Assembly (NCBI GenBank): GCA_027533395.1
Contig: JAPZUF010000009.1
Coordinates: 124,001 to 188,000 of the forward strand
Length of the DNA stretch: 64,000 nt
Origin: Cyclobacteriaceae bacterium
GTDB taxonomy: Bacteria; Bacteroidota; Bacteroidia; Cytophagales; Cyclobacteriaceae
Reading direction: 5' to 3'
Of the stretch, positions 1-64,000 are shown piece by piece. Position numbers and translations under genes: made by a program. The notes under the pieces were generated by a model. That model saw only the letters and a program-made list of their open reading frames with translations. It was not told the DNA's origin and made no database searches. The first letter of the stretch is position 1. Every line of letters begins with the position of its first letter.

Positions 1-1
1 G

Positions 2-196
2 CAAGCCATTCATTTATTGCCCGAGCAAGACCAAGCGGTTATAACGCTTTACTATATGCAAGAACTTTCATTAGAAGAAATGGCAGATATTTTACAAAGT
101 CAGGCTAATACTGTAAAAGTTCGTGTACACCGTGCCCGTTTAAAACTGGCAGAAATTTTAAAAACAATATTGAAGAAAGAAGCATTAACTTTATAG
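2..196 (+). CDS. ECF sigma-70 factor, C-terminal end (5'-truncated by window)
   Basis: The frame starting at base 2 reads 64 residues to a TAG at 194-196. It contains a typical sigma region 4: a segment rich in Leu and Glu (LPEQDQAVITLYY), the helix-turn-helix (LSLEEMADILQSQANTVKVR) and the recognition-helix tail (VHRARLKLAEIL). Region 4 binds the -35-type (-33 in Bacteroidota) promoter element. The next gene, an anti-sigma-like membrane protein, starts three bases after the stop codon, so the two are co-transcribed. Region 2 lies outside the window, so the ECF subgroup cannot be assigned. Confidence 0.9.
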   Translation, partial: QAIHLLPEQDQAVITLYYMQELSLEEMADILQSQANTVKVRVHRARLKLAEILKTILKKEALTL

Positions 197-198
197 CG

Positions 199-729
199 AT
201 GAGTGGAAGTAAAAATTTTTCGAGAGAAGATGTTTGGCGCTACCTCGACCATGACATGAACGAGGAAGAAAAAACTAATTTCTTGGCAGCTGTAAAGGCT
301 GATAAAAATTTAGAAAGAATACTGGAAGAAGAAAAACTTATCCAATCTCATTTTACACGAATTAAACTTAGCGAACCCAGTGCGGGATTTACCAATCTGG
401 TGATGGAGAAAATTCAGAAAGCGCAAGGTGAGTTTTCAATTTCAATTAAACGTAGTATGCTTTTATTAGCAGGTGTTTTGTTAGTTACTATGCTCACCGC
501 TTTTTTAGTATCTAAAGGAATTTTTGATTCAACAGGAACAATCCAATTACCTGAAATAAATCCTGTTGTTAATCAATATCTGCCCAATATGCCGGAAGCA
601 AGTCAGTTTACCATCAACAACAAAATAGTAGTAAATGGTATCATCATTTTAAACCTGATAATTGGTTTTGTTTTATTGGATAGAACTGTATTGAGACCTT
701 ATTTCCAAAAAAGAATGCGACATTCGTAA
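199..729 (+). CDS. Anti-sigma factor-like single-pass membrane protein
   Basis: This 176-residue protein has an acidic, helical N-terminal region (about 1-75) with the WRYLDHDMNEEEK pattern seen in Bacteroidota anti-sigma factors. A hydrophobic segment follows at about 90-108 and a second near 147-162, before a short basic tail. The start ATG lies directly after the stop of the upstream sigma factor, which supports a sigma/anti-sigma pair. The family is known to hold the sigma factor at the membrane until a signal releases it. The signal cannot be read from the sequence. A terminator hairpin follows immediately. Confidence 0.7.
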   Translation: MSGSKNFSREDVWRYLDHDMNEEEKTNFLAAVKADKNLERILEEEKLIQSHFTRIKLSEPSAGFTNLVMEKIQKAQGEFSISIKRSMLLLAGVLLVTMLTAFLVSKGIFDSTGTIQLPEINPVVNQYLPNMPEASQFTINNKIVVNGIIILNLIIGFVLLDRTVLRPYFQKRMRHS

Positions 730-730
730 C

Positions 731-760
731 GGAGGCCTATAAGCCTCCTTCTTCTTTTTT
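731..760 (+). terminator. Rho-independent terminator of the sigma/anti-sigma operon
   Basis: GGAGGC (731-736) pairs with GCCTCC (743-748) around a 6-base loop, followed by a T-rich run (749-760). It begins one base after the anti-sigma stop codon and overlaps the stop codon of the convergent minus-strand gene. Confidence 0.8.
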
Positions 761-1024
761 AGGCATCGGGCATTCCAGTTTCCAATCTTTGGCTAATGGA
801 ATTTCTCCGGCTTTTACTTTTTCAATCACCTCTTCTTTTTTTCTTCTGCAACCGATATCTACATACCTGAATTTTCCGCCATCCACTAAAAAGTTATAAT
901 GACATTCATTTTTAGCTTTTATATTTTTGCTGCAAACAAATTCAACATTTTCCTGATAAGTGAAATTATCATCTGTAAAAGAAAAAAGAATGACAGAAAG
1001 TATAAGGATGATTAATGTTTTCAT
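737..1024 (-). CDS. Small secreted Cys-containing protein of unknown function
   Basis: A 95-residue reading frame starts at the ATG at 1024 (MKTLIILILSVILFSFT), which gives a clean signal peptide. An 11-residue upstream extension is possible but would bury the signal sequence. The mature part has four cysteines (VCSK, ECHY, IGCR, LECP), which suggests two disulfides in an exported protein. I do not recognise the family. It converges on the anti-sigma gene, and its stop codon lies inside that gene's terminator. No T-rich terminator of its own is visible on the minus strand. Confidence 0.6.
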   Translation of the reverse strand: MKTLIILILSVILFSFTDDNFTYQENVEFVCSKNIKAKNECHYNFLVDGGKFRYVDIGCRRKKEEVIEKVKAGEIPLAKDWKLECPMPKKEEGGL

Positions 1025-1090
1025 ACAATAAAAATAGTTTTTTCTTTCCTTATTCAAGCAAAGGCTTTCAAATAAAATTTAATCTTAGAA

Positions 1091-1106
1091 CACGATTTAA
1101 ATCGTG
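1091..1106. repeat. CACGATTTAAATCGTG perfect palindrome (REP-like copy 1)
   Basis: A perfect 16-bp inverted repeat in the gap between the small secreted gene and ahcY. The same CACGATT/AATCGTG core recurs at 1221-1242 and 39847-39870. A second, weaker inverted repeat (AATCAAT at 1112-1118, ATTGATT at 1121-1127) follows it. Confidence 0.7.
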
Positions 1107-1165
1107 AAATGAATCAATAAATTGATTTCAAAAGGTTAAAAACAACATTCCTGATTACCAATTAT

Positions 1166-1213
1166 ATCTTAATCTTAATCTTAATCTTAATCTCAATATC
1201 AATATCAATATCA
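1166..1213. repeat. Hexanucleotide tandem repeat (8 units)
   Basis: Eight consecutive 6-bp units: ATCTTA four times, ATCTCA once, then ATATCA three times. The array lies between the REP-like palindrome and the ahcY terminator, in non-coding DNA. The shift from ATCTTA to ATATCA through one intermediate unit suggests stepwise divergence of a slippage-prone microsatellite. Confidence 0.9.
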
Positions 1214-1242
1214 AAAAAAAAGACACGATTGAAATCGTGTCT
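1213..1242 (-). terminator. Terminator of ahcY built on a CACGAT palindrome (REP-like copy 2)
   Basis: AGACACGAT (1221-1229) and ATCGTGTCT (1234-1242) form a 9-bp stem with a 4-base loop. On the minus strand it is followed by a run of nine T (complement of 1213-1221), which is a strong intrinsic terminator 26 bases past the ahcY stop. Its core matches the palindromes at 1091 and 39847. Confidence 0.8.
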
Positions 1243-1268
1243 TTTAATTCAAAAACTATTAATCGAAA

Positions 1269-2576
1269 TTAATATCTATAATACTCTGGCTTAAACGGAC
1301 CTTGTGGTTCTACGCCAATGTACTTAGCTTGTTCAGTAGAAAGTGTTTCTAACTCTACGCCTATTTTCTTTAAATGCAAGAAAGCTACTTTCTCATCTAA
1401 ATGCTTAGGCAACATGTACACTTTGTTTTCATACTTATCAGCATGTTTCCAAAGTTCGATTTGTGCTAAAGTTTGGTTAGTAAATGAGTTAGACATAACA
1501 AATGAAGGGTGACCAGTTGCACAACCCAAGTTTACCAATCTACCTTCGGCTAACAAGATAATCTGATTGCCATTCTTTAAGTTAACTAAATCAACTTGTG
1601 GTTTAATGTTATCCCACTCACCATTTTCGCGTAACCAAGCAACATCAATTTCATTATCGAAGTGACCAATGTTACATACGATGGTTTTGTCTTTCATCTT
1701 TTTAAAGTGTCTGTCGGTAACAATACCAAAGTTACCGGTCGCTGTTACTACAATATCCACTTCACCAACAACATCATCCATTTTCTTTACCGCGAAACCA
1801 TCCATTGCCGCTTGTAAAGCACAAATAGGATCGATCTCAGTTACGATTACGCGGCAACCTGCGCCTCGCAAAGAAGCAGCAGATCCTTTTCCTACATCAC
1901 CATAACCAGCAACAACTGCTACTTTACCTGCAATCATTACATCAGTTGCTCTGCGAATAGCATCTACCAATGATTCTTTACAACCGTACTTGTTATCAAA
2001 CTTAGATTTAGTAACTGAATCATTAATGTTGATAGCAGGTAAAGGAAGCGTTCCTTTATTTGCGCGTTCTTGTAAGCGGTGTACACCGGTTGTTGTTTCT
2101 TCAGATATTCCACGGATACCTGCCACTAATTCAGGATAACGATCCAATACCATGTTAGTTAAATCGCCACCATCATCTAAAATCATATTCAAAGGTTTGC
2201 CATCTTTAAAGGCAAACAAAGTTTGTTCAATGCACCAATCGAATTCTTGTTCGTTCATGCCTTTCCACGCATACACTGGAATACCAGCCGCTGCAATGGC
2301 AGATGCTGCATGATCTTGTGTAGAGAAGATATTACAAGAAGACCAGCTTACTTCAGCTCCTAACTCAACTAATGTTTCAATTAGAACAGCCGTTTGGATA
2401 GTCATGTGCAAACAGCCAGCTATGCGCGCACCCTTTAAAGGTTGCTCTTTACCAAACTCTTCGCGTAAGGCCATTAAGCCTGGCATCTCTGCTTCAGCTA
2501 ATTTAATTTCTTTGCGGCCCCATTCGGCCAGACTAAGGTCTTTTACCTTGTACTTTACAGTTGCGTCAACCACCAT
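1269..2576 (-). CDS. ahcY: Adenosylhomocysteinase (S-adenosylhomocysteine hydrolase)
   Basis: This cytoplasmic enzyme reversibly hydrolyses S-adenosylhomocysteine to adenosine and homocysteine, clearing the inhibitory product of SAM-dependent methylation. The 435-residue length is normal for the bacterial family. Visible hallmarks are the substrate-site segment [19 protein letters not shown] (about 51-69), the NAD-binding glycine-rich loop GYGDVGKG (224-231), [12 protein letters not shown], and the C-terminal KPEYYRY that reaches the neighbouring subunit's NAD. It appears to be monocistronic, with its own terminator at 1213-1242 and a -7-like box at 2605-2612. Confidence 0.98.
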
Positions 2577-2604
2577 GTTTTAATGTTTAAGTCTTTTCAA
2601 AACA

Positions 2605-2612
2605 CAAAGATA
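2605..2612 (-). promoter_or_regulatory. Bacteroidota -7 box for ahcY
   Basis: Read on the minus strand the octamer is TATCTTTG, an exact match to the Bacteroidota -7 consensus TAnnTTTG, about 29 bases before the ahcY start. The expected -33 TTTG is not well conserved (a TTTAC lies at about the right distance), so the call rests on the -7 box and its position. Confidence 0.5.
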
Positions 2613-2689
2613 AGCCAAAGGTTTATACCTTGTAAATAGTTTAGGAACTATTTAGTAAAGTATGTAGTTCATGCCTTATCCGAAATCGA

Positions 2690-3385
2690 ATGAAAATGAA
2701 AGAAAAGGTTAAAGTAAAGATTGATGTTGTTTCTGATGTAGTTTGCCCTTGGTGTTACATAGGCAAAAGAAGACTGGAAAAGGCTATGGCTCAACTTAAC
2801 GAGACTCATGAATTTAGTGTTACTTATTTGCCTTTTGAATTAAATCCGTTAATGCCCGAAAAAGGCATGCATCAACCTACTTATCTATCTAAAAAATTTG
2901 GTAGCGAAGAAAGGTATCATCAAATAACACAACATGTAAGCGAAGTGGCGGCAACTGAAGGTTTAACGTTTAGATTTGATTTGCAACAAGTATCGCCCAA
3001 TACTAGAAAAGCGCACATGCTTTTGTTACTGGCTATTCAACAAGGTAAACAAAACGAGCTGAAAGAAGCTTTGATGAAAGCCTATTTTACCGATGGCGTA
3101 GATTTGTCTAACGAAGATAATCTCATTCGCTTAGCAGAAGGTGTTGGTGTAAGCGGAAACCTTCAACAATTTTTACAAACCAAATCCAACGAAAATCATG
3201 TTGTTGAATTAGAAAAACAAATGCAACAATTGGGTATCAGTGGAGTTCCGTTTTTCATCATCAATAATAAAACAGGTGTATCGGGTGCGCAACCAACTGA
3301 AACCTTCTTAGAATTATTTCACGATTTGCAAAAAGAACAATCGCTTACCGAAGAAAGCTGTGATGTAGACGGAGAAAATTGTTGA
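2690..3385 (+). CDS. DsbA-family oxidoreductase, FrnE-like
   Basis: This 231-residue thioredoxin-fold protein has an N-terminal CPWC redox motif (Cys19, Cys22) after VVSDVVCPWC. It also has the FrnE-type features FELNPLMPEKG, NTRKAHMLLLLA and the cis-Pro loop GISGVPFFIINNK, followed by SGAQP. No signal peptide is present, so it should be cytoplasmic, like FrnE rather than periplasmic DsbA. The C-terminus adds two further cysteines (EESCDVDGENC), which may form a second redox pair. The start is the first ATG; an ATG two codons later is equally possible. It is transcribed divergently from ahcY and converges on birA. Confidence 0.9.
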   Translation: MKMKEKVKVKIDVVSDVVCPWCYIGKRRLEKAMAQLNETHEFSVTYLPFELNPLMPEKGMHQPTYLSKKFGSEERYHQITQHVSEVAATEGLTFRFDLQQVSPNTRKAHMLLLLAIQQGKQNELKEALMKAYFTDGVDLSNEDNLIRLAEGVGVSGNLQQFLQTKSNENHVVELEKQMQQLGISGVPFFIINNKTGVSGAQPTETFLELFHDLQKEQSLTEESCDVDGENC

Positions 3386-3397
3386 AGTCAAAACATT

Positions 3398-4159
3398 TCA
3401 ATCCAAAATCATTTTCACTTCTTTTAAATCGTACTGTTTGATGATTCCAGAATGATATATGCAAACATGACCAGAGTCTAAAACGTCTTCTATCTTTCCT
3501 AAAAATATTCCTTCAGCATCTTCAAATTTTTGCTCTGTTTGAAAAGCCATTAAAGAAGAAAGATATTCTTGTTTGATTAATGGGTATAAGCCTGCTTTCA
3601 GTTGTAAATATCTTTTCTCTATAAATAGGGTAAGAGATTGAAAACATAATCTTACATCTTGCTCTACTCCTATTACCTGGTAAACTGATGTGGCAGCCAA
3701 TTCTCCAAAATGGGTTTGGTTGATATTGATACCAATTCCCCAAACACTATGTTGAATGACGGTGCCTCTTAATTGATTTTCTAGTAAGATGCCTGCTACT
3801 TTATTCTTACCTATATATACATCATTTGGCCACTTTACTTTAACGTCCTTTATGTTCAAACTTTTTAACCAATCGGCAACTGCCAGACTACACGCCATGC
3901 TCATGAAAAATTGATGAGTAGGTAACATGAATATAGGTTTGAACAAAACGGAAAATGTAAGGTTTTTATCAGGCTCGGTTACCCATGTGTTCCCTCTTTG
4001 TCCTTTACCGGCAGTTTGCTTACTGGTGATTACCACTAAACCTTCATGCAAAGATTGACGGCCAAGCTCTGCCAGCAAAAAATCATTAGTGGAAGGGCAT
4101 TCAGGCAGATAAATTATCTGTTTTGCGGTAAAAAGCGTGTCTTTTACTGTTTCGTACAC
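3398..4159 (-). CDS. birA: Biotin--[acetyl-CoA-carboxylase] ligase
   Basis: The enzyme activates biotin with ATP and transfers it to the lysine of biotin carboxyl carrier proteins. The 253-residue protein has the catalytic-domain signatures STNDFLL near residue 24, TAGKGQRGNTW (the biotinyl-AMP loop, normally GRGRRGR-like), KWPNDVYIGKNKVAGILLE and GIGININQ. There is no N-terminal winged helix, so this is a monofunctional class I ligase and not a repressor. Its start faces the rsfS promoter region. Confidence 0.95.
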   Translation of the reverse strand: MYETVKDTLFTAKQIIYLPECPSTNDFLLAELGRQSLHEGLVVITSKQTAGKGQRGNTWVTEPDKNLTFSVLFKPIFMLPTHQFFMSMACSLAVADWLKSLNIKDVKVKWPNDVYIGKNKVAGILLENQLRGTVIQHSVWGIGININQTHFGELAATSVYQVIGVEQDVRLCFQSLTLFIEKRYLQLKAGLYPLIKQEYLSSLMAFQTEQKFEDAEGIFLGKIEDVLDSGHVCIYHSGIIKQYDLKEVKMILD

Positions 4160-4172
4160 GATTAAATTGGGT

Positions 4173-4180
4173 TAACTTTG
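4173..4180 (+). promoter_or_regulatory. Bacteroidota -7 box for rsfS
   Basis: TAACTTTG matches TAnnTTTG exactly, in the short divergent gap between birA and rsfS and 33 bases before the preferred rsfS ATG at 4214. A clear -33 TTTG is not seen, so confidence is moderate. Confidence 0.4.
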
Positions 4181-4213
4181 CAAATTGTACAATTCAAAAT
4201 AGTAATCAGCCTG

Positions 4214-4591
4214 ATGGCAAAAAAAAGAAAATCAAATAATTCAGAAAAACTAGCTCAAACAATCGTAAAGGGCATGCAAGAAAAGAAGGCAGTCGATATC
4301 GTGATGATGGACTTGCGACAAGTAAAAAACGCAGTTGCCGACTTTTTTGTGGTTTGTTCCGGTAACAGCGATAAACAACTTGATGCCATTGCAGACTCTA
4401 TCGATGAGGTAGTTTTAAAAGATTTAAAAGAAAATCCATGGCATATGGAAGGAAAAAACACTAAAGAGTGGGTATTACTCGACTACATCAATGTGGTTGC
4501 CCATGTGTTTAGAAAAGATAAAAGAGAATTCTATGCACTGGAAAAACTTTGGGGAGATGCGGATATTACCGAAATCGAAGATTCTAATTGA
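4214..4591 (+). CDS. rsfS: Ribosomal silencing factor RsfS
   Basis: RsfS binds ribosomal protein uL14 on the 50S subunit and blocks subunit joining when nutrients are scarce. The 125-residue frame from the ATG at 4214 (MAKKRKSNNSEK) has the family core: VDIVMMDLRQVKNAVADFFVVCSGNSDKQ, then WHMEGKNTKEWVLLDYINVVAHVF and the FYALEKLWGDA tail. An upstream ATG at 4178 would add 12 residues but overlaps the likely promoter box, so the later start is preferred. ftsH follows 53 bases downstream in the same direction; rsfS-ftsH adjacency is common in Bacteroidota. Confidence 0.95.
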   Translation: MAKKRKSNNSEKLAQTIVKGMQEKKAVDIVMMDLRQVKNAVADFFVVCSGNSDKQLDAIADSIDEVVLKDLKENPWHMEGKNTKEWVLLDYINVVAHVFRKDKREFYALEKLWGDADITEIEDSN

Positions 4592-4644
4592 ACCAAAGCC
4601 AATAGAAACCGTTATTTGTTTGATAGTAAATTTTAAAAGTAAGA

Positions 4645-6681
4645 ATGGACAAGCCTAGTAATAAAGGACCTTTAGCACCCAAAAATAATCCGCGTGGTAA
4701 TTACCAATTGTGGGTTATTTTAGGAACAATTGTTTTAGTTATAGCCCTCATGGTTTTAAACAATGCCGGTAGCTTAAAAGAAACCGACATGCTGAATTTT
4801 AAAGCAATGGTGGCTGAACGCAATGTGAAAAAAGTTGTATTAATCAAAAACCTGGAGTATGTAGAAATCACCTTAAAGTCGGAGGCATTACAAAACTCCA
4901 AATACAAATCTGAGTTAGAAAAAGGAAATGCCATGGGTGTTAACGCCAATGGTCCTCATTATAAATTAAACATCGGCTCGATTGAAGGATTCGAAAAAGA
5001 ATTCGCAGAACTGAATAAAAAACTTCCGACAAGCGAACAAATCCAATACAACGTAGAAAAGCGCGATGATTATGTTGGATTATTTTTTAGCTGGGGATTA
5101 CTCTTTCTAGTATTGATTGGTTTCTGGATGTTGATGCGCAGAATGAGTGGCGGTGGTGGACCGGGCGGACAAATCTTCAACATCGGTAAAAGCAAAGCTG
5201 CTCTATTTGATGCTGAGAACAAGGTAAAAATTACGTTCGCTGATGTAGCAGGTTTAGATGAAGCCAAAGAAGAAATAAAAGAAATCGTAGACTTCTTAAA
5301 AACACCAACTAAGTTTACCAAACTTGGTGGTAAAATTCCAAAAGGTGCGTTGTTAGTCGGCCCTCCGGGTACAGGTAAAACCTTATTAGCAAAAGCTGTA
5401 GCAGGTGAAGCAGGAGTTCCCTTCTTCTCTTTATCAGGTTCAGACTTTGTTGAAATGTTTGTGGGAGTAGGCGCAGCGCGCGTAAGAGATTTATTTAAAC
5501 AAGCCAAAGAGAAGGCACCGTGTATTGTATTTATTGATGAGATTGATGCGATAGGTCGTTCGCGCGGACGTGGACAAATGCCGGGTGCAAACGATGAAAG
5601 AGAAAACACCTTGAACTCATTATTAGTGGAAATGGATGGTTTTGCCACTGACTCAGGTGTAATCATTCTAGCAGCTACCAACCGCCCTGATGTTTTAGAC
5701 TCTGCTTTATTAAGACCAGGCCGCTTTGATAGACAAATTTCTATTGATAAACCAGATGTTGTTGGTCGCGAAGCAATATTCAAAGTTCACTTAAAGCCAA
5801 TAAAATTGGATACGAGTGTTGATGTTAAAAAATTGGCCGCACAAACGCCTGGTTTTGCTGGTGCCGAAATTGCCAACGTATGTAACGAAGCTGCACTTAT
5901 TGCTGCGCGAAGAGATAAGAAAGCTGTTGATATGCAGGACTTTCAAGATGCGATCGACAGAGTGATTGGTGGTTTAGAAAAGAAAACAAAAATCATTTCA
6001 CCTGAAGAAAAGAAAATTGTTGCTTACCACGAAGCAGGTCATGCAGTGGCAGGCTGGTTTTTAGAACATGCTGATCCACTCGTAAAAGTAAGCATAGTAC
6101 CACGCGGTGTGGCAGCATTAGGTTACGCACAATATTTACCGAAAGAACAATTCTTATATCAAACCGAACAAATGATGGACGAAATGTGTATGACTTTTGG
6201 AGGTCGTGCAGCCGAAGACATTGTGTTTGGAAAAATTTCTACCGGTGCTTTAAGCGATTTAGAACGCATTACCAAAATGGCTTACAGCATCGTTACTGTA
6301 TATGGCATGAACGATAAAATCGGAAACATGTCGTTCTACGATAGCAAAGCATCAGAGTATAATTTCAATAAGCCTTACTCAGAAGCAACCGCTGAAAAAA
6401 TTGATGTGGAAGTAAAACGCATTATTGATGGCGCTTACGAAAGAACCAAGCAGTTGCTTTTAAAACATAAAAATGAGTTAGAAATAATTGCAAAAGAATT
6501 ACTGGAAAAAGAGATTCTATTTCAATCAGATTTAGAAAGATTGATTGGCAAAAGACCTTTCGAAAAATTAACTACCTACCAACAATTTACGAACGGTAGC
6601 ATGGATAAGAAAGAAGAAGTGAAACCAGAAGAAAAAGTTGTAGAAAACACTACAGCTACAGAAGAAAAAACAGCTGAGTAA
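4645..6681 (+). CDS. ftsH: ATP-dependent zinc metalloprotease FtsH
   Basis: FtsH is a membrane-anchored AAA+ protease that degrades misfolded membrane proteins and short-lived regulators. The 678-residue protein has one TM helix at about 23-40, an extracytoplasmic domain, and a second TM helix at about 146-163. The AAA domain follows, with Walker A GPPGTGKT (239-246), Walker B CIVFIDEID and the SRH region ATNRPDVLDSALLRPGRFDRQ. The zinc site is HEAGH (462-466). The Lys/Glu-rich C-terminal tail (about 650-678) looks disordered. A strong terminator follows. Confidence 0.98.
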   Translation: MDKPSNKGPLAPKNNPRGNYQLWVILGTIVLVIALMVLNNAGSLKETDMLNFKAMVAERNVKKVVLIKNLEYVEITLKSEALQNSKYKSELEKGNAMGVNANGPHYKLNIGSIEGFEKEFAELNKKLPTSEQIQYNVEKRDDYVGLFFSWGLLFLVLIGFWMLMRRMSGGGGPGGQIFNIGKSKAALFDAENKVKITFADVAGLDEAKEEIKEIVDFLKTPTKFTKLGGKIPKGALLVGPPGTGKTLLAKAVAGEAGVPFFSLSGSDFVEMFVGVGAARVRDLFKQAKEKAPCIVFIDEIDAIGRSRGRGQMPGANDERENTLNSLLVEMDGFATDSGVIILAATNRPDVLDSALLRPGRFDRQISIDKPDVVGREAIFKVHLKPIKLDTSVDVKKLAAQTPGFAGAEIANVCNEAALIAARRDKKAVDMQDFQDAIDRVIGGLEKKTKIISPEEKKIVAYHEAGHAVAGWFLEHADPLVKVSIVPRGVAALGYAQYLPKEQFLYQTEQMMDEMCMTFGGRAAEDIVFGKISTGALSDLERITKMAYSIVTVYGMNDKIGNMSFYDSKASEYNFNKPYSEATAEKIDVEVKRIIDGAYERTKQLLLKHKNELEIIAKELLEKEILFQSDLERLIGKRPFEKLTTYQQFTNGSMDKKEEVKPEEKVVENTTATEEKTAE

Positions 6682-6702
6682 TTTTTATTCATTAGAAAAA
6701 AT

Positions 6703-6730
6703 AAAAGCCACCAGATGGGGTGGCTTTTTT
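6703..6730 (+). terminator. Terminator of the rsfS-ftsH unit
   Basis: AAAAGCCACC (6703-6712) pairs with GGTGGCTTTT (6719-6728) around a 6-base loop, and the T-run continues to 6730. It lies 22 bases after the ftsH stop. Confidence 0.9.
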
Positions 6731-6760
6731 GTTTATTAGAATTTATGACTACTCTTTCTA

Positions 6761-6780
6761 TTAATTAATTAATTAATTAA
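6761..6780. repeat. (TTAA)5 tandem repeat
   Basis: Five perfect TTAA units lie between the ftsH terminator and the stop of the minus-strand SUKH-like gene. It is a short tetranucleotide array in non-coding DNA. Confidence 0.85.
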
Positions 6781-6785
6781 CTAAT

Positions 6786-7211
6786 TTATTCCTCCTCATC
6801 GTCTCTCTCCTCATTTTCACCTTCCTCATCATGTAAATAATCACCAATAAAGTCATCCAAACTAGCTGATAGTTTATAGAACTTACCATTTTCGTGTTCC
6901 CACATGTAAACAGGACAATCTTTTCTTATGATGTTTACTGCTAGGAATTGTGAATCTTCAATTGAACCAAAGGGCATAAAATGCTCGCGTTGATCTTCAT
7001 CTTCTAATTCACAATCTTGATATTCTTCAAATAGAAGCTGAATCCCATCGGCTAAAAAACTTACAGACGGCCAATTTCTGTAATGTGGTAAATTGCTTAC
7101 AAATTTTCCAGTTAGCTTTTGATGTTCTTCAGTTCCGAAAAAAATTTGTAATCTCTTAGGTACTTTAATCTCAGGAAAATGTTCCTGAATTAACTCTTCA
7201 TAAAAATTCAT
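6786..7211 (-). CDS. SUKH (SMI1/KNR4)-like protein
   Basis: The 141-residue frame starts at the ATG at 7211 (MNFYEELIQEHFPEIK); an ATG 11 codons upstream is less likely. The C-terminal half has the SUKH pattern FMPFGSIEDSQFLAVNI, then CPVYMWEHENGKFYKLSASLDDFI. This corresponds to the family's 'lPFg..ggd.l.ld....gpVy.wdhe......la.sf.efl' core. The tail is very acidic (DEEGENEERDDEEE). SUKH proteins are known as immunity proteins of polymorphic toxins and as cellular regulators. No toxin gene is adjacent here, so its role is open. Paired repeats lie upstream (7269-7322). Confidence 0.7.
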   Translation of the reverse strand: MNFYEELIQEHFPEIKVPKRLQIFFGTEEHQKLTGKFVSNLPHYRNWPSVSFLADGIQLLFEEYQDCELEDEDQREHFMPFGSIEDSQFLAVNIIRKDCPVYMWEHENGKFYKLSASLDDFIGDYLHDEEGENEERDDEEE

Positions 7212-7268
7212 TTCTATAAAATTTGATTTGTGCAAAGCAATCAATTTTATAAAAACACAAGTAATTTT

Positions 7269-7322
7269 ATAGGTAACAAAAGGTTAACAACCCTCTAAAA
7301 ATAGGTTACAAAAAGTTAACAA
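7269..7322. repeat. Two 22-bp direct repeats upstream of the SUKH-like gene
   Basis: Segments 7269-7290 and 7301-7322 are the same length and differ at only two positions. Each carries AGGTAAC or AGGTTAC followed by a GTTAAC half-palindrome and AA. The copies are spaced 32 bp start to start, about three helical turns, in the gap between the SUKH gene start and the recQ stop. They could be paired operators, but no regulator is identified. Confidence 0.75.
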
Positions 7323-7397
7323 TTTTTAAAACTGTTGTTATAAATTAGTTTGATATTGTAATAGAGTTAATTGTATTCCTTTAAGGAACATCAGTTT

Positions 7398-9311
7398 TTA
7401 ATCTTTAACTAAAACTAATTTCCAGGCATCATCATACATAATCTTGTTTTGCTCGAGTAAATGCCTGATGGCTTCAGAAAATTCACTTGTGTATTCCGGA
7501 TTAACTCTTTCTTCTAAGGCGTCAATGGTCATGCTCTCGCTTGACAAAATTTTGATAATGACTTCTTGCAGATGATGAGTTTCATTTTCATGTAAAGTCT
7601 TTTTCTTATCTATACACACATCGCACAAGCCACAAGCTTCCCCATCTTGCTCTCCAAAATAATGCATCATCACCAACATTCTGCATAGCTCTTTTTGTTG
7701 CACATAGTTTATAACGGCTTGCATTTTATTTTCCAGTAAGGTCTTTCTTGCTTCCCATTTTTGCCTATCGATGGGTAAATGCTTTGCCTCTACCCGTCTG
7801 TGAAGAAATGTAATTTGTGGTGTATCTTTCTTAGGTTGGTAATCAACAATTTGCATTTTACTCAAGTGTTGCAAGAGCTCCACACATTCTTTCAAAGATA
7901 ATTTTGCTGCTTCAGCCAGTTGTTTTTCTTGTATTGTAACATACTCGCTCAACAACACACCACCATACATGCGCAGCAATACTTTTATAAAAAAATCGAA
8001 TCGTGCCTGTGCTACCTGAAATTCGTATAACCTGCCTTTATCTAAGCTTATATGCAATAACGATGGACTATAATAACTCTCATTAAATGTAAGAACACCA
8101 TTTTCTTCCAACTTTCTTAAAGCATGAAAAACTTCGTGAGAGAAAAAATGAAAACGATCGCTAAACTCTGCCAAATCAAAATCGTAACTCTCTCCTTCTC
8201 CCGCTCCCATTGCAATTTGAAAGTAATTCATCAAAGCTGTATAAACACGGTCTACATATTCTCTTGCAGGATTTGATTTAGCAGTTTTTTCTTTTAATAC
8301 ATCGATATCTGCCAAATCGTATAAAACAGTAGCGTACGATTTTTTTCCATCTCTTCCCGCTCTTCCTGCTTCTTGATAATAAGCTTCGAGGTTTTCAGGT
8401 AAATCCATGTGAACGACTAAACGCACATCTGGTTTATCAATACCCATACCAAATGCATTAGTAGAAACCATGATTCTGTTTTTATTTTGAATCCATGCAT
8501 CTTGCAACTCATTTCTAACTTCGTGTTTTAATCCGGCATGGTAAAACAAAGCTGAAAAACCATGTGTATTCAAAAATGAAGCTAGTTCTTGAGAACGCTT
8601 CCTTGACCTAGTATAAACGATAGCTGTTCCCGGTACTTTTTTAAATACATCTAATAACTTTTTTTCTTTATTATCAGTCTTGCGAACAACAAAACTAATG
8701 TTGTCGCGCTTAAAACTTTTAAAAAATCGTTGATAAGGTTTACGAAATGCCAGCTTCTCCATGATATCAACTTGCGCTTCTGGTGTGGCAGATGCAGTTA
8801 AAGCCAATATAGGAACGTTAGGTTGCAGTTCTCTGATGGTAGCAATCTCTAAATAAGAAGGTCGAAAATCATAACCCCACTGGGAAATGCAATGCGCTTC
8901 GTCAACGGCCAGTAAACTGACTTGCATGTTTTTAAAGCGCTCTAAAAAAATATCAGTTTTTAACCTTTCAGGTGAAACATATAAAAATTTTAATCCCCCA
9001 TTTAAGGCATTATTTAAATACAAATCAATTTCCTGAAAACTCATGCCGCTGTAAATGGCTTCCGCCAGAATGCCACGTTTCTTTAAGTTTTCAACCTGGT
9101 CTTTCATTAAAGCAATAAGTGGAGAGATAACGATGCATACACCTTCTCGCATCAATCCAGGCACCTGAAAACAGATGGATTTTCCTCCTCCGGTAGGCAA
9201 TAAAGCTAAGGTATCCTTCCCTTTTAATATAGTATCGATGATCTCATCTTGTGGAGAACGAAATTGGGTATAGCCCCAATAGGATTGCAAAATTCGTAAA
9301 GCTTCGTTCAT
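7398..9311 (-). CDS. recQ: ATP-dependent DNA helicase RecQ
   Basis: RecQ is a 3'-5' SF2 helicase acting in recombination and fork repair. The 637-residue protein shows Walker A LLPTGGGKS (about 37-45), the DEAH box in AVDEAHCISQWGYDFRPSYLEI, motif III ALTASATPE and the motif VI region QEAGRAGRDG. The RQC zinc site is visible as CRMLVMMHYFGE..ACGLCDVC. I see no clear HRDC domain at the C-terminus, which ends in a short winged-helix-like segment. It is the last gene of a minus-strand run phoH-comEC-enoyl-CoA hydratase-recQ, 21 bases after its neighbour. Confidence 0.96.
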   Translation of the reverse strand: MNEALRILQSYWGYTQFRSPQDEIIDTILKGKDTLALLPTGGGKSICFQVPGLMREGVCIVISPLIALMKDQVENLKKRGILAEAIYSGMSFQEIDLYLNNALNGGLKFLYVSPERLKTDIFLERFKNMQVSLLAVDEAHCISQWGYDFRPSYLEIATIRELQPNVPILALTASATPEAQVDIMEKLAFRKPYQRFFKSFKRDNISFVVRKTDNKEKKLLDVFKKVPGTAIVYTRSRKRSQELASFLNTHGFSALFYHAGLKHEVRNELQDAWIQNKNRIMVSTNAFGMGIDKPDVRLVVHMDLPENLEAYYQEAGRAGRDGKKSYATVLYDLADIDVLKEKTAKSNPAREYVDRVYTALMNYFQIAMGAGEGESYDFDLAEFSDRFHFFSHEVFHALRKLEENGVLTFNESYYSPSLLHISLDKGRLYEFQVAQARFDFFIKVLLRMYGGVLLSEYVTIQEKQLAEAAKLSLKECVELLQHLSKMQIVDYQPKKDTPQITFLHRRVEAKHLPIDRQKWEARKTLLENKMQAVINYVQQKELCRMLVMMHYFGEQDGEACGLCDVCIDKKKTLHENETHHLQEVIIKILSSESMTIDALEERVNPEYTSEFSEAIRHLLEQNKIMYDDAWKLVLVKD

Positions 9312-9332
9312 CGATATATAGCTAAACGTTAT

Positions 9333-10112
9333 TTACCAGCTTATTTTTTCTTTCTTTAAAAATGCCGCTATTCCTTTTTTACAATCTGCGGTAGCTCTTG
9401 CTTCAGCGTTTATAGCTGCTGCGTAGGCCAATGCCGAGGGTGCATCTAAACCAGGAATGGTCGCTAACATTTTTTTCGTAGTCGCCATAGCTTGAGCAGA
9501 ATTTTGAGTAATCAGTTGTTGCGTTAATGTTGATACTTCTTCCTGTAATTTTTCTGCTTCAACCACTTGATTAATTAATCCCATTTGATTTGCCTGCTCA
9601 GCCGTTATTAAATCTCCACTTAACAATAGCTGTCTTGCTTTTCCTTCCCCTATTTTCTTCACCAAAAAATACATAACAATAGCAGGAATAAAACCAATCT
9701 TCACTTCTGTATATCCGAACTTGGCAGAAGGCACTGCAATAGCAAAATCACAAACGGAAGCTAAACCACAACCTCCGGCTAAAGCATGGCCTTGCACCGC
9801 AGCTATTACAATTTTCGGTAAGGTATAGATTTGATAAAACAATTCTTTTAGATGCGTGGAATCTTCGTGGTTTTGTTGTAAAGTATTGGCTTGTAATTTT
9901 TGTAAGTAGGCTAAATCTGCACCGGCACAAAAAGATTCTCCGTTGGCTTGCAAGACGATTACTTTGGCTATCGCATCTTCTTCAGCTTGTTTAAAAGCTT
10001 TCTTCAACTCACTCACCATCTCATCACTTAAAGCATTTCTTTTTTCGGGTCGATTCAATGTAATGTAAGCCACACGGTCTTTGCATTCGTATTTTACAAT
10101 TGCATGGTTCAT
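9333..10112 (-). CDS. Enoyl-CoA hydratase/isomerase family protein
   Basis: This 259-residue crotonase-fold enzyme has the N-terminal RPEKRNALSDEM, the oxyanion-hole segments ANGESFCAGADLAYLQ and HALAGGCGLASVCDFAIA, and the FGYTEVKIGFIPA motif. The family adds water to, or isomerises, enoyl-CoA thioesters. The Glu of TEVKIGFIPA fits one catalytic acid, but the substrate (beta-oxidation, leucine breakdown or other) cannot be told. The start overlaps the comEC stop by four bases, so translation is probably coupled. Confidence 0.88.
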   Translation of the reverse strand: MNHAIVKYECKDRVAYITLNRPEKRNALSDEMVSELKKAFKQAEEDAIAKVIVLQANGESFCAGADLAYLQKLQANTLQQNHEDSTHLKELFYQIYTLPKIVIAAVQGHALAGGCGLASVCDFAIAVPSAKFGYTEVKIGFIPAIVMYFLVKKIGEGKARQLLLSGDLITAEQANQMGLINQVVEAEKLQEEVSTLTQQLITQNSAQAMATTKKMLATIPGLDAPSALAYAAAINAEARATADCKKGIAAFLKKEKISW

Positions 10113-12181
10113 AAAGTAAGAGATTGATGTAAAATCAAGTATTGTAATTTCCTTTTGCTCGCTTCTCTTTCGAAAAGTTTGGTAAAATACACTTTGTTCG
10201 AAGCATCTAAAAGGAAAACTGCATCTTGTTGCGATTCAGGTATGTGTTTTGGTAAGACAGCCTGATGTGAAATAAGGTAATAATCCACTTTAAAATTGGG
10301 CCAGTGTTTTGGTTTACGGTTAACAATGGCCACTATTTTATTGTGGTGTTGAATGAACGTAAAATCGTTATTTTGAGATAAAGCGAAATGCTGAATACTG
10401 TTCGGAGAAACCCCGGCTCTCAATCTTCCCGGGGCAATATGCATGCGCAATGCACTTTTGTTTGTTGTTAATGTATCAGCCCGATACCAAATACTTTTAC
10501 CCTTTTGAAAGTGTTCAACACTTGTTTGATTGTTGATGGCGTGGATAACCAATAGATCTGTTTGCCGAAAGTTTAATTCATGTTCCAACTGAACCAGTAA
10601 TAAACAAGAAAAAGTTCCTGCCAGTAGCCAGGCTCCGAATTTTAATTTATGTTCCCACCACATCCATAATCCAAATAATAGGCTCAACAACAACCAACTC
10701 TGTGCAATATTGATGTAAATATTGTCAATCACACTTCCCGGCAATATTTCTACTAAACGAACAGATGCATTCATTATCAATATCATAAAATCAGTTATCC
10801 AAACTAAGCCAGACATCAATAAATCAGAAAAAGAAAAAGCTAAACAGGCTAAGCCTCCCACTAAGGCTATGGTTGATACCGGAATCACAATCAGATTCGA
10901 AAAAATAAAATAAACCGGAAACTGATGGAAATACAATAAACCCAAAGGCAAGGTTGCCAATTGTGCAGCAATAGATACCGCACATACTTTCCAGATTTGA
11001 TCGCCCATATAGGTGCGTGGTTCATACAAACGATAAATAGGTTTCTGAAAAATAATAATGCCCAACACTGCTAAATAGGATAATTGGAATCCTACTGACA
11101 TCAACATAAAAGGATCCCAGAGTAATAACACAAATGCGGATAAAGCCACAGCGTTGAATACATTGCCTTTTCTTTTCAAAGGTTTGGAAAACACCATAAT
11201 AGAAATCATAACAGCTGAACGCATAACCGATGGCGACCAACCGGTAATGAAAGCATAAGTCCACATGATGATTAAACTTACTATCGCTAACCACCAACCA
11301 TGCGTAACTTTTTTGCCGAGTGGTTTTGCTAAGCCAATCAATAAAGTATATAAAATAGTAACATGCATGCCCGACACAGCCAACACATGCATAGCTCCTG
11401 CTGCTGCATAGGCTTGTGAGATATCTTCATCAATACCATCAGTTACACCTAACACCAAGGCACGCATAATTTCTAATCTTTCAGCCTGATGAAAATTTTG
11501 TTTTAATATGCCATCAGCCCATTGCCGCATCTTCAAAGCATAATAAATAACAGGATTACCTACATCAGATTGTATAATACCAAAGTGATTTTCTTTTCGA
11601 ATAAAATGCTGATGATATATCTGTTTAAAGGATAAGTATTGTTTGATGTTAAATTCTCCAGGGTTTCTAGGCTTCTCTAAAACTTGTGGTTGACCTTGTA
11701 TAAGCAACTGGTCACCATAAAAAGGAATGGTATCAAAATTTTTTTTAAAAAAATACAATTGAACTTTGCCAATGGCTTGTTGCCAACCTTTTTTGGTTTT
11801 TACTTGTTTGATTTGCCCTATGGTTTTCCAGACTTTTTCTCGCTCCTGAAAAAAGTAATCGATTTTAACGGTGTAATATACGATAGTATCTTTCTGATTA
11901 ATAATGTGCAAAGGGTCTGTGCTTTCATGGCTCATCTTCACGCGCATCATGCCTAGCGTAAATAAAATAAGCAAGGATAATAATCCTAATGATAATTTAT
12001 GTTGGTTGTGTTTAAAAATAAACAATACAATCAACCCAACACTTAGCAACAAACAAAAAATAAAAAACCACCAGGCAGGATAATCTTCGATGAAGAATAC
12101 ACCAGCAATAATACCTATGGCTAAAAACAAAACATACCTGACAAAAACAAAGGGAGTCCAGAACAAACCGGATTTACCCAT
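10109..12181 (-). CDS. comEC: ComEC/Rec2-family DNA uptake channel
   Basis: ComEC forms the inner-membrane channel for single-stranded DNA in natural transformation. The 690-residue protein has N-terminal TM helices with a DUF4131-type extracytoplasmic region (about 20-190). The Competence domain follows with its hallmark AAGAMHVLAVSGMHVTILY and WSPSVMRSAVMISIMVF, then about ten TM helices. The C-terminal 150 residues (from about 535) occupy the position of the metallo-beta-lactamase domain but lack an HxHxDH motif. Any nuclease function there is therefore probably lost or degenerate. It overlaps phoH by 8 bases. Confidence 0.92.
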   Translation of the reverse strand: MGKSGLFWTPFVFVRYVLFLAIGIIAGVFFIEDYPAWWFFIFCLLLSVGLIVLFIFKHNQHKLSLGLLSLLILFTLGMMRVKMSHESTDPLHIINQKDTIVYYTVKIDYFFQEREKVWKTIGQIKQVKTKKGWQQAIGKVQLYFFKKNFDTIPFYGDQLLIQGQPQVLEKPRNPGEFNIKQYLSFKQIYHQHFIRKENHFGIIQSDVGNPVIYYALKMRQWADGILKQNFHQAERLEIMRALVLGVTDGIDEDISQAYAAAGAMHVLAVSGMHVTILYTLLIGLAKPLGKKVTHGWWLAIVSLIIMWTYAFITGWSPSVMRSAVMISIMVFSKPLKRKGNVFNAVALSAFVLLLWDPFMLMSVGFQLSYLAVLGIIIFQKPIYRLYEPRTYMGDQIWKVCAVSIAAQLATLPLGLLYFHQFPVYFIFSNLIVIPVSTIALVGGLACLAFSFSDLLMSGLVWITDFMILIMNASVRLVEILPGSVIDNIYINIAQSWLLLSLLFGLWMWWEHKLKFGAWLLAGTFSCLLLVQLEHELNFRQTDLLVIHAINNQTSVEHFQKGKSIWYRADTLTTNKSALRMHIAPGRLRAGVSPNSIQHFALSQNNDFTFIQHHNKIVAIVNRKPKHWPNFKVDYYLISHQAVLPKHIPESQQDAVFLLDASNKVYFTKLFEREASKRKLQYLILHQSLTL

Positions 12182-13154
12182 GCGAACTTTTCTCGTAGGC
12201 TTCTATAATGTCTCTTACTAATTTATGACGCACCACATCTTTTTCATTCAACTCCACAAAGCCAATGCCTCTTACACCTGTTAAAATTCTGATGGCTTCT
12301 TTCAATCCTGATTTCTGATTATGCGGTAAATCAATTTGAGAAGCATCCCCGGTTACCACCATTTTAGACTCTGGTCCCATGCGGGTTAAAAACATTTTCA
12401 TTTGCATGGGTGTGGTGTTTTGTGCCTCATCCAACAAAATAAAAGCATTGTTGAGTGTTCTACCGCGCATATAGGCCAAAGGTGCGATTTCGATAATCTC
12501 ACGTTCCATATAATACCGCAGTTTTTCAAAGGGTATCATATCATTGAGCGCATCATAAATGGGCCGCAAGTAAGGATCAATTTTCTCTTTTAAATCGCCT
12601 GGCAAAAAACCAAGATTTTCTCCAGCCTCAACGGCCGGACGAGTAATGATAATTTTTTTGATGTGTTTTTCTTTCAGGGCCTTAACGGCCATTGCCACCG
12701 AAATAAAAGTTTTTCCGGTTCCTGCTGGTCCTGATGCAAAAACCAAATCGTTGTCTTCTACCAGTTGCACCAATTTAAGTTGATTAACTGTTTTAGGTTT
12801 GATGGGCACGCCCTTCGTACCGTACAACAAAATATCTTCGTGTTGAGGAATGAGCGGCTCCGGCAACATGACCTCTTCTTCTTTGCCTATGCGCGTTAAT
12901 ACATTTTCTTGTGTAACCCTGCCGTACTCATGGTAATGCCTGATGAGCGATTGCACAATCTCTTCAATTTGCTGAATTTCTGATGGCGTTCCTTTTACAA
13001 TAATCTGGTCGCCACGCGAAACAATTCTGATTTTAGGAAAGGCCGAAGCCAACGTGTAAATGTTTCGGTTTTCTTCTCCCAGAAAATCTACCAGCGAAAC
13101 AATGTCCAGTTCAATAATTTTTTCTGTCAAATCAATGTGTTTATTAAGAAACAA
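12174..13154 (-). CDS. PhoH-family ATPase
   Basis: The PhoH-like P-loop ATPase carries Walker A GPAGTGKTF (about 142-150), Walker B NAFILLDEAQNTTP, and VVTGDASQIDLP. It also has an N-terminal KH-like region (RIVSRGDQIIVKGTPSEIQQIEEIV). The full frame gives 326 residues. There is no ATG near the 5' end. Starts available are TTG at 13154 and TTG at 13130; the latter gives an N-terminus (TEKIIELDIVSLVDFLG) that resembles relatives better. Cellular role is uncertain, but links to RNA metabolism and ribosome maturation are reported. It heads the phoH-comEC-hydratase-recQ run. Confidence 0.92.
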   Translation of the reverse strand: MFLNKHIDLTEKIIELDIVSLVDFLGEENRNIYTLASAFPKIRIVSRGDQIIVKGTPSEIQQIEEIVQSLIRHYHEYGRVTQENVLTRIGKEEEVMLPEPLIPQHEDILLYGTKGVPIKPKTVNQLKLVQLVEDNDLVFASGPAGTGKTFISVAMAVKALKEKHIKKIIITRPAVEAGENLGFLPGDLKEKIDPYLRPIYDALNDMIPFEKLRYYMEREIIEIAPLAYMRGRTLNNAFILLDEAQNTTPMQMKMFLTRMGPESKMVVTGDASQIDLPHNQKSGLKEAIRILTGVRGIGFVELNEKDVVRHKLVRDIIEAYEKSSHG

Positions 13155-13214
13155 AAATGTGCAAAAGTGTTTAACTTGCCCGTAAATTTAATCATTACTC
13201 AGGTAGCTTCTATC

Positions 13215-13988
13215 ATGGCCATCGTTACCTTATTAACAGATTCCGGAGAAAACGATCACTATGTGGCAGCCATAAAGGCGAAGATATTGTCTACCAACCC
13301 ATCTATCAAAATTATTGACATCTCTCATAAAATTGCGCCTTGCGATTTAGGTCATGCTGCCTTTGTGTTAAAATCGGTTTTTCGCGATTTCCCAAAAGGA
13401 ACCATCCATTTAGTAGGTGTAGATGCCACTGGTAAAAATAAAGATGCGGCCATCGTTTTGCAGTTAGAAGATCATTTTTTTGTTGGAGCAGATAATGGTT
13501 TGTTCGGGTTGATTACCGATAAATCGCATCAGCAAATTGCAGAGCTGAATACCATTCAACCTATTATTACTACTTTTCCTGAAAAAGATATTTTCGCACC
13601 CGCGGCAGCTAAATTAGCCAGTGGCGTATCGTTAACCGATTTAGGACGACCCATGCCATCATTTAAAAGAATGATTGACAGAACAGTAAAAGCAACCAAA
13701 AAAGGAATTGCCGGAACTGTAGTTCGAGTAGATGGTTACGGTAATTTGATTACTAATATTCCTAAAGATGCTTTTGATATTTTAAGCAAAGACAAAGTTT
13801 TTACCGTTGCCTTCGGTGGCGAGAAATTCCGAAGAATCCATCAGCAATATTTTGATGTGGAAGAAGGTGATTGCTTTATTTTATTTAATTCGTTGGGTCT
13901 ATTAGAAATTGGTGTTAACCGAGGTAATGCCTCAGAATTATTAGGCATGCAATACGATAGTGCAGTTACAATAACTTTTGAAGAATAA
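13215..13988 (+). CDS. S-adenosyl-L-methionine hydrolase (SAM hydroxide adenosyltransferase family)
   Basis: This family (formerly DUF62) splits SAM to adenosine and methionine using an activated water, or carries out related halogenation chemistry in a few members. The 257-residue protein from the ATG at 13215 starts MAIVTLLTDSGENDHYVAAIK. It has DISHKIAPCDLGHAAFVL, VGVDATGKNKDA, GADNGLFGL, and the C-terminal domain VVRVDGYGNLITNIPKD. The 23-residue halogenase-specific loop is not evident, so hydrolase is preferred. The frame extends 26 codons upstream across the phoH 5' end, but the internal ATG matches the family start. Confidence 0.9.
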   Translation: MAIVTLLTDSGENDHYVAAIKAKILSTNPSIKIIDISHKIAPCDLGHAAFVLKSVFRDFPKGTIHLVGVDATGKNKDAAIVLQLEDHFFVGADNGLFGLITDKSHQQIAELNTIQPIITTFPEKDIFAPAAAKLASGVSLTDLGRPMPSFKRMIDRTVKATKKGIAGTVVRVDGYGNLITNIPKDAFDILSKDKVFTVAFGGEKFRRIHQQYFDVEEGDCFILFNSLGLLEIGVNRGNASELLGMQYDSAVTITFEE

Positions 13989-13992
13989 ATAC

Positions 13993-14286
13993 ATGATCAT
14001 TAGAATAGTACGCATGCATTTTACCGAAGCCGGTGTAGAAGAATTTCTGCAAGTGTTTAATGATCATAAAACACAAATCAGGAATTTTCCGGGTTGCACA
14101 CACCTACAATTACTGAAAGATGTTAACGACCCCACCGTTTATACAACACTCAGCCATTGGAATAGCGAAGAAGATTTAGAACACTACCGGCAGTCAGCTC
14201 TTTTTGGAAAAGTCTGGGGCCAGGTAAAAACCTTATTTTCCGAGCGCTCACAAGCCTTTTCGCTCGAAAGATTTATCGATTTATAA
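13993..14286 (+). CDS. Antibiotic biosynthesis monooxygenase (ABM)-fold protein
   Basis: A 97-residue dimeric alpha-beta barrel protein begins at the ATG at 13993 (MIIRIVRMHFTEAGVEEFLQVF), four bases after the SAM hydrolase stop. The order of elements (strand, helix, FPGCTHLQLLKDVNDPTVYTTLSHWNSEEDLEHYRQSALF, final helix) is that of ABM/YgiN-like proteins. Members oxidise quinols or degrade heme, but many have no known substrate. Close spacing suggests co-transcription with the SAM hydrolase. Confidence 0.8.
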   Translation: MIIRIVRMHFTEAGVEEFLQVFNDHKTQIRNFPGCTHLQLLKDVNDPTVYTTLSHWNSEEDLEHYRQSALFGKVWGQVKTLFSERSQAFSLERFIDL

Positions 14287-14336
14287 AATAAGTTTTTCAG
14301 GTCGGGCAAATCAGCGATATTTCGACAGATTGTTCC

Positions 14337-15344
14337 ATGCTCAAAATAGACGCCCATACCCACATCATCCCCAAGAAACTTCCTAACTGGAGCGATAAGT
14401 TCGGTTATGGAGATTTCATCTACCTGCAACACCACAAAAAAGGTTTTGCTAAAATGATGCGTGGCAATCAGTTTTTCAGAGAAATAAAAGAAAACTGTTG
14501 GGATGCCGATATCCGAATAGAAGAATACAAACAGTTTCATACGCACGTTCAAGTTGTGTGTACTATACCTGTTATGTTTTCGTATTGGGCCAAACCGTTG
14601 GATTGTCTAGATGTTTCAAAATTTTTGAACGACCACATTGCCGAACTTGTAAAAACTTATCCCAAACAATACATAGGTTTAGGCACTGTGCCGATGCAAG
14701 ATGCAGATGTAGCAATACAAGAATTAGAAAGATGCAAAGAAATTGGTTTGGTTGGTATCCAAATCGGATCGAACATCAACGATGAAAACTTAAACGAAGA
14801 AAAATTCTTTCCCATTTTCGAAGCGTGCGAAAAATTAGGCATGGCCGTACTCGTTCATCCCTGGAATATGATGGGACAAAAGAACATGCAACGCTATTGG
14901 TTGCCTTGGCTAGTGGGCATGCCGGCTGAAACAACCCGTGCCATTTGTTCTTTCATTTTCGGTGGTATATTCGAAAGGTTGCCCAACCTGCGTGTCAATT
15001 TTGCTCATGCCGGAGGTTCTTTTTTGCCAACCATAGGTCGCATTCAGCATGGCTTTGATTGCAGACCTGATTTGGTGGCCATCGATAATCCGGTTCCGCC
15101 TAAAAATTACATTGGTAAATTTTGGGTTGATAGCATTACACATGATCCAATGATGTTAGAGTATGTAATGAAAATGCAAGGCTCGGCAAAAATTACGTTA
15201 GGTAGCGATTATCCTTTTCCATTAGGCGATTTAGAAATTGGAAAGTTTATTGAAGACATGAACTTACCGAAACAAGACCTCGAAAATATTTTCTATCGAT
15301 CAACTTTACAGTGGCTACAATTAGATGAAAATAAATTTTTATAA
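14337..15344 (+). CDS. ACMSD-like amidohydrolase (2-amino-3-carboxymuconate-6-semialdehyde decarboxylase)
   Basis: The enzyme belongs to the metal-dependent amidohydrolase superfamily. Visible metal ligands are the N-terminal HTH of IDAHTHIIPKKLP (His7, His9), a mid-protein His in VLVHPWNM, NFAHAGGSFLP, and the Asp in LGSDYPFPLGD. The pattern and the 335-residue length fit ACMSD, which decarboxylates ACMS and diverts tryptophan breakdown from quinolinate/NAD towards acetyl-CoA. No other kynurenine-pathway gene lies in the window. A close relative acting on another aromatic carboxylate is the alternative. Confidence 0.85.
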   Translation: MLKIDAHTHIIPKKLPNWSDKFGYGDFIYLQHHKKGFAKMMRGNQFFREIKENCWDADIRIEEYKQFHTHVQVVCTIPVMFSYWAKPLDCLDVSKFLNDHIAELVKTYPKQYIGLGTVPMQDADVAIQELERCKEIGLVGIQIGSNINDENLNEEKFFPIFEACEKLGMAVLVHPWNMMGQKNMQRYWLPWLVGMPAETTRAICSFIFGGIFERLPNLRVNFAHAGGSFLPTIGRIQHGFDCRPDLVAIDNPVPPKNYIGKFWVDSITHDPMMLEYVMKMQGSAKITLGSDYPFPLGDLEIGKFIEDMNLPKQDLENIFYRSTLQWLQLDENKFL

Positions 15345-15345
15345 G

Positions 15346-15972
15346 ATGAAGCATTTGTTGTGCATTTTCTTTTTGTCAGTACTTTCTTTAAACTTATTGG
15401 CACAAACAGATAGCGAAAAAGCTAACGAATACCGCACGCAGCAAGAAGCTTATCGAAAAGGTTTGTTGCTTCAACAATTAGATTCTGGTAAACTCTTAAT
15501 GGAAAATGGTCAGTATGAAGCAGCCGATAAAAAATTCAAATATGTTTTAGATAATATCAAAAGTGTTCCTTCTGATTTAACTTATTTCTTTGGTAAAAAT
15601 TCTCTCTACCTTAAAAAATATAAACAAAGTATAGATTGGCTTACTAAATACATCCAACTAAAAGGAACAGCCGGTCAATATTATGCAGATGCAACCAAAT
15701 CTTTACAACAAGCGGAATCAGCATACATAGAAACTAGAAAAACTGAAACCAAGCAAATTGGTGAAGTCTTATCTCGCAATTATGACATTGACTGCGGACC
15801 AGGCTTGAAAGTAGTCTGCCCAGTTTGTAAAGGTACAACGGTTGTCAAAAAAATAGGCGTTTTTGGTGAATCCTTTAAAACCTGCACTTTTTGCGATAAA
15901 CATGGCTTTTTGAGCTGTGAAGACTATAATAAACTCATAAGAGGTGAGCTTCAACAAGAGGTTAAACAGTAA
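15346..15972 (+). CDS. Secreted TPR-like protein with a C-terminal CxxC-pair (DnaJ zinc-finger-like) motif
   Basis: A signal peptide (MKHLLCIFFLSVLSLNLLAQ) from the ATG at 15346 begins one base after the preceding stop. The 208-residue protein then has TPR-like helices (GQYEAADKKFKYVLDNIK; KYKQSIDWLTKYIQLKG). At the end are CPVCKGT and CTFCDKHG, spaced like one zinc-binding half of a DnaJ central domain. An exported protein with such cysteines could bind metal or form disulfides. Function is unknown. Confidence 0.65.
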   Translation: MKHLLCIFFLSVLSLNLLAQTDSEKANEYRTQQEAYRKGLLLQQLDSGKLLMENGQYEAADKKFKYVLDNIKSVPSDLTYFFGKNSLYLKKYKQSIDWLTKYIQLKGTAGQYYADATKSLQQAESAYIETRKTETKQIGEVLSRNYDIDCGPGLKVVCPVCKGTTVVKKIGVFGESFKTCTFCDKHGFLSCEDYNKLIRGELQQEVKQ

Positions 15973-16054
15973 TTTCTCGATAAATTGTCGTAAATTAGGT
16001 TAAACTGCCTTATTCTCAACTTACTATTTTTCAGGCTATCTGTCTGACTTTCAT

Positions 16055-16062
16055 TATCTTTG
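16055..16062 (+). promoter_or_regulatory. Bacteroidota -7 box for trhO
   Basis: TATCTTTG matches TAnnTTTG, 21 bases before the trhO ATG at 16084. A small hairpin (GGGTTGA at 16064-16070, TCAACCC at 16074-16080) lies between it and the start codon. No good -33 TTTG is visible. Confidence 0.45.
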
Positions 16063-16083
16063 TGGGTTGATTTTCAACCCAAT

Positions 16084-17142
16084 ATGCCCTTACACAACCG
16101 CATCGACAAACGTATTTTAAAAGAAAAACTTTCGAATTTACAGGAAGAAAGAATTACCATTTCTTTCTATAAATACCATCAAATTGCCGAACCACAGGCT
16201 TTCCGCGATACGTTGTACAAAACTTTCGAGCAAATTCATGTAATGGGCAGAATTTACGTAGCGCACGAAGGCATCAACGCACAAATTTCTATTCCGAAAG
16301 ATAAATTCGAAATTTTCAGAGATACACTTTTTAGCATTTCATTTTTAAATGGCATCAGATTAAATGTAGCTGTTGATGATAATGGCAAGTCTTTCTTCAA
16401 ACTTAAAATTTTAGTTAGAAAGAAAATCGTTGCCGATGGATTAGACGATGGCTCCTTCGATGTTACCAACTCAGGGAAACATGTTAACGCAGCAGAATTT
16501 AATCAACTTGCCGAAGACCCCAACACGATTATTGTAGATATGCGCAACCACTACGAAAGCGAAGTGGGGCATTTCAAAGGAGCCATCTTACCTGATGTTG
16601 ATACCTTCAGAGAAGAATTGCAAGTTGTAGAAGATATTTTAAAAGATAACAAAGACAAAAACTTGTTGATGTATTGCACCGGAGGTATCCGTTGCGAAAA
16701 GGCCAGCGCATGGATGAAACACCTTGGTTTCAACAATGTGTATCAGTTAAATGGTGGCATTATTGAATATGCACGACAAGTAAAATCGGAAGGATTAGAA
16801 AATAAATTTATTGGAAAGAATTTCGTTTTTGATGAACGATTAGGAGAAAGAATTTCTGATGATATCATCAGCAGTTGCCACCAGTGCGGTGCACCATGCG
16901 ACACACACACCAATTGCAAAAACGATGGCTGTCATTTGCTCTTTATCCAATGCGAAGAATGTGCTAAAACCTACAACGGTTGTTGCTCAACCGAATGCAA
17001 AGAAATAATAGCCTTACCAGTTGAAGCCCAAAAAGAATTACGAAAAGGAATCAACAAAGGCAGACAAGTATTTAAAAAAGGAAGAAGTGAAAAACTTCCT
17101 TATATGAAAAACTTATCAGCAACTACAAGCCCAAAATCCTGA
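16084..17142 (+). CDS. trhO: tRNA uridine(34) hydroxylase TrhO (rhodanese-like, YceA)
   Basis: TrhO uses O2 to hydroxylate U34 of several tRNAs on the way to 5-methoxyuridine or its oxyacetyl derivatives. The 352-residue protein begins at the ATG at 16084 (MPLHNRIDKRILKEKL). It has the N-terminal acylphosphatase-like domain (ITISFYKYHQI..GRIYVAHEGINAQIS) and a rhodanese domain with the active-site loop CTGGIRCEKA (Cys198). A Cys-rich C-terminus follows (SSCHQCGAPCDTHTNCKNDGC..CEEC..CCSTEC) that probably binds zinc. An earlier GTG in frame overlaps the hairpin and is not preferred. Confidence 0.95.
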   Translation: MPLHNRIDKRILKEKLSNLQEERITISFYKYHQIAEPQAFRDTLYKTFEQIHVMGRIYVAHEGINAQISIPKDKFEIFRDTLFSISFLNGIRLNVAVDDNGKSFFKLKILVRKKIVADGLDDGSFDVTNSGKHVNAAEFNQLAEDPNTIIVDMRNHYESEVGHFKGAILPDVDTFREELQVVEDILKDNKDKNLLMYCTGGIRCEKASAWMKHLGFNNVYQLNGGIIEYARQVKSEGLENKFIGKNFVFDERLGERISDDIISSCHQCGAPCDTHTNCKNDGCHLLFIQCEECAKTYNGCCSTECKEIIALPVEAQKELRKGINKGRQVFKKGRSEKLPYMKNLSATTSPKS

Positions 17143-17143
17143 T

Positions 17144-18124
17144 ATGGCCAGAATAAAATATTATTACGACACCGAAACGTGTAAGTACGAAAGAGTAAAA
17201 ACAAAAAACAGCGACATCATCCTCAATGCTTTGGGTATCATATCGCTTACCCTTTCTTTAGCCGTAGGCTTAGTGTTTATGTATAGCAATTATTTCGAAT
17301 CGCCCAGAGAAATAATTTTAAAAAATCAGGTTAAAGAACTTGAATTCTATTATAAAAACTTAAACACTGAAGTAGACCAGCTTCGTGGTATTTTAAATAA
17401 TATAGAACAACGTGATGACAATATTTATCGCGCAGTTCTAGGTGCAGAACCAATAGACAAAGCAGTTCGTGATGCGGGTATAGGTGGTGCAGAACGTTAT
17501 GCAGATATAAAAGATAAAAACATTGACCAAGAAGAATTGATTATTTCTTTACATGAAAAAATTGATCAGCTCAGACGAAAATTATACATCGAATCAAAAT
17601 CACAAGATGAAGTAATTCAATTAGCCGAGCACAAGGAAAAACAATTAGCAGCTGTTCCGGCTATTCAACCTGTTTCTAATAAACAATTACTAGCACTGGC
17701 GTCAGGTTTTGGTTTGCGCATTCATCCTATTTACAAAGTGAAGAAGATGCATACAGGAATTGACTTCGCTGCATCCATCGGCACACCTATTTACGCAACA
17801 GCAGATGGCAAAGTAATGGAAGTGAGCATTAAGTTCAGTGGGTATGGCAAGATGGTTGAAATCGATCATGGCTTTGGATTTAGAACACGCTATGCGCACA
17901 TGCACGATTTCGCTGTGCGCCCAGGGCAACAAGTAAGACGAGGCGATTTAATCGGTTACGTTGGCAATACCGGTCTTTCTACTGCACCCCACTTACACTA
18001 CGAAGTTTTATTAAATGGTAATCATATCAATCCTGTGCATTACTTCTTTAATGATTTAACACCTGCTGAATACGAAAAAATTATTGAATTAGCTTCTATT
18101 GAAAACCAATCGCTTGGTATGTAA
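17144..18124 (+). CDS. M23-family (LytM) murein endopeptidase with membrane anchor
   Basis: This 326-residue protein has a short cytoplasmic N-terminus, a TM helix at about 28-46, and a coiled-coil region (about 60-180). The M23 domain has zinc ligands His203 and Asp207 in HTGIDFA, plus His283/His285 in HLHYE. All catalytic residues are present, so it is likely an active DD-endopeptidase cutting peptidoglycan cross-links rather than a degenerate EnvC/NlpD-like activator. It starts one base after the trhO stop and is followed by a strong terminator. Confidence 0.93.
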   Translation: MARIKYYYDTETCKYERVKTKNSDIILNALGIISLTLSLAVGLVFMYSNYFESPREIILKNQVKELEFYYKNLNTEVDQLRGILNNIEQRDDNIYRAVLGAEPIDKAVRDAGIGGAERYADIKDKNIDQEELIISLHEKIDQLRRKLYIESKSQDEVIQLAEHKEKQLAAVPAIQPVSNKQLLALASGFGLRIHPIYKVKKMHTGIDFAASIGTPIYATADGKVMEVSIKFSGYGKMVEIDHGFGFRTRYAHMHDFAVRPGQQVRRGDLIGYVGNTGLSTAPHLHYEVLLNGNHINPVHYFFNDLTPAEYEKIIELASIENQSLGM

Positions 18125-18148
18125 TGCAAACTTTTAAATGTTGAAGTG

Positions 18149-18182
18149 GAAACCCTGCTAGTTTAGCAGGGTTTCTTTTTTT
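18149..18182 (+). terminator. Terminator after the M23 peptidase gene
   Basis: GAAACCCTGCT (18149-18159) pairs with AGCAGGGTTTC (18165-18175) around a 5-base loop, followed by a run of seven T. Confidence 0.95.
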
Positions 18183-18206
18183 ATATTCACTCATTAAAAT
18201 CTTTCG

Positions 18207-19136
18207 ATGCGATTTCAAATCTTTCTACTACTGTTGCTCTCCTCAATCAAATTGGCATATTCTCAAGGTTGTAGCGATGCAGGATTTTGCACGATGGGTG
18301 CAATGAAACCCGATCAGCCCTATAACAAAAAAGCGCAAATACGTTTACGCGCGATGGAAATTTCATTTTATCGAGGCACAACTAACATGACACCCATTAT
18401 CTATGTAGCCAACGCGGATTTTAGTTTTTCAATTAATAACAAATATTCCTTTCAAGTAAAATTACCTTATCAAATGGTGAGTGGCCGTTTAGCCAACACA
18501 GCTTCACTCGGTGATATTTCTATAAGTGCGACACGCAACTTAGTAAGCAACGATGATTATGATATTAATTTTTCTGTTGGTGCAAAAATTCCAACTAACA
18601 ACAGCAACTTAACAGAGAATGGCAGACCTTTACCCATGTATTATCAAACCAGTTTAGGAACATATGATGCTATTGCAGGCATATCTCTTTTAACGCGTAA
18701 ATGGTTGTTTGCTACTGGCATACAAATCCCACTCAACAAAAATAAAAATGAATTCTTATGGGGGCGATGGGCTGATAGTGGAGAAGATATGACCTACATA
18801 GAAAGATATGCGCGAGCAAATGATTTAAAAAGAGGTATAGATGTGATGCTACGCATCGAGAGAAATTTTCGATTTAGTCAATTTAATTTCTCGCTTGGCT
18901 TACTCCCTATCTACAGAATCAATCGTGATGAAGTTTTATTAAGCGATGGCAGTATTTTTAAAAACAATGATGCACAAGGATTAGCTGCATCTGTAATTGG
19001 CACTATGGGGTATAATGTGGATATCCATCATGGTTTTCGCTTGTTGATAGGACACAAAGTTGAACAAAGAAAAATCAATGCTGATGGATTGTCTCGTGAG
19101 TTAGTGAGTTCTGTTGCTTACATTTATCGTTTTTAG
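18207..19136 (+). CDS. Outer-membrane beta-barrel protein of unknown function
   Basis: A signal peptide (cleavage likely after AYSQ) precedes 290 residues with alternating hydrophobic strands and a C-terminal aromatic residue (YIYRF), as in outer-membrane barrels. The mature N-terminus has a Cys-rich patch GCSDAGFCTMGAM. The layout resembles transporter/MetA-pathway-like porins often seen in Bacteroidota. It is followed after one base by the CHAT gene, so the two are almost certainly co-expressed. Confidence 0.7.
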   Translation: MRFQIFLLLLLSSIKLAYSQGCSDAGFCTMGAMKPDQPYNKKAQIRLRAMEISFYRGTTNMTPIIYVANADFSFSINNKYSFQVKLPYQMVSGRLANTASLGDISISATRNLVSNDDYDINFSVGAKIPTNNSNLTENGRPLPMYYQTSLGTYDAIAGISLLTRKWLFATGIQIPLNKNKNEFLWGRWADSGEDMTYIERYARANDLKRGIDVMLRIERNFRFSQFNFSLGLLPIYRINRDEVLLSDGSIFKNNDAQGLAASVIGTMGYNVDIHHGFRLLIGHKVEQRKINADGLSRELVSSVAYIYRF

Positions 19137-19137
19137 A

Positions 19138-21762
19138 ATGAAGTATTTTATATCAATAGTAATTATCCTACTTTCTATCCATACATGGGCTCAAGAATTG
19201 AAACTAATCGATGAAATTGATTCATTAATCTTATTCGGAGAATTTAATCGAGCCCAAGAGAAAATAGCATTCCTTAAAAAAGAAAATCAAACTAAAGCAT
19301 CGCAGTTCGAAATTGATTTACTCATTGAACAACAAAATAATAATGATCTTAAAAAAAAGATAAGCGATGTGCCAGCTGGCATGATTGAAGAAAGTATTCT
19401 ACAAACTTATTGGGCTTCTTATTATTTAATAAACGATCAACAAGAACAAAACTTAAATGCAATTGAAAAGGCAAAATCAATTTTTATTAAGCAAAATAAT
19501 ACCAACAATTTATCCTATATAAAATTTCTAAAAACTTCCGCCCTCTCCTACTTTAATGCAGGCCAAACCGCAGAAGCCGAAGAAAATAGTAAGGAAGCGA
19601 TTACATTATACAAAGATTTCAAAAAACAATCTTTGTTATTCAAAGCTTCTTTGTTAAATGATTTAGGATTAATTAAAAGTATTTCAAATATCAATGAAGC
19701 TTTAATTGCATATGAAGAAGCTTTAGTTATTTATAAAAAAACACTTCCTAATAATCATCCAAAAATTGGTATCAACTTAATGAATACTGCTATTTTATTG
19801 CGGAATGATGAATCCTTTGGTGAAGCTATTAATAATCTTGAAGAAGCCATTACTCTTTTTAAAAAGGATGAAGAAAAATATTCCATCAGAATAGGTTTTG
19901 CTTTATTTCAACTCGGAATCACCTATGAGAAAATGAAGAAACTGCCCGAGGCGAAATCTTATTATCAACAAGCGCTTACTTATTATTTAAAAAATAATTC
20001 AACGCCAACAGCGAACCTCATTGAAGTTTATAACAACTTAGGATTGATTGAAAAAAATGATAATGCTTTCAAATCTGCTCAGGAATATTTCGATAAAGCT
20101 TTACAGGTAAATCTAGTCAGCACAAATAATACATTGTCTTATTATAAAAATTCATACTATGCTATTTATTCACACTCTTTTCACGCTCAAAATCTGGAAC
20201 AACAACATGCACAAAAAACGCTAAAGTTTAAAGATATTGTAAAGGCTTTGTCACACATACAAAAAGCAGACAGCCTGATTGATTTGGTAAGAAAAAGTAC
20301 AATTAAGGAAAGTGATAAAATAAAATTATCAGAAATCTCCAATGAAGTATATGCCGATGGTGTACGTATCGCTCACTACGCTAGCGAAGTAACAAGTAAA
20401 AATAAAAAGCGATTTTTAGCTTTAGCCTTTTACTATGCCGAGAAAAGCAGGGCGGCAACTTTACAAGAAGCCATACAACAAGCCAAAGCTAAAACTTTCG
20501 CTGGTTTACCAGAAAATATTTTAAAGGCAGAACAAAATTTAAAATCAACACTGGCTAATTTATCTCTTCAACTAGCTAATTCCGCCCAATCAGAATCGGT
20601 ACAAAAAGAATATTTTGAAGTAAAAAAACAGCTCGATTTATTAGAAAATGAAATCAAACAAAATTATCCTGACTATTTTAAACTGAAAGTAAACAACGAA
20701 ATTCCAACTGTATCAACTATTCAAAATAAGTTGAATGAGAATGAAGTATTGATTACTTACTTTATTGATGATAGTAAAAGTAACAATTTAAATGCATTGT
20801 ATATTTTCGAATGCAACAAGCAAAAACTGATTGTATCGAAAAGAACACTTTCGGATCAATACAATAAAATGATTACTGGTTTTAAAAATGGTTTATATTT
20901 TTCTGAACCTAACATTACTAAAGAAACTAGTGCTACTTTATACAAATTACTTTTTCCTAAAGGTTTACCAAAACAACAAAACCTGATTATCATTCCAAAT
21001 GCCAGATTTAGTATTATTCCTTTCGAAGCTTTAATTGTAAAAGAGAAGCAAGGCGAAGTAGAATATCTAGTAGAAAGAAAAAGTGTTCGGTACGAGATTG
21101 CAAGCAGCCTTATGCTCGATAATAAAGTCAACTATCAATCCAATAATCCAAATCTTTTTTGCGCACCCGAAACTTTTTCTACTTACTATAATCTATCTGA
21201 TTTACCTGGAAGTAAAACCGAAATCATTAACATCGAAAATACATTCAAGAATAAAAACCTAATCTTTACTTCACTAACCTCCATACAAGCCACAGAAGTA
21301 AACTTTAAGTCTGCCCTCTCATCCACAGCAAATTTTAACATCGTTCATTTAGCTACCCATGGAGAAGTAAACGAAGAATTTCCGGATAAATCGAGAATTT
21401 ATTTATTGCCAGCATCCAATGAAGATGGACCCATTTATAACGGTGAGTTATATAATTTGAAAATTCCGGCCAATCTCATCACGCTTTCAGCTTGCGAAAC
21501 AGGTTTAGGAAAAATGCGAAAAGGCGAAGGTTTAATTGGCTTATCCAGAGCTTTGCGTTTTGCAGGTGCACAACAAATTATTGTTTCGTTCTGGAAAGTA
21601 GCCGATGCTTCTACTGCTTTGTTGATGCAATACTTTTATGAAAATGCAATAGAAAAAAAGCTTCCGTTTCCGGAAGCTTTACAAAAGGCAAAAATTGCTT
21701 TGATGAAAGATGGCTATGATGACCCTTATTACTGGGCGCCATTCGTATTATTAGGGTATTAA
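19138..21762 (+). CDS. Secreted TPR-CHAT protein (caspase-like peptidase family)
   Basis: The start is the ATG at 19138 (MKYFISIVIILLSIHTWAQ), giving a clear signal peptide and 874 residues. Several TPR repeats span about 60-400 (for example SFGEAINNLEEAITLF, AKSYYQQALTYY, AQEYFDKALQVN). A coiled linker with heptad-like leucines follows at about 430-530. The C-terminal CHAT domain has the catalytic dyad His741 (LATHGE) and Cys786 (SACETG), then KGEGLIGLSRALRFAGAQQIIVSFWKV. Both catalytic residues are intact, so peptidase activity is plausible. TPR-CHAT proteins also occur in CRISPR type III-E, but no cas genes are present and this one is exported. Confidence 0.92.
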   Translation: MKYFISIVIILLSIHTWAQELKLIDEIDSLILFGEFNRAQEKIAFLKKENQTKASQFEIDLLIEQQNNNDLKKKISDVPAGMIEESILQTYWASYYLINDQQEQNLNAIEKAKSIFIKQNNTNNLSYIKFLKTSALSYFNAGQTAEAEENSKEAITLYKDFKKQSLLFKASLLNDLGLIKSISNINEALIAYEEALVIYKKTLPNNHPKIGINLMNTAILLRNDESFGEAINNLEEAITLFKKDEEKYSIRIGFALFQLGITYEKMKKLPEAKSYYQQALTYYLKNNSTPTANLIEVYNNLGLIEKNDNAFKSAQEYFDKALQVNLVSTNNTLSYYKNSYYAIYSHSFHAQNLEQQHAQKTLKFKDIVKALSHIQKADSLIDLVRKSTIKESDKIKLSEISNEVYADGVRIAHYASEVTSKNKKRFLALAFYYAEKSRAATLQEAIQQAKAKTFAGLPENILKAEQNLKSTLANLSLQLANSAQSESVQKEYFEVKKQLDLLENEIKQNYPDYFKLKVNNEIPTVSTIQNKLNENEVLITYFIDDSKSNNLNALYIFECNKQKLIVSKRTLSDQYNKMITGFKNGLYFSEPNITKETSATLYKLLFPKGLPKQQNLIIIPNARFSIIPFEALIVKEKQGEVEYLVERKSVRYEIASSLMLDNKVNYQSNNPNLFCAPETFSTYYNLSDLPGSKTEIINIENTFKNKNLIFTSLTSIQATEVNFKSALSSTANFNIVHLATHGEVNEEFPDKSRIYLLPASNEDGPIYNGELYNLKIPANLITLSACETGLGKMRKGEGLIGLSRALRFAGAQQIIVSFWKVADASTALLMQYFYENAIEKKLPFPEALQKAKIALMKDGYDDPYYWAPFVLLGY

Positions 21763-24062
21763 TGTTTGGCTTCACCTACTCTAAATCTAAAACCAGCGTA
21801 AGTCATTCTGCCAAAAATAGGTCCCCACACCATCGAGGTGTCAAAATTGTTGTTAGCATTAAATGGGTCATTCGCACCAACAATCGGGTTACTCAATGTA
21901 TAATTTCCTAAGTTCTCTACTCCGAGATAAACACTCCATTTTTTACCTAAATCTTTGGTGATTTGTGCATTCATCAAAACGTAATCAGGTGAATAAGCAG
22001 GCAGTTGATTTTGCGATTCGTTTAATGAAGTATCAGGTATACGTTGTTTACCTAACCATTGAATGGTAAAATCAAATTTCCAGAGATTGCGAGTCTCATA
22101 TGCCACATTCATAAAAGCACGATGCTGAGGGATTAACGGTCTTTGCAAGCGCTGAGACAAATAATCTGCTTCCACTAATAGATAACGGTAAGCTATACGC
22201 AAATCTAATCTCCGAATCAATTCATAATCAACTTGTGCCTGAAAGCTATGCGAATAGGATTTACCGCGTAAACCAAAAAAGTTCGCTTCGCGGGTGCTTT
22301 CATCCATGTCTAAAACAGCTTGATTAACAAAGTTGGTGTAGAAATAATCTAACACAAAGGAACCCGAGCGATAATCTAGAGTAAAGTCTTGCGAAAAATT
22401 CAATCCAAAATTCCAAGCTTCATCCATTTTAAATCCATACGCTTCATTGGTATTGAAGTTAGACAGAACTATTTGTCTTGCTGAAGCCAAGATGCCAGTA
22501 TTTTCTGTGAACAAATTAGCAACTCGCATACCTTTACCGGCAGATGCCCGCAACGAAGTTGATTCAGTCAATAAAAATCTCGTATGTAACCGAGGATTAA
22601 ACAACCATCCAAATATATTGTGGTAATCCATACGCAAGCCGGCAATTACTTGAACATTCTTATGGTTATCATAATCATACTCAAAAAATCCACCGACAAC
22701 TTGTTCAGTTCTATCAAAATCAAGAGTATTAAAAGCCAATTCAGAGCCATTGTTATTTCTGATAAGGATGGGCAATTGTGCATTGCTTAGCACTTCATCG
22801 TAATTATCGTATTGAAAACTAATACCCGTTTTAAACTTATGATTGGTTTGCCCAATATTGGATTGATAAATTAAATTTCCATATGCGGATTGTTGTTTGG
22901 CATTGTGTTGAGTAAAACCAAAAAAACTTTCGTGATCGTGTAAACTTCCGTTCCATTGAAAACCTACACTTTTATAAGGTTGACCAGGAAACTGATATCC
23001 TACTTTTCCAAAAACTTCTTGTCGTTGTGTTTTAATTTCTAAGCCATAACGGTTGGTCATAAATTTATCTTCGTCATCAAAATTAGTTTGTCCACCAAAC
23101 TTTGTATCAGATAAAACTTTTACACCCCATTGCGTAAGCAAACCTTTTCCATCGCTATACACCCATCGATTAATAAAGTTGAGTTGCGTTCCTGTTGGAA
23201 AATCTAAAAATGAATCATCATTCTGATCCATTTCAAATGGACGAGTGCTTGCATGTAACAAAGTTGTTGTTGCTAATTTTTTTCCAATATGGTTGGTAAT
23301 GTTAGCGTTCAACTCACTTCTACCTGATTCATTCACATAGCCATTTAAATATAAGTCTTCGCTTTCTTCCGGTTTCTTTAGCTCAACGTTAATTTGTCCG
23401 GCAATGCTTTCATAGCCATTTACAACTGAGCCTACACCTTTAGTCACTTGTATCGACTGTATCCACGTGCCCGGAATAAATTGAATACCTTGACTTGCCG
23501 CTAATCCACGAACACCAGGCATATTTTCAACACTTATCATTGTGTTGGGTCCTGCTAATCCTAGCATTTGTATTTGGCGTGTTCCTGTTACAGCGTCAGT
23601 AAAGGCGACATCCACAGAAGGATTGGTTTCAAAACTTTCGCTCAAGTTGCAACACGCAGCTTTAAACAGTTCTTTCTCGGTCATCACTACTGTGTTAATT
23701 GGTTTAAGTTGGTCCATACCGGCAGAAGAACGCCAACCTTGTACCACTACTTCATTTAGTGTTTCAGGCTTTAATTCAATTTTTAAAGGTGATTGTCCTT
23801 CGTAGGTAATAGTATCTGCTTTATAACCAACATAACTGACCACTATACGTTTGTAGCCTTCTAGTTTATTTAATAGAAATACACCATTAGCACCAGTTGT
23901 TGTTCCTTTTGTACTTCCTAACCATATCACAGTTGCTCCGGGCAATGGTTGTTCCACGCCTTGGTTATCTTTCTCAATAACCAAGCCCATGATTTTCTGA
24001 GCATGCGCAAATGTTGTCATCAGCATGATGCTGATGAATAAACATAAAAATCTAATCTTCAT
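21759..24062 (-). CDS. TonB-dependent outer-membrane receptor (metal-uptake type)
   Basis: The 767-residue protein has a signal peptide (ending TFAHAQ) and a carboxypeptidase-regulatory-like domain (about 22-100; VIEKDNQGVEQPLPGATVIWLG). The plug follows (about 110-225) with KAACCNLSESFETNPSVDV and PNTMISVENMPGVRG, then a 22-strand-type barrel. The CCNLSESFETNPSVD plug motif with a double Cys recurs in Bacteroidota receptors encoded next to HMA-domain proteins, so a copper- or other soft-metal-linked substrate is likely. Its stop codon overlaps the convergent CHAT stop. It follows the HMA gene by 11 bases. Confidence 0.92.
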   Translation of the reverse strand: MKIRFLCLFISIMLMTTFAHAQKIMGLVIEKDNQGVEQPLPGATVIWLGSTKGTTTGANGVFLLNKLEGYKRIVVSYVGYKADTITYEGQSPLKIELKPETLNEVVVQGWRSSAGMDQLKPINTVVMTEKELFKAACCNLSESFETNPSVDVAFTDAVTGTRQIQMLGLAGPNTMISVENMPGVRGLAASQGIQFIPGTWIQSIQVTKGVGSVVNGYESIAGQINVELKKPEESEDLYLNGYVNESGRSELNANITNHIGKKLATTTLLHASTRPFEMDQNDDSFLDFPTGTQLNFINRWVYSDGKGLLTQWGVKVLSDTKFGGQTNFDDEDKFMTNRYGLEIKTQRQEVFGKVGYQFPGQPYKSVGFQWNGSLHDHESFFGFTQHNAKQQSAYGNLIYQSNIGQTNHKFKTGISFQYDNYDEVLSNAQLPILIRNNNGSELAFNTLDFDRTEQVVGGFFEYDYDNHKNVQVIAGLRMDYHNIFGWLFNPRLHTRFLLTESTSLRASAGKGMRVANLFTENTGILASARQIVLSNFNTNEAYGFKMDEAWNFGLNFSQDFTLDYRSGSFVLDYFYTNFVNQAVLDMDESTREANFFGLRGKSYSHSFQAQVDYELIRRLDLRIAYRYLLVEADYLSQRLQRPLIPQHRAFMNVAYETRNLWKFDFTIQWLGKQRIPDTSLNESQNQLPAYSPDYVLMNAQITKDLGKKWSVYLGVENLGNYTLSNPIVGANDPFNANNNFDTSMVWGPIFGRMTYAGFRFRVGEAKH

Positions 24063-24073
24063 GATTACGATGA

Positions 24074-24427
24074 TTAGTTATCCTTCATGCCACTATGGTC
24101 GTGATCGCGGTATAAACAACAGAAAGGTAGTCCAGCGTAAACTTCGTCTTTTGCTTTAGCCTTTTCAGTATCGTGTCCTACTTCTGAAATCCAGGTATGG
24201 ATTTGTGTTTCCTTTACCTTGGCACTGTTGTAAACAACTTTCAGCATTTTGGTTTTAGTATCCCACGTTGCCATTTTGATGCCGTTACGATCTAAAGCTT
24301 TTTCGATTCTGCTTTTACACATACCGCAATTTCCGAATACCTTAATTTCGGAAGTTTTTATTTTGTCGTCTTGTATAGGCGAATTAAAGATGAAGAAAGT
24401 ATAAAATATAAGATTGATTAAGTTCAT
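24074..24427 (-). CDS. Exported heavy-metal-associated (HMA) domain protein
   Basis: This 117-residue protein starts with a hydrophobic signal-like segment (MNLINLIFYTFFIFNSPI) and an HMA fold. Its metal site is GNCGMCKSRIEKAL (Cys34, Cys37), the GMxCxxC-type loop of copper chaperones with CGMC spacing. The C-terminus adds FCCLYRDHDHSG, a further Cys/His cluster that may bind metal. It lies between the HYC_CC_PP gene and the TonB receptor and probably hands metal between them or sequesters it. Confidence 0.88.
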   Translation of the reverse strand: MNLINLIFYTFFIFNSPIQDDKIKTSEIKVFGNCGMCKSRIEKALDRNGIKMATWDTKTKMLKVVYNSAKVKETQIHTWISEVGHDTEKAKAKDEVYAGLPFCCLYRDHDHSGMKDN

Positions 24428-24463
24428 ACTAATTTGAGTTAATGTTAATAGAAAAGAAAACAG

Positions 24464-24480
24464 TTTGTCGAACCGACAAA
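24464..24480. promoter_or_regulatory. Inverted repeat TTTGTCG-AAC-CGACAAA upstream of the HMA gene
   Basis: A perfect 7-bp inverted repeat with a 3-bp spacer, 37 bases before the HMA start. It is nested within a wider 9-bp inverted repeat, TTTGAGTTA (24433-24441) and TAACTCAAA (24487-24495). It is a candidate operator or an RNA stem between two genes of the metal cluster. No regulator gene lies beside it. Confidence 0.5.
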
Positions 24481-24485
24481 TAGAA

Positions 24486-24896
24486 CTAACTCAAAGCGGA
24501 CTCAGTGATTTTAGGTTGATTAAAGAAACGATAAAGCGGCACTTTTAATGGTGGCGCTTTTGTTTTAAAATATTCCGGATTGAAAACGGAATTAGAAAAA
24601 GTTGAAACAGCAATTGTTTCGTAAAGATTTCCTAATTCAAATAACACAGGTTCGGAGAGTGATACAATCGATGTTGCAGTTTGATCTTCATCTAATTGAA
24701 TCAAATCTGTTTTATCAGAACAACATGGTGATTTTTCCAATTTTGAGAGAAATGCAGAGCAAGCACATGATTTAACAGAGAAAGAGTAGTATGAAAAACC
24801 ACTCTCCCTGCCCAGGCAGTAGTGAGTGGTTTTAACCACGCCTACTGTCAGGTGCAGGTAAACACACGTGAACGCTATGGCAAAAAGCTTAAACAC
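24486..24896 (-). CDS. HYC_CC_PP family protein
   Basis: The family is named for three conserved motifs, all present in this 136-residue protein: HYC (His25-Tyr26-Cys27), CC (Cys58-Cys59, in SPCCSD) and PP (Pro115-Pro116, in KAPPL). Cys44 and Cys46 add a CxC. An N-terminal hydrophobic segment (about 1-20) suggests export or membrane anchoring. The family is restricted to Bacteroidota and typically sits beside HMA proteins and TonB receptors, as here. Function is unestablished; metal binding in the periplasm is a reasonable inference. Confidence 0.85.
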   Translation of the reverse strand: MFKLFAIAFTCVYLHLTVGVVKTTHYCLGRESGFSYYSFSVKSCACSAFLSKLEKSPCCSDKTDLIQLDEDQTATSIVSLSEPVLFELGNLYETIAVSTFSNSVFNPEYFKTKAPPLKVPLYRFFNQPKITESALS

Positions 24897-25001
24897 TGTG
24901 TAGAGAGAACCCTAAAGTAAGGAGGTTGGTTTCACTTTTCCTAAAGTTTTTTAGAAACTTTGTTAAAGCGGAAAAATTGGCTTTTTTCGTGCCATAATTT
25001 C

Positions 25002-25652
25002 ATGGCCTTAGATACCTATAAAACACGCGGTTTACGGAACAAATTGGTAAAACTACTTGAAAATAAGGGAGTTACAGATTTATCAGTTTTACAAGCTATC
25101 GGTAAGGTTCCTCGACATGTTTTTTTCGAGACTGCACTTTTAGAGCACGCCTACCAAGATAAAGCTTTCCCGATTGGCGAAGGTCAAACTATTTCTCAGC
25201 CCTACACAGTGGCATTTCAAAGCGAAAAATTAGAAATCAAACCAAAAGACAAAGTTTTGGAAGTTGGAACCGGTTCAGGCTATCAGGCCGCTATTTTGTT
25301 GGAAATGGGCGCTGTTGTTTATACCATCGAATACAATCAGATTTTGTTTGAAAAAACTCGAAAATTTCTTCCCGAAATGGGATATAAACCCTTTTTCTTT
25401 CATGGAGATGGCTCAAAAGGCTTACCTGCTAAAGCTCCATTTGATAAAATTATTGTAACGGCTGGAGCCCCAGTGGTTCCCGAAGCACTTACCCAACAAT
25501 TGGCGGAAGGAGGCATTTTAATCATTCCGGTTGGTAATCAGGAAAAACAAAAAATGTTGCGCATCCGCAAGCAAAAAGGCAAGCTCATTCAAGAAGAGTT
25601 TGATTACTTTGCATTCGTTCCGCTTTTAGGCGAACAAGGATGGAAAAAATAA
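25002..25652 (+). CDS. pcm: Protein-L-isoaspartate O-methyltransferase
   Basis: Pcm methylates isoaspartyl residues in age-damaged proteins so that they can be repaired. The 216-residue protein from the ATG at 25002 (MALDTYKTRGLRNKLVKLL) has the family signatures IGKVPRHVFFE, GEGQTISQPYTVAFQSE and the SAM-binding VLEVGTGSGYQAAILL. It also has HGDGSKGLPAKAPFDKIIVTAGA and IPVGNQEKQKMLRI. An in-frame extension to 24960 is possible only with TTG and is unlikely. The thioesterase gene begins one base after its stop. Confidence 0.96.
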   Translation: MALDTYKTRGLRNKLVKLLENKGVTDLSVLQAIGKVPRHVFFETALLEHAYQDKAFPIGEGQTISQPYTVAFQSEKLEIKPKDKVLEVGTGSGYQAAILLEMGAVVYTIEYNQILFEKTRKFLPEMGYKPFFFHGDGSKGLPAKAPFDKIIVTAGAPVVPEALTQQLAEGGILIIPVGNQEKQKMLRIRKQKGKLIQEEFDYFAFVPLLGEQGWKK

Positions 25653-25653
25653 T

Positions 25654-26184
25654 ATGGCAAAGAAGAAAAAAACTCCTAGCGAATCTTTTATCAGCATGAC
25701 AGAATTAGTGCTGCCTAACGATACCAACACGTTAAATAATTTAATGGGCGGACGCCTCATGCATTGGATGGATATTGTTTCGGCCATTGCCGCCCAAAAA
25801 CATTCTAATCGAATTGTGGTAACAGCTTCTGTTGATAACATCTCTTTCAAACATCCCATTCAATTGGGCAATGTGGTAACGCTGAAAGCTAAAGTAACTC
25901 GTGCCTTTAATTCTTCGATGGAAGTTCGCATTGATGTTGATGCAGAAGATATACCGGCAAGCAGAAAAGTAGACAGCAACAGTGCTTATTTTACCTTTGT
26001 GGCAGTTGACCAATCCGGAAGACCCATCGATGTGCCCGAAGTAGAACCAGAAACAGAGGAAGAAAAAGAGTTCTTTAATGGAGCTTTACGCAGAAGACAG
26101 CTTCGCTTAATTTTATCCGGAAGAATGAAGCCTACCGAAGCCAACGAACTAAAATCTATTTTCGATATCAAAGATGACAAATGA
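25654..26184 (+). CDS. Acyl-CoA thioesterase (hotdog fold, YciA/BFIT-like)
   Basis: This 176-residue hotdog-fold enzyme hydrolyses acyl-CoA. The family core is NTLNNLMGGRLMHWMDIVSAIAAQKHSNRIVVTASVDNISFKHPIQLGNVV, in which the Asp of WMDIVSA and the N of NLMGGRLM match catalytic or CoA-binding positions. A long C-terminal extension (VEPETEEEKEFFNGALRRRQLRLILSGRMK) fits the acyl-CoA thioesterase subgroup with a C-terminal helix. It is coupled to pcm upstream and to the small unknown gene downstream. Confidence 0.9.
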   Translation: MAKKKKTPSESFISMTELVLPNDTNTLNNLMGGRLMHWMDIVSAIAAQKHSNRIVVTASVDNISFKHPIQLGNVVTLKAKVTRAFNSSMEVRIDVDAEDIPASRKVDSNSAYFTFVAVDQSGRPIDVPEVEPETEEEKEFFNGALRRRQLRLILSGRMKPTEANELKSIFDIKDDK

Positions 26185-26552
26185 TGAACTGGGTTTCTTT
26201 CTTATACGATAAGGAAATTTATTCGCAACCCGAAACCACAGTTGTGTTACTCAAAAAAAATTGGGCTGATTTAACTGAAGAAGAGGTAACCTTACTAAAC
26301 AAGATACTTAGCGCAGTAAAAGTGAATCCGGCAGGTGCTGTTTTTATTAAGACTTCGGAAATTGATTATTCTTTGTTAAATAATTACAGGGCAGGAAAAA
26401 CACTTGCCTTTGGGTTTTTAAGTCCAGAGAAAGAAGACCATGGTTTTTTATCTCATTCCAATAACAAAATTGTTTTTTCACCAGAGCTTAGCTCGTTAAA
26501 TGACAACGAAAAGAAAATTTTGTGGGGTAATCTGAAGAAAGCCTTCTCCTAA
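26181..26552 (+). CDS. Conserved-looking protein of unknown function
   Basis: A 123-residue soluble protein overlaps the thioesterase stop by four bases (ATGA), so it is translated with pcm and the thioesterase. A second ATG three bases on is equally possible. The sequence has two helical halves (DLTEEEVTLLNKILSAVKVNP and LSSLNDNEKKILWGNLKKAF) around a central beta-rich part. No signal peptide, TM segment or catalytic motif is visible. I do not recognise the family. Size and shape recall small DNA-polymerase accessory proteins (psi-like), but that is only a suggestion. Confidence 0.55.
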   Translation: MMNWVSFLYDKEIYSQPETTVVLLKKNWADLTEEEVTLLNKILSAVKVNPAGAVFIKTSEIDYSLLNNYRAGKTLAFGFLSPEKEDHGFLSHSNNKIVFSPELSSLNDNEKKILWGNLKKAFS

Positions 26553-26577
26553 GCCTGAAAATCAAGCATTTGCCTTG

Positions 26578-26608
26578 CTTGCGCTTTATTTTTCTTATCC
26601 TATATTTG
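26578..26608 (+). promoter_or_regulatory. Promoter of hppA (-33 CTTG, 19-bp spacer, -7 TATATTTG)
   Basis: CTTG (26578-26581) and TATATTTG (26601-26608) are separated by 19 bp, matching the Bacteroidota sigma-ABfr layout TTTG-N19-TAnnTTTG with one mismatch. Transcription would start near 26614, about 57 bases before the hppA ATG. Confidence 0.55.
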
Positions 26609-26620
26609 CCACGCCTTTTG

Positions 26621-26644
26621 CCACCCTGTTATCGGGTGGTTTTT
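26621..26644 (+). terminator. Terminator hairpin in the hppA 5' leader
   Basis: CCACCC (26621-26626) pairs with GGGTGG (26634-26639) around a 7-base loop, followed by TTTTT. It ends 26 bases before the hppA ATG. It may end the pcm-thioesterase-unknown transcript. However, the best promoter match lies upstream of it, so it could also act as an attenuator within the hppA leader. Confidence 0.65.
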
Positions 26645-26670
26645 AGTCTATAATAAACCAAAACTTAAAC

Positions 26671-28995
26671 ATGGAAAACGTACTGTACTCATTGCCTGTT
26701 TTCGGTTTGCTCGGTTTGCTTTTCGTTGTATGGAAAAGCGCCTGGATTGCGAAACAGGATGCCGGCACCGACAAAATGAAAAAAATTGCAGCCCACATTG
26801 CCGAGGGCGCTATGGCCTTTTTAAAAGCTGAGTATAAAATACTCTCGATCTTTGTAATCTGTGTGGCCATCTTATTAGGTGTTACTGCAAATTCAGAAAC
26901 CTCATCACCGTTAGTTGCTGTCTCATTTGTATTTGGTGCTTTCACATCTGCATTAGCTGGTTTTATCGGTATGCGTGTGGCAACCAAAGCCAATGTACGC
27001 ACAACCAATGCAGCCAGAACTTCTTTAGGTAAAGCTTTGGAAGTTGCCTTTACCGGAGGTTCGGTAATGGGTATGGGTGTTGTAGGTTTAGGTGTTTTAG
27101 GTCTTAGCTCTTTATTTATAGTTTACGCTCAGATTTTTGGCGTTGACTCTCAAAATAGTTTAAATCAAGTTATCACTGTTTTAACAGGCTTTTCATTCGG
27201 TGCCTCTTCGATTGCACTTTTTGCCCGTGTAGGTGGTGGTATTTACACAAAAGCTGCGGATGTGGGTGCCGACTTAGTTGGTAAAGTAGAAGCGGGTATT
27301 CCGGAAGATCATCCGCTTAATCCTGCTACTATTGCTGATAACGTAGGTGATAACGTGGGTGATGTAGCCGGTATGGGTGCCGATTTATTCGAATCTTATG
27401 TAGGATCGATTGTGGGTACGATGGTATTAGGCGCTGCCTTTATGGTGCCCGGTTTTGTAGATAGCTTTAATGGATTATCTGCTGTTTTATTGCCTTTGGT
27501 TTTAGCCGCAGTAGGTATCGTAATGTCGTTCCTCGGAACTTTCTTCGTGCGAGTTGCAGAAGGTGGCGATCCACAAAAAGCATTGAACAGAGGAGAATTC
27601 ATTTCTTCTGCCTTCATGATTGCAGCTTCCTATTTTATCATCACATGGATGTTACCTGCAGAATGGTGGTTCAAAGATCCGCTTTACGCTTGGGAAAATC
27701 CTGAGTTAGGTAATCATTATACAGCTATTGGTATTTTCTGGGCTACCGTTATAGGTTTGATTGGTGGTTTGCTAGTTGGTTTAATCACTGAATATTATAC
27801 TGGTATGGGTAAGAAACCCGTACTATCGATAGTAAGACAATCTTCAACTGGTGCTGCAACAAACATCATCGCTGGTTTAGGTGTAGGTATGATGTCAACC
27901 GCATTACCAATTATTATCATTGCATTCTCTATTATCGGTGCTTTTGAATTTGGTGGATTGTATGGTATCGCCATAGCAGCGGTAGGTATGTTATCTAATT
28001 TAGGTATTCAATTAGCAGTAGACGCTTACGGACCTATTTCAGATAATGCAGGAGGTATTGCAGAGATGTCTGAATTACCTAAAGAAGTTCGCTCACGCAC
28101 CGATAAATTGGATGCAGTTGGTAACACAACTGCCGCTATCGGAAAAGGTTTCGCTATTGCCTCTGCTGCCTTAACAGCTTTAGCATTATTCGGTGCTTTT
28201 ATGACAACCGCTAACTTAAAATCAATCGATGTATCAAAAGCCAATGTAATGGCCGGATTATTCATCGGTGCGATGTTACCTTTTGTGTTCTCGGCTTTAG
28301 CTATGGGTGCTGTTGGTCGCGCAGCGATGAGTATGATTGAAGAAGTACGCAGACAATTCAATAACATTCCAGCCTTGAAAGCAGCATTAGAAGTAATGCG
28401 CAAAAATGGTGATAAGGATATGCACGATTGGTCTGCAGAAGACCAGAAAACTTTTAGCGAGGCTGATGGAAAAGCAGAGTATGGCAAGTGCGTTGAAATC
28501 TCAACCAAAGCAGCTATTAGAGAAATGGTTTTACCGGGTTTAATGGCTGTTGTAGTTCCAGTTGTAATTGCTTTCCTACCAGGTTTTGGTGTTGAAGCCC
28601 TTGGAGGAATGTTAGCTGGTGTGACGGTTGCCGGTGTATTGATGGCGATTTTCCAATCTAATGCCGGTGGCGCGTGGGACAATGCGAAGAAAAGCTTTGA
28701 GGAAGGTGTAGAAATCAACGGACAGAAATACTACAAGAAATCAGATCCACATAAAGCGGCTGTTGTAGGTGATACTGTTGGCGATCCATTCAAAGACACT
28801 TCAGGTCCATCGTTAAACATTTTATTAAAGTTAATGTCGGTAGTAGCCTTGGTTATTGCTCCACTCATTGCTTTAGAAAAAGAACCTGCTGCGACTGTAG
28901 AAGCACAAAAACCTGTAATGGAAATTGTGAGCCAAACTCCGACTGAAACAACACCTACAGAAACAGAAGAAAAAACAGAAAAAGAAGTTCAGTAA
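26671..28995 (+). CDS. hppA: Membrane-bound, K+-stimulated-type ion-translocating pyrophosphatase
   Basis: HppA couples pyrophosphate hydrolysis to H+ and/or Na+ transport across the inner membrane. The 774-residue protein has about 16 TM segments. Its catalytic motifs are [43 protein letters not shown] (shown here in parts: [27 protein letters not shown]), [11 protein letters not shown] and the C-terminal [22 protein letters not shown]. The segment GNTTAA (484-489) has Ala where K+-independent enzymes have Lys, which points to the K+-requiring subfamily. Whether it pumps Na+, H+ or both is not decided by sequence alone. The C-terminal tail (about 745-774) is Thr/Glu-rich. Confidence 0.96.
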
Positions 28996-29016
28996 TCCTG
29001 TTCTTTTACCTTTCAT

Positions 29017-29055
29017 GAAAAGCCATAACAAATGTTATGGCTTTTCTTATTTTTG
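29017..29055 (+). terminator. Terminator of hppA
   Basis: GAAAAGCCATAAC (29017-29029) pairs with GTTATGGCTTTTC (29034-29046) in a perfect 13-bp stem with a 4-base loop, followed by TTATTTTT. The T-tract also spells TATTTTTG (29048-29055), a -7-like match just before the next gene, which may be coincidental. Confidence 0.95.
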
Positions 29056-29060
29056 AACAC

Positions 29061-29492
29061 ATGAAACAATCCATTGTATTGCTCCTTCTGCTTCTATATG
29101 CTTCAATTGCCTTTCCTCAAAACTCAATTGCTGGAAAATGGAAAACGGTGGACGACAACTCGGGTGAAGTAAAATCCATCATTGAGATTTATGAAAAAGC
29201 TGGATTAACCTATGGGAAAATAATCAGTATCTTTCCAAAAGCCGGAGAAGACCAAGATCCGGTTTGTTTAGAATGTGATGCAAAAGATGACCGATATAAA
29301 AAAAAGATAATTGGAATGGAAATCATCCGCAGATTAAAGAATTCTGGTAACGAATGGGGTTCTGGCGAAATCCTTGACCCAGAAAACGGAAATGTATACA
29401 GATGTAAAATTTGGGTAGAAGATAAAAAACTAAAAGTTCGAGGATATCTCGGCCCCTTTTACAGAACACAAACGTGGTTACCAGTTAGATAA
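29061..29492 (+). CDS. DUF2147 family secreted protein
   Basis: The 143-residue protein from the ATG at 29061 (MKQSIVLLLLLLYASIAFPQ) has a signal peptide. The DUF2147 core is IAGKWKTVDDNSGEVKSIIEIYEKAG, followed by YGKIISIFPKAGEDQDPVCLECDAKDD and EWGSGEILDPENGNVYRCKIWVEDKKLKVRGYLG. The last part includes the family's 'G.il.p.nGk.Y.c' pattern. This is probably a small lipocalin-like beta-barrel in the periplasm; its function is unknown. Confidence 0.9.
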   Translation: MKQSIVLLLLLLYASIAFPQNSIAGKWKTVDDNSGEVKSIIEIYEKAGLTYGKIISIFPKAGEDQDPVCLECDAKDDRYKKKIIGMEIIRRLKNSGNEWGSGEILDPENGNVYRCKIWVEDKKLKVRGYLGPFYRTQTWLPVR

Positions 29493-29541
29493 TCGAAATT
29501 TTAAACGAATAAAATAGATCGTGGTTACTTATTGATATTCC

Positions 29542-30102
29542 ATGGCATTTAAAAACAAAGAAATGAGTGAAACTGAAGTATTCGATCGCATCAAAGGCGG
29601 AGACGAAAAGGCTTTAGAATATCTCTACAAAAAATACTATAGGATGATGACCAAATTGGTTATCTCCAATAGTGGCACAGAAGACGAAGCACGAGACATC
29701 TATCAAGATGCTTTAGTGGTTTTCTGGCAAAAATGCACTTCCGGAAATCTAGTGATGACATCAAAAATCAGCACTTATATCTACAGCATTTGCCAGAACT
29801 TGTGGCGAAAAGAATTAGAAAGAAAAAAAAGACTTTCGAACGAAGAAAAAGATATGCCTGTTGTGTTGGATACCGATACAGCAGAAAGAGAAAAAATAAT
29901 AGCAGCCTGCATTAATGAGCTTGGCGAAACATGTAAAAAGGTACTTACCTATTACTACTTCGATGAACTTTCGATGCAAGACATAGCTGATAAAATGGGA
30001 TTTGCCAATACCGATACGGCTAAAACCAAAAAATACAAGTGTAAAAAGAAGTTGGATGAATTGATTAAATCAAAGTATTCGGAATTAGATTTTTTAGATT
30101 GA
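29542..30102 (+). CDS. ECF RNA polymerase sigma factor (sigma-70 family)
   Basis: This 186-residue protein has region 2 (ALEYLYKKYYRMMTKLVISNSGTEDEARDIYQDALVVFWQK, about 23-64) and region 4 (CKKVLTYYYFDELSMQDIADKMGFANTDTAKTKKYKCKKKLDEL, about 130-175). The GFANTDTAKTKKYKCKKKL variant of the recognition helix is typical of one Bacteroidota ECF group. The downstream gene, five bases away, encodes a single-pass protein with an N-terminal anti-sigma-like region, so they form a pair. Confidence 0.93.
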   Translation: MAFKNKEMSETEVFDRIKGGDEKALEYLYKKYYRMMTKLVISNSGTEDEARDIYQDALVVFWQKCTSGNLVMTSKISTYIYSICQNLWRKELERKKRLSNEEKDMPVVLDTDTAEREKIIAACINELGETCKKVLTYYYFDELSMQDIADKMGFANTDTAKTKKYKCKKKLDELIKSKYSELDFLD

Positions 30103-30106
30103 GAAC

Positions 30107-30994
30107 ATGACCACAGAGCAAGACATATCATTAATCGAAGACTACCTCGCAAACAGGCTTTCTGATGCTGAGAAAGAAGCGTTTGAAGTTCGTTTGAAGA
30201 CAGATAAATCTTTTTCCGAAGCCTATAGCTTTCAACAAGCTGTAATTAAAGGAATACAAAATGCAAGGATTGCTGAGTTAAAAGCAATGCTAAACCAAGT
30301 ACCGGTTGGTTCTTCTTCGATATCTTCTACTGCGATAAAAGCTATTGTAGGTGTTTCAATTACAGCAGTAATATCTACTATCAGTTATTTCGTTTTTGTT
30401 TATCCAAATAGTGAGGAAGTCAAATCATCCGCTATTGAAGAAGTGCTTGTTCCTAAAGCTGAAAATCAAACAGAAGCAACTGAAGTTGTGGGAGCAACTG
30501 AGAATAAAAATATTTCCACACAACATGAAACTGAACCTCCATCAATTCAGCAAAATATAGCAGAAAATAAAATCGAAAAACGCAAGAAGGCAGCCAACAA
30601 TGAAATAAAAGAAGGAAAAGTGGTTGAACCTAAAATCGAGATTTTTGATCCCCTTGCTGAGGATGGTCAAGCCACAGAAGAACCAATGCTAGAGGACAAA
30701 CCAGAAGAGGATGTCTTCACTAAATCAAATACTTTAAAAACTGAAGTTCAACCAAAAGACAGAAGACATAGCTTTCATTATCAAATTGAAGGTGATCAAT
30801 TAAAACTTTATGGTCCTTTCGAGAAAGAACTTTACGAAGTACTTGAATTTTTTAGTAACGATAAACGCACTGCTTTCCTATATTATAACCGAACGTATTA
30901 TTCATTGGCAGCCAACTCAGCCATTGCAGAATTAAAGCCCGTCATGGATCCAAAGCTTATCCAAAAATTGGAACAATACAGAAAGAATCAATAA
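30107..30994 (+). CDS. Putative anti-sigma factor, single-pass membrane protein
   Basis: The 295-residue protein begins TTEQDISLIEDYLANRLSDAEKEAFEVRLKTD, a pattern shared with Bacteroidota anti-sigma proteins. It has a TM helix at about 75-98, a long acidic low-complexity periplasmic linker (about 105-215), and a C-terminal folded segment (HSFHYQIEGDQLKLYGPFEKELYEVLEFF). Pairing with the ECF gene upstream is the main support. The C-terminal domain could sense an envelope signal. A terminator follows directly. Confidence 0.65.
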   Translation: MTTEQDISLIEDYLANRLSDAEKEAFEVRLKTDKSFSEAYSFQQAVIKGIQNARIAELKAMLNQVPVGSSSISSTAIKAIVGVSITAVISTISYFVFVYPNSEEVKSSAIEEVLVPKAENQTEATEVVGATENKNISTQHETEPPSIQQNIAENKIEKRKKAANNEIKEGKVVEPKIEIFDPLAEDGQATEEPMLEDKPEEDVFTKSNTLKTEVQPKDRRHSFHYQIEGDQLKLYGPFEKELYEVLEFFSNDKRTAFLYYNRTYYSLAANSAIAELKPVMDPKLIQKLEQYRKNQ

Positions 30995-30996
30995 TT

Positions 30997-31022
30997 AAAA
31001 GCCGTTTAAAACGGCTTTTTTC
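30997..31022 (+). terminator. Terminator of the second sigma/anti-sigma operon
   Basis: AAAAGCCGT (30997-31005) pairs with ACGGCTTTT (31011-31019) around a 5-base loop, and the T-run continues after it. Confidence 0.9.
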
Positions 31023-31073
31023 TTTTATACTAGAATTAAATTTACAAACGAGCAAATGTTGTAAATTTGAAGC

Positions 31074-31955
31074 ATGAAGGCGCAATCGAGCAAAAGAATT
31101 GGCTCCTACCCGGCATTAGGCGTTACCTTAAGCATTAGTTTAGCACTTTATGCTATTGGGATTTTTGGCATTTTGATTATTTATGCTGATGGTCTAGAAA
31201 AATTGGTTCGTGAGAATGTGATGATGCAGATTTATCTCAATTCAAGTGTAAATGAAACCCAACAACAGCAATTAGAAAATAAATTGAAAAATTTACCTTT
31301 TACGGATAAATCGAAAGCAAATTCCATTCAATTTGTGTCCAAAGAGGAAGCAGCAAAAAAATTTATTGCAGAAACTGGAGAAGATTTTCAATCCTTTTTA
31401 GGAGATAATCCACTTAAAGATGCATTTTTAATAAGAGTTGCACCTGAATATCAAAACAGTCAATCTTTACTTTCAATCAAAAAACAATTGGAGAGCATCA
31501 ATGGAGTATTTCAAGCGTTTTATGTAGAAGGCTTAATTGATAACATCAACAACAACGTAAACAAAATTGGATTATTCTTAATCTTTATCATCAGTCTTTT
31601 ATTAATCACGATTATCGTTTTGATTAACAATACCATCCGTATTGCATTATTCTCCCAAAGATTTTTAATCCGTTCCATGCAATTGGTTGGAGCCAAACAA
31701 AGCTTTATTCAGTGGCCGTTTTTGAAACGAGCCTTACTTTATGGATTCATAGCATCCATAGTTGCAACGTTAGGTTTATATGGTTCTATTTGGTATGCAC
31801 AACAACAAATTGTTGAATTAGTTGTCTTGTTTAATATTCAACAATTTTTTATACTCAGTGGTGTGTTAGCTATCATAGGATTACTTATCAGTTTAATTAG
31901 TTCTTACTTTGCAACCCGTAAGTATCTTAGGCTTTCATTAGACGAATTGTTTTAA
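31074..31955 (+). CDS. ftsX: Cell division protein FtsX
   Basis: FtsX is the membrane partner of FtsE and passes its ATPase signal to peptidoglycan hydrolases at the septum. The 293-residue protein has a TM helix at about 20-40 and the extracytoplasmic domain (about 45-165; EEAAKKFIAETGEDFQSFLGDNPLKDAFLIRV). Three further TM helices follow in the FtsX permease fold, with SQRFLIRSMQLVGAKQSFI. ftsE is not adjacent, which is usual in Bacteroidota. It heads a run of cell-envelope and RNA genes: ftsX, DUF3098, uppP, truB, ribF. Confidence 0.93.
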   Translation: MKAQSSKRIGSYPALGVTLSISLALYAIGIFGILIIYADGLEKLVRENVMMQIYLNSSVNETQQQQLENKLKNLPFTDKSKANSIQFVSKEEAAKKFIAETGEDFQSFLGDNPLKDAFLIRVAPEYQNSQSLLSIKKQLESINGVFQAFYVEGLIDNINNNVNKIGLFLIFIISLLLITIIVLINNTIRIALFSQRFLIRSMQLVGAKQSFIQWPFLKRALLYGFIASIVATLGLYGSIWYAQQQIVELVVLFNIQQFFILSGVLAIIGLLISLISSYFATRKYLRLSLDELF

Positions 31956-31970
31956 CTAAAATTTACAACA

Positions 31971-32174
31971 GTGGAAAATAAACTTCCTTTTACAAAAAAG
32001 AATTATCAACTGATGATCATTGGATTGGGTATCCTTATCTCTGGTTTTACCATTATGTCTTTAGATTCAGAACCCTTTGGATTTGGATTTTTAGGAATAA
32101 CCCTTGGTCCGGTAGTCGTTATGGCAGGTTTCATTTTTGAAATCTATGCTATTCTTTATTCACCGAAAAAATAA
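31971..32174 (+). CDS. DUF3098 family small membrane protein
   Basis: This 67-residue protein uses a GTG start at 31971, as no ATG is available in frame before the first TM helix. It has two TM helices (about 13-31 and 40-62) separated by SLDSEPFGFGFLGITLGP. DUF3098 proteins sit between ftsX and uppP across Bacteroidota, as here. Function is unknown; a role near FtsX or undecaprenyl phosphate recycling is inferred only from position. Confidence 0.9.
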   Translation: MENKLPFTKKNYQLMIIGLGILISGFTIMSLDSEPFGFGFLGITLGPVVVMAGFIFEIYAILYSPKK

Positions 32175-32183
32175 CTTTTATTA

Positions 32184-32975
32184 ATGGAAATCTGGCAAGC
32201 AATCGTTCTAGCCATTGTTGAAGGTATTACAGAGTTTTTACCTGTTTCTTCAACAGGACATATGATTATTGTTTCTTCTTTCATGGGTATTGCTTCCGAT
32301 TCATTTGTTAAGTTGTTTACCATTGCTATTCAATTTGGTGCAATCCTCTCCGTGATTGTCTTATACTGGAAACGTTTTTTTCAATCTTTCGAATTCTATT
32401 TTAAAATATTCTTGGCATTTATACCGGCAGCCATCATCGGTTTTCTTTTAAATGATTTTATAGATGCTTTATTAGAAAGAGTGGATGTTGTAGCTTATAT
32501 GCTTATAGCTGGTGGAATTTTCTTTTTATGGGTTGATAAGATTTTTAAACAAAATGAAACTCAACCTAAAGATTCAACCTACTTGTCATCCTTTAAAATT
32601 GGATTGTTCCAATTATTAGCATTGATACCAGGTGTATCGCGCTCGGCTGCTACCATAATTGGAGGATTAACACAAGGATTGAATAAAAAAAATGCGGCAG
32701 AGTTTTCGTTCTTCTTAGCTGTGCCCACCATGTTTGCAGCTACTTCCTATAAACTGTTTTCATATTGGAAAAACGGTGGAACATTTGGAGACAATGAAAT
32801 TTCCATTTTACTAATGGGTAACATAGTTGCTTTCATAGTGGCTATGCTAGCAATAAAATCTTTTATCGCCTATCTTACCAAACATGGATTTAAAATGTTT
32901 GGCTACTATCGTATTATATTAGGTGTCATCCTTCTCATTTTCCTTACACTAGGTTACGATTTAAAAATTGTGTAG
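32184..32975 (+). CDS. uppP: Undecaprenyl-diphosphatase UppP (BacA)
   Basis: UppP removes one phosphate from undecaprenyl pyrophosphate to regenerate the lipid carrier for peptidoglycan synthesis. The 263-residue polytopic protein has the catalytic motifs [18 protein letters not shown] (about 14-31) and [18 protein letters not shown] (with the catalytic Arg and Ser). It has about eight TM helices, and its length is normal. It follows the DUF3098 gene by nine bases and precedes truB by four. Confidence 0.97.
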
Positions 32976-32979
32976 CACT

Positions 32980-33654
32980 ATGGAGATTCCAGCAGAAGGA
33001 TTAATGCTCTTGATTAACAAACCTATCGGCTGGACTTCCTTCGATGTAGTAAGAAAACTTCGCTACACACTAAAAATAAAAAAGATTGGTCATGCCGGAA
33101 CGCTTGATCCACTGGCAACAGGATTATTGATAGTTTGTGCCGGGAAAATGACCAAACAAATCGATGCCTTCATGGGCATGGAAAAAGAATATACAGGAAC
33201 GTTAACAATCGGGCATACCACACCCTCTTTCGACCTGGAAACAGAACCTGAAAACGAAAAAGAATATCATCATATTACAAAAGAATTTGCAAGTGAGGTG
33301 TTTAAAAAATTTATTGGCGAAATCGAACAAATTCCCCCGGCTCATTCTGCCATCAAAGTAAATGGAAAACGCGCCTACGAATTAGCTCGTAAAGGGGAAG
33401 AAGTTGAGTTAAAGAAAAGAAAGATAAAAATTACATCATTTGAGATAACAAGCTTTGAATTACCACACATCGATTTCAAAGTAGTTTGCTCCAAAGGAAC
33501 TTACGTTAGAAGTTTAGCACGCGATGTTGGTGAAGCATTAGGCACTGGCGCTTACTTATCTGCCCTCTGCAGAACAAGAATCGGAAACTTTTTGTTAGCA
33601 GATGCAAAAGAAATAGAGTCCTTTAAAAAAGAAGAAACGCAGGAAGCATTATGA
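32980..33654 (+). CDS. truB: tRNA pseudouridine(55) synthase TruB
   Basis: TruB converts U55 in the T-loop of tRNAs to pseudouridine. The 224-residue protein from the ATG at 32980 (MEIPAEGLMLLINKPIGWTSFDVV) has the catalytic segment HAGTLDPLATGLL, with Asp43. It also has YTGTLTIGHTTPSFDLE, PPAHSAIKVNGKRAYELARKGE and CSKGTYVRSLARDVGEALG. It lacks a long C-terminal PUA-type domain, as many Bacteroidota forms do. It overlaps ribF by four bases (ATGA). Confidence 0.97.
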   Translation: MEIPAEGLMLLINKPIGWTSFDVVRKLRYTLKIKKIGHAGTLDPLATGLLIVCAGKMTKQIDAFMGMEKEYTGTLTIGHTTPSFDLETEPENEKEYHHITKEFASEVFKKFIGEIEQIPPAHSAIKVNGKRAYELARKGEEVELKKRKIKITSFEITSFELPHIDFKVVCSKGTYVRSLARDVGEALGTGAYLSALCRTRIGNFLLADAKEIESFKKEETQEAL

Positions 33655-34577
33655 AAATTTATCATGGCATAGAAGATTTCTCTCCCCTATCCTATGCGGT
33701 GGTAACTACAGGCACTTTCGATGGTGTTCATATTGGGCATCAAAAAATTTTAAATCGATTAACCACACTAGCCAAAAGCAATAAAGGAGAAAGCGTAGTT
33801 ATTACCTACTGGCCTCATCCACGTCTAGTTTTAAAACCAGAAGATACTTCCATTCGCTTACTCAATACATTCGAAGAAAAAGCAGACTTACTAAAAAAGT
33901 TTGGCATTGACCACCTTATCCGGATTCCTTTCACCAAAGAATTTTCACAATTATCATCAGATGAATACATTAACGAAATCTTAGTGAAGAAAATCGGAAC
34001 CAAGAAATTGGTTATTGGTTACGACCATCGCTTTGGTAAAAACAGAGAAGGAAGTTTTGAAGAGCTTAAAAAAAACGCTCAAACATATGGTTTTGAAGTA
34101 GAAGAAATTCCGCGGCAAGACATCGACCACGCAGGCGTATCATCAACGCGTATACGCAAAGCGTTAGCGGAGGCAGATGTGTTGCAAGCGAAACAACTCT
34201 TAGGTAGTTCTTATGCCCTTACAGGTAGAGTAATTGCCGGAGATAAAATCGGCAGAATGCTTGGCTTCCCAACAGCAAACATTGAGTTAGATTATCCCTA
34301 CAAACTTATTCCGGCAGATGCCATCTATGCTGTAACCATTTCACATGAAAGAGTATTGTACAAAGGGATGTTATACATTGGCACACGACCCACCATTAAT
34401 GGAACAAAACGTAATATCGAAGTAAACATATTTGATTTTGATAAGTCCATTTATGGTGAAACCATCTCCATCAACTTCGAACATTTAATTCGAAGCGATG
34501 CTGCCTTTTCTGATTTAGAAAGTTTAAAAAAACAACTCGCGCTTGATAAAATTAAAGCACTGGAATTATTAACTTGA
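33651..34577 (+). CDS. ribF: Bifunctional riboflavin kinase/FAD synthetase
   Basis: RibF phosphorylates riboflavin to FMN and adenylates FMN to FAD. The 308-residue protein has the N-terminal adenylyltransferase domain, with TTGTFDGVHIGHQKIL (about 20-35), GYDHRFGKNREG and SSTRIRKAL. The C-terminal flavokinase domain has GRVIAGDKIGRMLGFPTANIEL and YIGTRPTINGTKRNIEVNIFDF. Translation is coupled to truB by a 4-base overlap. Confidence 0.97.
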   Translation: MKIYHGIEDFSPLSYAVVTTGTFDGVHIGHQKILNRLTTLAKSNKGESVVITYWPHPRLVLKPEDTSIRLLNTFEEKADLLKKFGIDHLIRIPFTKEFSQLSSDEYINEILVKKIGTKKLVIGYDHRFGKNREGSFEELKKNAQTYGFEVEEIPRQDIDHAGVSSTRIRKALAEADVLQAKQLLGSSYALTGRVIAGDKIGRMLGFPTANIELDYPYKLIPADAIYAVTISHERVLYKGMLYIGTRPTINGTKRNIEVNIFDFDKSIYGETISINFEHLIRSDAAFSDLESLKKQLALDKIKALELLT

Positions 34578-34601
34578 TTTTAAAATTATTATTCTTTTGA
34601 T

Positions 34602-35294
34602 ATGATTAATAAAGTTGTAGAAAACGCCATTGTTGCAACAGCCGATATACCGGATAACGCTACCTTAATGTTAGGTGGATTTGGCTTGTGCGGTATACCT
34701 GAGAATTCTATTTCTGCTTTATTGAAAAAGGGAGTGAAAGGACTAACCTGCATTTCTAACAACGCTGGTGTAGATGATTTCGGAATTGGCTTGCTATTAA
34801 AAACCCGACAAGTAAGAAAAATGATTTCTTCATACGTTGGAGAAAATGCAGAATTTGAAAGACAATTATTGAGCGGTGAATTAGAAGTTGAATTAATTCC
34901 GCAAGGCACGCTGGCAGAAAGAATTCGCGCAGGCGGTGCCGGTATTCCTGCTTTCTACACTCCGGCTGGTGTAGGAACTGAAGTGGCAATCGGAAAAGAA
35001 ACACGCGATTTCGATGGCAAAGTATATCTCTTAGAAAGTTGGTTGCGTGCTGATTTTTCGATTGTAAAAGCTTGGAAAGGAGATACGGCAGGGAACTTAG
35101 TGTATAAAGGGACTGCCAGAAATTTCAATCCGATGATGGCAGCCGCTGGTAAAATTACCATTGCAGAAGTTGAAGAATTAGTTCCGCTGGGTGAATTAGA
35201 TCCAAATCAAATACATACTCCGGGCATATATGTGCACCGTATTTTTAAAGGAACAGGGTACGAAAAAAGAATTGAACAAAGAACGACAAGATAA
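34602..35294 (+). CDS. scoA: Succinyl-CoA:3-ketoacid CoA-transferase, subunit A
   Basis: The A subunit of SCOT moves CoA from succinyl-CoA to acetoacetate, allowing ketone-body use. The 230-residue protein has the class I CoA-transferase motifs [65 protein letters not shown] and the [13 protein letters not shown] segment. It pairs with the B subunit five bases downstream. Related acetoacetate-transferring enzymes cannot be excluded, but the match in motif and length favours SCOT. Confidence 0.93.
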
Positions 35295-35299
35295 CTTTT

Positions 35300-35959
35300 A
35301 TGATTGATAAGACCGGAATAGCTAAACGAATTGCACAAGAAGTAAGAGATGGAATGTATATCAATTTAGGCATAGGTATTCCTACGCTTGTGGCGAATTA
35401 TATCCCGAAAAATTTAAATGTTGTATTGCAATCTGAAAATGGATTGTTGGGCATTGGGCCCTTTCCAACTGAAGACCAAGTTGATCCAGATTTGATTAAC
35501 GCAGGCAAACAAACCATTACCATGATGCCGGGTTCAGCTTTGTTTAGTTCAGCAGAAAGTTTTGCCATGATAAGAGGTGGACATGTTGATTTAACAATAT
35601 TGGGCGCTATGGAAGTTTCTGAAAGAGGTGATATAGCCAATTGGAAAGTACCAGGTAAAATGGTGAAAGGTATGGGTGGCGCGATGGACTTAGTAGCTTC
35701 TGCAAAAAATATTATTGTTGCCATGCAACATTGTAGTAAAGATGGTGCTTCTAAACTTTTACCAACATGTACGCTACCCATTACAGGTTTACAATGTGTA
35801 AAGAAAATTGTAAGCGATATGGCTGTGTTGGATGTTTTACCTGAAGGTGGCTTTAAATTGTTAGAACGCGCACCAGGTATTTCTGTTGAACAAATTAAAA
35901 ATGCAACAGCAGGTAAGTTAGTAGTTGAAGGTGAAATCCCTGAGATGATGATTAATTAA
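35300..35959 (+). CDS. scoB: Succinyl-CoA:3-ketoacid CoA-transferase, subunit B
   Basis: The B subunit carries the catalytic glutamate that forms the enzyme-CoA thioester: Glu46 in QSENGLLGIGPFP. Other signatures are INLGIGIPTLVANYIP, RGGHVDLTILGAMEVSERGDIANWKVPGK and KGMGGAMDLV. At 219 residues it has the usual size of a stand-alone B subunit. No terminator hairpin is obvious in the 47-base convergent gap that follows. Confidence 0.95.
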   Translation: MIDKTGIAKRIAQEVRDGMYINLGIGIPTLVANYIPKNLNVVLQSENGLLGIGPFPTEDQVDPDLINAGKQTITMMPGSALFSSAESFAMIRGGHVDLTILGAMEVSERGDIANWKVPGKMVKGMGGAMDLVASAKNIIVAMQHCSKDGASKLLPTCTLPITGLQCVKKIVSDMAVLDVLPEGGFKLLERAPGISVEQIKNATAGKLVVEGEIPEMMIN

Positions 35960-36006
35960 TTCTTGAAAGCGAATATTTAAATTGGTATTATTATAAATCA
36001 CATTTA

Positions 36007-36450
36007 TTAAATTCGTTGCCAAATAGTTAATGGCCCTCCATCAACTTCAATGCCATTGCTGAATTGGAGTATTTTCTTTCTTTTATCATACGTAACCATT
36101 CCATTGAACCAATTGTATAAGTTATTTCCTTTTATAAGTTTACAATCAATATAAATCAAATTACCTTCTCTTTTTAAATTAAAAATATAGATAGAAATTT
36201 CTTTATTGACACTAGCACTTTTATAAAACAATGATATGGTGTCTGCTTTAACTTCTATTACATAATCTGACAATTCTTCTTTATCTGAGAATCCCAACTG
36301 ACTACTTATTGATTGATATGTTCCCTCAAAATCTAAAGCTGGTAAATTGAAATTTTCCTTACTCATTCCTGCTTTATTTTTAACCGTACTACAACTATAT
36401 GAAAGCGAAATTAAAACTAAATATGCGATATATGGTTTAATCCTTTCCAT
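36007..36450 (-). CDS. Putative lipoprotein of unknown function
   Basis: This 147-residue protein has a lipoprotein signal peptide ending in the lipobox-like LSYSC (Cys20), so it is probably membrane-anchored in the envelope. The mature part is beta-rich, with tyrosine- and lysine-containing strands (YVIEVKADTISLFYKS; EISIYIFNLKREGNLIYIDCKLIKG), and resembles a small lipocalin- or BT-type fold. No family is recognised. It lies at the 3' end of a minus-strand group but is 93 bases from its neighbour, so it may be separate. Confidence 0.6.
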   Translation of the reverse strand: MERIKPYIAYLVLISLSYSCSTVKNKAGMSKENFNLPALDFEGTYQSISSQLGFSDKEELSDYVIEVKADTISLFYKSASVNKEISIYIFNLKREGNLIYIDCKLIKGNNLYNWFNGMVTYDKRKKILQFSNGIEVDGGPLTIWQRI

Positions 36451-36543
36451 CCCTTTTAAATCGAATAACTTAACATAAACGATCTTTCTTATTATAGTTA
36501 AAGATTTTTACTTACCAGTACGAAATTGAATGTATGTAGAAAA

Positions 36544-37392
36544 TTAGAATCCCTTTAAATCATCGTTCTTAAAAGTCCAGTCAGGTGTTTGTAATGAATT
36601 AGAAAAATCTGCCTCGTACCAAGGACTTAATGCCGCGTTTGTAGGATTTTTCAAAATCTGAATTTCCTGTGCTGGCATGTAGCTTTGAGCTAATAAAAAC
36701 AACTTTTTTCCATCCGATCTTCGTTGTACCAAATCCACTACTACTACTGCATGGCCAGGACTACCACCTTGTATCCATACATCTCCGATTTGTAGATTCA
36801 TAATTTCTTTTGGTTTTAATTCTTTGCTTAAAGATAAAGTGCCTGCATAAGTAAAAACAGTTTCTAAATATTTCCAAAAGATTTGTTCAGTATCGGCAAA
36901 ACTTGTTTTTTTCTTCCATTGTACGTTATTTCCATTTACTATAATCCTGTTTCCTTCCATCCAGTTAGCATACGATGCTACAAATCCATTGGTAAACGTA
37001 AACTGAATTTCATCTTTTCTATTTTGCTTATATAAATAACGTGCACGTACATGCATAATAGCATCTGCACATTGATGTAAATCTTTGTTACCAATGGGGA
37101 GATTGACAACAGCATCATATACATGATTTGAGATTTTCTCACGACCATCGAAATAATTCACTTTAGAACCATGCTCCTTTAATGGAAGATGACGCAAGTA
37201 ATAAGCAAAGCTTGATTCATCAACTTTTACTCTTTCAAATCCCGTTGGTGCAATAAAACGAGCAAATATTGTTTTACCAGCTGTTTGTACGTGACTCTTT
37301 TGCGTTTGAGTTAATAGGCAAACATCCGTTGAAGAACTCAACGGATGATGCACAACAAGAATCAAAAGGATAAGAATTAAGTATATTTTCAT
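36544..37392 (-). CDS. DUF4846 family secreted protein
   Basis: A 282-residue exported protein has an N-terminal hydrophobic segment (about 1-20). DUF4846 features include ARFIAPTGFERVKVDESSFAYYLRHLPLKEHGSKV, the YDAVVNLPIGNKDLHQCADAIMHVRARYL segment and PGHAVVVVDLVQ near the C-terminus. The order of catalytic-looking residues (Cys in QCAD, His in PGHAV) recalls the NlpC/P60-papain-like fold that DUF4846 is thought to resemble, though activity is not shown. It follows the tonB-like gene by three bases. Confidence 0.85.
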   Translation of the reverse strand: MKIYLILILLILVVHHPLSSSTDVCLLTQTQKSHVQTAGKTIFARFIAPTGFERVKVDESSFAYYLRHLPLKEHGSKVNYFDGREKISNHVYDAVVNLPIGNKDLHQCADAIMHVRARYLYKQNRKDEIQFTFTNGFVASYANWMEGNRIIVNGNNVQWKKKTSFADTEQIFWKYLETVFTYAGTLSLSKELKPKEIMNLQIGDVWIQGGSPGHAVVVVDLVQRRSDGKKLFLLAQSYMPAQEIQILKNPTNAALSPWYEADFSNSLQTPDWTFKNDDLKGF

Positions 37393-37395
37393 TTT

Positions 37396-38088
37396 CTACT
37401 TTTGTAATTGAAAATTAATAGCTTGTGCCATACGAACATTGACAGGCTTACCTCTTTGTTTGCCAGCATTCCATTTACTTTTTTGAATTACCCGAATGGC
37501 TTCTGCATCACAAGGCTCACATAAACTTTTTAAAATTTTGAAATCACTCAAACTTCCATCTTTTCTAACCACAAACTCAATGATTACCTTGCCAGTAATT
37601 TCATTTCTTTTAGCGAATGCCGGATATTTCAAATGTTTACTAAGCAATTCGTAAAATCCTTTTAAGCCACCAACTGGTTCAGGCATTGATTCAACAAAAA
37701 TAAACGTTGTTTCTTCTAATGGCTCAGGTTCTGATTCAATAGCATTAGTATTTACTTCTAAAACTTCTCCAGATTCAATCGGTTCTTGAAATTCAACCAT
37801 TACCACTTCTTTTTCTGCGATGGGTTCATCATTCTTCACTTCAATAAAGCGATTGGTTTCTTTTACATGTGGAATTTCCTTCTTAATCTCTACAAGTTTA
37901 TACGCTTTCAATTCTTCCACTATAGTAACAGGAAGTTTGAATGTATCGTGCTCTGTTAATTCTGTTTTAACAGGAACTGTCCACTCAAATAATACAATCA
38001 AAATCAACGTACTGATGCTTAGTCCGGTAAAGAACAAAGCTGGGCGTAAGCGATGTACATCGCTGGCAGGATTTTTCTTTGGTTCCAT
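37396..38088 (-). CDS. TonB-family energy transducer
   Basis: TonB proteins carry proton-motive energy to outer-membrane receptors. The 230-residue protein has one TM helix at about 16-36, an acidic and proline-poor periplasmic linker rich in Glu/Val (about 45-135), and a C-terminal TonB domain (about 150-230). That domain has LKYPAFAKRNEITGKVIIEFVVRKDGSLSDFKILKS and AEAIRVIQKSKWNAGKQRGKPVNVRM. It is joined to DUF4846 in one unit. Its receptor is unknown; many receptors lie outside the window. Confidence 0.9.
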   Translation of the reverse strand: MEPKKNPASDVHRLRPALFFTGLSISTLILIVLFEWTVPVKTELTEHDTFKLPVTIVEELKAYKLVEIKKEIPHVKETNRFIEVKNDEPIAEKEVVMVEFQEPIESGEVLEVNTNAIESEPEPLEETTFIFVESMPEPVGGLKGFYELLSKHLKYPAFAKRNEITGKVIIEFVVRKDGSLSDFKILKSLCEPCDAEAIRVIQKSKWNAGKQRGKPVNVRMAQAINFQLQK

Positions 38089-38177
38089 AGTTTTAACGTT
38101 TAGGTATAGTAGGAACCGCGCGGAATGGATTTACTCCATCAACATGTTTGCAATAGAATGATGATAGTTGTAAAAAG

Positions 38178-38567
38178 TCACAATCTTTTTTTAATAGTCA
38201 CAAAGTTTTTCTCTTTTTTCTTATTGATTTCAATTGCCTGCCTTAAAAAGCTTTTAAGCATTCTAACTTTTAATTTTTCTATATCTGGTACATATAGTTT
38301 TCGAATGTTTTGCGTGTCCTTACTTAATACTCCTTTTTCATCTTTTAATAAAACACCTTCTACAAAACCTATGCAAACTTGTTTCGATTTCTTTTCATAA
38401 TTCAGGTAACACAGCAAACCATGATATTGATAAAATGGAATGCGCCATTTAATCGATTCCTCAACACCTTTTACTGTTTCAAAAATGATATCGCGCAGGA
38501 TTTCCATGGTCATGCGTTCCTTTTCAGGTAAATCGAATAAAAAATTATCAACTGCCGGACTACGCAT
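38178..38567 (-). CDS. DUF1801 (YdhG-like) domain protein
   Basis: This 129-residue soluble protein has the DUF1801 pattern: LPEKERMTMEILRDIIFETVKGVEESIKWRIPFYQYHGLLCYLNYEKKSKQVCIGFVEG (W of IKWRIPFY being the family hallmark), then LYVPDIEKLKVRMLKSFLRQAI. The fold is small alpha/beta. Members occur as stand-alone proteins of unknown function, some linked to iron or phosphate chemistry. No genetic partner is apparent, as it is about 90 bases from tonB and starts divergently to the VIT1 gene. Confidence 0.88.
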   Translation of the reverse strand: MRSPAVDNFLFDLPEKERMTMEILRDIIFETVKGVEESIKWRIPFYQYHGLLCYLNYEKKSKQVCIGFVEGVLLKDEKGVLSKDTQNIRKLYVPDIEKLKVRMLKSFLRQAIEINKKKEKNFVTIKKRL

Positions 38568-38681
38568 AAACTTCTTATTGTGCTTTACTGTTACTAAATT
38601 ACGATAGGAAATGAATAATTACTTCTGATTGATTAAAAAGTTGATATCATTTCTATCTAAATCATTTATTTCCAAAAGCAA

Positions 38682-39785
38682 ATGAAAAACGAAAGCAAAA
38701 TCTGGAGAGAATATTGGCAGGAAGAAGTAGACGCTGCTTTTCTTTATACAGTGTTAGCCGAACTTACACCCAACGAACAAGAGAGAAATTCTTATTTCAA
38801 ACTTGCCGATATAGAGGATAAACATGCGCAGGCCTGGGAGAAAATGTTGGAAGAAAAGAACCATAAAAAGTTGGTTCGGCAACCTTCGTTGAAAGCGAGA
38901 TTGCTGGCCAGTTTCACCAAGAAAACAGGAACATCTCTTTTAAAAGATTGGTTGAGAAAAGAAGAAAGTTCTGAAGTCAAATCATATCTCCATCTTTATA
39001 AAAACTCTGTTGATGCACCTACACAGAAATTAGCTTTGCGTTTAGCCCAAGACTCTGCTCAACACGCAGAACAATTAGGTAAGATGAATAACAGTGCCAC
39101 AGAACCGTGGCATAAGACATCATCGGGGGGTATGCTGCGCAATGTTGTATATGGATTTAATGATGGTTTAACAGCGAACTTCGGATTACTTGCCGGAATT
39201 GTTGGCGCGCAAGCAGCCCCTCACATCATTTTATTAAGTGGCATGGCCGGAACATTAGCCAATGCATTGTCGATGGGTTCATCGGGTTACTTGGCCGCGA
39301 AGAGCGAGAAAGAAGTGTATGAGAAAGAACGAAGAATGGAAGCTGATGAAATTCGTTTGATGCCCGACCTAGAAACAGATGAATTAGCTGCAATTTATGA
39401 ATCGAAAGGAATTGAACCCGATCGTGCCCGCAGCATGGCGAAGGAATTGATGTTGAATCCGGAGAAGGCGTTAGAAGAAAAAGTAAAAGAAGAATTAGGC
39501 ATCAGCGCAGAAACAATTAGTCCGATGAAAGAAGCCTGGGTAACAGGTAGTGCGACTGCTATAGGATCCATTATACCTGTTGTTCCATTTTTGTTTACTT
39601 CAGGTGTTACTGCAGCGTGGCTGTCATTTTTGATTGCCATGTTTGCTCATTATGCTGTTGGCGCAGCACGAAGCTTCTTTACAGGAAAAGGATTATGGAA
39701 AAGCGGATGGGAAATGCTGTTGGTTGGTTTTGGTGTTGCTGCTGTAGGTTATTTCTTAGGAGAATGGATGATTAAGATACTTTAA
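38682..39785 (+). CDS. Rubrerythrin/ferritin-like domain fused to VIT1/CCC1 transporter (MbfA-type)
   Basis: The 367-residue protein joins an N-terminal four-helix ferritin-like domain (about 1-140) to a VIT1/CCC1 iron/manganese transporter (about 145-367). The first has the E..D....E..H ligand pattern EEVDAAFLYTVLAEL, LADIEDKHAQAWEK and AQDSAQHAEQ. The second has VVYGFNDGLTANFGLLAG, MAGTLANALSMGSSGYLAAKSEKE and about five TM helices. The cytosolic ferritin-like part probably binds or senses Fe(II)/H2O2 and gates export. Homologues named MbfA (membrane-bound ferritin A) export iron in bacteria. Confidence 0.92.
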   Translation: MKNESKIWREYWQEEVDAAFLYTVLAELTPNEQERNSYFKLADIEDKHAQAWEKMLEEKNHKKLVRQPSLKARLLASFTKKTGTSLLKDWLRKEESSEVKSYLHLYKNSVDAPTQKLALRLAQDSAQHAEQLGKMNNSATEPWHKTSSGGMLRNVVYGFNDGLTANFGLLAGIVGAQAAPHIILLSGMAGTLANALSMGSSGYLAAKSEKEVYEKERRMEADEIRLMPDLETDELAAIYESKGIEPDRARSMAKELMLNPEKALEEKVKEELGISAETISPMKEAWVTGSATAIGSIIPVVPFLFTSGVTAAWLSFLIAMFAHYAVGAARSFFTGKGLWKSGWEMLLVGFGVAAVGYFLGEWMIKIL

Positions 39786-39846
39786 GTACTAATTACTTAT
39801 TTTCTTAATGGTTCAAATGAAAAAATTTAATTTGCATTTTATTTAA

Positions 39847-39870
39847 AGTCCACGATTAAAATCGTGGACT
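39847..39870. repeat. AGTCCACGATT/AATCGTGGACT inverted repeat (REP-like copy 3)
   Basis: An 11-bp perfect inverted repeat with a 2-base centre between the convergent VIT1 and YkgJ-type genes. It shares the core of the palindromes at 1091-1106 and 1221-1242. No T-tract follows on either strand, so it is not a clear terminator. Confidence 0.7.
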
Positions 39871-39905
39871 GGTTCCATTAAATTTATTAAAGTTCTTTAT
39901 CTGAG

Positions 39906-40406
39906 TTATGATTTAAATTGCAACCTACTCTTTAATAGCTCGATTACATTAAATACAATAGGACAAAGTTTGTAGTTTGTCATCACACTTCTCCAACGGT
40001 ACTTTATATGCGGATGATGCAAATGCGGATAATCCGCACAAGAAAGAGGTCGTTTTTGATAGATGCTACAAATGTTACCCTCTAAAAAGATACAAGGTTG
40101 CTTTTTTAAGTAAGTGATAGTAGAACCCGGCTCAGTTGCCAGATAGTTCTGTGTAAACTCTTTATTTGTTGTGTTTTTTATATCCGACAAAACTTGTACT
40201 TCTTCAGCAGTTACCGGTGGCTCCAACACTTTGCAACAATTACCACATTTTGTACAATCAATTTGTTTGGAAACCTCTTCATTTAAACGATGAACAAGTT
40301 CATCAATTTCTTTAATAGGTATGGTTTTAATAAAAGTTTTAAAATCCTGATTCTCTTCTTCTTTCTCTACTGATATTCTTCTTATTTCTTCCAGATTGAT
40401 TTGCAT
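39906..40406 (-). CDS. YkgJ-family cysteine-cluster protein
   Basis: This 166-residue protein carries the metal-binding cysteine cluster CTKCGNCCK (about 57-65), then CIFLEGNICSIYQKRPLSCADYPH (about 104-128). Together these are the Cys-rich core of the YkgJ/UPF0153 family, which is thought to bind an Fe-S cluster or zinc. N-terminal 50 residues are helical and Glu/Lys-rich. It is transcribed convergently with the VIT1 gene; a metal-related role is a guess. Confidence 0.9.
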   Translation of the reverse strand: MQINLEEIRRISVEKEEENQDFKTFIKTIPIKEIDELVHRLNEEVSKQIDCTKCGNCCKVLEPPVTAEEVQVLSDIKNTTNKEFTQNYLATEPGSTITYLKKQPCIFLEGNICSIYQKRPLSCADYPHLHHPHIKYRWRSVMTNYKLCPIVFNVIELLKSRLQFKS

Positions 40407-40467
40407 GTATAAAAATAGAAAGGGTGCTGTAAATTACAACACCCCAAACGCTATGGCTGGCGTATCT

Positions 40468-40812
40468 TTATGCTACTAATTTTAAATGTTGAATCTTAAA
40501 CAAAGTTCTGGCAATGCGCTTACACACTTCGTATTCCTCTTTCTGTTCATAACTTTTTAACATGCCGCGTAAAGCCTCAGCAAAAAAAGACTCCTCTATG
40601 TAACAACCAGGACCGAGGTAAATTCTTTGCGCAGCCAAACCATTAAAATGAGCTTCCAGATACTCCAAAATTTCTGTTTCGTTCAATGGTTTTTGCTCTG
40701 TGAAATTAAAATATCGCGCGGTATCATCTGTATGTCCATATCCGGTAATCACTTGCTTAAAAAAGCGATTGAGCACCAATTCTTTTCCTGTTGTTGAAGT
40801 GTAGATGTCCAT
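40468..40812 (-). CDS. Protein of unknown function
   Basis: The 114-residue reading frame begins at the ATG at 40812 (MDIYTSTTGKELVLNRFFKQVI). A longer frame on this strand runs into the divergent WYL gene and is rejected. It is soluble and mostly helical, with NETEILEYLEAHFNGLAAQRIYLGPGCYIEESFFAEALRGML and a final EVCKRIARTLFKIQHLKLVA. I do not recognise it. It is divergent from the WYL regulator across a 98-base gap, so the regulator might control it. Confidence 0.6.
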   Translation of the reverse strand: MDIYTSTTGKELVLNRFFKQVITGYGHTDDTARYFNFTEQKPLNETEILEYLEAHFNGLAAQRIYLGPGCYIEESFFAEALRGMLKSYEQKEEYEVCKRIARTLFKIQHLKLVA

Positions 40813-40910
40813 AACTTGTTCGATTTGATGATGTAAAGAAAATAAAGTCAAAAGACAATTTGTGTCAATCTCGAAAAGGGTGTAAATAGCTGTATTATTT
40901 CGACTCAAAC

Positions 40911-41834
40911 ATGAAAAAGAAAGCCAAAACCGCAGATATACCGCAAGCCAAGATTTTACGTGTCTTTCAATTAATCGGTTTGTTAAAAGCAGGAGGACGA
41001 ACGGTGCAGCAATTGGCACAACAATTAGATGCCAACGCACGAACGATTTATCGCTATTTTAAATTGTTGGAAGAGTTGGGCTTTATCATCGACCAGGATT
41101 TTCATGGCAAATTCTTTATCCATCGTGAAGATGGAGAGAATCCGGAAGATAGATTTTCCTTGGAAGAGGTAAGCATGATGCGACAACTGTTGCAAAGTGG
41201 CGCTGCCGGACATCCGCTTCAACAAGCGTTGTTGCGCAAGTTATCTTTTCACTCTGAAGCACGCGATCTACCTGAACAATTCTTAAAAATGCGTGTAGCA
41301 AAACTTTTCAGAACGATTAACGAAGCCATTGAAAATAAAAAACAAATCGTTCTAAAAAATTATCACTCGGCCAATAGTCAGGAAATTACGGATAGACTGG
41401 TGGAACCTTTTCAATTTGGAGAAGGCTTTCAGTCCGTTTTAGCGCTTGATACTAAAGACAAGCAAAGTAAATATTTTAAACTTGAGCGCATTGGCGATGT
41501 TCAAGTTTTGGATAAAGGATATAAGTTTGAACAACTGCATCAGAAAAATGCCACTGATATTTTTGGACTGAGTGGTCGCAAACAAGTTTGGGTAAAAATG
41601 AAGTTAAGTTTAAAAGCGTGTGTTTTGTTGAGAGAGGAATTTCCGTTGGCTGCGAAGTATGTAGAAAAAGATGAGGCCAGTGAAGGCAAACTATATCATT
41701 TCAACGGCCCTGTGTTAAACTATAAAGGGATTGGAAGGTTTGTAATGGGACTTGCTGATGAAATTGAAATAGAAAGTCCGAAAGAATTTAAAGATTACAT
41801 TAAAGATATTATCAAGAAGCAGACCCTCGTATAG
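40911..41834 (+). CDS. WYL-domain transcriptional regulator
   Basis: The 307-residue protein has an N-terminal helix-turn-helix domain (about 13-70; KILRVFQLIGLLKAGGRTVQQLAQQLDANARTIYRYFKLLEELG). A WYL-type C-terminal half follows (about 130-300), with REI-like SLEEVSMMRQLL, KNYHSANSQEITDRLVEPFQFGEGFQSVLALDTKDKQSKYFKLERI. WYL proteins bind ligands, often single-stranded DNA or nucleic acid, and commonly regulate stress, repair or defence genes. It ends one base before the helicase gene, so the two are co-transcribed. Confidence 0.88.
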   Translation: MKKKAKTADIPQAKILRVFQLIGLLKAGGRTVQQLAQQLDANARTIYRYFKLLEELGFIIDQDFHGKFFIHREDGENPEDRFSLEEVSMMRQLLQSGAAGHPLQQALLRKLSFHSEARDLPEQFLKMRVAKLFRTINEAIENKKQIVLKNYHSANSQEITDRLVEPFQFGEGFQSVLALDTKDKQSKYFKLERIGDVQVLDKGYKFEQLHQKNATDIFGLSGRKQVWVKMKLSLKACVLLREEFPLAAKYVEKDEASEGKLYHFNGPVLNYKGIGRFVMGLADEIEIESPKEFKDYIKDIIKKQTLV

Positions 41835-41835
41835 C

Positions 41836-43749
41836 ATGAACAGTATTGAAGAATTAAGACATACTTACGAATTATTGAAGAAAGAGAAAGAAGAAGACCT
41901 GCTACAATATCAACAAAAAGTTTTACGACAATCGATTAGCGAAAAAAAGAAATCGGGAATTTGTTGGTATCCTGTTAAACTCGATCGGTCATACATCGGT
42001 ACGGGAGAAAGATTAATTGTAGAATTACAAAGAACCAATTCATTCGAACAAAAACATTTATTTCAAGCAGGTCGTGCTGTTAGCTTCTTCTCGAACGCAC
42101 AACAAAAACCAACACGCGACCATGTTAACGCTGTCGTAAACTATGTGCGCGATAATCAGATGGTATTAACCTTAAATGTGGATGATTTACCCGAATGGAT
42201 AGACGATGGTTCCTTAGGCGTAGATGTTATGTTTGATGAGAACAGTTACCGCGAAATGGACTTTGCAATCAAACAAGTAATCAAAGCAACAGAAGGAAGA
42301 ATTATTGAGTTAAGAGAAATTCTATTAGGAAAAACACAGGCTAGTTTCAATACAACCATACAAGTTGAAAAACCAGAACATTTAAATGAAAGTCAACAAC
42401 AAGCTTTGATAAAGATGATACAAGCGCAAGATGTTGGCGTTATTCATGGACCACCAGGAACAGGCAAAACAACCACATTGGTTGCCTGTATAGAAGAAGT
42501 GGTAAAAAATGAAAAACAAGTTATAGTTTGTGCGCCTAGTAATGCTGCAATCGATTTATTAGTAGAAAAGTTAAGTGATAAAGGTTTGAGCGTTTTACGT
42601 ATCGGGCATCCGGCACGTGTAACCGAACAATCACTAAGCAAAACGCTAGATTACCGCATTGCCACACATGATTATTATCGCGATTTAAAACTGATGCGTA
42701 GGCGAATGGAAGAATTGCGCACCATGGCCTTTAAATACAAACGCAAGTATGGATATGAAGAACGAGAGCAACGTAAATTGTTGATGGATGAAGTCCGTGC
42801 ATTAAAAGCAGATGCAGATGTTTTGGAATTCTACATTACAAATAATCTGATTGAAAACAGTGATGTGATTGCTTGCACTTTGGTGGGCGCCAATCATTAT
42901 GTTTTAAAAGGAAAAAAATTCAAAACTGTTTTTATTGATGAAGCTGCGCAATCATTGGAGCCTGCGTGTTGGATTCCGATTTTGAAAAGCGAGCGTGTTA
43001 TTTTTGCTGGCGACCATCAACAATTACCGCCAACTATTAAATCGTTTGAAGCAGCAAAAGCCGGATTATCAGAAACGTTAATGGAGAAATGCCAAAAGCG
43101 GTTACCTAACGTTGCCAGTATGTTGCGCACGCAATATCGTATGCACGAAAAAATTATGGCATTCTCATCAGCCTATTTTTATCATAATGAATTAGAAGCA
43201 GATGAGAAAGTAAAGAATCATTTGTTACCGAACGACACAACTCCTTTTCTATTTGTAGATACTGCAGGTAAAGGATTTGATGAGAAACATCATCCTGAAA
43301 CGTTGAGTCGATTCAATGAAGAAGAAGCCCGCCTACTTATTCAATTAATTGAACAAACGATAAGAGAAGTAGGAGAAGAAAAATGGCGAGAAGAAAAATT
43401 AACGATGGGCATCATTACACCTTATAGTGCACAAGTAGAATTGCTGGCATCGTTGGCAGAACAATCAGAAGAAATTGTAAGTATAAAAGAATATGTAACG
43501 ATTAATACAGTAGATGCCTTTCAGGGACAAGAAAGAGATTTAATAGCCATTAGCTTTGTACGTTCGAATGCTGAGGCTGAAGTTGGATTTTTAGGAGACA
43601 TACGCAGAACCAATGTGGCCTTAACGCGAGCCAGGAAAAAAGTAATAGCTGTTGGTGATTCTGCCACCTTAGGTGCACATCCATTCTATGAAAAGTGGAT
43701 TGAGTTTTTACAAACCCATCAATTTTATAAAAGTGCTTTTGAATTTTAA
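41836..43749 (+). CDS. Superfamily 1 helicase, IGHMBP2/DNA2-like
   Basis: This 637-residue protein is an SF1B-type helicase like eukaryotic IGHMBP2 and DNA2-helicase parts. Motifs seen are Walker A HGPPGTGKTTTLV (Gly205-, Lys211), motif Ia VCAPSNAAIDLL, and motif II FIDEAAQSLEP (Asp368-Ala371). Then come AGDHQQLPPTIKSFEA, TQYRMHEKIMAFSSAYFYHNEL, motif V INTVDAFQGQERDLIAISFVRS and motif VI RRTNVALTRARKKV. An N-terminal OB/stalk-like region (about 1-190) precedes the ATPase core. No nuclease motif is visible. It follows the WYL regulator by one base. It could act on DNA or RNA. Confidence 0.93.
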   Translation: MNSIEELRHTYELLKKEKEEDLLQYQQKVLRQSISEKKKSGICWYPVKLDRSYIGTGERLIVELQRTNSFEQKHLFQAGRAVSFFSNAQQKPTRDHVNAVVNYVRDNQMVLTLNVDDLPEWIDDGSLGVDVMFDENSYREMDFAIKQVIKATEGRIIELREILLGKTQASFNTTIQVEKPEHLNESQQQALIKMIQAQDVGVIHGPPGTGKTTTLVACIEEVVKNEKQVIVCAPSNAAIDLLVEKLSDKGLSVLRIGHPARVTEQSLSKTLDYRIATHDYYRDLKLMRRRMEELRTMAFKYKRKYGYEEREQRKLLMDEVRALKADADVLEFYITNNLIENSDVIACTLVGANHYVLKGKKFKTVFIDEAAQSLEPACWIPILKSERVIFAGDHQQLPPTIKSFEAAKAGLSETLMEKCQKRLPNVASMLRTQYRMHEKIMAFSSAYFYHNELEADEKVKNHLLPNDTTPFLFVDTAGKGFDEKHHPETLSRFNEEEARLLIQLIEQTIREVGEEKWREEKLTMGIITPYSAQVELLASLAEQSEEIVSIKEYVTINTVDAFQGQERDLIAISFVRSNAEAEVGFLGDIRRTNVALTRARKKVIAVGDSATLGAHPFYEKWIEFLQTHQFYKSAFEF

Positions 43750-43867
43750 CTGTATACAATAAAGTAAAGTGATTTGTTTTAGTAATTTTATAAGAAGTTA
43801 ATTGAACTTTTAACAAAATAGAATTTGTAAACAGGTTTATACATTTAAAACATAAACTTGTTCGCAT

Positions 43868-44959
43868 ATGGATCAAATTAGAAGACTCCAAATCATAAAA
43901 GATCAATGGATTGAATTAGAAAAAAAAGATAAGCTTCGCGAAATTTTTGGTCCTAATCTTCATCAATATATCTTAAAAAGTATTGCACCAATAGAAGCTA
44001 TCGAGAGTGGTGAGAGGTATTATAGATTCAAAGTTCCTGATGAATATAAAAGTTATTTAACAAATGTTTCTAATGGTGGGGCTGGTCCCTGCTCAGGATT
44101 GTTTCCATTACAACATAGTTTATTACCACTTGGCGAAAGTTATCTTGTAAACAACCCGAATCATTATGCTAAACCCTTTCCATTTTCTATGGATGATGCC
44201 AACCAATTTAAGCAAGAGTTAAACCAAAATAAGAATTTTAATCTTTCACTTTCAAAGCAGGCAGGTGGTTATCTCTTTCTAACAGAATATGGTTGTGGCG
44301 GATTTTATATATTAATAGTAAATGGCAATTGTTGCGGGCAAGTATGGTATATTAATTTAAATTCGGTCTCATCTGAAAATCAAAAGTCGTACTGTGCATA
44401 TCCACAATTTAAGGGAGAAAAACCCTTAACTTTTTTAGATTGGATAGAAGAACATTTAAGTTATTATTTAACAGAAGGGAACTTCATACCCGATGCGGAA
44501 GAAGAATTTCAACACCCATCATCGATAAAACACTTGATCATCACAAATAAAGAAATGCTGAACATTCCGCAGCATTGGTTTGCATGTAAGAACGTTGAAT
44601 TAATCAAAATCAATTCATGTCAACTAAAGAAATTAGATCCAAAAATCAAACATTTTAATCAACTTAGAATACTTGATTTGTTTTATAATGATTTACATGA
44701 TTTACCAGAAGAGATTTGTGAACTAAATCAACTTAAAGAACTTTACTTAAAATCCAATAACATCATTCGGCTTCCATACAATATAGGAAAACTGCAACAA
44801 TTGGAAGTTCTTGATATCTCATTTACCAAGATCCATCAATTTCCTTCCTCTTTCTTTGAATTACAAAATCTCAAACAACTAGTGGCACGAGATTTAAATC
44901 AGGATATAATTCAGCATATCAGAAAAAACTTTCCCAATCTAAATCTAGAGTTACAATAA
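43868..44959 (+). CDS. SUKH (SMI1/KNR4) domain fused to leucine-rich repeats
   Basis: The 363-residue protein has an N-terminal SUKH-like domain (about 30-200), with the pattern FKVPDEYKSYLTNVSNGGAGPCSGLFPLQ..., LTEYGCGGFYILIVNGNCCGQVWYINLNS and LTFLDWIEEHL. A C-terminal LRR array follows (about 205-350), with LRILDLFYNDLHDLPEEICELNQLKELYLKSNNIIRLPYNIGKLQQLEVLDISFTKIHQFP. LRR units are about 23 residues and the last one is short. SUKH proteins include toxin immunity proteins. No toxin gene is next to it. Confidence 0.85.
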   Translation: MDQIRRLQIIKDQWIELEKKDKLREIFGPNLHQYILKSIAPIEAIESGERYYRFKVPDEYKSYLTNVSNGGAGPCSGLFPLQHSLLPLGESYLVNNPNHYAKPFPFSMDDANQFKQELNQNKNFNLSLSKQAGGYLFLTEYGCGGFYILIVNGNCCGQVWYINLNSVSSENQKSYCAYPQFKGEKPLTFLDWIEEHLSYYLTEGNFIPDAEEEFQHPSSIKHLIITNKEMLNIPQHWFACKNVELIKINSCQLKKLDPKIKHFNQLRILDLFYNDLHDLPEEICELNQLKELYLKSNNIIRLPYNIGKLQQLEVLDISFTKIHQFPSSFFELQNLKQLVARDLNQDIIQHIRKNFPNLNLELQ

Positions 44960-44992
44960 AAAAGGCTAGTCAATTTTTAACTGACTAGCCTT
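44958..44992 (-). terminator. Terminator of the minus-strand ABC cluster (shared convergent hairpin)
   Basis: AAGGCTAGTCA (44962-44972) pairs with TGACTAGCCTT (44982-44992) around a 9-base loop. On the minus strand the stem is followed by TTTTTT, directly after the DUF3299-like gene. On the plus strand the T-run is poor, but the hairpin also ends the SUKH-LRR gene, whose stop lies at 44959. Confidence 0.85.
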
Positions 44993-45010
44993 CCTCTAAT
45001 TTTGTTTAAA

Positions 45011-45454
45011 TTATTTACTGACTAAAACTGCATCCTTCAAAATAAAATTAACATGTTCAATATCTTCTGCATTTAACTTTAGTTTTCCCTTTACGGTAAT
45101 CAAATCATCAACCTGAAATTTCATTTTTCCTTTTGCAAAACTTACTTCGGCAATAGACTCTGGCCCTGCACCTCCACAAAAGAAACATTGGCTCATCGGA
45201 TATTTTGAGATAATAACATAATCTCCATCTTCCGGAGCAAACGGAACATAAAAACCTTGAATGGTAATTTCTTTTCCTTCTAATGCTTTCAGATTTGCCG
45301 GGAAATTGGGGAAAAACAAATACTCACCAATCTTTTCGTAATACTTAGGTTCGAATTTGGTTTTGGCAAACTCGCTCCACATATCTGATTTAGTTTGAGC
45401 AATAGACAATGAGAAAGCAAAAACAGCTATGATAAGGAAACAAAATTTTTTCAT
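45011..45454 (-). CDS. Secreted DUF3299-like (OB-fold) protein
   Basis: This 147-residue protein has a signal peptide (MKKFCFLIIAVFAFSLSIAQ). A beta-barrel core follows (about 55-140), with ALEGKEITIQGFYVPFAPEDGDYVIISKYPMSQCFFCGGAGPESIAEVSF, the DUF3299 arrangement of 'l.Gk.v.i.GfvvPl....' with a later CxxC (CFFC). The CxxC may bind metal or form a disulfide. It is the last gene of the ABC transporter unit and follows the permease by four bases, so it probably acts with it in the periplasm. Family assignment is by pattern only. Confidence 0.65.
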   Translation of the reverse strand: MKKFCFLIIAVFAFSLSIAQTKSDMWSEFAKTKFEPKYYEKIGEYLFFPNFPANLKALEGKEITIQGFYVPFAPEDGDYVIISKYPMSQCFFCGGAGPESIAEVSFAKGKMKFQVDDLITVKGKLKLNAEDIEHVNFILKDAVLVSK

Positions 45455-45458
45455 CTTT

Positions 45459-46718
45459 TTAATTTTTAGCTAATACCTCCGAAATATTGGTTTTGTATGC
45501 TTGCCATGCAGGTAAAATGGCGCATACACAACCTAATAACAAACTTCCGGCCAAAAGTATCCATTCTTCTTGATAAATAATAAAGGCACTGAAACCAGTT
45601 TTTTGCAGTTCAGGCAAAAAGGCAATCAAGGCATAAATAACAGCGTGACCCACTACAATTCCAAGGATGCTACCTGCAAGTGTAAGCCAAATGCTTTCTG
45701 TAAATACAGTAACTAAAATTTTCAGTCGTGATGCGCCCATCGAACGCATAATGGCTAAATCGTATCTTCTTTCTTTTAAGGAATTATACAATGCAATAAA
45801 AATGCTGAGGGATGAAATAAAAATGAGTAAATAAGCAAAACCCATTAGCACATCTACTCCAACTCCTAAAATAGAGAATAAACGGGCTGTTTCAAAAGCA
45901 GGAGAGGCAGCTTGTAAAGTACTTTGTGCATTTACAAAACGAGGCATTTGCACCGCACCCATAGGCGAACGGTATTCAATCAATAAGGAAGTAACTTCGT
46001 GAGTAGAATCGTTCGCACTAACGGATGAAACTAATTTTGATGGATTAACGATAGAAGCCGTATCGTGGTGGTGATGATGTTCTTCTTCCTCTCCTTCTTC
46101 ATGTTCTTCGTGCATGATCCACACGCTTTCAATAGATGTAAAAATTAAATTATCCGTTACGGATGCCGAAGGTTCTAAAATACCCACGACTGTAAACAAA
46201 TGTTCATCGTGACTATGCCCGCCTTCTGTCATGCCATGAGAACTGGCAAAGGTATCGCCCAATTTTAATCCAGCTGTTTGCGCTACGTAAGAACCAATCG
46301 TTACTTCTAAAGGCTTCGACCAAAATTTTCCTGCGTTGATTTTTAAATCATATAACTGAACGTAGTCTTTATTAGTTCCAATAATTCTGTAGCCGGCATA
46401 ACTATCACCTAAGGCTAAAGGAATAGCTTGATTAACCAATCTGTTTTTGGCAATTTTTTCTGCTTCATTCAATTTGATGTTTCCTGTTGGGAAATCAACG
46501 TGAAAAATGTTACACAAAATCAACTGCATCGGGCTGCCTTTCGCACCCACTACCAAATCAATTCCTCTTCCATTTTTTGTGATATTCGATTGTAATTGAT
46601 TGTTGAAAACTAACAACAACGTAATAACTGCTATACCCAATGCAAGCAGAATAAGATTTAAAACCGTGTTAAGCGGTTTTGCTTTCAGATAATTCCAAAC
46701 CAACACAAACAAGTTCAT
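45459..46718 (-). CDS. ABC transporter permease, MacB/LolE (FtsX-like) family
   Basis: This 419-residue protein has a TM helix at about 18-38, a large extracytoplasmic domain (about 45-270), and three more TM helices in the FtsX permease fold. The final segments include ERRYDLAIMRSMGASRLKILVTVFTESI. The extracytoplasmic part has a striking acidic/His-rich stretch HEEHEEGEEEEHHHHHD at about 205-221, plus HSHDEH earlier, which could bind zinc or copper. With the ATPase and the DUF3299-like protein it forms a MacB/Lol-type exporter; its substrate is not known. Confidence 0.87.
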   Translation of the reverse strand: MNLFVLVWNYLKAKPLNTVLNLILLALGIAVITLLLVFNNQLQSNITKNGRGIDLVVGAKGSPMQLILCNIFHVDFPTGNIKLNEAEKIAKNRLVNQAIPLALGDSYAGYRIIGTNKDYVQLYDLKINAGKFWSKPLEVTIGSYVAQTAGLKLGDTFASSHGMTEGGHSHDEHLFTVVGILEPSASVTDNLIFTSIESVWIMHEEHEEGEEEEHHHHHDTASIVNPSKLVSSVSANDSTHEVTSLLIEYRSPMGAVQMPRFVNAQSTLQAASPAFETARLFSILGVGVDVLMGFAYLLIFISSLSIFIALYNSLKERRYDLAIMRSMGASRLKILVTVFTESIWLTLAGSILGIVVGHAVIYALIAFLPELQKTGFSAFIIYQEEWILLAGSLLLGCVCAILPAWQAYKTNISEVLAKN

Positions 46719-46721
46719 ACC

Positions 46722-47354
46722 TCAGGAATTTAAAATGATTTGTTTACTGATTTTATTTTTCACGCGCTGATCATGCGTGGCCATGATTAAAGTTGCCTGA
46801 CTTTCGTTTGCCATTTCCAATAACAAATCGATTACAACATCGCAGTTTTTATCATCGAGGGCAGAGGTGGGTTCATCTGCAAACAATACTGCCGGTTGAT
46901 TAACCAAGGCGCGTGCAATGGCTACGCGCTGCGCCTGCCCCTGACTTAATGTTTTTACGTTGGCTTTTCTCTTTTTCTCTAAGCCCAATCGGTTTAACAA
47001 ATAGTGAATTCTTTCTTTATCAGATTTCTTAGCAGCTAAGTAGGGAGATAACAGAAGATTTTGCTCTGTTGTAAGCGCACTGATTAAATGATTTTTCTGA
47101 AAGATGAAACCTATATGCTGAGCACGAAACTGATCGAGTTGAGATTCGCTTAAAGTGTTTAATTCTTTTTGCAAAAAATGGATACTGCCTTTGTATCCAC
47201 GAAGTAAACCGCTGATGAGATGCAGTAGCGTGGTTTTGCCACTTCCTGATTCCCCTAATAACAAAGTATGTTCGCCTTTCTTGATTGAAAAATCTTGAAA
47301 AGCAATGGTTTTATCTCCCGGATATTGAAAAGAAACGGATTGTGATTCTATCAT
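46722..47354 (-). CDS. ABC transporter ATP-binding protein (LolD/MacB-type)
   Basis: The 210-residue ATPase from the ATG at 47354 (MIESQSVSFQYPGDKT) has Walker A GESGSGKTTL (34-43), Q-loop QKNHLISALT, signature LSQGQAQRVAIARAL, Walker B AVLFADEPTSALDD and the H-switch MATHD. An in-frame start ten codons upstream exists but is not typical. It is three bases from the permease gene. Such small ATPases pair with FtsX-like permeases in lipoprotein- or peptide-exporting systems. Confidence 0.95.
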   Translation of the reverse strand: MIESQSVSFQYPGDKTIAFQDFSIKKGEHTLLLGESGSGKTTLLHLISGLLRGYKGSIHFLQKELNTLSESQLDQFRAQHIGFIFQKNHLISALTTEQNLLLSPYLAAKKSDKERIHYLLNRLGLEKKRKANVKTLSQGQAQRVAIARALVNQPAVLFADEPTSALDDKNCDVVIDLLLEMANESQATLIMATHDQRVKNKISKQIILNS

Positions 47355-47398
47355 AATGTCGCAACAAGGTTGCAAATTAAACAAGTATATCGGTAAAC

Positions 47399-47428
47399 AA
47401 AAAAGCCAGAGAAAAATCTCTGGCTTTT
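47399..47428 (-). terminator. Terminator of the VPS10-like gene
   Basis: A 12-bp perfect stem AAAAGCCAGAGA (47401-47412) / TCTCTGGCTTTT (47417-47428) with a 4-base loop. On the minus strand a T-rich tract follows. A second, extended inverted repeat (CTCACCT at 47435-47441, AGGTGAG at 47474-47480, with an inner TTCTC/GAGAA stem) lies between it and the gene stop. Confidence 0.85.
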
Positions 47429-47519
47429 ATTTGCCTCACCTCATTCTTTCTCCTATTGAGAAGACTAATTTTTAGGTGAGTTTTATTCTATACTTTCATT
47501 AAGAAAAAAAACAAAAATT

Positions 47520-50500
47520 TTATTTAATAGGTTGATAATCTTTAAATGGGTTAAGAGTTACTTTCTCCATCATCGCACGGTATTCTTTCCAGGTTTTTTC
47601 GTAAAACTGATTTACGCTATCTATGGCTTTTTGCACACTTTGTTGTGCTTTACCAAAAACTCTTCTATCGGTTTCGTTAATTGGATTAATATTACCATCG
47701 ATGTAAGATTCGGCTGTTTGAATATCAACCACTGGTCCTTCAGAATCTCTGGTTAAACCTTGGCGTTTATCTTCTTTGTCCAAAATTTTATCGAACAAAG
47801 CATTAATAGAATCTTTTACTGCTTTTGATTTATCTTGAGCCTCCTTCAAATCAGTTCGCTTGCTTTCTTTCATCTTTGTTTCTAAATCAGAAACTAAATC
47901 GAGAGATTCGCGCAAACGAGTTGTAGCTTCTGCTAAGTTGGATGTCATTTTTTCTAAGTCTTTCATCATGGCATAACGGCTCTCGATAACAGAAGAAGAA
48001 ACATTTAAACGTGGGTCGGCCTTTACCTCAACGTTAGTTGAATCTTTCTGATCACCAAATGTTACACGCAGTTTGTATGTACCCGGCAACACTTGCAAAC
48101 CACCTGGCTCGCCAGCATTGTTTCTTGGTTTCTCTCTTGATGGACCTCGAACTCCTTTTTGGTTCATCATCCATTGCATGCGTTGTACTCCGTTTTCATC
48201 CGGAGCTTTTTGTTTCATCGTGCGAATTTTTTCATTCTTTGCATTGAAGATTTCAACCGTCAGAGAATCGTATTTCACTTTAGGTGTTTCCGGTTTCTTT
48301 TCTTCTTTTACAGGTTCAGCTTTTTTACCTTTTGCATCTGTTTTAGCAGGTTCAGCTTTTTTCTCTTCTTTCTTCTCAGCGGGTTTGTTTACCACATAAG
48401 AAATCATCGCACCATACGGTCTGTTTTCTCCATTGAATACTGCGTCTGCATCGAAACGCGGACCAGTAGGTTGTTGGTTAATGGCTTGATAAGCGACAGG
48501 AGCCGGAAATACATGTAACGTTTTGTTCAATACATTGCTTCCTTTGCCGGCTAAATCGCGTAGAGGTCTGATATCATCTAGCACATATAGAGCACGACCA
48601 AACGTACCAATTACTAAATCATGTTCGCGAGGGTGAATTACTAAATCAATGGTTGGTACTCCCGCAGGATATGCGTTCGTCCATTTTGTCCAGTTCTTAC
48701 CTTCATCAATAGAAACCCACATACCATTTTCTGTTCCTAAGAAAAGTAATTTAGGTTCTACTGGGTCTTGCACGACAGCTAAGGTGTAATTGCTCTCACC
48801 AACTTGTGCAGGTGTTACCACTGTTTCCCAAGTTGCACCAAAGTCGCGCGTTCTGAATAAATAAGGTTTATAATCGAATTGGCGATAATTGTTTACTACA
48901 ACATATGCTTCGCCCGCTTTGTAGGTGGATGCTTTAATTTGTGGCACCCACGCATTTTTAGGTAAGCCCACAATTTTAGGCGATGTGTTTGTCCAGGTTT
49001 TGCCGCCATCGCGTGTAACCTGAACGTTACCATCATCTGTGCCCACCCATATAACATTTTTATCTAGCGGAGATGGAGCGATAGCCAAAATTGTACAATG
49101 GTTTTCTGCTCCGGTGGCATCCATGGTTAAACCACCGCTTTCATCTTGTTTTTGCTTTTCTTTATCGTTTGTGGTTAAATCTGGTGAGATAACTTGCCAT
49201 GTATTTCCTTTATCGGTGCTTTTGTGCAAGAATTGACTTCCATAATACAAAGAAGATACATCATGCGGATCTTGAGCCAAAGCAGAGTTCCAATTGTATC
49301 TGAGTTTTACACTAGCATCAGGATGTGTTGGTTTGATGTATTGGTTATTCCCGGTAACCTGATCGTAACGTTGTAGGTTACCACCTTGCCACATTGTATA
49401 GCCATAACGTGGGTCTACAGGATCGGGCGATACATCGAAGCCATCGCCAAAAGATACTTCTTGCCAATAGCTATTGCGAATACCTGCTCTTCGCCAAACA
49501 TAAGCGGGGCCCGACCACGAGCCATTGTCTTGCATACCTCCATATACATTGTATGGATGTTGATTATCTACATTGATGTGGTAAAACTGACCAACCGGAA
49601 TATTATCTATGAAATGCCAAGTTTTTCCTCCATCGCGTGAGATGTTGAAACCACCATCGTTACCATCTACAATAAACTCAGGATTTTCCGGATGTATCCA
49701 CCAAGCGTGGTGATCGAGGTGAACTTTCCAACCTACTAAACTTTTGAATGTTCTTCCTCCGTCTTCACTCATCGTTACGATGGTGTGTAGCGAGTAAATT
49801 CTGTTTTCATTTTTAGGATCAACATAAATTTCCCAGAAATAAAATGGTCTTCCGCTTACGTTGGTCTGGTTGTTTACATCGGTAACTTTTGTCCATTTGT
49901 TACCACCATCTTCAGATTTATACAAGGCATTTTTCTTTGATTCAATTAAAGCATATACCACATCAGGTTTACTTCTGGCAATAGCCAAACCCATTCTACC
50001 CAATTCACCTTCTGGTAAACCATCTTTATCTGTTTTCTTCGTCCAGGTTTTTCCGCCATCGAAAGTGATGTACAAACCTGAGCTTGGTCCCCCTGATTTG
50101 AAAGTCCACGGCCATCTGCGGTGTTCCCACATATTAGCGATTAACTTATTAGGATTGCTAGGATCCATTACCAGTTCAGCACAACCTGTTTTATTATCTA
50201 CAAACAAAACTCTTTCCCAAGTATTTCCTCCATCTGTTGTTTTATACACACCACGTTCAGGATGTTCGCCCCACGGAGAACCAATTGCCGCAACATAAAC
50301 TGTATTTGGATTTTTTGGATCGATAATTACGCGATGGATATGACGTGTTTTTTCTAAACCCATTTTTTTCCAGGTCTTACCACCATCTAAGGTTTTGTAA
50401 ATGCCATCGCCACCATTTAAACTATTGCGCGGATTACCCTCGCCTGTTCCTACCCACACGACAGAAGGATTATCTTGTTGAATAGCGATAGCTCCAACTG

Positions 50501-50765
50501 ATAATGTCGATTCTTTATCGAACACAGACTCCCAACTGATACCACCCGAAACTGTTTTCCACACCCCACCTGATGCTGCACCCACATACATGATGTCAGG
50601 ATCTTTTATGACAACATCTACTGCTGTAACACGACCACTCATGGCAGCAGGACCTATGGCGCGGGGCTTCATGCCTTTTAGTAATTCCATATCAATTTTT
50701 TGCGCGAATGCTGATGGAATTATCAGAACGAGCACAAAAAACAAGTGTAAACATCTTTTTATCAT
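47520..50765 (-). CDS. Secreted VPS10/sortilin-like beta-propeller protein
   Basis: The 1081-residue protein starts with a signal peptide (MIKRCLHLFFVLVLIIPSAFAQ). About 700 residues of BNR/Asp-box repeats follow (YKTLDGGKTWKK, YKTTDGGNTWER, YITFDGGKTWTKK, YKSEDGGNKWTK), the pattern of VPS10/sortilin and photosystem stability-type propellers. A low-complexity Lys/Glu/Pro linker (KKEEKKAEPAKTDAKGKK, about 785-825) then leads to a C-terminal region with helices at about 930-1080. Often annotated as glycosyl hydrolase, but the catalytic residues of sialidases are not evident. A ligand-binding or peptidase-associated secreted role is more likely. Confidence 0.88.
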   Translation of the reverse strand: MIKRCLHLFFVLVLIIPSAFAQKIDMELLKGMKPRAIGPAAMSGRVTAVDVVIKDPDIMYVGAASGGVWKTVSGGISWESVFDKESTLSVGAIAIQQDNPSVVWVGTGEGNPRNSLNGGDGIYKTLDGGKTWKKMGLEKTRHIHRVIIDPKNPNTVYVAAIGSPWGEHPERGVYKTTDGGNTWERVLFVDNKTGCAELVMDPSNPNKLIANMWEHRRWPWTFKSGGPSSGLYITFDGGKTWTKKTDKDGLPEGELGRMGLAIARSKPDVVYALIESKKNALYKSEDGGNKWTKVTDVNNQTNVSGRPFYFWEIYVDPKNENRIYSLHTIVTMSEDGGRTFKSLVGWKVHLDHHAWWIHPENPEFIVDGNDGGFNISRDGGKTWHFIDNIPVGQFYHINVDNQHPYNVYGGMQDNGSWSGPAYVWRRAGIRNSYWQEVSFGDGFDVSPDPVDPRYGYTMWQGGNLQRYDQVTGNNQYIKPTHPDASVKLRYNWNSALAQDPHDVSSLYYGSQFLHKSTDKGNTWQVISPDLTTNDKEKQKQDESGGLTMDATGAENHCTILAIAPSPLDKNVIWVGTDDGNVQVTRDGGKTWTNTSPKIVGLPKNAWVPQIKASTYKAGEAYVVVNNYRQFDYKPYLFRTRDFGATWETVVTPAQVGESNYTLAVVQDPVEPKLLFLGTENGMWVSIDEGKNWTKWTNAYPAGVPTIDLVIHPREHDLVIGTFGRALYVLDDIRPLRDLAGKGSNVLNKTLHVFPAPVAYQAINQQPTGPRFDADAVFNGENRPYGAMISYVVNKPAEKKEEKKAEPAKTDAKGKKAEPVKEEKKPETPKVKYDSLTVEIFNAKNEKIRTMKQKAPDENGVQRMQWMMNQKGVRGPSREKPRNNAGEPGGLQVLPGTYKLRVTFGDQKDSTNVEVKADPRLNVSSSVIESRYAMMKDLEKMTSNLAEATTRLRESLDLVSDLETKMKESKRTDLKEAQDKSKAVKDSINALFDKILDKEDKRQGLTRDSEGPVVDIQTAESYIDGNINPINETDRRVFGKAQQSVQKAIDSVNQFYEKTWKEYRAMMEKVTLNPFKDYQPIK

Positions 50766-50881
50766 ACAATAAATTTTAAGCTATCGTACAAGATACAGGA
50801 ATAGATGTGCATTTCTAAGCTGAATTGACCTTCGGTTTTTACTTCTTACCAATTGCATTGGGTTGATGTAGATGGTAAAAT

Positions 50882-50908
50882 AAAAAAGGAGGGCGTCTCC
50901 CTCCTTTT
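50882..50908 (-). terminator. Terminator of the third sigma/anti-sigma operon
   Basis: AAAAGGAGGG (50884-50893) pairs with CCCTCCTTTT (50899-50908) around a 5-base loop. On the minus strand the hairpin is followed by a T-rich tract. It ends 27 bases after the stop of the 431-residue secreted protein gene. Confidence 0.9.
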
Positions 50909-50935
50909 ATAGCTCTTTATACTTTAAACATAAAT

Positions 50936-52231
50936 CTATTGAGCAGTGCCTTTCTTTACTTCAAGTTGTTTGAGGGCTGCATTTTTATCAATCTTTCCCA
51001 TTAAGTAATCGGTTAAAACAGATGCTTTTGCATTGATTTCTACTGTAGAAGGTATACCACAACCTTTGCATTTGGTAACATTAACTTGAAACGATAATAC
51101 TTCGTTTGGCTTAAGTGATTTTACTGTTCTGCCATATTCTAAAATATTTTCTTTCAACTCTAGTTCGAACTTTGGATAGAGTTCTGTTACCTTTTTGTTT
51201 CTCTCTTCCTCAGATAGTTTATCCAATTTTAATGTTGGCATATAAAAAGTACCACGATCCATTTGATTAGAAGAAAATACTGACATATAGTATATCACAC
51301 CGTAGTCTGATAGTCTTTCGTAATAAATATCCCCTTCAGTAAAGAATGTTTTCGATAGATCAGGTTGATAAAGTCTGTCGAAAATAGTGGTGATTAAATC
51401 TAAATCCTGGCTTCTTTCGTTGCTTACTTCACTTTCGGTTACTTTTATTTTGTTAATGAATTGCTCACGATTTAGTTTACCACTCTGGTATTGCTTGACA
51501 TCAGCCTGAGAAATTTCAATAGTAAGGTAAGTTCGCTTTGCATCATCTTGCCAAATTCTATAATAACTATTGTTGTCATTTCTTTTGTTAGTAATCACTA
51601 TTCTTTCGCTATCTCTTAATTGACTTAAAATACTTGCATAATCTGCAAGGAAGGTTTTGGAAGCTTTTATAGTTTTTTCTTTTAATTCTAAGGTTGCCTT
51701 TTCAATTTCTTCCTCATCATAAATAGTATCACCTAATTTAGCGTCTCTTTTGTTTTTTTCAGCTTTACGAGCTGCATCTTTTGCTTCTGCTTCCGCTTGC
51801 TTAGCTTTTTTCTCTGCTTCAAGTGCTTTTGGACTTACTATATCCACAACATCATCGTCTCCTTCAATTCTTTCGGAAATAATTTCACCAACTTCATCTC
51901 TTTCGAATGTATAAGAAAAACCATCTCCTCCTCTATGCGTTCTTATTCTTGCAGGGCGATTTACTGCGCCATTTAAAAAGACTGCAGTTGATGGAAATTG
52001 ACCAATTGAATAATCAGGTATAAAGAATGTAACTCCGTAGCCTTCTTTATAATTAGACGAAATATTGACAGGCATCCAGGAATTAAAATTTTTCTCCTGT
52101 TTAATCAGTGTACCCAACACATTTTCTGCTACTTGTAAATCGCGCTCCATGCGATCGTCCTGACTGCTCTGGGCAAAACTTGCTGCAAGCAAGTTGGTAG
52201 CCAATACTAACGTTACTATATACTTTTTCAT
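50936..52231 (-). CDS. Secreted protein of unknown function downstream of a sigma/anti-sigma pair
   Basis: The 431-residue protein has a signal peptide ending SFAQ, a beta-rich N-terminal half, and a Lys/Ala/Glu coiled-coil stretch (about 130-175; EAEKKAKQAEAEAKDAARKAEKNKRDAK). A large C-terminal part includes KCKGCGIPSTVEINAKASVLTDYL with a CxxC. No family is recognised. It lies 26 bases downstream of the anti-sigma gene, so it is probably made with the sigma factor and may be part of the response it controls. Confidence 0.6.
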   Translation of the reverse strand: MKKYIVTLVLATNLLAASFAQSSQDDRMERDLQVAENVLGTLIKQEKNFNSWMPVNISSNYKEGYGVTFFIPDYSIGQFPSTAVFLNGAVNRPARIRTHRGGDGFSYTFERDEVGEIISERIEGDDDVVDIVSPKALEAEKKAKQAEAEAKDAARKAEKNKRDAKLGDTIYDEEEIEKATLELKEKTIKASKTFLADYASILSQLRDSERIVITNKRNDNNSYYRIWQDDAKRTYLTIEISQADVKQYQSGKLNREQFINKIKVTESEVSNERSQDLDLITTIFDRLYQPDLSKTFFTEGDIYYERLSDYGVIYYMSVFSSNQMDRGTFYMPTLKLDKLSEEERNKKVTELYPKFELELKENILEYGRTVKSLKPNEVLSFQVNVTKCKGCGIPSTVEINAKASVLTDYLMGKIDKNAALKQLEVKKGTAQ

Positions 52232-52257
52232 ATTTTCAATTTTTAAAATCTTGATTA

Positions 52258-53112
52258 TTAATTCCTGATACCTGCTGGCAACGTACGGCCGTTGTTGTTG
52301 CTGATCAGGCTGGTTAAAATTTGTTCTGTTTCTGCTTTAAACTGATTATTGTTTTGTTCTACATCTGTAATCTTTGCTTGTAATAAGCGTAAATCATCGT
52401 TGCGTTGTTGTTGCAAATATTTAGCAAAATCTACCAGTAATCCTTCGATGTAGGCTTTCTGATCATTAGATGTTAAGGTTAAATATTCCTGCATCGATTT
52501 TAAATTTTGCTGCTGCATGCTGGCCATGTAGGCTTGCACTTGAGTTTGTGAAGCATTGGCAACTTGCTGCACGAGCAAATCAAATTTTTCATTGTTGCTG
52601 GCAGTGCGTGCTAAGTTTTTGTTAACTGACTTCTTCAACTCTTCTTGTTGTTGTATCCACTTTTGTTCTAAAATAGTTGCGTTGCTTGCGATGGATTGGT
52701 TGATTAAAGCTTGTACTTCTTCGTTCGTTAAATTTGGTTTTGCATCAACGGATTCAATTACTTTTTCTTCTCCAAAAGCAAAGCGAACTCCATTGCCATC
52801 GGTTTGAATATGAAAATTCGTTAACCAACCTGCCACAATAATGATTAACAAAGAAGCAGCTACGCTTAAAATCGTTTTTGCATAAGGGAATTGCCAAAAA
52901 CTATTTTGTGCATTGGTGATAAACAAAGGGGGAGCAATTACTTCTTTGTCTTCTACGCTTGTCATCCATTTGCGTATTTCCTGTAACGACTCCAGTTTTT
53001 TTTGTGCTTCCGGATTTTCGATAAGATAAGCCTCGAAGCGCATTACTTGCTCGCTACTCATGTTACCATAGAGGTAATCTATCCAGTCAGCTTCGGTGGG
53101 ATTATATTTCAT
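52258..53112 (-). CDS. Putative anti-sigma factor, single-pass membrane protein
   Basis: The 284-residue protein has an N-terminal cytoplasmic part (MKYNPTEADWIDYLYGNMSSEQVMRFEAYLIENPEAQKKLESLQ), typical of Bacteroidota anti-sigma factors. One TM helix is at about 78-98, followed by a Gln-rich periplasmic helical region (about 130-260; QQEELKKSVNKNLARTASNNEKFDLLVQQV). The start overlaps the sigma stop by eleven bases. Release of the sigma factor probably follows proteolysis or a conformational change in response to an envelope signal. Confidence 0.75.
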   Translation of the reverse strand: MKYNPTEADWIDYLYGNMSSEQVMRFEAYLIENPEAQKKLESLQEIRKWMTSVEDKEVIAPPLFITNAQNSFWQFPYAKTILSVAASLLIIIVAGWLTNFHIQTDGNGVRFAFGEEKVIESVDAKPNLTNEEVQALINQSIASNATILEQKWIQQQEELKKSVNKNLARTASNNEKFDLLVQQVANASQTQVQAYMASMQQQNLKSMQEYLTLTSNDQKAYIEGLLVDFAKYLQQQRNDDLRLLQAKITDVEQNNNQFKAETEQILTSLISNNNGRTLPAGIRN

Positions 53113-53731
53113 AATGAACGGTTTCTTTGTTAATATTTTTACTGGTTAATATTTTTTTCAAGGCATCGAGTCCGTAATACAAACGCGACTTCACTGTGTT
53201 TTCAGATATGTTTAACACTTCTGCTATTTCTCTGAATTTCATTCCTTCGTACTCTTTCATAATCACTACTTCTTTTTGTTCGGCACTTATCATGCATAAT
53301 GCTCGTTGTAAAATATCACTCAACTCTCTGCTCTGATAAACCTTTTCAGGGTTATCGTGTCTTAGGCTTGTTCCTTCCCAGTTTGGCGATTGTTCACTTT
53401 CAGGGTTTACAACCAAATCGAAAGAAACTGCTTTTTTGTTTTTTGTCTTTCTGGCTTCTTCTCTGCAATAATTTACTGCGATGGTATACAACCATGATTT
53501 AAACCTGAGCACATCTTGCAGGGCCGGTAACGATTTGCACATGGCAATAAATGTTTTCTGTGTTACCTCCATGGCCAGGTCGTGGTCCTGAAAAAACTTA
53601 AAGCAGAAATTATAAATTCTTTTATACCACAATTGCACCAGTCGGCCCTGGGCATGCTGGTCTCCTTGCTTCGCGCGTAAAATCAAGGTGTCGGCATGCA
53701 TCATCGCGATATCTAGTAATGTTTCGGCCAA
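53102..53731 (-). CDS. ECF RNA polymerase sigma factor (sigma-70 family)
   Basis: The 209-residue protein has region 2 (LVQLWYKRIYNFCFKFFQDHDLAMEVTQKTFIAMCKSLPALQDVLRFKSWLYTIAVNYCREEARKTKNKK, shown in parts: FQDHDLAMEVTQKTF, FKSWLYTIAVNYCRE). Region 4 is MISAEQKEVVIMKEYEGMKFREIAEVLNISENTVKSRLYYGLDALKKIL. The HTH is LNISENTVKSRLYYG. It is the first gene of a minus-strand operon with the anti-sigma and secreted-protein genes. Confidence 0.95.
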   Translation of the reverse strand: MAETLLDIAMMHADTLILRAKQGDQHAQGRLVQLWYKRIYNFCFKFFQDHDLAMEVTQKTFIAMCKSLPALQDVLRFKSWLYTIAVNYCREEARKTKNKKAVSFDLVVNPESEQSPNWEGTSLRHDNPEKVYQSRELSDILQRALCMISAEQKEVVIMKEYEGMKFREIAEVLNISENTVKSRLYYGLDALKKILTSKNINKETVHYEI

Positions 53732-53856
53732 ATTATTTGCTTTATGCCTGTAAGATGGTGGTACTCACCAAAAAGTTTTACGAATCTAAAAAAACTTTAC
53801 GCTGATTGAATAATCTCCTAAAAAAGGTGGTCATATTCACTTAATTTGCGCTATCT

Positions 53857-54636
53857 ATGAAGTTTATTATCTCATTTCTAGTGCGTTTCGTACCCCGAAA
53901 GTATTTGCAATTGCTTAGCGGGTGGGGATTAAAAGTTACAGGATTTTTATTTTATTCCGGTAAAACGGTGCAATGCCCGGTGTGTGAACATTCATATCGT
54001 GAGTTTTTACCGTATGGTAGGATCAATACAAGAAAAAATGCTTTGTGTCCTAATTGTCTTTCTTTGGAGCGTCATCGATTAATTTTTGTTTACTTGAAAG
54101 ATGAAACTGATTTCTTTACTTCAAAAAAATCTGTTTTACACATAGCTCCAGAATTGTGTTTCATGAAACAGTTCGAATCCCAACATGGCGAACACTATAT
54201 TACTGCGGATATTGAATCGCCTTTAGCAAAAGTGAAAATGGATATTCATGAAATGCCTTTTGCTGATAAGCAATTTGATTATGTGTTGTGTAATCATGTA
54301 TTGGAACACGTGCGTGATGATATTCAGGCCATGCAAGAAATAAAACGCGTATTAAAACCAGGCGGACAAGCCATTTTACAAGTTCCGTTTTTTAGTCCGG
54401 TGCCTGATAAAACTTTTGAAGACCCTAGCATAACTGATAAGAGAGAAAGAGAAAAAATTTTCGGACAAGATGATCACGTAAGAAAATACGGTAGAGATTA
54501 TCCTGAAAGGATGAAGCGTGCAGGATTGACACCCGAACTCATACACCTCACCAAAAAATTAGGAGAAGAGAAATGCTTTCAGTTTGGATTAGCACAAGGA
54601 GAAATTCTATATACAGGGAAAAATCTTTCATTCTAA
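53857..54636 (+). CDS. Class I SAM-dependent methyltransferase with N-terminal zinc-ribbon-like motif
   Basis: The 259-residue protein has an N-terminal hydrophobic segment (about 1-30). Then comes a zinc-ribbon pattern CPVCEHSYREF..., with CPNCLSLERHRL, and a class I methyltransferase core: VLHIAPELCFMKQF, ADIESPLAKVKMDIHEMPFADKQFDYVLCNHVLEHVRDDIQAMQEIKRVLKPGGQAIL. The order and HVLEHV motif are typical of Methyltransf_11. Its substrate is unknown; the ribbon suggests a protein or nucleic-acid target. Confidence 0.85.
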   Translation: MKFIISFLVRFVPRKYLQLLSGWGLKVTGFLFYSGKTVQCPVCEHSYREFLPYGRINTRKNALCPNCLSLERHRLIFVYLKDETDFFTSKKSVLHIAPELCFMKQFESQHGEHYITADIESPLAKVKMDIHEMPFADKQFDYVLCNHVLEHVRDDIQAMQEIKRVLKPGGQAILQVPFFSPVPDKTFEDPSITDKREREKIFGQDDHVRKYGRDYPERMKRAGLTPELIHLTKKLGEEKCFQFGLAQGEILYTGKNLSF

Positions 54637-54661
54637 TAATTTAGTTGCTAAATTGATAGCT

Positions 54662-54685
54662 ACACAATCCGAATGTGGATTGTGT
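54662..54685 (+). terminator. Possible terminator after the methyltransferase gene
   Basis: ACACAATCC (54662-54670) pairs with GGATTGTGT (54677-54685) in a perfect 9-bp stem with a 6-base loop. The following T-tract is short (TTAAT), so termination may be weak. A -7-like CATCTTTG follows at 54698-54705, before the next gene. Confidence 0.5.
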
Positions 54686-54729
54686 TTAATGCTCGTTCAT
54701 CTTTGTGCTACTTTTACCTGTTAAAGATT

Positions 54730-55824
54730 ATGCCTGATTTAAAAAGCCACTCGACAAAGCAAACCATTTTTGAATCTAAAAAAGGTTGTAGTAAGAGCTT
54801 CCTTCTTATTCTCTTTTCCTTTATCACTGTTAGCGGAATAGTCATTCATTTAATCTTACCAGATTTTAATAGCATGCCCTGGGCACCCATCAAAGTAACA
54901 TGTTGGATGATGAGTTTTTTTATATTCATTATCGTATTTGTAAGTTTTGGTACATTAAACGAACAACCGGGTAGTTATGTGTTCGACCATGAAAAAGGTT
55001 GGGTTGCTATTCATTCCATTACTAATCCATCCGTAATTGGCTATGTTTTATATGCAGAAATTCTAAAACTCGACATTCATATTGAATCTAGAAAAAGTAA
55101 AAACTCTACCACTTATTATTACAATGGATATTTAGAAAAAAAAGATGGAAGTAAATGGCATTTTGTGCGAAGTCAAAATAAAGATGAAGTTGTTAAAATA
55201 ATCGAAGACTTGTTGCCTTGTATCAAAACAGATCTTTCAACTTCTGCACCGATACAAGATGAGTTGAGTAATAAAATTGAAAAACTAGGAAATAAAGTTC
55301 AGGCAGTTTTACATTGGCAAAACAAAGCAGTATTCAGAACGATACAACTCATTATCTATTCGTTCATCTACCTTGGCTTTATTGGTTTTTGTTTGTTAGC
55401 TCTATTTGTTTTTACTGAAACACCAGCAGGCGCAAAGATTGTTGTTGGTATCTTCTTATTGCTTTTCGGAAGTTTGCTTGGCTATGCGCTTGTAACAGCT
55501 TTCAAAAGAAATCTTAAAAATTTATTTCGCAAGTTCGCACTTGCTATAAACTCTGCCCAGCTAGAATATTATGAGTTCAATAAACTTACTGGCAAACAAA
55601 AAAAGAATGTTTCATTTCCATTGAATTCAATTGGTACTATCCGATACACTTATGTTTCGTGGGAAAACATTAAAAAACCAATTGAGGTAATCGCTAAAGA
55701 CAAAAATGAAAAAATGGTTGAGATTCATATAGATGCATTAAGTCCGGTGGAGTGCCTGCAAATTGAGAATTGGTTGCAGCAAACCATCAGAGAAAAAACT
55801 GGCATTACAGATTGGACTGTATAG
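54730..55824 (+). CDS. Membrane protein of unknown function
   Basis: The preferred ATG at 54730 (MPDLKSHSTKQ) gives 364 residues; an earlier in-frame GTG/ATG region overlaps the hairpin at 54662. It has two TM segments near the N-terminus (about 24-43 and 58-78), a cytoplasmic-looking domain (about 80-195), a second TM pair (about 207-235 and 240-262), and a C-terminal soluble part. No family is recognised. The repeated two-TM-plus-domain layout resembles PH-like membrane proteins, but this is only a structural impression. Confidence 0.55.
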   Translation: MPDLKSHSTKQTIFESKKGCSKSFLLILFSFITVSGIVIHLILPDFNSMPWAPIKVTCWMMSFFIFIIVFVSFGTLNEQPGSYVFDHEKGWVAIHSITNPSVIGYVLYAEILKLDIHIESRKSKNSTTYYYNGYLEKKDGSKWHFVRSQNKDEVVKIIEDLLPCIKTDLSTSAPIQDELSNKIEKLGNKVQAVLHWQNKAVFRTIQLIIYSFIYLGFIGFCLLALFVFTETPAGAKIVVGIFLLLFGSLLGYALVTAFKRNLKNLFRKFALAINSAQLEYYEFNKLTGKQKKNVSFPLNSIGTIRYTYVSWENIKKPIEVIAKDKNEKMVEIHIDALSPVECLQIENWLQQTIREKTGITDWTV

Positions 55825-56081
55825 TTACACCAGAAATTATAGTTAACTATCCGGCTATGTAAATAGAATAACGCTGTAAGGAAGATTAGTCTACTTGTAC
55901 AATTTCTTTTGATATTATTTCTTTTGGCAAATAAAAAGGTAAGATTCATTAGAGTTTCCAAAATTTTGCTTAGTCAGAAAAAAACAACTTTGGTTTTAAC
56001 AGAGCATTCAATCAAGACTTTTTTTCTGCACAAGTAAACTTTTACTAAAAATTTACCGTTGTTGCAGACTGAATCCCTTAC

Positions 56082-57293
56082 ATGAAATCAGAAAAAATTC
56101 TTCTCTTTACCTTAGCCGCAGTTATGTTTACGCACATCATGGATTTTATGATCATGATGCCACTGGGTCCACAACTTATCCGCTTGTTAGAAATATCACC
56201 ACAACAATTTTCTTTGTTGGTTGCATCTTATACCATTACAGCAGGCATTACGGGCTTTATCTCTGCTTTCTTAATTGATAGGTTTGATAGAAAAACAAGC
56301 TTGATTGTCATGTATGCAGGTTTTGCATTTGGAACATTAGCCTGTGGCTTTTCAACTACGTACGATATGCTGATGATTACGCGATCGCTTGCCGGAGCAT
56401 TTGGAGGAGTGTTGGGTGCGTTAGTGATGTCGATGGTAAGCGATGCTGTTCCTCTGGAAAGAAGAGCTGGAGCTATCGGTTTAGTAATGGCATCCTTCTC
56501 TGTTGCATCAGTAGCTGGTGTTCCTATAGGATTGTTTTTAGCAGATAAATCTAACTGGCAAATGCCTTTTCTTTCGTTAGGTGGTTTTTCGGTTTTGGTT
56601 TGGTTAACTTCATTTTATACAATACCGGTGATGAGAAAACATTTAATCGCTGGCGAAAAACCAAAAAATCCTTTGCAAGTACTTACTTCTATTTTTGGCA
56701 ATAAGAATGCTCGCATCGGTTTAACTTTTTCTGCTGTGCTTATGCTGGGGCATTTTACTATCATTCCGTTTATATCGCCTTACATGGTAGGTAATGTTGG
56801 ATTAAGCGAAGGTGAGTTAATGTATATCTATTTAGTAGGTGGAGCTTGCACGATGTTCTTTTCACCTTGGGTGGGTAAGATGGCTGATAAACATGGTCGA
56901 CTTACCATCTTTACTATATTTGGAACGTTAGTTATGCTACCGATTTTTACTATTACAAATTTACCCGTTCTACCCCTTTGGCTATGCTTGTTTGTTGCTG
57001 CTGTTTTCTTTGTTTTTTCTAATGGTAGGCTTGTACCGAGCACTACGATGGAAACAGCCCTAATCGCTCCAGAGATAAGAGGAAGTTACATGAGCATTCG
57101 TTCGTCTGTACAACAGTTGGCATCTGGTTTGGCTGCTTTTGTTGCGGGCATAATCATCACAGAAAAACCATCCGTTTTTTCGCAAGAAGCCAAAGCATTG
57201 GTGAATTATAATTATGTTGGGTATATCGCCATTTTCTTTTCGCTGGTTGCTTTGTGGGTGGCACGTCATTTAAGGACAACTACTACTCAATAA
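56082..57293 (+). CDS. MFS transporter
   Basis: This 403-residue, 12-TM major facilitator has the motif A-like loop DRFDRKTSLI (between TM2 and TM3). Its N-terminal half has MIMMPLGPQLIRLLEISPQQFSLLVASYT, and a second conserved loop GKMADKHGRLTIF lies in the C-terminal half. It resembles drug/H+ antiporters of the DHA1 type. Substrate is unknown. About 257 bases of non-coding DNA precede it, in which no promoter or RNA is clear beyond a short palindrome ATAGTTAACTAT (55838-55849). Confidence 0.92.
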   Translation: MKSEKILLFTLAAVMFTHIMDFMIMMPLGPQLIRLLEISPQQFSLLVASYTITAGITGFISAFLIDRFDRKTSLIVMYAGFAFGTLACGFSTTYDMLMITRSLAGAFGGVLGALVMSMVSDAVPLERRAGAIGLVMASFSVASVAGVPIGLFLADKSNWQMPFLSLGGFSVLVWLTSFYTIPVMRKHLIAGEKPKNPLQVLTSIFGNKNARIGLTFSAVLMLGHFTIIPFISPYMVGNVGLSEGELMYIYLVGGACTMFFSPWVGKMADKHGRLTIFTIFGTLVMLPIFTITNLPVLPLWLCLFVAAVFFVFSNGRLVPSTTMETALIAPEIRGSYMSIRSSVQQLASGLAAFVAGIIITEKPSVFSQEAKALVNYNYVGYIAIFFSLVALWVARHLRTTTTQ

Positions 57294-57391
57294 AAGTAAT
57301 TTTTTATCTAGGTAGGAAAGATTAGGTAAGCCTCTTCTGAACATATACTAAAAGGGTAATCGATGGCGTTAGGTTCAAAACCTACTTCGCT

Positions 57392-58720
57392 ATGTTAAGA
57401 ACACTGCTCGTTGTGTTGTTGAGTTTTCATATTTCTTTTGCTCAACAAAAAAGTAAACCGATACTTTTTCACTTTTCTGTTACGCCAGGCATTTCAACGA
57501 ATGGCATACACGGAAGCGATAAAACAAATGTCTTCTCAATTAATTTTACATCAGGTTATACAGGCGGAACTCAATTTTTAGAATTCGGTTTGATATCTAA
57601 TGCAAATGAACGTGAAACGCATGGTTTACAATTTGCAGGCTTAAGTAACATAACAGGCATCAATGCTTTTAAGGGTCTATCAAAAAAAGAAATAGAGGTT
57701 AAATACAAGTCTGGCTTTGCAGTTAACTTAAGTGGTGCGCAATTTTCTGGTTTATTCAATTATGTATTATCCGATACGTATGGCATGCAGGCTTCGGGAG
57801 GGATGAATTACACCGGTAATGCATTTTTTGGTTTTCAACTGGCTGGCTTATCAAACATCGTAAAAAAATATTCATTTGGATTTCAACTGGCAGGTATCAG
57901 CAATGTATCTTACGAATCGATGGATGGGGCTCAACTTGCATTCATCAGCAATTATACTAACGGTGGCTTATATGGTTTTCAAATGAGTTTATTCAACACT
58001 GCTGGTTTTATTGAGGGAAGAAACGGTTACGATAACAAAGATCCTACGGCCATTCAAATCGGCTTATTCAACCATGCCAAAGACCATATGAATGGCTACC
58101 AAGTAGGCTTAATAAATATAAGTGGTCGCATGCAAGGCACGCAAATAGGTCTAATAAACATTTACAAAAGAGGAAAAGAAACCGGAACAAAAGATGGAAC
58201 TTCTATCGGACTTCTTAATATTGGTATGTTCGGGCACTTATCATTATATAGTAATGAATTGTTTACTTTGACTGTTGAGTTTTCAACAGGCACATTAAAG
58301 AATGGCAGAATTTTAAAATCTCATAAAAATAAATATGTTCTTAATTCTATTATTTACTCCAGCCAACCTAATAACATAATAGATAGAAATGCAACATGGG
58401 GATTAGGGTATGCTATACGCAAATACTTTTATAAACGTTCAGACCTTCCGGGCAGAAATGAATTTTGGTTTTATGCCTATGGATTGCAACTGCAACAATT
58501 GGATACGAAAGAAAAAAAGTTTACAAAAGATTTAAACTTAATCTCCAAACCCGAACTTATTTTAGGTAGCAGATTACATCCGAAATTATTAAATGTATAT
58601 GTGTTTACTTCATTAAGTTGGAATACTCATTTTTTCCATTCTCAAAAAGAAAGTAACGCCAATAAAGTAATAAGCCTAACACATTGGCCCGGCCTATCCG
58701 TTGGCGTACACATACACTAA
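57392..58720 (+). CDS. LA_2272-type surface repeat protein, secreted
   Basis: The 442-residue protein has a signal peptide (MLRTLLVVLLSFHISFAQ). A central region (about 70-260) is built of repeats around 'GFQLAGLSN' or 'GxQxGLxN' (LQFAGLSNI, FGFQLAGLSNIV, FGFQLAGISNVS, GAQLAFISNY, YGFQMSLFNTAG, IQIGLFNHA, YQVGLINIS, TQIGLINIY). This is the LA_2272 surface-repeat pattern. A C-terminal beta-barrel-like part follows. A short hairpin (TAGGTT/AACCTA, 57370-57384) lies in the 5' leader. The role is probably at the cell surface. Confidence 0.78.
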   Translation: MLRTLLVVLLSFHISFAQQKSKPILFHFSVTPGISTNGIHGSDKTNVFSINFTSGYTGGTQFLEFGLISNANERETHGLQFAGLSNITGINAFKGLSKKEIEVKYKSGFAVNLSGAQFSGLFNYVLSDTYGMQASGGMNYTGNAFFGFQLAGLSNIVKKYSFGFQLAGISNVSYESMDGAQLAFISNYTNGGLYGFQMSLFNTAGFIEGRNGYDNKDPTAIQIGLFNHAKDHMNGYQVGLINISGRMQGTQIGLINIYKRGKETGTKDGTSIGLLNIGMFGHLSLYSNELFTLTVEFSTGTLKNGRILKSHKNKYVLNSIIYSSQPNNIIDRNATWGLGYAIRKYFYKRSDLPGRNEFWFYAYGLQLQQLDTKEKKFTKDLNLISKPELILGSRLHPKLLNVYVFTSLSWNTHFFHSQKESNANKVISLTHWPGLSVGVHIH

Positions 58721-58810
58721 CCAATAGGCAAAATAAAATCTAACGTAAATTATGCGTAAATTGATTTAGGCACAATAGTTGGGAGCCTTTTCGCTCTACC
58801 CCATTACAAT

Positions 58811-59773
58811 ATGAAAATTTATAGTATCCTTTTCGCCTTATTGCTTGTTGGCTGTTCCCAAAAAATTGAGCGTACTGCACAAGCCCCAGTTCAACCTATC
58901 GATTCAGTTGAACATTCTACCTATACATGGACAAAACTATTAGATAGTGCAGCGTGGAGAAAAAATTATAATTTTCAGTTGGTTAGTCATAACGATAGTC
59001 TATATGTTTTACACCCCGATGGCACATGGGTTTCTAAAGATGGAAGTACATGGACAAAATCTTCCTTGCAAAACACCATACACAACCACGCTTTTCTGGA
59101 TTATGTTTATTTTAATCGTGCCTTATTAGGGCTTGGCCATTTTAAAGGAAACATAGAAGCCTTCACCTTTCAACCATCAATTTTCTTGTCTGAGAATTTA
59201 ACATCATGGAAAACAGTAAGCACTACCAGTAACTTGCCCAACCGCTTCTTCTATCATCCATTTGTATTTAAAAACAAAATTTGGATTATTGGAGGTGAAG
59301 ACAAGCAAAAAGTATATGCAGACATTTGGAATTCCGAAGATGGCATTCGCTGGACAAAGCAAAAAGATAACAGCAATATTGGCCCAAGAAGTGGAAGTCA
59401 AATTGTTTGCAAAAATGATTCTTTGTTTTTATTCAATAACGATGTGTGGACGTCAACTGACGGACTAAACTGGACTAAGCTTAAAGATGAAATTGTGAGA
59501 GGCGAAGAAATATTTGGTTACACTGCCGTTGTATACGATAACCAAATATGGCTTTTAGGTTGCAACCGTAATGGAGAATTTTCCAGTGAAGTATTGTATA
59601 GTAAAGATGGGAAAAACTGGCAACAACAACGTGCCCCTTGGCTGCCTCGCGGTGGAATTGCCGCTACAGTTCATCAAAATAAAATTTTTATAACTGGTGG
59701 TAAATATGGTGGCACAACCAACCATCCTGATTTTCGCTACGATAATGATGTGTGGATCATGGAAAAGAAGTAA
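58811..59773 (+). CDS. Lipoprotein with Kelch-like/beta-propeller repeats
   Basis: A lipobox (LLLVGCSQ, Cys15) precedes about 300 residues with repeated 'W.SxDGxxWTK' units: WVSKDGSTWTK, WNSEDGIRWTKQ, WTSTDGLNWTKLK, LYSKDGKNWQQQ, plus KIFITGGKYGG. This is the galactose oxidase/Kelch-like propeller pattern of Bacteroidota exported proteins, related to the BNR repeats of the VPS10-like gene. It is likely on the periplasmic or outer-surface face. No binding partner is evident. Confidence 0.78.
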   Translation: MKIYSILFALLLVGCSQKIERTAQAPVQPIDSVEHSTYTWTKLLDSAAWRKNYNFQLVSHNDSLYVLHPDGTWVSKDGSTWTKSSLQNTIHNHAFLDYVYFNRALLGLGHFKGNIEAFTFQPSIFLSENLTSWKTVSTTSNLPNRFFYHPFVFKNKIWIIGGEDKQKVYADIWNSEDGIRWTKQKDNSNIGPRSGSQIVCKNDSLFLFNNDVWTSTDGLNWTKLKDEIVRGEEIFGYTAVVYDNQIWLLGCNRNGEFSSEVLYSKDGKNWQQQRAPWLPRGGIAATVHQNKIFITGGKYGGTTNHPDFRYDNDVWIMEKK

Positions 59774-59799
59774 AAACCTTAAAGAGAAAATACTATCTT

Positions 59800-59807
59800 T
59801 AACTTTG
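59800..59807 (+). promoter_or_regulatory. Possible -7 box before the ABA4-like gene
   Basis: TAACTTTG matches TAnnTTTG 13 bases before the ATG at 59821 region (gene start 59819-59821). It would give a very short leader and no -33 TTTG is visible, so this is only a possibility. Confidence 0.3.
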
Positions 59808-59818
59808 ATCTAATCTAT

Positions 59819-60253
59819 ATGTCTCCCGAAAAATTATTCTCAATTTGTAATAGTCTAGCTCCATTTGGATGGTTGTTAATGTGGTTCGCTCCAACATGGA
59901 AGGGCACACAATGGCTGGTTCGTTATTTAATCATTCCACTATTATTCAGTTTTGTTTACATTGGTCTAATTATCAGCGCTGGCTCATTGTCTTTCTCCGA
60001 CTTCGGAACGTTAGCGGGCATTAAAAAACTATTCAGCAACGATTACCTATTGGTTGCAGGTTGGGTACATTACCTCGCTTTCGATTTGTTTGTAGGTTCC
60101 TGGATTTTATTAAAAGGCCAAGAAGCTAAAATTCCTCATCTTTATTTAATCGTTTGTACATTTTTCACTTTTATGCTGGGACCAATCGGCTTGCTCTTAT
60201 TTCACATCGTGAGATACTTCCACACCAAAAAATTACAACATGAGAATTTCTAA
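59819..60253 (+). CDS. ABA4-like (DUF4281) family membrane protein
   Basis: This 144-residue protein has four TM helices and the family pattern SLAPFGWLLMWFAPTW, IIPLLFSFVYIGLI, and WVHYLAFDLFVGSWILLKG. ABA4 in plants is needed for neoxanthin formation; bacterial relatives have no proven role. The frame overlaps the next gene by 14 bases, so they are translationally linked. Confidence 0.85.
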   Translation: MSPEKLFSICNSLAPFGWLLMWFAPTWKGTQWLVRYLIIPLLFSFVYIGLIISAGSLSFSDFGTLAGIKKLFSNDYLLVAGWVHYLAFDLFVGSWILLKGQEAKIPHLYLIVCTFFTFMLGPIGLLLFHIVRYFHTKKLQHENF

Positions 60254-61022
60254 TTTTCTTACTTCACTCCAAAAACGAAATCCATTGTTGTTTACTTTTG
60301 GTGTCTTACACTTTGGTTTATTCGTCATCTGTCTTTTGCTTTTCTTTTATGACGATACTTTGGTTTCCGGCATCAATGCCTGGATCAAACCCATGAAGTT
60401 TTCATTAAGCATTACGATTTATCTTTTCACATTCGCTTGGTGTTTGCATTATTTAACATCAGAAAGAAGTAAAAAAATTATTTCATGGGTGGTGCTTATT
60501 ACTATGTTAGTAGAAATCATCATCATTGTTTTTCAAGCAGCCCGAGGAGAACGTTCTCATTTTAATATCACCACGATACCGAATGCCATTCTGTTTTCAA
60601 CCATGGGTATCTTTATCGGCATCAACACTGTAATCAATCTATATACATTGTTTTTATTTTTGATGCCCGAAAAAACTACCTTGAAAGGCAACAATCTTGT
60701 TGCGTGGCAGTTTGCATTATTATTTTTCTGTTTAGGTAGTATTTCAGGTGGCATCATGAGTTCTCAACTAGCACATAGTGTTGGGTCAGCAGATGGTGGA
60801 GCTGGCTTACTATTCTTGAATTGGAATACTTTAGCAGGTGATGTTCGGGTTCCTCACTTCTTTACCTTACATGGTTTACAGCTTATTCCATTGGTTCAAT
60901 ACTATATCATTAAGGATAAACCTAAAGCCATCTTGTTTACCTTTGCTTTACTGTATCTCGCGTTTTGCGTGTATTTGCATCAACAAGCTTTATCCGGTAT
61001 ACCTTTTATAAAAATTAATTGA
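60240..61022 (+). CDS. Polytopic membrane protein of unknown function
   Basis: The 260-residue protein has about seven TM helices with few charged loops. Conserved-looking segments are WIKPMKFSLSITIYLFTFAWCLHYL, VFQAARGERSHFN (a charged, aromatic loop), and DVRVPHFFTLHGLQLIPLVQYYI. His in 'PHFFTLHGLQ' and the Arg/Asp around it could bind a cofactor or metal. It overlaps the ABA4-like gene and may act with it. I do not recognise its family. Confidence 0.65.
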   Translation: MRISNFLTSLQKRNPLLFTFGVLHFGLFVICLLLFFYDDTLVSGINAWIKPMKFSLSITIYLFTFAWCLHYLTSERSKKIISWVVLITMLVEIIIIVFQAARGERSHFNITTIPNAILFSTMGIFIGINTVINLYTLFLFLMPEKTTLKGNNLVAWQFALLFFCLGSISGGIMSSQLAHSVGSADGGAGLLFLNWNTLAGDVRVPHFFTLHGLQLIPLVQYYIIKDKPKAILFTFALLYLAFCVYLHQQALSGIPFIKIN

Positions 61023-61081
61023 AAATTGTCAGCCAAGATTTGGCTTATTCGTACATCTTGTCTTTCTTCGCACCAAGAAAT

Positions 61082-61159
61082 ATGAAAAACACACAAAACA
61101 TCCACCGTCACCATCATCATTCAGGCAATGATTGTCGTGGCATGGCTATGTTTTGTTAA
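61082..61159 (+). CDS. hisL: Histidine-operon leader peptide (25 residues, 5 His codons)
   Basis: The ATG at 61082 opens a 25-codon frame ending in TAA at 61157-61159. Codons 8-13 read His-Arg-His-His-His-His, a density expected only by selection. It lies between the 7-TM gene and hisG and is followed at 61182-61212 by a terminator hairpin. Slow translation of the His codons when His-tRNA is scarce would position the ribosome over the 5' half and free the segment CGTGGCA (61136-61142). That segment can pair with the 5' arm of the terminator. This is the classical his attenuator design. Confidence 0.85.
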   Translation: MKNTQNIHRHHHHSGNDCRGMAMFC

Positions 61160-61193
61160 TTGATAGCAAAAGGAAACTAGGAGGCTTGTCACG
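61136..61193 (+). promoter_or_regulatory. Proposed antiterminator pairing of the his attenuator
   Basis: CGTGGCA (61136-61142, within the leader peptide frame) can pair with TGTCACG (61187-61193). There is one G-U pair, and an extension through GGCT (61144-61147) with AGGCT (61182-61186) works with one bulged base. The target is the 5' arm of the downstream terminator, so the two structures exclude each other. Confidence 0.6.
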
Positions 61194-61212
61194 TTGTGGC
61201 AAGCCTTTTTTA
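61182..61212 (+). terminator. his attenuator terminator
   Basis: AGGCTTGTCAC (61182-61192) pairs with GTGGCAAGCCT (61196-61206) in an 11-bp stem with one G-U pair and a 3-base loop, followed by TTTTT and another T-run. It lies 22 bases after the leader peptide stop and about 15 bases before hisG. Confidence 0.9.
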
Positions 61213-61226
61213 TTTTTAAAAGTATG

Positions 61227-62087
61227 ATGGAAAATGTATTAAGAATAGCGATTCAAAAATCAGGAAGATTACAAGAAGGTTCGCTGCAATTGTTAAAAGA
61301 AAGCGGGCTTTCCATCTCAAATGGAAAGGACCAACTGAAGGCCCAGGTAAGAAATTTCCCTGTAGAAATTCTTTTTCTACGCGATGATGATATTCCTCAA
61401 TATGTAGAAGATAAAGTAGCCGATGTGGGCATTGTAGGTGAAAATGTGTTCATAGAAAAAGAAAAGAAGAATACACTCATCAAACGATTGGATTTTGCGA
61501 AGTGCCGTTTATGTTTGGCTATTCCCCGAAGCGAAGCTTACACGGGTTTACAGTGGTTTCAGAATAAAAACATAGCTACTTCCTACCCTACTATCGTTTC
61601 TCAATTTTTGAAAAAAAATAACATCGAAGCAGGCATACACGAAATCAGCGGTTCCGTTGAAATTGCTCCGGGTATAGGTTTAGCAGATGGCATTTGCGAT
61701 ATCGTTAGCACAGGCTCAACACTTTTATCCAATGGATTAAAGGAGGTAGAAACCGTTTTGTATTCGGAAGCGGTAATGATTGCCACACCGGAGCTGGTAC
61801 AAGAAAAGCAAAACATTCTTAACAAATTGTTGTTCCGCATTGAAGCAGTGCAAAAAGCAAAGAACAACAAATATATTTTATTGAATTGCCCGAACGATGC
61901 CATCGAAAAAATTACAACGGTTATTCCGGGCATGAATAGTCCAACCATTTTACCCTTAAAAAAAGAAGGCTGGTCATCCTTACACTCAGTTGTTGATGAA
62001 AATGATTTCTGGCAAAAAATTGATCAGCTAAAAAGTTTTGGTGCGCAAGGCATCTTGGTAATACCTATTGAAAAAATGATTAAATAA
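61227..62087 (+). CDS. hisG: ATP phosphoribosyltransferase (long form)
   Basis: HisG condenses ATP and PRPP, the first step of histidine synthesis, and is the point of feedback control. The 286-residue protein begins at ATG 61227 (MENVLRIAIQKSGRLQEGS); an ATG one codon upstream is also possible. It has the N-terminal binding-protein-like fold, VADVGIVGENV, SGSVEIAPGIGLADGICDIVSTGSTL and a C-terminal regulatory domain (about 215-286; FRIEAVQKAKNNKYILLNCPND), which makes this the long, hexameric, HisZ-independent type. Confidence 0.97.
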   Translation: MENVLRIAIQKSGRLQEGSLQLLKESGLSISNGKDQLKAQVRNFPVEILFLRDDDIPQYVEDKVADVGIVGENVFIEKEKKNTLIKRLDFAKCRLCLAIPRSEAYTGLQWFQNKNIATSYPTIVSQFLKKNNIEAGIHEISGSVEIAPGIGLADGICDIVSTGSTLLSNGLKEVETVLYSEAVMIATPELVQEKQNILNKLLFRIEAVQKAKNNKYILLNCPNDAIEKITTVIPGMNSPTILPLKKEGWSSLHSVVDENDFWQKIDQLKSFGAQGILVIPIEKMIK

Positions 62088-62098
62088 CGCTTAATTAT

Positions 62099-63388
62099 AT
62101 GCAGATATTTATTAATCCAGATCAACACCAGTGGAGTAAGCTTGCAACACGTCCGCAACTATCTCTTGAATTTTTAGAAAGTGCAACACGCAACATTTTA
62201 GCGAGGGTGCAACAATCTGGCGATGCAGCGTTGTTCGCATTAACCGAACAGCACGATAAAGCTAAGTTACAATCCTTAGTTGTGAGTGAAGAAGAAATTC
62301 AAACTGCCAACAGCAGATTGAGTGCAGACCTCAAGCTAGCTATCTTACAAGCCAAAGCGAATATCGAAAAATTTCACGCAGCACAATCACGAAACGAACA
62401 TATAATTGAAACGATGCCCGGTGTTAAGTGTTGGCGCAAGGCCGTTCCAATTTCTAAAGTTGGTATTTATATTCCGGGTGGAACCGCTCCGTTGTTTTCT
62501 ACTGTCTTAATGCTAGCTGTTCCCGCCTCATTAGCTGGTTGCAAAGAAATTATTTTATGCTCACCACCTGATAGCAGCGGACAGATTCATGATGCTATCT
62601 TATTCGCTGCATCCGTTACAGGAGTTACCAAAATTATAAAAGCAGGAGGTGCGCAAGCGATAGCTGCCTTAGCGTATGGTACTGAATCTGTTCCTAAAGT
62701 GCATAAAATTTTCGGACCGGGCAATCAGTATGTAACCAAAGCCAAACAATTGGTTAATCAAGAAGGAACGGCCATCGATATGCCTGCAGGACCATCAGAA
62801 GTTTTAGTATTGGTTGATGAAAGTGCTGACCCTACTTTTGTTGCGGCCGACTTACTTGCACAAGCAGAACATGGCGTGGATAGCCAAGTAATGTTAGTAA
62901 CAACCTCAAGAGAAATTATTAATCAGGTAGAAAAAGAAATTGATAAACAACTAAAAGCCTTACCAAGAAAAGAGTTAGCTCAACAAGCTTTGCAGAATAG
63001 CAGAGTTTTGTATTTCGCAGCACAAGAAACTGCGTTAGACTTTGTTAACTTCTATTCACCGGAACATTTAATCATCAATACAAAAAATGAAAACGAAGTT
63101 GTAGAGAAAATAACAGATGCAGGATCTGTTTTCATTGGTGCTTATACCCCGGAATCAGCTGGTGATTATGCTTCCGGAACGAATCATACTTTGCCTACCA
63201 ATGGCTATGCAAAAGCATATGCCGGAGTTTCATTAGATAGTTTTGTGAAAAACATTACGTATCAGCAAATCAGTGAAGAAGGTATTCAACATATCGGACC
63301 GATAGTAACAACCATGGCAGAAGCAGAATTACTAAAAGCACATGCCGAAGCCATCACCATTCGTTTACAAAAATTAAAGTCAAAATGA
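62099..63388 (+). CDS. hisD: Histidinol dehydrogenase
   Basis: HisD oxidises histidinol to histidine in two NAD-dependent steps and needs zinc. The 429-residue protein has VGIYIPGGTAPLFSTVLMLAVPA, AGGAQAIAALAYGTESVPKVHKIFGPGNQYVTKAKQLV, MPAGPSEVLVLVDESADP and DLLAQAEHGVDSQVMLVTTS. It also has the zinc-site and catalytic region FYSPEHLIINTK and GDYASGTNHTLPTNGYAKAYAGVSLDSF. It follows hisG by 11 bases and overlaps hisC by four. Confidence 0.98.
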   Translation: MQIFINPDQHQWSKLATRPQLSLEFLESATRNILARVQQSGDAALFALTEQHDKAKLQSLVVSEEEIQTANSRLSADLKLAILQAKANIEKFHAAQSRNEHIIETMPGVKCWRKAVPISKVGIYIPGGTAPLFSTVLMLAVPASLAGCKEIILCSPPDSSGQIHDAILFAASVTGVTKIIKAGGAQAIAALAYGTESVPKVHKIFGPGNQYVTKAKQLVNQEGTAIDMPAGPSEVLVLVDESADPTFVAADLLAQAEHGVDSQVMLVTTSREIINQVEKEIDKQLKALPRKELAQQALQNSRVLYFAAQETALDFVNFYSPEHLIINTKNENEVVEKITDAGSVFIGAYTPESAGDYASGTNHTLPTNGYAKAYAGVSLDSFVKNITYQQISEEGIQHIGPIVTTMAEAELLKAHAEAITIRLQKLKSK

Positions 63389-64000
63389 GTTTCTCGCTAG
63401 ACACAATCATTCGCAACAATATTAAACAGATGAAGCCTTACTCCTCTGCACGCGATGAATTTAAAGGAGAAGCCGATGTTTATTTAGATGCGAACGAAAA
63501 CCCATTTGAGAATGGTTACAATCGTTATCCTGACCCCTTACAAATCAAAGTAAAGGAGCGACTTGCTGCAATAAAAAATACTAAGGTTGAAAACATTATT
63601 CTTGGAAATGGTAGCGATGAGATAATCGATTTACTCATTAGAGCTTGTTGTGAACCCGGCAAAGATGCCATTCTTTTAGCTGAACCCACTTATGGCATGT
63701 ATGGTGTTTGTGCACAAGTGAATAACGTGGCTGTCAAGAAGATATCTCTTACTAAAGAATTCCAACTCGATTGGAATGCTATTCTCCAAGTTGATTTTTC
63801 AACTATAAAGATCACTTTCATTTGTTCGCCCAACAATCCGAGTGGGAATTTATTTAAAAAAGAAGATGTCATTTCATTGATTAAACAAAGTAAAGGAATT
63901 GTAGTAGTTGATGAAGCATATATTGATTTTGCAAACGATGAAGGATTTCTTCCCATGCTCAATCAATTTCCTAACCTTGTGGTGATGCAAACTTTTTCTA
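63385..64000 (+). CDS. hisC: Histidinol-phosphate aminotransferase, N-terminal part (cut by window end)
   Basis: The frame opens with an ATG overlapping the hisD stop (ATGA) and is open to the last base, giving about 205 residues. Family motifs seen are LDANENPFENGYNRYPDPLQIKVKERLA, LGNGSDEIIDLLIRACCEPGKDAILLAEPTYGMYGVCAQ, CSPNNPSGN and VVVDEAYIDFA (Asp as PLP partner). The PLP lysine would follow QTFS just past the window. HisC transfers the amino group of glutamate to imidazole-acetol phosphate. Confidence 0.95.
   Translation, partial: MSFSLDTIIRNNIKQMKPYSSARDEFKGEADVYLDANENPFENGYNRYPDPLQIKVKERLAAIKNTKVENIILGNGSDEIIDLLIRACCEPGKDAILLAEPTYGMYGVCAQVNNVAVKKISLTKEFQLDWNAILQVDFSTIKITFICSPNNPSGNLFKKEDVISLIKQSKGIVVVDEAYIDFANDEGFLPMLNQFPNLVVMQTFS

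Follow-up and report, generated by a model that had tools for sequence, protein, structure and literature searches.

The window, as we call the whole 64,000-nucleotide stretch of Cyclobacteriaceae DNA that was analyzed, ends within a histidine biosynthesis operon. Its first gene, hisG, is preceded by a short frame rich in His codons and by a hairpin with a U-rich tail, and the region comprises the following features:

61039–61070 (+), possible leader promoter: −33 TTTG at 61039–61042, 20 bases, −7 box TTTCTTCG at 61063–61070
61082–61159 (+), leader reading frame, read from the sequence: 25 codons plus TAA, peptide MKNTQNIHRHHHHSGNDCRGMAMFC
61094–61101 (+), segment 1, CAAAACAU: pairs with 61148–61155 as the outer protector stem enclosing the His codons (from the fold and the alignment of 15 leaders)
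61103–61120 (+), regulatory codons His-Arg-His-His-His-His: expected stall site at low charged His-tRNA
61136–61155 (+), segment 2: 61136–61142 pairs with 61187–61193 (antiterminator), 61148–61155 with segment 1 (protector)
61179–61217 (+), intrinsic terminator: stem-loop of 14 pairs at 61179–61209, U-rich tail at 61206–61217, about −19 kcal/mol
61182–61193 (+), segment 3, the 5′ arm of the terminator: common to terminator and antiterminator
61227–62087 (+), hisG, ATP phosphoribosyltransferase, long form (TIGR00070, 187.7 bits; TIGR03455, 101.5 bits)
62099–63388 (+), hisD, histidinol dehydrogenase (TIGR00069, 522.8 bits)
63385–64000 (+), hisC, continuing past the window end

A second in-frame ATG of hisG lies at 61224. 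Beyond the window, hisC is followed in one run by hisB, hisH, hisA, hisF and hisIE, so that the operon reads hisGDCBHAF(IE). The frame directly upstream of the leader (60240–61022) scored below every Pfam and NCBIfam cut-off, and an ABA4-like gene (PF14108, 117.8 bits) is found at 59819–60253. The six nearest titled records in the HisG search encode proteins with 78–81% identity to the HisG of the window and are titled Cyclobacteriaceae (three), Flammeovirgaceae (one) and Bacteroidetes (two).

An earlier sequence-only reading had described a leader of 25 codons with five His in six codons, and this proved exact. The ATG is at 61082 and the TAA at 61157–61159; the His codons occupy 61103–61105 and 61109–61120, with a single Arg codon between them. 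A short His-rich leader frame upstream of the his operon is one of the features expected of a ribosome-mediated his attenuator. No Shine-Dalgarno-like sequence precedes the frame. A search of the same genome for four His codons gave 72 matches, the window leader included, as compared with 24 for a control pattern; these are pattern matches alone. The 25-residue peptide had no match in Pfam at E ≤ 1, and neither the window nor 19 related loci matched any Rfam family at the gathering score. At E ≤ 10, Rfam gave nine weak matches within 61000–61300, which we judged to be unrelated chance matches; His_leader was absent among them. Thus, the element matches neither of the curated enteric models named His_leader in Rfam and Pfam. 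The T-box riboswitch of Rfam also gave no match upstream of hisG at either threshold, and a T-box was rejected.

The same reading had predicted a strong terminator hairpin after the leader, a leader segment able to pair with its 5′ arm, and mutual exclusion of the two structures. All three are present. A terminator scan of 60900–61300 returned two sites (shuffle mean 0.3): the U-tailed 14-pair stem-loop at 61179–61209, placed between the leader and the first gene as in an attenuator, and a weak site of 6 pairs at 61136–61150. The antiterminator, formed by 61136–61142 with 61187–61193, has seven pairs, one of them G-U, and bases 61187–61192 are used by both helices. The fold of 61060–61226 reached −42.6 kcal/mol (z −2.90; 1 of 200 shuffles equally good) and contained both the terminator and the protector stem around the His codons.

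We then folded the RNA in its alternative states, which gave the expected switch. Without a ribosome, the RNA from its guessed start to the U-tract formed protector and terminator (−39.4 kcal/mol; the protector alone, −20.2 kcal/mol). When the RNA was masked up to 61135, as by a stalled ribosome, and synthesized as far as 61194, the antiterminator formed at −16.3 kcal/mol with pair probabilities of 0.92–1.0; masking it up to 61138 left four antiterminator pairs and −10.7 kcal/mol. With the ribosome at the stop codon, the terminator was the only structure (−19.2 kcal/mol). At equilibrium, with segment 1 hidden and the whole terminator made, the terminator prevailed (−27.8 kcal/mol, antiterminator probability 0), and the model therefore needs co-transcriptional timing, the assumption being that the antiterminator forms first. 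With the last His codon ending at 61120, a ribosome stalled there would have its leading edge about 12 bases ahead, and segment 2 begins just beyond it, at 61136. The predicted antiterminator, although its covariation is weak, would thus exclude the terminator once a ribosome occupies the regulatory codons and leaves segment 2 free, and the protector would restore termination without translation.

To assess conservation, we aligned a close set of 15 leaders (L001, which is the window, L002–L007, L031, L032, L202–L204 and L206–L208), from which L205 was omitted as a copy of L007. All 15 have a run of 4–5 His and a terminator, the energies of the latter ranging from −17.5 to −23.7 kcal/mol. In the terminator helix, 93.3% of 163 cells were paired, and 4 of 11 pairs showed two-sided change, a value as high in 4 of 500 shuffles. 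Of the two alternative helices, the antiterminator was paired in 85.7% of 105 cells (as high in 1 of 500 shuffles; 25.5–57.1% if slid) and the protector in 85.8% of 120 cells (10 of 500; 35–52.5% if slid). Covariation was weak for the antiterminator, with two-sided change in 3 of 7 pairs (39 of 500 shuffles) and a covariation score reached in 94 of 500; for the protector, the score was reached in 28 of 500 and the number of pairs with two-sided change in 141 of 500. When duplex energies were compared with 200 dinucleotide shuffles per leader, pairing of segments 2 and 3 (antiterminator) stood at or below 5% of shuffles in 13 of the 15 close leaders, the window included. L208, whose HisG is 71% identical to that of the window, is clearly without an antiterminator (0.77 of shuffles as good), and L206 is marginal (0.06). 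Pairing of segments 1 and 2 (protector) stood at or below 5% in 11 of the 15, a set that again includes the window; the values above 5% were 0.055 for the window itself, 0.305 for L005, 0.06 for L203 and 0.11 for L206. Loss of the His codons or of the pairing in relatives had been named beforehand as grounds for giving up the attenuator; both are kept, and what fell short of that earlier expectation was the covariation of the antiterminator.

A His run kept in all 15 close leaders could also be read as part of a small functional protein, metal-binding and produced together with the operon, with the hairpin as a by-product. The peptides listed, however, vary widely across the phylum outside the His run. 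In L202, moreover, the frame stops early and its second half is gone, yet segment 2 persists in the RNA; the alternative helices are also kept in relatives. We consider a small protein extremely unlikely as the function of the frame, and prefer an attenuator.

We next turned to the phylum. The main set comprised 201 hisG upstream regions, six of them fetched twice (195 distinct), drawn from all 49 genomes matching one search and part of the genomes matching two more; with 80 further hisG loci in a second set, 271 distinct regions were available. All derive from HisG matches of about 1e-71 or stronger, which places short HisG forms outside the sample. Short frames in which 3 or more of 7 codons are His were found in 174 of 201 regions of the main set (shuffles, 3–8; reverse complement, 6) and in 70 of 80 of the second set. 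Counting distinct regions and any of three start codons, the main set had a His frame in 168 of 195, and both sets together in 235 of 271, or 229 without doubtful frames. For frames starting with ATG, the main set gave 158 of 201, as compared with 0–5 in five dinucleotide-shuffle sets and 4 on the reverse complement; at 4 or more His in 7 codons it still gave 130 of 201, as compared with none in shuffles and none on the reverse complement. The runners-up in the same scan of 201 were Leu (52) at 3 in 7, and Leu and Ser (10 each) at 4 in 7. Eight loci with an unconvincing His-rich frame (L066, L069, L087, L099, L101, L152, L156 and L278) are contained in the raw leader counts; they were excluded when the forms were compared (below) and, where present on the tree, scored as lacking a leader. 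No convincing His leader was found at that place for the HisG relatives L066/L101, L069/L087/L278, L239, L241, L247, L252, L253 and L255, whose records are titled Runella, Dyadobacter, Spirosoma and others. Thus, a His leader peptide is predicted before the his operon in most of the Bacteroidota sampled, and the window case is part of a widespread system.

These counts bear on a simpler account, in which the hairpin only terminates transcription of the upstream gene (60240–61022), the His frame is a chance occurrence, and the hisG promoter lies downstream. The hairpin is indeed a strong intrinsic terminator and begins 157 bases past the end of that gene. Such an account nevertheless leaves unexplained why His-rich frames recur at the same place in those 158 regions and why a terminator follows 174 of the 244 His-rich frames. 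In addition, a promoter would hardly fit into the 17 bases between the hairpin and the hisG ATG. We regard it as most improbable.

The hairpins themselves were recovered in the survey. One of −10 kcal/mol or better, followed by a U-run, was found in 127 of the 201 regions on the real strand, in 65 on the reverse complement, in 18 in a stretch 300 bases further up and in 2 after shuffling; that the scan also fires on the reverse complement is probably due to the near-symmetry of such hairpins. In 60 rows, these hairpins end 12 to 224 bases 5′ of the HisG match. This distance is too variable for a hairpin that hides the hisG start, as would be expected if the leader controlled translation of hisG and not termination. 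Translational attenuators of this sort have been reported in other bacteria, according to the available part of one study (PMC9413887), but the hairpin here ends in a U-run, and we think control of translation very unlikely. The pairing on which attenuation would depend is also widespread: in 59% of 165 distinct leaders, some pairing between leader and terminator arm was equalled by no more than 5% of mononucleotide shuffles. For 150 other distinct leaders of the terminator type, tested with dinucleotide shuffles and a set ribosome edge, pairing of segments 2 and 3 stood at or below 5% in 83 (above 5% in the other 67) and pairing of segments 1 and 2 in 76, with 7.5 expected for each. A swap control, in which the arm of one genome was set against the leader of another, was unspecific (a median of 0.2 of foreign leaders paired equally well, and 18% of the 165 stood at or below 5%) because terminator arms resemble one another throughout the phylum; shuffles were used in its place.

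The Bacteroidota promoter pattern is TTTG-N19-TANNTTTG, and the place and spacing of 61039–61070 make it a possible promoter for the leader in the window. Its −7 box fits 4 of the 6 fixed letters of the consensus, and the window failed the combined promoter scan; we guess that the RNA starts at about 61073–61077, 5–9 bases 5′ of the leader ATG. In the survey, the motif T[A/T]NNTTTG lies 3–14 bases 5′ of the start in 106 of 230 distinct leaders, as compared with 20 and 11 at sites 30 and 45 bases further up, and −33 TTTG peaks 18–20 bases away from it. Shine-Dalgarno-like words precede 5 of the 230. The combined score, applied within 30 bases of the start, identified a promoter in 180 of 225 leaders, as compared with 25 at a control site 40 bases up, and the gap from promoter to start codon was 4–20 bases in 161 of the 180. 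Bacteroidota-type promoters are thus often close enough to the leader ATG for a nearly leaderless RNA, the window's own being a weak match. In Flavobacterium psychrophilum, leaderless mRNAs make up 5.5% and the median 5′ UTR is 24, as given in the accessible part of the report (PMC9723704); by this measure, many his leaders would be unusually near the 5′ end.

We conclude that the element in the window is, with high probability, a ribosome-mediated transcription attenuator of hisGDCBHAF(IE). The claim of a his attenuator before hisG, controlled by ribosome stalling, is supported by the folding of the states and by conservation in relatives; computation establishes the frame, the hairpins with their mutual exclusion and retention in relatives, and the operon, and from these the promoter, translation of the leader, stalling, termination and the response to histidine are inferred. 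In the proposed mechanism, RNA polymerase would start a few bases 5′ of the leader ATG, with a ribosome following. When charged His-tRNA is ample, the ribosome would reach the stop codon at 61157 and cover most of segment 2; the terminator at 61179–61209 would then form, and transcription would end in the U-run shortly before hisG. When charged His-tRNA is scarce, the ribosome would stall at 61103–61120, hiding segment 1 and leaving segment 2 free, and 61136–61142 would pair with 61187–61193 before the 3′ arm is made, so that no terminator forms and the operon is read. If the leader is not translated, the protector stem would form, followed by the terminator.

Not all His leaders are followed by a terminator. 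By the hairpin criterion, the 229 accepted distinct leaders divide into 168 with a terminator, 26 without one that end in HHxHHSS-stop, and 35 others without; this criterion misses some terminators. Inspection of L053, L119 and L175, counted among the 35, reveals a U-run preceded by a hairpin, so that at least three of the 61 terminator-free leaders look misfiled. The HHxHHSS-stop leaders are a second form in Cytophagales (L013, L015, L023, L025, L039, L047, L068, L224, L234, L251 and others), after which we found no terminator. In these, CATTCCTC and GAGGAAT can make a small hairpin around the stop codon, and conserved words follow; a promoter was found in 24 of the 26, with a gap of 4–9 bases in all 24. 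The median distance from the last His codon to the stop is 6 codons in the terminator form and 2 in both terminator-free kinds. From leader stop to hisG, the terminator-free leaders have a C content of 0.23–0.24 and a G content of 0.12–0.16, with C over G in 58 of 61, as compared with C 0.16 and G 0.18 and C over G in 56 of 168 in the terminator form (C 0.13 and G 0.16 before the hairpin); upstream of the leaders, C is 0.15–0.18 and G 0.15–0.19. Stretches of at least 30 bases in which G occurs no more than once and C makes up 20% or more are present in 47 of 60 terminator-free leaders, as compared with 32 of 160 of the terminator form. Median fold scores were z −0.36 and 0.32 in the terminator-free kinds, near shuffles, as compared with −3.22 in the terminator form, a contrast that is partly circular because the hairpin defined the forms.

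In E. coli, a ribosome held on the TnaC leader keeps Rho off the RNA. By analogy, the His codons near the stop and the C-rich, G-poor RNA after it suggest TnaC-like, Rho-dependent control in the terminator-free form (61 of 229). The nine sampled loci of family f102 (L185, L186, L188, L191, L192, L194, L197, L199 and L200), from another class of the same phylum, are all terminator-free; the stop codon of their leaders directly follows or lies near His codons, G-poor, C-rich RNA comes next, and this likewise suggests Rho-dependent control. Among 40 sampled loci of the window's own family (f1), 15 have the terminator form, 24 are terminator-free and 1 is without a leader. A quick tree of 160 HisG rows groups the leaders by form, with 3 changes when rows without a leader are set aside, and the four Flavobacterium records on it have the terminator form. 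The starred group that contains the window has 15 rows, each of the terminator form, and is nested within 19 such rows; these adjoin a group of 53, of which 36 are terminator-free, 16 lack a leader and 1 has a terminator (support 84–92, not starred). That the terminator clade of the window stands beside a large terminator-free group would mean that the mode of termination changed while the sensor stayed, in a direction that the tree does not give. We tentatively propose, as one possible and still doubtful scheme, that Bacteroidota his operons use leader frames near the 5′ end as one sensor with two outputs, a terminator, or a terminator-free form in which a ribosome held at terminal His codons would keep Rho off as in TnaC.

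What began as one suspected attenuator becomes a testable rule for the his operons of a phylum. Attenuation needs a ribosome close behind RNA polymerase, and the leaders therefore point indirectly to a coupling of transcription and translation in Bacteroidota. Translation start in this phylum does not rest on Shine-Dalgarno sequences, as stated in the part of the F. psychrophilum report at hand (PMC9723704), and his leaders offer natural frames for the study of starts close to the 5′ end.

Among known systems, the hisL leaders of E. coli and Salmonella resemble the window element in their His run, their shortness, and a terminator and alternative antiterminator directly before hisG. The window element differs from them in having no Rfam or Pfam match at the thresholds used, no Shine-Dalgarno-like word and an Arg codon that breaks the His run; four segments suffice for it, whereas the enteric his leader has more. 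A comparative attenuator study of 2004 by Vitreschak and co-workers reportedly named cases in Bacteroidetes/Chlorobi. Candidate his attenuators of the Bacillus cereus group, some Eubacteriales and Erysipelotrichales, with runs of three to five His codons and a terminator and antiterminator predicted by comparison, are alike by their description in the available part of the study on them, although they belong to another phylum (PMC9413887). The Bacteroid-trp leader RNA (RF01692), a name used in PMC2864571, is a leader-peptide RNA of Bacteroidetes as in the window, but for tryptophan, and the window had no match to it at the gathering score; a minus-strand match of 23.3 bits (cut-off 49) was judged to be chance. 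Leader-like frames are mentioned in B. thetaiotaomicron 5′ UTRs in the accessible sections of another study (PMC7366714). In those of a 2021 study on the his genes of this superphylum, attenuation is mentioned once, for enterobacteria, and the word leader is absent (PMC8305728). The sequence-only reading had called the phylum less described in this respect. Our literature search found no census of Bacteroidota his leaders and no terminator-free form, which agrees with it; yet among the Bacteroidota sampled such leaders are common, and clues for leader-peptide attenuation before amino-acid operons had already been reported for F. psychrophilum. There and in other Flavobacteriaceae, hisG is among the genes with a conserved, structured 5′ element, for which the available part of the report, unlike our analysis, gives no leader sequence or pairing (PMC9723704). 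Compared with these systems, the terminator-free leaders and the promoters very near the leader ATG are what our survey suggests to be newer, and the window element itself most likely represents ribosome-mediated his attenuation, a mechanism of a known kind and a sound case, not an exotic one.
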